Source: Pigoraptor vietnamica (Eukaryota; Opisthokonta; Filasterea). Taken from it: 25,000 bases of DNA. Position numbers and translations under genes: made by a program. Location of the stretch: assembly GCA_943704525.1 (NCBI GenBank), contig CALSCQ010003220.1, positions 1 to 25,000 on the forward strand. The letters run 5' to 3'. Positions 1 through 25,000 of this stretch are shown here, in pieces (the first letter of the stretch is position 1; each line of letters begins with the position of its first letter). The notes beneath the pieces were generated by a model. The model was given only the letters and a program-made list of their open reading frames with translations, did no database searches and was not told the DNA's origin.

Positions 1-13
1 GGGGGGGGGGTCA

Positions 14-1523
<1,510 letters not shown>

Positions 1524-1702
1524 GTTTCGGCTTACGTCGTTATCCGACGACAACTCCGCCCGCCGCGACTAACAACGCTTATATCCCTCGTTCGACACGC
1601 CGACAGCCGGAATGATGAAGTTGCCAAGGTCAGCTGTACACTCGAGCAACCGCGACGTCGCATCGATTAACGGCATTGTGCAAGCCAAAAAATTGATGAC
1701 CG

Positions 1703-1722
1703 CACGTGGCAGATCACGTGAT
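1703..1722. promoter_or_regulatory. Paired CACGTG boxes upstream of DHPS
   Basis: A G-box-like CACGTGGC starts at 1703, and the perfect 10-bp palindrome ATCACGTGAT lies at 1713-1722, about 180-200 bp upstream of the DHPS start codon and just past the stop of the ABC gene. CACGTG is the core bound by bHLH or bZIP factors in many eukaryotes. Function here is inferred from position only, and CACGTG is common across this window, including inside genes. Confidence 0.35.
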
Positions 1723-1748
1723 GTTTGAATTTAGTAATGCGTTACTTC

Positions 1749-3181
1749 TCAGGCGGCCTTGAGCCAGGCGCCCTGGGCCTGCCGCAGCGCGAGCAGCCGC
1801 GCATACACCGCCCCGCGTGCGACAAGCTCCGCGTGAGTGCCAGCCTCACAAATTCGCCCGTCGGAACCGAGCACAACGATTCGATCCGCAGCTCTCGCAA
1901 CGCTTTCGTCGATGTGCTCGCCCACAACAAGCAGTCCCGGCCGCTCGGCGGTCGCCGAACCGGGACTGCGGCCAAGCAGCGTCGCGACGGACATCAGCAA
2001 TCCCTCGGCGTCGTCCTGGTCGCACGTCAGAAAGGCGGCGTCCGCCAGCACGAGCCGCGGCTGTCGCAAGAAGGCGCGCGCGACTGCAATGCGCCTCGCA
2101 ACGTGCCCGGCAAGCACGATCGGCTTGACATTCGACGGCGGTTTGCGCGCCCCGCGAAGTGCCGGCGCAGCGTCACCGGCAGCTGCTCGAAAGTGGCTTG
2201 TGACGCGCGTGTCGTAGCCGTGAGGCAGCCGCATGATGGCGTCGTGGATGCCCGCACGCGCCGCAGCGTCCTGCACGGCCTCCAGCGAGCTCGCGCCTTC
2301 CGTGCCGGCCGCAATGTTCTCACGCACCGAGCCAGGAAACACGTCGTCATCCGCAGACAGCCACGCTACAGACACAGGGCCGTCGACCTCGCCGGGGCTC
2401 TTGGATTGCGAGCCGCGTCGCTGCAGTGGCGATGCCGGGACGCGCACGTTGCCGCCCCCGAGCAACTCCACCACACCGCGGTCCGGCGAGTAAAACCCGC
2501 ACGCTGACAAAGCGAAAATGCGAAGGTGAGTGGAAAGATTAGAAGAGTGCGAGATGTGGGTTAGCGAATGTGAGTGGGGGATGAATCTATGAGGCCACTT
2601 ACCCAAATCCAAAATGCACGAGACGCCTGTGTGGTGAAGTGTGCCAGCTGTCAGCACCAACGTCGAGCTCTTGTGAACGACAGCACAAGGGCACTCACCG
2701 AGGTCGGCTGGACCGTAAACATACACTACTTCGCCGCGCGCCACGTCGAGGGAAAATCCGCGCACGCCGTCCTTCCCCCACTTGCGCGGGTGGCGGCAGT
2801 CAACGTCCCGGAAGCGCAGGAGAGAATCGGCGTGTGCGGCGTCACTGCGGTCGCCGTGCGTGCTGCTGTCTGTGCGCATCGATCCCCGCGCAGAATGGAC
2901 GCCCGGCGCCGCGGACGAGTCACGCGATGCTCGAAGGGCGGCCTTGGCGGCGACATCGTCGTCGGCGGTGAACTTCGTTCCGATTAAATCGAACAGGAGC
3001 CTGCGAAAAAGAAAAAAAGGAAGAAATGCTCAATAAAACACACGCACACGCCAAATCAGAGACGCACACCCGTACACCACATACACGCGCCTGACACATC
3101 GCACATGCAGACATGCCTACAGGCATACACTCACTCACAGTCACTCATTCCACGGACGCATGCACAGTCACTTGCTCTACG

Positions 3182-3216
<35 letters not shown>

Positions 3217-4837
3217 CACGCGCAAGACGCACCGCGCGGCACTTGTGCTCGCAGAGTAGGCCTCCATCCGCTCAAAAAGGGCCTGAAGGTTCTCGAACAC
3301 AATGTCTGCGTACATAAAGAAGGCTAGCAGCTTGCCGCGGCTGAGGTCGCGCTCAATGACGTCGCGCGAGGCAAGCCACATGGCCACCGCAAAGCCGCTG
3401 CCGGACGCCATCGATATGAGGAAGTCGTAGGTGGCGGCGGCCTTGGCAGACAGCCTGTCGACGAGGTAGATCTCGCGGCAGAGGCGCGCGAAATTGCGCG
3501 TCTCGAGGTCTTCCGTGGCGAGATTGCGCACCTGCAGCCGAAGCGTGTCACGCCCACTGGCACACAACACACACGCACAGACACCAATCACCAAAACGAA
3601 TTGAACAGAATAAAAGGACCGGGAAAGAACCCTTGTCAAGGATACGCTGGCACGCCCACACACCTGCCGCACACGCAGAATGCTCGACTGCGCATAGTCC
3701 GCAAGTGCTGCCTCACGCCGCATCAGTCGCCCCGTGTTCCACCGCACAATCCTGCGCAGCAGCCGCGCTCAGCTCGAGATGCACAACGCAGCTGCGAACA
3801 ACACGCGCAATCACAACATGCGCACTCCACTCCCCAGTGTATGCGACAACACACGTCATGCGGCACCCACGCGTTGTACGGGAAGGTGATGAAGACGGAG
3901 AAGCCCGCGGTGGCGACGAGAATGGGCCCCAGGTCGGCGTTGACCCAGAAGAAGAACCCCAGTCCCATCGCCACGCCCACGCAGTTCTGGAGCATTTCCG
4001 CGCGGTCGTTGACCATCGTCTCCATGGCATCCACCTGCGGGGCGTCCGTGCCACGCCAGTGTGTGAGTGGGCGCAGAGCCCGTCATTTTTCCAATTGCAA
4101 CAGTATAGACGCAAGTTATCTGCACGTCCACGCACAAGCTCACACACGCCGCAAGAGCACTCCACACACCTGGCCGAGATAGGACACGAGCTCGTTTGCG
4201 CTGAAGCGGTCGATGTACTCGAAGGCGATGTGGCTGAGGATGGAGCGGTGGATGGCCGCGCGGAGGCGCTGAACGAGACGCGCGCTGCCCATTCGCACGA
4301 AAAGGGTTTTGAGGAACATCGCGGCAGACTGTCCGGCGACGAGCAGCAGCATGTCGCGCAGCAGGCGGCGAATTTCGTTCTCCTGTGCGTCGCGCTCCCT
4401 GTACTTGAGTGTGCCGCTCGCAATGTCGACCATGTCCTCAACGTACTGCGGGTAAGGGTGACAGCTGTGTTACGCACACAGTCACGAGCACACACTCACT
4501 CGCACATATCCATTAACTCACTGCCAGTCACCCATACAAGCACACTCACACTTTGTGCGCGCATGCACTCACAAGGGACGACACGCACCTTAATGAGTAT
4601 CATGGCCGCAGACGACTCCAGGAAGAGCATGATGACGGCCGGTACAAAGTACTTGTAGTCCGGGCGCGCATATCGCACCGTGCGCCATGTCAGCGAGTGG
4701 TCCAGCCACCCGCGAATGCCACCGCTGCCTTTGCGCCGTGACGTCGTCTCCCGCGCCTCGTCGTGCCACGCGTGCGCCGCACCCCCGCCCAGCAGTGGCG
4801 AGCGCTCTCCCGCCCCCACGCCCCCCTCCTCGTCCAT
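1749..4837 (-). CDS. ABC half-transporter with degenerate ATPase domain
   Basis: Eight exons (4837-4589, 4445-4170, 4034-3880, 3751-3664, 3531-3233, 3000-2699, 2626-2603, 2503-1749) join in phase to 715 residues. The first ~340 residues hold about six hydrophobic membrane segments of the ABCB type, and the rest is one nucleotide-binding domain. The fold is recognisable from GFYSPDRG after the P-loop, VFPGSVRENI, RRIAVARAFLRQPRLVL and GTHAELVARG before the end. Key residues are changed: the Walker A segment reads GPADLGVSC (Lys replaced by Val458), the Q-loop Gln is Ala515, the signature LSGGQ is LAGHV (595-599), and the catalytic Glu after the Walker B Asp619 is Ala620. The H-loop His661 is kept. 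The family normally exports substrates using ATP; this copy probably hydrolyses ATP poorly or not at all. Substrate and membrane are unknown. It may pair with an active half-transporter. Confidence 0.85.
2603..2626 (-). other. 24-nt micro-exon carrying the Walker A position of the ABC gene
   Basis: This exon is bounded by CACAG upstream and GTAAGT downstream and encodes GVSCILDL. It joins GPADL from the preceding exon to ACGFYSPDRG of the next without a phase error. The intron before it (2698-2627, 72 nt) has GTGAGT, a TGCTGAC branch-like site and CACAG. The intron after it (2602-2504) has CTAAC and CTTTGTCAG. Confidence 0.75.
3186..3215. repeat. (CA)n microsatellite in ABC intron 5
   Basis: Fifteen CA units lie in the 232-nt intron at 3001-3232. 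On the transcribed strand this is (GU)n, about 20 nt downstream of the GTGCGT donor. Confidence 0.95.
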
Positions 4838-5338
4838 GGCGCCCTACGCGTGCGCGCGTGCGTGCGTGTGTGTGTGTGCTTCAATGGGTGCGTCTTCTGT
4901 GTCGGATTCTGAGGATAGGAGTTTTGACTGCGACTGGGTCAGCGAATTCAAGCAGGGTGTCACAGCGCGGGTGGCTCAAATCCGTCACGTGCGTCGCTGT
5001 CCAGACATCTGTTGTCGTGGACTCCTCCCATTCCTTTGCGTCCCTCTTCAACTGTCGTTCATGCACTTCGCACTGGCCACCCTCCGCACCCCTCCTCTCC
5101 ATCCCACCCACGTCCATTCCTCCTCATCCTCCCCCGCTCGCACTCAACCAAGCTTCGAGCACTCATTGCAGTAGAGAGAGGCACTCCACTGCGCACCTTC
5201 GCCGGTTCGACAATTTCCACCGCGCTCGGTTCGCACGCTCTCAGCCAACTGCCACTGGCGCGGCCACAACACCTCCTTCCTCGTTCTCCCTCCCTGTGTT
5301 CATGAGGGTCGCGGGTGCGTCAAGCCCTTTCCCCTGAC
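4838..5338. promoter_or_regulatory. Divergent intergenic region between the ABC gene and ENTR1
   Basis: These 501 bp separate two start codons on opposite strands and so should hold both promoters and 5' UTRs. A short GT run lies at about 4865-4880 and a CACGTG at about 4985. A pyrimidine-rich stretch at roughly 5080-5160 (repeated TCCTCC/CCTCCT) precedes the ENTR1 start and may mark its core promoter or 5' UTR. No coding exon or TATA box is convincing. Confidence 0.5.
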
Positions 5339-7034
5339 ATGGACGGCATCGACGTGCCGCCGAGTGGGCCAAACCCCTTCTCGTTCCGCACGTTCGTGCA
5401 GGCGGGCGGCCCTTCCGCGTCGTCCACGTCGTCAGCGCGCTCGTCGAAAGTGTTCTCCGATGCCGAAGATGCCGGCGGTGCTGCGCCTGCGGACGCAACC
5501 GGCGAGGAGAACCCGTTCTCGTTCAAAAAATTTGTCAAGAGGGACTCTGCGGACGCACTGCAAACAGAGTCGCGCACGCCGCCCGAGCGTAAGCAACCGC
5601 GGACGTCGAGCAAGACGTCGTCGGTCGAAATAGAGACGCCATTTCCTGAGGTGCGTCCGTGTGCTTGATGCGAATGGGCGCCTGCGTGCATTACGCTCGT
5701 CGCAGTGCGCGAAGTATGTGTGGAGGTTTTGCGCTGGCCGGCACATGGGCATCTGTACGTGGGTGTGGGTGTGAGCGGACGTGAGGTCGGGTGGTCCGTT
5801 TGTGTTTAATTGAGGGTGTAGATGCGTGTGCATGCGTGTTGTGTGTGGTGTGGTGAATGTACGCTCTGCGCGCACGGCAGGTACTGCTGCGGATGGCGTC
5901 GCGTCGCTTGCTTTCGTTTCTCTCCGTTACTCGCGCACTCACCCACGGCCCGTGCGCCGCGTGTCCAGGTGGCCGACCCAGAACTCCTCAAAATCGAGAT
6001 TGAGGCACTCCGAAAGAAGAACAAGAAGTCGCAGCGCGCTCTCGCTGACCTCGAGGCACGCGCCGCGTTTGCAGAGGCCGACGCAGAGCGGCTCAAGACG
6101 GAGGCCGCGCAGGCGAACGAGCGCGCGGACGCTGCGGAGCGAAAGGCGGGTCACGGTGTCGCACTTGCGGTGGACGGAGCCGCATTTCAACATCACTACC
6201 CACTTTTCTGAAGATTTGTATTCTCATCGCTGTGTCAAAATCGTCTGCTCCTCGCAGCTCAACGCACCCGCCCATTGTGCTGTAGACACGCCGACTTCCA
6301 AGTTGTGCGCAGCGCACTGACATTGCCTGTGTTCGGTGCCGCAGGTGGCCGCGCTCGAGCGAACAATCAAGACGTTTCGCGCGAAGGAGGCGGAGGACAC
6401 CGCGGCGCTCGAGTCGATGGTGCACGCGATCGAAAAAAACCTCGAACTCACGACGGTGCGTGCAGATGCGATGCTGCTACGGCACGTAGTGCGACCTCCT
6501 TTGTCCCTCTGGAATCCCTTCCCTCACTCAAAAGCGCTTCTGGCGCTGCTTGGTATACTTCGCTGTACGCCTCGTTTTGCCGCTGTGAACGACGGCTGAT
6601 CCCACTCTTGTTGCCCGCACAGGTGCGCGCGCTCAATGCCGAAAGCGCGGCGGACGCATTGCGTGCCGAGCGGGATAAGCTCGCCGCGCGCGTGGTGGCC
6701 GCCGAAGAAGCGGCACGTGACCTCGCTGCCCGGTGCGATGCCTCGTTGAGAGCACTGAGGGAAAAGTCGGCGTATGCATCGGCGCAGGTGGGCAGGCATC
6801 CGCGTTTTTCGCGCGGTCACTTGGATGTCGTGCTATTTCTATTTATCGAGACAGCGCGCGCACGCTTCTTCGAATGAACCCTGTGCACGCACACTGACTG
6901 CGGTGCGCTTGCAGTTGCTCAAGGTGGCCTCCGACGGCGAGGCGGCGGTCAAGTCCCTGCTTCAGAACGTGGAGACGATGCGGTTGGCGGCGGATGTGAT
7001 GGCGGCCATGGACAAAACCGAGCCGCTACACTGA
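5339..7034 (+). CDS. ENTR1: ENTR1/SDCCAG3-like endosomal trafficking coiled-coil protein
   Basis: Five exons (5339-5650, 5969-6169, 6345-6455, 6623-6787, 6915-7034), all joined in phase 0, give 302 residues. In animals ENTR1 is an endosome-associated coiled-coil adaptor that acts with retromer in receptor sorting and is also linked to cilia and cytokinesis. Evidence for homology: an NPFSF(K/R) box like the single one in animals, here present twice (residues 12-16 and 58-62); a central coiled coil with ALERTIK, then LESMVHAIEKNLEL, which matches the conserved core of the family; and a C-terminal segment SLLQNVETMRLAADVM resembling the animal end. The polypeptide between the boxes is Ser/Pro/Asp-rich and probably disordered. 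The second exon's donor is uncertain: GTGGAC at 6170 keeps phase, but a nearby weak donor could replace it, changing a few residues. The start ATG follows a stop-containing leader. Confidence 0.85.
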
Positions 7035-7283
7035 CATGAATGCGAATTGGGCTACATATCGACCCCTCCCAGTTCACGGATATGCGTTCGGCGGGGATAG
7101 CCAACACACTACTCGCTGTCAAAGTAGATAAGGAGCAGAAGGTGCAATTCAAACTAACGACGCGCTCATTTAATAGACGCACGTCCACCAGAACGAAAGA
7201 AGACGAAAAAACGCCGCCGCAAACGCAACGCAACGCACGCGCACGCAGTGAAAGCAGAGCAAACAGGACGGGCACGTGATCGC

Positions 7284-8708
7284 TCATAGGAACACCTGAG
7301 TCGTCTCCTTCTCCTTGATGGCGCCCTTGAACGGCTCGTTCAGGTGCACGTGGCAGCCGAGGTCTCGCAGCGCCGCCTTGCCGACATCTCCGCACCCGGG
7401 CAGCTTGCGTGCGGCGCGCAGCACGCTCTCCGCGCCCTCGTCGAGGAAGGGCTGGCGCACTTCCGGGTTCCGCGACACAATGTTGCGCACGGCCATCGAT
7501 GCCACGCGCTGTACCTTGGCGTTGTCGGCGTGCAGGCGCATCGCCGTCACGACGAGGGGCACGCCTCCCTTTGCGTGGAAGGCCGCAACCACCTGCGGCT
7601 GCCGCAGCACGACCGAGCCGAGCGCCCCGAGCGCGTTCTCCACGACCGCCGCGTTCTTCGCGTGCGCCTCAAACGACGCCAGGATGAGGTCCAGCCCGCG
7701 GCCCATGCCCACCGACACCTTCACATCGTCGTTGCCCGCGAGGCACTTGATGAAGTTCAGCGCCTCGGACGCCAGCGGCGCCACCGTCCCGTTCGACTCG
7801 AGCGTCGACACGACGAGGTCGAGGCCCCCACGGGACACAATGTCCTTGCAAAAGTCGTCCTTCACGGCGAGCCGCGCAAGCACAGAGAAGAGCTCGACGG
7901 CCACGGGCGAATCAGGGCGCGCCTTGTTCGCCTGCAGGCACGCAATCACCGTCTCGAGCGTGCCGTTCTCCACCATCGCCGTCACGTGCTCCATGGACCG
8001 GCAGAACAGTGCGCGCTCGTCGTCCGAGAGCGTGAGCGAGCGCAGCAGGCGGCACGCGGCCTCCACCACTTCGTCGTGGGATGCGTGCCCTCGCATGGAC
8101 GCGACAGCAATGTCGATGATGCCGCCGTCGACGGCGCGCTGGCGGTTGATCTCGTTGCCAGTGCACGCGTCCGCGAGGGCAGCGAGGCCGCGACGAACGA
8201 GCACGGGGTCTTCCTTCACGGCCTCGAGCAGCATGAGGTAGATTTGCACGCCGTCCTTGCCGATGAGATCGCGGTTGGCGTCAACCTGCATGCACTCGTG
8301 GAAAATGTCGAGCGCGACGGCGACAAACTCCTCGTGCTGCACGAAGCGGTGGCCCGCAAACAGGCACAGCCTCACGCAGTCGTTCGTGCCCGCCACGACG
8401 CGCCCCTCGTTCTCCTTCACAAGCAGCTCGAGCAGCGCCCGGAATTGCGGGAGCACGTCCTCCGCCTTGCAATCGGCGTTGTCGAGCGCCCCCTTGAGCT
8501 CCGAGAGCGCGGTGGCCACGGCATGCTGCACGGGCGCACCGTCGGCGCCCACCGCTGCCGTCGTCACGACATTGGCAAGGTCCACGCCTTGCGACTCGAA
8601 CTGCTGCCGTGCGTCGGCGACGGCCTCCTCGCGAGACATGCCGAACTCGGACATGTTCTCGTCGACGACGGCGTCAAACGTCTCCTGCGTGATGCGCTTC
8701 TTGGCCAT
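7284..8708 (-). CDS. ARMC6: Armadillo repeat-containing protein 6 (ARMC6)
   Basis: A single open frame of 474 residues has no intron, unlike nearly all its neighbours. The N-terminus AKKRITQETFDAVVDENM and the following QFESQGVDL are hallmarks of ARMC6. The body is a run of armadillo-type helical repeats, with recurring patterns such as ALNFIKCLAGNDDVK and NALGALGSVVLRQP, and a GCGDVGKAALRDLGC segment near the end. Armadillo repeats form a curved solenoid for protein binding; the cellular job of ARMC6 is poorly known. The start was placed at ATG 8708; the frame continues 30 codons upstream without another ATG but includes the non-conserved leader. The gene converges with ENTR1, with about 250 bp between stop codons, and diverges from the SBDS-like gene. 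Confidence 0.93.
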   Translation of the reverse strand: MAKKRITQETFDAVVDENMSEFGMSREEAVADARQQFESQGVDLANVVTTAAVGADGAPVQHAVATALSELKGALDNADCKAEDVLPQFRALLELLVKENEGRVVAGTNDCVRLCLFAGHRFVQHEEFVAVALDIFHECMQVDANRDLIGKDGVQIYLMLLEAVKEDPVLVRRGLAALADACTGNEINRQRAVDGGIIDIAVASMRGHASHDEVVEAACRLLRSLTLSDDERALFCRSMEHVTAMVENGTLETVIACLQANKARPDSPVAVELFSVLARLAVKDDFCKDIVSRGGLDLVVSTLESNGTVAPLASEALNFIKCLAGNDDVKVSVGMGRGLDLILASFEAHAKNAAVVENALGALGSVVLRQPQVVAAFHAKGGVPLVVTAMRLHADNAKVQRVASMAVRNIVSRNPEVRQPFLDEGAESVLRAARKLPGCGDVGKAALRDLGCHVHLNEPFKGAIKEKETTQVFL

Positions 8709-9368
8709 TCTTGCCGTGGGATCGCCGCGATGCGTGGTGCTACTGTGCGAGGGCGAGTGTCTTATTGTTCGACGACTTGCGCTTGCTTTCGACAGCACTT
8801 TCTTTCGGTGACTGTGTGTGTTGTGTGGCGCTGCGTTTTATGCACTGCCCACATTCCTCGATGGCCGTGACATCACCACGCAGAGCCCACACTTGTCAAG
8901 CAAATTTGCGCGTTAATATGAACATTTCCATAAAATTGCAATCTTGGTATTTCTCTAAACGGGCTCATCGTGTCTGCGGTATGCGTCACTCGACTGTTCA
9001 TGGCATGGTGGAGGTTTCCAGTAACAAATTTTGTTACTTTAATGTGGTAAGCACCCTTGTTACCCTCTTTGCTTCCGTACGGCATTGTGTGCTTGCGCTG
9101 CGTGCTGCGCGTGCCACTGACGAACCCGTCGCACGGCCTGCGCACACGCCCAGTCCCAGTTATTTGGCTCTCCCACCCATTTTTTGCGTGGGAATGTGGC
9201 GCTTTGCAGTGTGATGACGCAAATGCTGTCGCCACTGTGCGTTGGCTGGGATCACAACACCGCGCCCATGAACTACCGTGCTTTTTCCCTTTTTTCTTTC
9301 ATTAAAACGAACCAAACGAACCAACCAAGCCGCCTCTTTCACCACTGTTTACTCTTGAGACACTGACC
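8709..9368. promoter_or_regulatory. Divergent intergenic region, ARMC6 / SBDS-like gene
   Basis: These 660 bp lie between two divergent start codons. The middle, 8890-9060, is clearly richer in A+T than its flanks and contains a 17-bp inverted repeat at 9021-9037. A T-rich stretch with CTTTTTTCTTTCATTAAAACG at about 9282-9307 lies 60 bp before the start of the plus-strand gene. No coding exon was found. Confidence 0.5.
9021..9037. promoter_or_regulatory. 17-bp inverted repeat GTAACAAA-T-TTTGTTAC
   Basis: Two perfect 8-bp arms surround one central base, inside the A+T-rich centre of the divergent promoter. The symmetry suits a dimeric DNA-binding protein. No known factor is assigned. Confidence 0.5.
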
Positions 9369-9860
9369 ATGGATATCCGCTTGCAGGGCCCTGGTGAGTG
9401 GACGTTGCGACTGCGTGTGGCGCCGGGAGTGACTTATGTGAGGACGCTGTGTACGCAGTGCAGAGCCTCCACCACGACCTCTACAGCAAGGCGAAGGCGC
9501 ACCAGGACCACGGCATTGAAGTTGTGCGCTATCGTCCGAAGGTGCACGCGGGGCGCGGCACGGAATTCTACGTGTACGCCAACAGGGGCATGACGCTCAA
9601 GTGGCGCAGCGACCCGGAGAAGGTGCCCATTCTCGACGTGTTGCAGGCGTTTGAGGTGTACCACGGCAGCCCCCACGGCGAGCACACGCGGCCGTCGTCG
9701 TCGGAGCTCGAGTGAGTGCAGCCTGTTGTGCTGCGCTGACGCTTATGCTCGGAACAGTGATTTTGACTCTGCGTGTCGCGTTTTACGTAGGAACCACTTT
9801 GGTACGTCCGACACCGAGGAGGTCGTGCGGCAGATCCTTCTCAACGGCATGGTGCACTAG
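9369..9860 (+). CDS. Stand-alone SBDS-domain protein, Rtc3-like
   Basis: Three exons (9369-9393, 9459-9711, 9791-9860) make a 115-residue protein; the introns are 65 and 79 nt with GTGAGT donors. The length and the pattern of a FYVYANRG strand, then VPILDVLQAFEVY, then LENHFGTSDTEEVVRQILLNG match the single-domain Rtc3/Yhr087w family, which resembles the N-terminal domain of the ribosome-maturation protein SBDS. In yeast Rtc3 has been linked to RNA metabolism and stress. The 25-nt first exon starts at ACCATGG and encodes MDIRLQGP, which is less certain than the rest. The last codon is followed by about 210 bp to the stop of the converging FBPase gene. Confidence 0.8.
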
Positions 9861-10068
9861 AGCGGGCGCAGCGTCTGAAGAAGGCGCAGTGCCGTGCGGG
9901 CTGCGTCGTGTGCCCTTCATGCTGACGCAATGAAAAGAGTGCGCGCCATTCCCCGTTCATTGCGTTCAGCCGTCAGACACAAACCGAGCCAAATGGCCGC
10001 ACAACAATAGCACTACAGCACGCGCGCAAGCAACACAGGCGAATTTCTTTCTCGAAACACAGTCCCGC

Positions 10069-11789
10069 TTAGGCCTTGGCGGCGTAGAGGCGCTCCAGCT
10101 CCTCCACGTCCTCCTTGCTGCCGAGAAAGACGGGCACGCGCTCGTGGATGGCCTTGGGCACGTGATCGAGGATGGCGCCCTTGCCCGTGCTCGCGCGCCC
10201 GCCGGCCTTCTCCGTGAGGAACGCCATGGGGAAGCACTCGTAGAGCACGCGCAGCTTGCCGTTCGGCGCCTTCGAGTCCCCAGGGTACATGAACACGCCG
10301 CCGTACAGGAGCGTGCGGTGGACGTCGGCCACCATGCTGCCAATGTAGCGGAGCGAGTAGGGGCTGCCTTTCTTCGGGCGCTTCATGCCCTCCACAAAGT
10401 CCGCGGTGGGCTTGTCCCAGAACTGCGCGTTGCCCTCGTTCACAGAGTAGATTTTGCCGCGCGGGGGAATGCGAATCTGCGCAAAGAGTGCGGTTGCGAT
10501 TGGCGAAGAGTTGGACGGATGCAATGCCCGTCGCGCGCAACAGCACAGCCACTCACGTTCTCGTGTGTAAGGACGAACTCGCCGAGCGACTGCGAAAGCA
10601 ACAAAAAAACATCTCGCGTGAGCCAAGGACAACCACACGACAGGCACAATCACCACGACAACACGACGGCCCTCGGTGCATTCCTCATTCACACACCGGG
10701 TCGAGGGTGTAGCCGTGCACGTCGTGGCCAGTCGAGATGACAAGGACGGTGGAGCTGCCGTACATCGCATACCCCGCAGCCACCATCTCACGCCCGGGGC
10801 GGAGGACGTCCTCGAGGGTGCCCGTGGACGATGGGTTCTGAAGGCAATTTCACTGTCAGAAACCTCACTTGTGCCCAACAAGCATACACACACTCACACG
10901 TACACACGCGTGCACATGCACCCTTACACACGCATACAGTGTCACGTCAACATAACACAGCGACAACTTCCACAGGAACTGCAGCCCAAGCGGAATAACG
11001 CTTCGGGACCCACCACTTTGTAGATGCCGAAAATCGTGCCAATGCTGACACCGGCGTCAATGTTGGACGAGCCGTCGAGGGGGTCGAACACGACGGCATA
11101 CTTGTGCTGGGGCTGTGGTGTGGACGCGTGTTAGCAGTCAACCGCGCACTCAGCGGGCACACACGACGCGCACACGCCGCCCTTCAGGAACGCACCCTGG
11201 CGCCGTCCTTCTCCTTGACGAAGATGGCGTTCTCGTTCTCCTCCGACACCATCACGGACACCTTGCCAGACGACGCCAGCGCATTGATAAACACCTGCGG
11301 CGGCACAGAGGCAAACACAGACGGCAGTTGGCTCAGCAAAAGCGCGCACCATCACCGGCGAGACGACCATCGCACCTCGTTCGAGAGGACGTCGAGCTTC
11401 TTCTGAGTGTCGCCGGTGGTGTTCGTGGACCCGCCTGCCTCGCCCGTCCTGCGCCAAGTGTGCTTAGTGCGAGGGCAACAGATGCAAGCATAGTGCGCAA
11501 CTTAAACGCAGACATACGCACAGATACGCACTCATTTAGAAGTGCACACGCAACATCCAACACATCCACTCATCGTATCCACAAACAGCACTCGCGCAGC
11601 ACGTCACATTGCCACCCACAGGTTCACGAGGCCGGCCTTTCGCACACAGTTGCTGACATATTTGCATCCCAGCTGAATGGCGGCGAGGAGGAGGGTGAAG
11701 TCGCCCGTGGACTCGGGGTACTTGCGCTGCTCCTCAATAATGTGCCGCGTGAGCGTCATGATGTTCGTGTTGTGGTGCTCCGTCTCCAT
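10069..11789 (-). CDS. FBP1: Fructose-1,6-bisphosphatase
   Basis: Seven exons (11789-11620, 11448-11376, 11294-11196, 11112-11014, 10837-10697, 10589-10557, 10476-10069) give 340 residues, the usual size. The enzyme removes phosphate from fructose-1,6-bisphosphate in gluconeogenesis, or in a plastid Calvin cycle. Motifs: GSTNTTGD with KKLDVLSNE (metal and allosteric regions), VSEENE, the metal-binding [11 protein letters not shown] (about 123-133), [50 protein letters not shown] and [14 protein letters not shown] near the active site. No transit peptide is seen before the conserved [10 protein letters not shown], so a cytosolic form is likely. Exon 6 is only 33 nt. The exon 4 donor could be three bases earlier or later without frame change. 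No redox-regulation cysteine insert of the plant plastid type was noticed. Confidence 0.95.
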
Positions 11790-12277
11790 GGTTGCGGCGG
11801 TGCGTGTCACGCACAAGTCACGCAAACTGAAAGTATCGCTGAGAAATAACGAGTGTGAAGTCGATTACTCTCTGTTTTTAATCGGCTTTTGGATCTGTTT
11901 GAACGTGACGTGACGTGGGCCTTCCCTCTGGGTGGGTGTGGAACATTCCTCACACACACCGGAACGTTCCACTCACACTCACAGACACACACCGCACACA
12001 ACGCACACACACACAGGCACGCACGCACGCACGTACGCAGACTCTCGCACACACACGTGAGCAGCAATCCCAGCCATGGGCTGGGCACGAGAGGGAGCAC
12101 GTGCCAAGCCTGTTACAGCAACTGCGCAAAAATGTCCGGCAACCCTTATTACTATATATCCGGTTTTAATTTCACCATTACTCAACAGATAATCACCCGA
12201 AAAATATAAGAATGAAACTAAGTATTACACTAGCCTACTGCCAGCTTACTTAATTCGCTTTTACTCCCGTCGCATCC
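11790..12277. promoter_or_regulatory. FBPase upstream region and 3' flank of the AidB-like gene
   Basis: These 488 bp contain, from left to right, TGACG repeats at about 11903-11918, the paired GGAA/TTCC palindromes at 11938-11972, a CA/GC-rich simple-sequence zone at about 11970-12055, and an A+T-rich stretch at 12120-12260. The last probably holds the 3' UTR and poly(A) signals of the AidB-like gene. No exon was found. Confidence 0.5.
11938..11972. promoter_or_regulatory. Two heat-shock-element-like palindromes upstream of FBPase
   Basis: GTGGAACATTCC (11938-11949) and GGAACGTTCCAC (11961-11972) are near-perfect inverted copies of each other, and each contains GAAnnTTC, the head-to-head pair recognised by heat-shock factor. 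Centres are about 22 bp apart, roughly two helical turns, and about 150-185 bp upstream of the FBPase start codon. Binding is inference. Confidence 0.45.
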
Positions 12278-14271
12278 TCACGCCGTCCAGCCCACAGCGC
12301 GATCGATGATCTTCTGTGCTGAGCGCGCTGCTTCCGCAGGCAGCGTGCCGTAAACAAAGCCACCCCCGCCCAGCCGCGACGACAGGAAGGCGTTCAGCAC
12401 TTCCGACGGCGAATTCTGCGCAAGCAGCGACGCTTGCATGCAGACGGCCAGCCGCTCGACCACTCGGCGCGCCCCAATTTCCTCGAAAGGCTTTGACACG
12501 AGGGCGCGAAGGCCGTCAATTTCGTCGTCCAGCCGCTTGTCCGCGCCGCGCGCGTGCGCCAGCTCCGAGAAGAATGCGTCCACGCTCTGCGGCTCCGTCT
12601 TCATCGCACGGAGAACGTCCAGCGTGATGACGTTGCCCGAACCCTCCCAAATTCCGTTGAGCGGCGCCTCGCGGAAGGCACGCGCAAGCACGCCGTCCTC
12701 GACGTAACCGTTGCCGCCATGGCACTCCATCGCCTCGTGCACGTGACCGACGACGCGCTTGCAGATCCAATACTTGGACACGGCCGTCGCAATGCGGCCA
12801 AACGCCCGCTCGCTCTCGCTCTGCCCAGCGCCAAACGAGCGCGCGAGGCGCATAGTCATGAGCGCCGCTGCCTCCGACTCGATCGCGAGGTCCGCGAGCA
12901 CGTTCGCCATAAGCGGATGCTGGCGGACGGCCTTTCCAAACGCGCGGCGGTGGCTCGTGTGGTGCACGGCGTGGATCACGCCGAGCCGCATGAGGGACGA
13001 CGCGCCGATGCAGCAGTCCAGGCGCGTGTGCATGACCATGTCGATGATGGTGGGGATGCCGCGGCCCTCGGGACCGACGCGCACGGCGTACGCGTTGCGG
13101 TACTCAATTTCGGACGATGCGTTCGACTTGTTGCCGAGCTTCTCCTTCAGCCGCATGATCTGCATCGAGTTGCGCGTGTCGTCCGGTCGCCACCGCGGCA
13201 CGAGGAAGCACGTGGGCGCGTTGGAACCGGGCGTCTTGGCGAGCGTGAGGAAGGCGTCGCACATCGGCGCAGAGCAAAACCACCTGCAGAAGGGCGGCTG
13301 TGAGGCCTTGCACAAAGCGCACGCCCCTCACGCTGCGGCCGTAAAAACAAACGAACAAACCTATCGAATCTGATTCTGACGGTATGACACAGAGGAGAGG
13401 TGAGGGAGAGAGGACTCACTTGTGGCCCAGAAGGAGATATTCGTTCTTCGTGCTGCCCGGCAACGGCGTTGCGGTGGTTGTGTTTGCGCGCACGTCAGAG
13501 CCGCCCTGCGACGCCAATTCGATCAACCCATGCCAGTCCCAAGGCACAGAACAACGCAGCCGCAAACTGCACAGTCAACAAGCGCACCTGCTTCTCCGTC
13601 ATGGCCATGCCGCACTGCGCGCCAGTCTTCTTGTGCGCCGGGAGAACGCGCGGGTCGTATTCGTTGCTCTTGAAGCGCGGCTCCCACTCCTTCGCCACCG
13701 CCGCCTCGTGCCGGATCGCCGGCACAGCAGCATACGTCATCGACAGCGGGCAGCCAATCCCAGATTCCGCCTGGCTAAAGAGGTACAGCTTCATGGCGCG
13801 CGCCACGTGTGCGCCGGGGCGGCTCTCGTTGTTCCACGCGTACGAGTGCACGCCGTGCGAGACGGCCATCGTCATCAGCCCGTGGTACGACGGGTGGAAA
13901 TCGACCTCGTCCACGCGGTTGCCGTAGCGATCGTGCGTCTTCAGCGTCGGCGTGTACTTGTTCGCGAGGTGTCCCATCTCGATAATCTTGTCCGTGCCCA
14001 CAATGCGGCCGAGGTCGCGCACGCTCTCGATGGCCCACTCGGCGCCCTCCGCCCGCAGCACGTGCCGGAGAACGACATCATTGTCAAACGCGTTGTAGTT
14101 CTCCAGCGGAGGCGGCTGGTTTTCGACGCGGTGAGTATGCGGCGATGGCCCATACGGCGATTCAGCGGGGGAATCGGCAGGCACGGCGGCAGCACTGGAA
14201 GCAGCCCTCGCAGTGTGTCGGAGGGCAGAGACGCGCGGTGTGCGGCGCCCCACGCTGCGCAGCGCGTACAT
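12278..14271 (-). CDS. AidB-like acyl-CoA dehydrogenase, probably mitochondrial
   Basis: Three exons (14271-13588, 13505-13420, 13283-12278) give 591 residues. Similarity to bacterial AidB runs through the protein: PLENYNAF, REAVTREGA-like LRAEGAEW, DEVDFHPSYHGLM, MTEKQGGSDVRANTT at the FAD site, LKEKLGNKSNAS, CKRVVGHVHEAMECHGGNGYVE and the FREAPLNGIWEGSGN motif with the conserved Glu near residue 470. These flavoproteins belong to the acyl-CoA dehydrogenase family; the physiological substrate of AidB-type members is unsettled. The first ~45 residues are rich in Arg, Ala and Ser and lack acidic residues, as in a mitochondrial targeting peptide. The frame runs further upstream to a TTG, but the first ATG is at 14271. 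The end reads GWTA with no peroxisomal SKL. Confidence 0.92.
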
Positions 14272-14687
14272 TCTCTTGAGAACAACGGAGTACAGTCGAA
14301 AAATAAAGTTCCGCAGCGTGTGGGTGGTCGATCTGAGCAAGCGGGAACTTATGAAGGTGTCGTGTGCCCGTGTGTGTGTGTGTGTGCTAGAATGTGTGAC
14401 ATGCCGTCATTTAGTCAAATGTCGTCATAGTGACGATTACGTGTTACCCGCACATGCCCACACCTGTCAATCGCTGTCAAACGCACACACCCGCGCAGTC
14501 ACCGACCCACACGACAGAGTGTGCAGCCCTCCTGTTCTCAAGGCGCAGGCGCCGAGAGGACGTTATGCCGGCGACAGCTTGAACGCTTTGAGCAACAGTG
14601 TAGCTGGTTCATCCGCCGGTGACTCTAAGTCCGACGCGCCGGCGCCGAGAAGCCGCCTTGGCTGCGGCTTCACACAATCAACTGAGG
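14272..14687. promoter_or_regulatory. Divergent intergenic region, AidB-like / PDI
   Basis: These 416 bp separate two divergent start codons. They contain a short GT run at about 14371-14386, a cluster of CGTCA/TGACG half-sites at 14405-14436, including the inverted repeat TCGTCA-TAG-TGACGA (14422-14436), and a CA-rich patch. No exon was recognised. Confidence 0.45.
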
Positions 14688-16799
14688 ATGCGGGCGCATG
14701 TGGCCATTGCCCTGTGTTGCACCCTTCTGCTATCGATTACCCAATTCTCGGCGGCGCAGTCCGAGAACGGGCGCAGGAATATCCTGGACATCACGCCCGA
14801 CAACTTTGATGAGGTGAGCCGCCGGCTGACTCACTATCTGAAATCAGTGAAATTGGAGTCGCGGTGGGTTGGCCCCTGAAGCAGCCGTGTAATAAGAGTG
14901 TGTCATGCGGCGACTAGCAGTGCTGAGCTGCTCTTCTCACCTTAGTGCGTGGTGCTGCGCAGCATGTGAACGGCGGTCGCAATGTCGCTGTCCTCTTCTA
15001 CAGGACGACAGGTACGACGTAACTGTGTCTCGCAATTGACTGACGGCCGGGCGCCGAACGCTCACTTTGACACATCAACACGCCGCAGGTTGCCTCGAGT
15101 GTGCTGAGCTTGAGCCGGAGTACGAGCTTGTTGCGGACGCCTTCGAGCGTGCGGGACGCCCCGTCGTCATTGCGCGCGTGAACGCCGGAAGGCACGGTCC
15201 CCTTGCGCGCCGCTTCCAGGCCGAGGCAGCGCTGCCGGAGGTCATTCTCTTTCCGCGGTCGAAACCGGATTACGTCAAGTGGGTGTTGTCGACCGTGTGC
15301 GCACGTATATGCAGTCTGCGAACATCATGGCACCAGCCCATGTCCTCATGGAGCAGTGCGACTGAGCGTTCGGTTGCGTTTCGCTTCGTTATGTCGACTT
15401 GCCGAGTGAGTGGCCGACTGTTAATACGCTGCCTCTTACAGGCTCACGTCCACCGACGCGACCAACGCGGACGCCATAGTCGCATGGCTCAACAAGGCCG
15501 TCGGTGCGTGCGCTTGCCTGGCCATTACACAGATCCGTCGGTGTCTGCCTGCCTGTTAGTCGCCGTGAGGGATTTGCAGTGTCCCGCCGGCAATCACCAG
15601 TAGCTGGTGACTGTTGCCCTCACGATCGCCGCCTCAGCCCTGACCCCTGTCCCAATCCCTCGTCACCTGACAGGGAGCCGCGCCGTCGTTGAGCGCCCTC
15701 CGCCGGCTTACGTGGAGCTTGAGCCGGACAACTTCGACCGCGTCGTGGGCGACAAAGAGCGCGGCACCTTTGTCTTCTTCTACGCCTCGTGTGAGTATGC
15801 CAGATGCCACTGTCGCCCTTATCTCGGGGCGTGCCTGCCAGCGAGCCTGACCCAACTGGAGTGCATTATATTGTCGTGCTGCATTTCATATCCGAAGCAT
15901 TGACCCTTTTACATGGACTGCCTCACTCACGGCAGGGTGTCGCGCGTGCCGCATTTTCTGGACGCGCTTCCGGCGTATCGCGGAGGCGTTCCGTCGCGAG
16001 GACAAGTGCACCCTTGCGGCATTCAACGCGCACGTCCACAAGTCCATTGGGCAGATCTACGCACCCGACGGATACCCCAACATCAAGATATGGCCGCGCG
16101 TGGGCGCTGCGAAGGTGGGCAGTCGTATACCAGTGCGTGGCACTGAGTGTGGGTTGGTCGGTCGGTTCGCTGTCGTAACTATCGTGCGAGTTCGTGCGCC
16201 CCCATGACAGTTATTGAAACCCACTAACGCACGCGCGCGCCATCCCGCGTTCTGGTGCAGGGGACGCCGGTGCAATTCCCCCAGAGCGAGCTGGAGGTGG
16301 AAGACGTGCTTGGCTTCATCAACGAGCACTGCGGCACCGACAGGCGCATCGACGGCTCCCTCGGAGACACCGCCGGACGCATGGCCGACTTCGACGAGCT
16401 TGCGCACGAATTCGCGACGGCGCCAGATGGCAGCGACGCGCGCGCGGCGGCCAAGGAGAAGTTGGTGGCCGCGGCCAAGGCAAGCTCCCAAAGGTACGAA
16501 CCGCTTGCATGTGTGCCGTGCGTAAAGAGGCTGCACGTGCGTATGCACACGACCGCACGTCACTCTTGCTTCCGTGCGTTGTACTGAACCGGCCACTGGC
16601 ATCGGTCGCTCGCAGCGAGGCGAAGGAATACGCGCGCGTTGCCGCCGGGATACTGAGGGAGGGCGTCGAGTACTACGACGGCGAGCGGAGGCGGCTAGAG
16701 AAGCGCGCAGAGCACCCGAACCTCGACGGCTACAAGCGCGACGAAGCAAAGGTCAAGCTCAACATACTGCGCGCCTTCGCGGCGGTGAAGCCAAAGTAG
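14688..16799 (+). CDS. Secreted/ER protein disulfide isomerase with ERp29-type tail
   Basis: Eight exons (14688-14813, 14963-15011, 15089-15278, 15442-15503, 15674-15790, 15936-16114, 16261-16493, 16616-16799) join in phase to 379 residues. A signal peptide (about 1-23, hydrophobic IALCCTLLLSI) is followed by two thioredoxin-like domains and a C-terminal helical domain of the ERp29/PDI-D type (about 270-375, with KYARVAAGILREG-like helices). Each thioredoxin domain has a CxxC in the expected place after the FY strand: CLEC at 60-63 and WCRAC at 182-186, in place of the usual WCGHC. The order a-a-D matches PDIs of plants, amoebae and oomycetes. The product should handle disulfides in the secretory pathway. 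No KDEL-type signal is present; the protein ends VKPK. A DNF motif follows the signal peptide and is repeated before domain two (PDNFDR). Confidence 0.88.
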
Positions 16800-17008
16800 C
16801 CACGTGACACAGAATGAAGTCGATGAACGATCGGATGGGACCATCGCAGGCCAGCCAACACTGAGCACTGCGGCGTCGAGGACGAACGGAGAGAGTGCAA
16901 GACCCCACGCCCACGGAAATAATCATCCATTATGCAGAGACAGACGCAATCGAACGCACGCACGCACGCACATCAAACACAGCGCACAACAACAGCGCAA
17001 CCGGCGCA

Positions 17009-17956
17009 CTACTGAGGGTTGCCCTGTGCAGGCCCGCCCCCGCCCCGTCCCCGTCCGCCGCGACCCCCGCCGTGCGATCCTCTACCTCGCGCAGACGCGC
17101 CCCTTTCACCCCTTGCGTGCGGCTGCTGTGCACGTGCGTGGGCATTCGCAGCGGCGCTCGTCGGCGGTGCATGCAATGGAGTCTCTGCAGCATTTCCGCT
17201 TCCCGGCGCGGCCGGGGCTGTGTGACTTCCCCCGCGTGGCGATTTTGAACCTCTGGTGCCGTGCTTTGCGCCCCGTGATCGCTGCTGTTGAGGCTGCGAT
17301 GGCGGCTGTCCAGACTCGCCCGGAACACCTCCGTCCAAGTCCATCGGCGCAGGTCCCTCGCCCGCGTGCTTCTCGCGCCCCCCTGTGGAGAGATATATTA
17401 TGGGTTGAGACGCACAAGGGACTGAGAAGGCGATTCAACGCATTGGGATGCGACAACAGCGAAACCTCGCAACGACCCATAAACTCAACTGCCGAGACAG
17501 TCGCACAGACGGGTTCGGTTGGGTCACTCACGCTTTTTCTTCGCCGATGCAGCATGCGCAGCCTTGTCCTCGCGCTCGAGTTCCGCGGCTGCCGCGGGGT
17601 CGAATTGAATCGGCGGTTGGTACCTGCAAAAGCAAGAACAGCACGAGGGACACCGACAAGCAACGGCGTTACTCTCCGCGGTGCCGAAAGCAGGCAAAGG
17701 GAGAGGGTCCAACTGAACGCCACTTCATCGAGTGCGACAGGTGACATGCACGCACGCGCACATGTACCCAGCGCTGCAGGCATAAAGGGAGAGGGTCTAA
17801 CTGAACGCCACTCATCGAGTGCGTGGCACGCATGCACACGCACATGTACGCAGCGCTGCAGCCCACCCTGGCGTCGTCGGATCCAACTGGGCGACGGCGA
17901 GCGTTATTTCGATGGCAGGCACGTGCTTTGTTACGCGTATTCTGCGACAATAATGT

Positions 17957-18006
<50 letters not shown>

Positions 18007-18616
18007 GAATGGGTTTTCCACGCACCAGTACCATGGTGTACATGTCACACGCACAATGGAACAACGAGCGGCGCCACGCACGTGTCAAGGCCGGGCTCGG
18101 TGGGCTCCCACACGTCAACGGCGGTCCGATAGGAGATGCGTGTGATTTGGTGCACTCCCGGCACGCGCCTCTTCGCAATCTCAGCCACGGAGACGGCCTT
18201 TGCGACGGATCGCCCGACGCCGCAGAGCACGGACGTTCCTTCTGTCGACTGTGCACCGAAGCGCAAGATGTAAGAAAGGACAGCGGGTCCAAGGATTCAC
18301 GCATTCAGCGGAATGCTTCCCCATATACTTTTCGCCCGCACTTTTACCCCACACACTCAAACACACCCGCACACACTTACATACAGACTGCTCCGACATG
18401 CTTCAAACAGTGACCAATAACAACCGCCCACACACAAGCGTGCATGCATGCACACACCCTCAACATCTCGACCGCCTTGCCGACGTACTCGTGCACTTTG
18501 CCACGTGACACAATACGCAGCGCGTTCGGCGGCACAGGCGCTGTGTCTCCCATGTCGTCGTCGGCACTTGCGCGGCCGATGACATCCTGCGCCTTGCGGT
18601 ACTTTTCCACTGGCAT
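17009..18616 (-). CDS. Alba-domain RNA/DNA-binding protein with RGG tail
   Basis: Four exons (18616-18458, 18248-18082, 17623-17532, 17382-17009) give 263 residues. The Alba fold spans about residues 25-110: RIVSRGKVHEYVGKAVEML, then SVLCGVGRSVAKAVSVAEI and PGVHQITRISY, matching the RNA-binding loop and helix pattern of Alba/Rpp20-Rpp25 proteins. A short basic linker (AKKK RGREKH) leads to a long low-complexity tail that ends in GRGSHGGGRGGRGRGGGG, an RGG-type RNA-binding and arginine-methylation region. Alba-RGG proteins in plants, trypanosomes and apicomplexans act in mRNA storage and translation. Intron 2 is unusually long (458 nt) because it contains a duplication and a G35 tract. The 3' end converges with the PDI gene, about 210 bp apart. 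Confidence 0.87.
17697..17861. repeat. Two-copy ~88-bp tandem duplication in Alba intron 2
   Basis: Copies at about 17697-17780 and 17784-17861 share GAGAGGGTC, AACTGAACGCCACT, ATCGAGTGCG, CACATGTAC and CAGCGCTGCAG at a constant offset near 88 bp, with small indels. The first copy begins about 75 bp upstream of the intron's 3' splice site as transcribed. Confidence 0.85.
17954..18005. repeat. (GT)n followed by a 35-base G tract in Alba intron 2
   Basis: About eight GT units (17954-17970) run into 35 uninterrupted G (17971-18005). On the transcript of the Alba gene this is a C tract followed by (AC)n. Single-stranded, the plus strand could form a G-quadruplex. The exact length is unreliable in sequencing data. 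Confidence 0.95.
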
Positions 18617-18669
18617 GGCAAGCAGATGTCGGATCAGCTTCCGTCAAAGCCATCGACTCAAATAAACAG

Positions 18670-18679
18670 ACACACACAC

Positions 18680-18761
<82 letters not shown>
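18670..18761. repeat. Long (CA)n microsatellite upstream of the TBC gene
   Basis: About 46 dinucleotide units with one phase slip at 18680/18681 lie between the Alba start codon (18616) and the first recognisable TBC exon (18799). Read in the TBC frame the tract would encode alternating Thr and His, which is unlikely to be real protein. Confidence 0.95.
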
Positions 18762-18763
<2 letters not shown>

Positions 18764-18798
18764 CCGCTCGCAACTTCCTCACTGCGCCCGTTCTGCAG

Positions 18799-19372
18799 AT
18801 TCCCCGAGAGCGACTACTTTCAGTCGCCGCGAATTCGCGCCATCATGATGGACGTCCTGTTCTGTTACACGAAGCTCCACCCGGAGCTGTCGTATCGCCA
18901 GGGCATGCACGAGCTGCTTGCGCCGATCATCCAAGTGCTCGACTGCGAGAAGATCTCTTCGAAGGACGGGTGCGTTGTTGCCGTGTCCGATAATGGCGTT
19001 TGTGTGAGCGTGCGTGCTGTGCTGTGTGCTCGTGTGCGTGCTGGGCTTACGGCTGGAAGACTGCATGAGCTTTTCCATTCCGTCTGTGTCCATTTGTTGT
19101 GCCAGTACGTGCCAACAGACCATCATCTCTGTTTGCGCATCGCACAATGTTGACCGCGCACATTTTCGTTCCCATTTCCGCCTTCAGCGACGAACTCATG
19201 CGGCTGATTCTGAGCGAAGATCACGTGAGGCACGACTCCTTTGCCCTGTTCTCTCGCCTCATGGTGTCGACGCGGGAGTGGTACACGCAGGGCGACGACA
19301 CGCGAACACCGCGAACATCCGTGGTCAGTGTGCACGCGAGGCTCCCACAACATACACGCACACATACACGCA

Positions 19373-19404
<32 letters not shown>

Positions 19405-19457
19405 CACCACATACACACACACACACACGCACACACACACACACACACACACGCACA

Positions 19458-19490
<33 letters not shown>

Positions 19491-21532
19491 GTTGCAGGCT
19501 CATCTGTTGAATACGTCACTGTCACTCATGCTTTTGCTTCGCACAGCCCCAATCGCCGGGCATCGTTTCCCTGGGTTCCGTGTCGAGCGAAGACTCGGTG
19601 AGTCGTCGTGCCACACAGCGCTAGGGCGCGTGCGACAACTTCAACAATCATGCTCCTGCGGTCGCGCGCACTTCGAGTTGTCCTTCTCCCCCGGCTAATC
19701 TTTTTGTTCTCCGCGATGATGCAGTCGTCTCCGCCGGCGATTGTTACGAAGCTGCGCCGCATTCAGCACGTGCTGTTGCGTGAGGTCGACCCCGAGCTCT
19801 ACCAGCACCTCCTCAAGATGGAGATTGAACCGCAAATTTACGGGCTGTGAGTGGTCTCTGAGGACTCGTGCGTGGCCACATGCGTGCGCGTGCCCACTCA
19901 CAAGTGCGGACGCATGCACTTTGAAGACTCACACACAATTTCCTCTTGCTCTGTTACTGATACGGTGTTCTGTCATTGTTACGGTCCACTGATGTACTAT
20001 CGCTGAATGCTGTCGCAGGCGGTGGCTTCGCCTCTTGTTCGGGCGCGAGTTCCACCTCGTCGACGTGCTTGTGTTGTGGGACGCCATTTTCGCCGACGGC
20101 TCGCAATTTGAAATTGTGGACTACATATGCGCCGCGATGCTCTCGTACATTCGCACGCACCGTGAGTGGCTCTCTCTCTGCGTTGCAGCGTCAGTTATAT
20201 GTGCATTCGCCCCTGCGTCAGACTTCACAAACGCCGTCGCGCTGTGTGCGTGCATGTGTGCTGTCACCGATTTTTCTTTTTGGTTAACTCTGTCGTGCGC
20301 AGTTATACAGGGAGACTACGTCACGTGCCTCAAGCGCCTCATGAAGTATCCGCCAGTGGAGGACGTCCGCATCATTATCGAGAAGGCCCAGCAGATACGG
20401 CAAAACCAGAGCCAGATTGCGCGGTCGGCGTCGCCGGTCCCCTCGAAAGGGCGCACGTCCGCAGCATCCGGGGGTTCCTCGACGCCGCCCACGCCGACGC
20501 AGTCGCTCTCGAGCACAAACTTCGCCAACGCACTTGGGGCAACGACGTCCACACGCCCGAGCCCTGGCACGCGGCGACAGTCGGCGGGACCGCAAGCGGC
20601 GCCGCGGATGAAGGTTGGCAGCTGGGTCAGACGGTGATGATCGTGCGTGCGCCACTGGCAGACAGAGAGGGAAAGAGGCGCGTGAAGTGTTGTTTAAGAG
20701 GCGCGTAAAGTGTTGTTCTGCATCAATTTTTGCATCGGACCGCTTCTCACGCCTAACCGTGCTCTCCCCAGGTGCAGGACCTTGCAAAGCCAGTGGCAAA
20801 CTTTGTCAGTTTCATCGGAAGTTCTTTCCGGTCCGTCGGAGACTCGACCGCCGTCCCTGCGACCGCGCCCGCGACACAGTCCTCCACAGCACCGCCGGCG
20901 GAGAAGTCGAATCGCGTGTCTGTGATATCGACCGAGGGGAGAGAGACGCCGCCGAACGCACGGCCGTCCACGCCGACCCGCGAAAGGGTCGCGCGCCAAA
21001 AGTCAACGGCAAGCGTGGCAGGTGGGGACGTGCTTTCGTTTTGTAAAAGTGTCGTTGTGAAATGGCGGTTTCCGCGTTGCTGACCCTCACCCCATCTACG
21101 TGCACAGGAGCCGCGGAGGACGCACAGCGGGTGCGTGATCTCGAGGCGATGAACAAGGCGTGCGCGCGTCGCATACAGAGCCACCTCCGCAAGCTCGAGC
21201 AAGAGCTGGCCAAGATGCCCGACGGCGGCGGCGAGGACGGTCCGGACAAGCGCGCCATGTACCTCGCCATCGCGGGACTCAAGCAGACGCGCGACATTCT
21301 CTACGGCGACCTGCCTTTCCACGCGGCGGGTGACGCAGCGGACGGCGAAGGGACCGAGGACGAGAGCCCGGTCAAGGAAGCGTCCGCCGACGGAGAGGGC
21401 GCGGGCGCGGCTGGCAGGGCCATTTCGCGCTCGCTCTTTGCGGGTGAGAGTGCTCCGGGGACGCAGGAAGCGGAGGCATCGCCGTCGATAGGCGCGGCTG
21501 CCATCGACCCGCTCGGGGCGCTGCTACACTGA
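18799..21532 (+). CDS. TBC1D5: TBC1D5-like Rab GTPase-activating protein, 5' exons not found
   Basis: Eight exons (18799-18969, 19188-19323, 19547-19597, 19725-19846, 20019-20161, 20303-20613, 20772-21021, 21108-21532) give 535 residues to the stop. FPESDYFQSP, VLFCYTKLHPELSYRQGMHELLAPI (with the glutamine finger YRQG), LMVSTREWY, EPQIYGLRWLRLLFGREF, VLWDAIFADG and GDYVTCLKRLMKYP match TBC1D5, a Rab7 GAP that works with retromer and in autophagy. After the TBC domain is a Ser/Thr/Pro-rich linker and a C-terminal coiled coil (LEAMNKACARRIQSHL and AIAGLKQTRDIL) also seen in this subfamily. The first visible exon starts in phase 2 after CTGCAG; the exon that should carry the IxxDxxR arginine finger is absent. 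The donors at 19324 (GTCAGT) and 20614 (GTTGGC) are the least certain. A continuous frame to an ATG at 18626 exists but crosses the CA tract. Confidence 0.87.
19352..19490. repeat. Compound (CA)n/(GCAC)n tract in a TBC intron
   Basis: CA and GCAC units fill most of the 223-nt intron 19324-19546, leaving about 55 nt with a normal pyrimidine-rich end before the CACAG acceptor. The His/Thr-rich frames here are artefacts. Confidence 0.95.
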
Positions 21533-21905
21533 TGCAGGGGCTCTTCTCCCGTGGAAATAACAAACACGGCATTGCTGTAGAGAGCAAACGCAGGTCGAAG
21601 AGCAAGCGCTCCGTCCACGCGGAGAGAAGAGGAGACAAGCTATTCGCAAGAAAGCATCGAATGCAATTACAACCAAGGAGCATCTTTACTCCGACATCGC
21701 AGTGTGGGGCGGTCGGCACGGACAGTTTCTCTGTCGCTTTGAAGCTTCGCCTGCGAGCCAAGGGGTTTTTAAAAGTCAGACGATCAATTTGACAACAGCA
21801 TAATCAAGGAAAATGGAAAAAGGCGGACATGAAGGCACCAACGCACCATTCGTATGCGGCGTGCGTGATGCGTGTAGCTAGCTCGTGTTTTGGCTTGCAC
21901 ACTGC
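21533..21905. other. Intergenic, TBC gene 3' end to the duplication
   Basis: About 370 bp between the stops of two converging genes. It is purine-rich on the plus strand and moderately A-rich at 21780-21830 (AATCAAGGAAAATGGAAAAAGG). It presumably holds both 3' UTRs. Nothing else is recognised. Confidence 0.5.
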
Positions 21906-22009
21906 AAGGGCTCATCGCTGCGTTCCGGTGGCACCGCCTTCCACGTGCTCAACATGCAAGGGCTCATCGCTGCGTTCCGGTGGCACCGCCTTCCACGTTC
22001 CCCTGTTGA
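21906..22009. repeat. 52-bp perfect tandem duplication at the end of the micro-protein gene
   Basis: Two copies with period 52 share AGGGCTCATCGCTGCG and TTCCGGTGGCACCGCC then TTCCACGT. The final codons and stop (TGA at 21966-21964, minus strand) of the PIGBOS1-like frame lie in the right copy; the left copy repeats the same codons and stop at 21914-21912, downstream of the used stop. The copies differ only at the distal ends (GCTCAAC versus TCCCCTG). Confidence 0.9.
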
Positions 22010-22155
22010 GCACCATGCAGGCGCGCCTCGTTCTCCTTTTGCGTCTGCTCGTCGCGGTATCGGCGAAGCAACGGGTCGAATATGTAGAAGCCACCGCCAA
22101 CGCCCACGACGAGCACGCCGATCAATTGGTGGGGCGTCATGCGAGGGAATGGCAT
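21964..22155 (-). CDS. PIGBOS1-like single-pass micro-membrane protein
   Basis: A 63-residue frame opens MPFPRMTPHQLIG, has one hydrophobic segment (LIGVLVVGVGGGFYIF, about 11-26), then FDPLLRRYRDEQTQKENEARL, a charged helix. Position of start, TM segment, GG(F/V)YIF and the following acidic-basic helix match my memory of human PIGBOS1, a mitochondrial outer-membrane micro-protein that contacts the ER, and of similar short proteins in other eukaryotes. The role here is inferred. The last ~17 residues (GGATGTQR end) lie in a recent tandem duplication and look non-conserved. An upstream exon at 22385-22349 could extend the N-terminus in frame. The family match is short and so only moderately secure. 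Confidence 0.6.
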   Translation of the reverse strand: MPFPRMTPHQLIGVLVVGVGGGFYIFDPLLRRYRDEQTQKENEARLHGAQQGNVEGGATGTQR

Positions 22156-22887
22156 TTTCTCAGGAAAGGGTCGAGAGGACAGAGAAACTGCGCAAGAGTA
22201 TAGAGAGGGTCGTTGTTCGCCGGGACAGAGAAATGATCGAAAAAGAGACTGCCGTTTTTGTCGTTCACAGACACTGCACGTGACACGAAACCACGTGCCC
22301 TATTGACGTCATCTAATCGTCACTCACAATTACCGAAATCTCGCTTACTATTTTCATCCGGGGTGTGCTCCCAATCAGTCGCCATAGTCAGCCACACGCA
22401 CGCCCGGCGAGCAAGGGGAGAGGCAGCGCATCGCTTGAAAAGGGCGCCAGCTGACATCCGACTTCTTCCTCTTTCGCACCGCCCTCTCTGTCGCACCGGG
22501 GTCCGTCCGTGGCTGCGAGGTGGGCGTCGCGTGGTCGCGGCGATGGATGGATGTGGCGTGGATAGTATGGGGATGGGGATGCGCTTGCTTGGTACTGGCG
22601 ATGATGTGCGGGGGTGCATTTTTGTGGCGTGGTGCTTTATGTGGGGCCGTTGGACGCACGGACCGGCGTTATGTGATCGACGTCGCTTAACCGTTCGTGT
22701 GCCTTATTTCCTTGCTGGTTGGCCTTGTGTGTTGTGGGAAGAGTGGAAGTCACATTGGCATGTGCGCCTTGCGTGTCGTGCGTGTCGTGCTCAGTGTGCC
22801 GCGTGCTGTGAAGGGTTCTCGCGTTTCGAAATGTCCGTGTAATCTCACGCTGTGTTTTCGTGTTGTGTGTGTTGGCAGGTTTGGAAA
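22156..22887. promoter_or_regulatory. Divergent region with likely uS8 TOP start and 5' UTR intron
   Basis: This 732-bp stretch separates divergent starts. CTTCTTCCTCTTTC at 22462-22475 is a terminal-oligopyrimidine-like sequence typical of ribosomal protein transcription starts. Ten bases before the uS8 ATG, TTGGCAG is a good acceptor. With a GTGGGC donor at 22520 this would give a 5' UTR intron of 359 nt (22520-22878), similar in size and GT-richness to the coding introns of uS8. No coding exon on the plus strand was found. Confidence 0.45.
22304..22311. promoter_or_regulatory. CRE-type palindrome TGACGTCA with flanking CACGTG boxes
   Basis: TGACGTCA, the full CREB/ATF-type site, lies at 22304-22311, with CACGTG at about 22277 and 22292. 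It is about 150 bp upstream of the micro-protein start and about 160 bp upstream of the proposed uS8 transcription start, so it could serve either. Binding is inference. Confidence 0.4.
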
Positions 22888-23930
<1,043 letters not shown>

Positions 23931-24168
23931 GCGACCGATGGGCGTGCCGCGCGCGTGTGCTTGTTGCGTGTTGTCCCACCTGTCCCCGTGAGGCTCACTC
24001 AAAAAAAAAAAAACATATGGGGAAAATTTTACTGTGCGTCATCATCCTGTGGGTGTGTTGGTTCGAAAGTGACGGACGTGTGACGGGTCAAATTGGGCGC
24101 GTTTTGACAGACAGCACCAGTTCATATAGGGGCAAGCCACGCACGCTGCGAGACACAACAACCACACA

Positions 24169-24208
<40 letters not shown>

Positions 24209-24359
24209 AGAGCGCACGCACAAAAGGGCCACAAAATATGCCAACGGCAACGACAGGCGAAAAACGGGAGAAATCGACGACGACATAGCAGCGCACGCTC
24301 AACGATGGCTCAAAACGCACGCAACACAGCACGCATTGCGTCCACACTCGAGTCTGAGT
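23931..24359. other. Convergent intergenic stretch with A tract and CA microsatellite
   Basis: The 429 bp between the stops of uS8 and the cyclic-nucleotide-binding gene contain a run of about 13 A at 24001-24013 and 18 CA units at 24171-24206. No gene or RNA was recognised. Confidence 0.6.
24171..24206. repeat. (CA)18 microsatellite
   Basis: Uninterrupted CA repeat of 36 nt, about 150 bp beyond the stop codon of the minus-strand gene. In its 3' UTR it would read as (GU)18. Confidence 0.95.
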
Positions 24360-25000
24360 CTACACGGCGATCCCCGAGAGCGACGCGGTCGATCCCGCCT
24401 TCTTCATGCCATCCTCCTCAGACTCGCGAATCGTCGCGATCGCCGGGTTCGCCGCCGCCGCCGCCGCCGCGAGCGCCACCGTGGGGTCACCCGGGTCCGA
24501 GCTGGACCTCCGGCGCTGCGCCTCGTCGCCAATCGACCGCCGGCGAGTGGCTTCGTCGCTCATCGAACGGGCGGCCTCCGGTGCCAGGCGCACAAACTTC
24601 TCAAAGGCGTCCTTGCTCAGCGTGAGGAAGAACGACTCCTCAAGCGCCGTCGCCGTCGCCTGCCGCGGCTCCTCTTCGAGCAGCTCGACCTCGCCAAAGT
24701 AATCGCCCGTGCCGAGCGGCTGCGGGAGCATGTCGGCGCCGTCGGGGAGAGTCAGGCGAACCGCGCCCTTGAGAATGACGTAGAGCTTGTCGGGGACGCT
24801 GCCGGCCGTGAAGATGACGTCGCCCTTTTGCCTCTGCTCGTACACGAGAAGCGACGCGAGAAGCTCAAACTTGGACCACGGCTTGTTCTCCTTGATGCCG
24901 CTGAAGAGGCGCACCGTCTTGAGCGTCGTCGCCGTGCGCAGGTTCATGATGGCCTGGCACGTGTCGCGCAGCTCGGGCGCGATCGACAGGAACTTTCCAA
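24360..25000 (-). CDS. Cyclic-nucleotide-binding-domain protein, 5' part off window
   Basis: One continuous exon enters from the right edge and ends at TAG 24362-24360, giving the C-terminal 212 residues. A complete cyclic nucleotide-binding domain is visible: KPWSKFELLASLLVYEQRQ, KGDVIFTAGSVPDKLYVILKG, then the phosphate-binding cassette GDYFGEVELLEEEPRQATATA, with the Glu and Arg that hold cAMP or cGMP in this family, and FFLTLSKDAFEKF. Upstream, IAPELRDTCQAIM suggests the linker from another domain, perhaps a second binding domain. After the domain is a tail with RRRSIG and RRRSSSD, basophilic-kinase-like sites, an Ala-rich stretch and an acidic patch. It may be a PKA regulatory-like or effector protein; the part off the window would decide. 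No channel segment is in view. Confidence 0.85.
   Translation of the reverse strand, partial: GKFLSIAPELRDTCQAIMNLRTATTLKTVRLFSGIKENKPWSKFELLASLLVYEQRQKGDVIFTAGSVPDKLYVILKGAVRLTLPDGADMLPQPLGTGDYFGEVELLEEEPRQATATALEESFFLTLSKDAFEKFVRLAPEAARSMSDEATRRRSIGDEAQRRRSSSDPGDPTVALAAAAAAANPAIATIRESEEDGMKKAGSTASLSGIAV

Follow-up and report, generated by a model that had tools for sequence, protein, structure and literature searches.

A predicted ABCB-type half-transporter with substituted ATP-site motifs in its only ATPase domain in a single-celled eukaryote

In the present study, a gene encoding an ABCB-type half-transporter was predicted on the minus strand (1749..4837) of the window, the whole stretch of 25,000 nucleotides that was analysed. 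In the predicted protein, the P-loop Lys, the Q-loop Gln, a proper signature and the catalytic Glu are all missing, and the ATPase domain is still recognisable. With these residues lost, normal ATP binding and hydrolysis by this dead domain would be unlikely, and the protein, if used at all, probably has a role different from that of a pump powered by ATP. On balance, the results favour a protein-coding, single-copy half-transporter that has turned into a pseudo-ATPase and probably works without ATP turnover.

Gene model and membrane half

The half-transporter gene, carried by a single-celled eukaryote, was modelled as eight exons with a coding sequence of 2157 nt, open throughout and encoding 718 amino acids. 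Exons 1 to 5 (4837-4589, 4445-4170, 4034-3871, 3751-3664 and 3531-3233; together 3233..4837) encode a predicted cytosolic N-terminus containing ERSPLL and six predicted membrane helices (aa 64-82, 115-133, 189-207, 208-226, 296-314 and 327-345). Exon 6 (3000-2699) holds the linker and the start of the ATPase domain, including the A-loop position His429, exon 7 (2626-2603) is a microexon of 24 nt that supplies most of the P-loop helix, and exon 8 (2503-1749) encodes the remaining ATPase domain and the stop. The original prediction placed the feature at 1749-2999, which corresponds to the linker and ATPase domain (exons 6-8), but the gene extends to 4837. Its description of a frame open over eight exons agrees with the 718-aa model, in which all seven introns are GT-AG and 72-232 nt long, with the donors GTGCGT, GTGTGT, GTGGGT, GTGTGT, GTGCGT, GTGAGT and GTAAGT. 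The true frame obtained the top codon score of the six frames in 7/8 exons, the exception being exon 7, whose 24 nt are below the useful length for a codon-usage test. The plus strand antisense to exon 8 (1722-2507) is also open over 261 codons, probably through a codon-bias effect in a GC-rich genome, and open frames alone are weak proof here.

The identification as an ABC half-transporter was upheld by Pfam, which found one ABC_membrane domain (aa 68-339; 60.2 bits, cut-off 28, E 3.4e-16) and one ABC_tran domain (aa 439-624; 32.7 bits, cut-off 25, E 1.3e-7). The domain order is TMD-NBD, with a single, C-terminal ATPase domain, as in ABCB-type half-transporters. Six of the eight hydrophobic segments lie in the membrane domain, placed as in a type IV exporter, and the remaining two, which are short, fall in the ATPase domain. 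A phmmer search of the PDB with the full protein retrieved 221 distinct sequences at E <=0.001 (best 3e-28), and the best 60 of the 221 were mostly ABCB1/ABCB4-like, matched via the ATPase part. The first 369 residues retrieved six sequences, headed by ABCB9 (E 3.3e-9), the closest relative with a solved structure for the membrane half, with ABCB10 next. Among 59 NCBIfam models matched, the top two were MsbA_rel (1.1e-43) and antigen peptide transporter 2 (6.9e-42); both scores are far under the cut-offs of those models, and the protein remains below the cut-off in all of the best 25 of the 59. The likeness to the ABCB9/TAP lineage is one of sequence similarity in the membrane half. The pattern [DE]xxxL[LI] is an endolysosomal sorting signal, and ERSPLL occupies aa 11-16 in the predicted cytosolic N-terminus. 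Together with the ABCB9/TAP-like membrane half, this motif points weakly to an endolysosomal address, the hint being weak because the 718 residues contain four matches to the pattern.

Several other genes were observed in the window. A long uninterrupted minus-strand frame (7287-8837, 517 aa) contains armadillo-type repeats, and a fructose-1,6-bisphosphatase C-terminal domain lies at 10072-10893 on the same strand (E 6.7e-52). Two adjacent minus-strand frames at 12281-14406, matching an acyl-CoA dehydrogenase C-terminal domain and AidB_N, probably belong to a single AidB-like gene interrupted by an intron. On the plus strand, two frames at 18509-20634 match pieces of one RabGAP-TBC domain, the first with a long CA-repeat inside it, and a minus-strand cyclic nucleotide-binding domain (24363-24998, E 1.3e-20) continues past the window end.

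ATP-site motifs and the exon model

The losses affect several elements of the ATP site. The Walker A motif, GxSGxGKS[TS] in intact domains, reads GPADLGVSC here (aa 455-463; 2616..2714, minus strand, as for all of the following), is split by intron 6, and carries Val461 in place of Lys. Alignment with intact domains places Ala518 (2352..2354) at the Q-loop position and LAGHV (aa 598-602; 2100..2114) at the position of the signature, which is LSGGQ in intact domains (one with V first, one with E last). The same alignment shows that Asp622 of Walker B is kept and that the catalytic Glu is replaced by Ala623 (2037..2042). These five observations had all been made in the original prediction and were confirmed. 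Three further ones had not: the A-loop position, occupied by Tyr in six of the seven controls and by Phe in one, is His429 here; the D-loop SALD has become LTCD, with the D kept; and the H-loop position (Glu663-His664; 1914..1919) is ambiguous, since Glu663 aligns with the His of intact domains, His664 adjoins it and insertions lie nearby. A 23-residue insertion (aa 571-593; 2127..2195) containing LRGAR directly precedes the signature, and some HMMER alignments set LRGAR against LSGGQ. Whether the displaced signature is LAGHV or LRGAR is uncertain, and both are degenerate. The Walker A GxxGxGK[ST] and the signature LSGGQ of a functional ATPase are thus absent from this protein, and so is the pair of Walker B Asp and catalytic Glu, of which the Asp is present.

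These losses might be only apparent if the exon model were wrong and the correct transcript restored the motifs. The model was predicted from genomic DNA, and introns 6 (2698-2627, 72 nt) and 7 (2602-2504, 99 nt) are both multiples of three and stop-free, so that they can be read through in one continuous frame (1749-3029). In addition, a spliced aligner proposed three small extra introns within exon 8. However, a six-frame scan of 1500-5000 for GK[ST], SGG[QEH], SxGQ, D[ED][AP][TL] and [AG]HR yielded on the minus strand just two AHR strings, both in one frame, and none of the first three patterns in any minus-strand frame. Motifs split by a junction escape such a scan and are covered, for the forms enumerated, by the splice enumeration. 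Among in-frame, stop-free joins of exon 6 to exon 8, GK[ST] appeared in 0/30 one-intron and 0/127 two-intron forms, and SGG[QE], SxGQ or DE[AP]T appeared in 0/307 in-frame one-intron forms of exon 8. The different exon carrying GxGKST, which the original prediction had named as the case against itself, was accordingly absent among the 157 enumerated P-loop forms, and retention of introns 6 and 7 would add 57 residues and restore no motif. When an intact domain from contig C565 was used as the query, spliced alignment selected exon ends (2699, 2626-2603 and 2503) identical to those of the model, including both ends of the microexon, and these junctions give a gapless fit over GPADLGVSCILDLACGFYSPDRG. 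The proposed extra introns of 42, 81 and 45 nt are short, have GTC donors unlike the seven others and leave the motifs unchanged, and they were judged to be coding; it is possible that the 81-nt stretch is an intron, with the ATP-site motifs unaffected either way. Restoration of the motifs by a hidden exon or by alternative splicing was therefore rejected on the motif scan and the splice enumeration, and an erroneous exon model is a highly improbable explanation of the losses. As a separate observation, skipping of the P-loop microexon or retention of introns 6 and 7 around it would stay in frame, and a splice switch at this place is possible.

Intact domains and the question of decay

The organism's own genome (32.5 Mb, 1395 contigs) was scanned for comparison and contained at least 20 ABC_tran matches, with 20/20 above the cut-off (19 of 104 candidates scored), and 41 ABC_membrane matches. 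Six controls were taken from it: four domains recovered by spliced alignment (contigs C814, C1264, C238 and C1026) and the two domains of C565, which were read directly. A genome-contig scan with the two intact C565 domains as queries gave six bacterial loci, and four of these had a usable frame (L066 and L068 had none). The column test used seven of the ten aligned intact domains, namely the six own-genome controls and bacterial L063, the others (L064, L065 and L067) being left out as judged to belong to other ABC families. All seven retain the Lys of Walker A, the Q-loop Gln, SGG in the signature, Asp-Glu in Walker B and SALD, and the H-loop His is present in all six controls covering the H-loop, the domain of C1264 having been recovered short of it. 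With these seven as reference, the half-transporter keeps 6/17 invariant ATP-site columns, against 16-17 of 17-19 in leave-one-out controls (n=7), and 19/37 other invariant columns, against 28-37 of 32-48 in the controls. The original statement that the fold motifs around these sites are kept therefore holds for 19 of these 37 columns, and the rest are lost. The contrast between ATP-site and other columns was not significant (Fisher p 0.38), and focused loss at the ATP site was rejected as proof of selection. The ATP-site loss is genuine and exceptional, yet it is set in a domain that has diverged throughout. Identity to the seven intact domains is flat (28-33%), which argues against a recent duplicate of any of them. 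The gene is single-copy in its own genome, where no close paralogue was found, and descent from a recent duplication of a paralogue was rejected on this flat identity and the one copy seen. A search for relatives in viral contigs gave one pattern stretch, and none was confirmed. Another ABC membrane-domain gene (L053, contig C807, 24500-27713) reaches its contig end; spliced alignment revealed no credible ATPase domain there, where the contig stops.

The main question concerning the origin of these losses is whether the gene is maintained or is a decaying copy, in which the ATPase domain, or the gene as a whole, came free of constraint so recently that stops and frameshifts have not yet arisen. 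The erosion spans the entire ATPase domain, as the 19/37 other invariant columns indicate, and this part of the gene has a weaker codon score than the membrane half (0.06 against 0.40, with a scoring trained on three coding stretches only) and a lower GC3 (0.76 against 0.83), which is what relaxed selection would give. Its GC1 (0.74) and GC2 (0.53) are above those of all eight other own-genome ABC domains (0.61-0.72 and 0.36-0.51), and its amino-acid make-up has thus shifted. On the other hand, silent sites of the ATPase part resemble those of a gene: the third-position GC of 0.76 is far over the 0.545 of the gene's introns (p 4e-15) and lies at the low end of the 0.756-0.90 in the eight other ABC domains, and the fourfold-site GC of 0.76 falls within their 0.73-0.95. 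Seven consensus splice pairs are intact, and the flat identity to the seven intact domains speaks against a copy of recent origin. Compared with four paralogues, the gene has eight internal insertions, and every one of them preserves the frame; under neutrality the chance of this is roughly one-third for each, and some may be older than any loss of function. The probability of losing the key residues without acquiring a stop was estimated with a neutral codon model (kappa 2, 60.6% GC, indels ignored). For the ATPase part alone, the best joint probability was 10^-3.98 with five residues and 10^-4.87 with seven, and for the whole gene 10^-5.58 and 10^-7.02, respectively, or at best about 10^-4 and 10^-5.6; these values are maxima over time rather than p values, for residues picked after observation. 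An old dead gene is unlikely, because the frame is open, the insertions are in frame and the silent-site composition is gene-like. Recent decay is possible, and as the explanation of the locus we regard it as doubtful. The original judgement that this is not simple decay is thus supported by the open frame, the in-frame insertions, the silent-site GC and the neutral model, and is not proven by them.

Possible role and comparison with known systems

Half-transporters must dimerise, and a dedicated non-hydrolysing half of a heterodimer, as the original prediction had proposed, could pair with a normal ABCB half (C814, C1264, C238 or C1026) and tune its ATP use. Intact ABCB-type ATPase domains do occur in the genome on half-size-looking genes, those on C1264 and C1026 being located at contig ends, and degenerate heterodimers are common according to one review (PMC7756269). 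The same source describes how, in an ABC dimer, each ATP is sandwiched by the signature of one domain and, from the other domain, Walker A, Walker B and the A-, Q- and H-loops; the degenerate exporters reviewed there keep a canonical second site, at which hydrolysis takes place (PMC7756269). With any normal partner, however, the present protein would leave one composite site lacking both the Lys of Walker A and the catalytic Glu. The second composite site would lack the signature Ser and second Gly, with the 23-residue insertion alongside. Since both composite sites are altered, judging from the sequence of this protein, the arrangement in which one stays canonical, of the TAP and TM287/288 kind, is not found, and a heterodimer half in its usual, classical form fits poorly and is unlikely. 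A homodimer would have the same losses and no canonical site. In either pairing, ATP-driven pumping would be unlikely.

We therefore return to a pseudo-ATPase that probably works with no turnover of ATP. A dimer would form through the six-helix membrane half and the dead domain, either between two copies of this protein or with a normal ABCB half, and it may act as a fixed scaffold, a receptor or a regulatory subunit in which no ATP is turned over. The receptor-like role suggested originally is compatible with the results, and no finding points to it directly. A more specific and tentative possibility is a half-transporter altogether free of ATP, a conserved non-pumping receptor or scaffold whose P-loop microexon is spliced in and whose former ATP interface has an insertion next to it; this would be the ABC counterpart of a pseudokinase. 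A half-transporter in which both composite sites would fail would show that the ABC fold can persist without ATP, and it would be a natural test of what a dead domain is for; should the gene simply be in decay, it would be a curiosity of one species.

An 'atypical' ABCB3 of Leishmania is reportedly the subject of one published study (PMC4700571). In the literature searched, which included few subscription papers and several sources available in part, no half-transporter was met in which all of the sites described above are lost. A single crippled ATP site is common among ABC exporters, and in those covered by the review the second site is canonical (PMC7756269). ABCB9/TAPL and TAP1-TAP2 (ABCB2/3) likewise combine one six-helix membrane domain with one ATPase domain. 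TAPL is an ATP-driven lysosomal polypeptide transporter (PMC9532399, PMC6695453) and TAP has one degenerate site (PMC7756269), whereas here a single protein has lost Walker A, the Q-loop, the signature and the catalytic Glu. Yeast Pdr5 is described in the review as among the largest deviations, with Walker A Lys>Cys, Walker B Glu>Asn and H-loop His>Tyr in NBD1, the signature LNVEQ in NBD2, and an NBS2 that stays canonical (PMC7756269). Pdr5, however, is a full-length transporter of inverse topology with its losses spread over two domains, whereas those reported here fall in the single domain of a half-transporter. Human ABCB5-beta is an atypical half-transporter-like ABCB protein with an ATPase domain lacking the A-loop and Walker A (PMC11391348). 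Isoform choice truncates that domain at the N-terminus, and there is a second ATPase domain besides it, whereas the only ATPase domain here is full length and substituted. A more general parallel is offered by pseudoenzymes such as pseudokinases and prozyme, in which the fold is retained and the catalytic motif is gone (PMC10211241, PMC5201418), as in the half-transporter predicted here.
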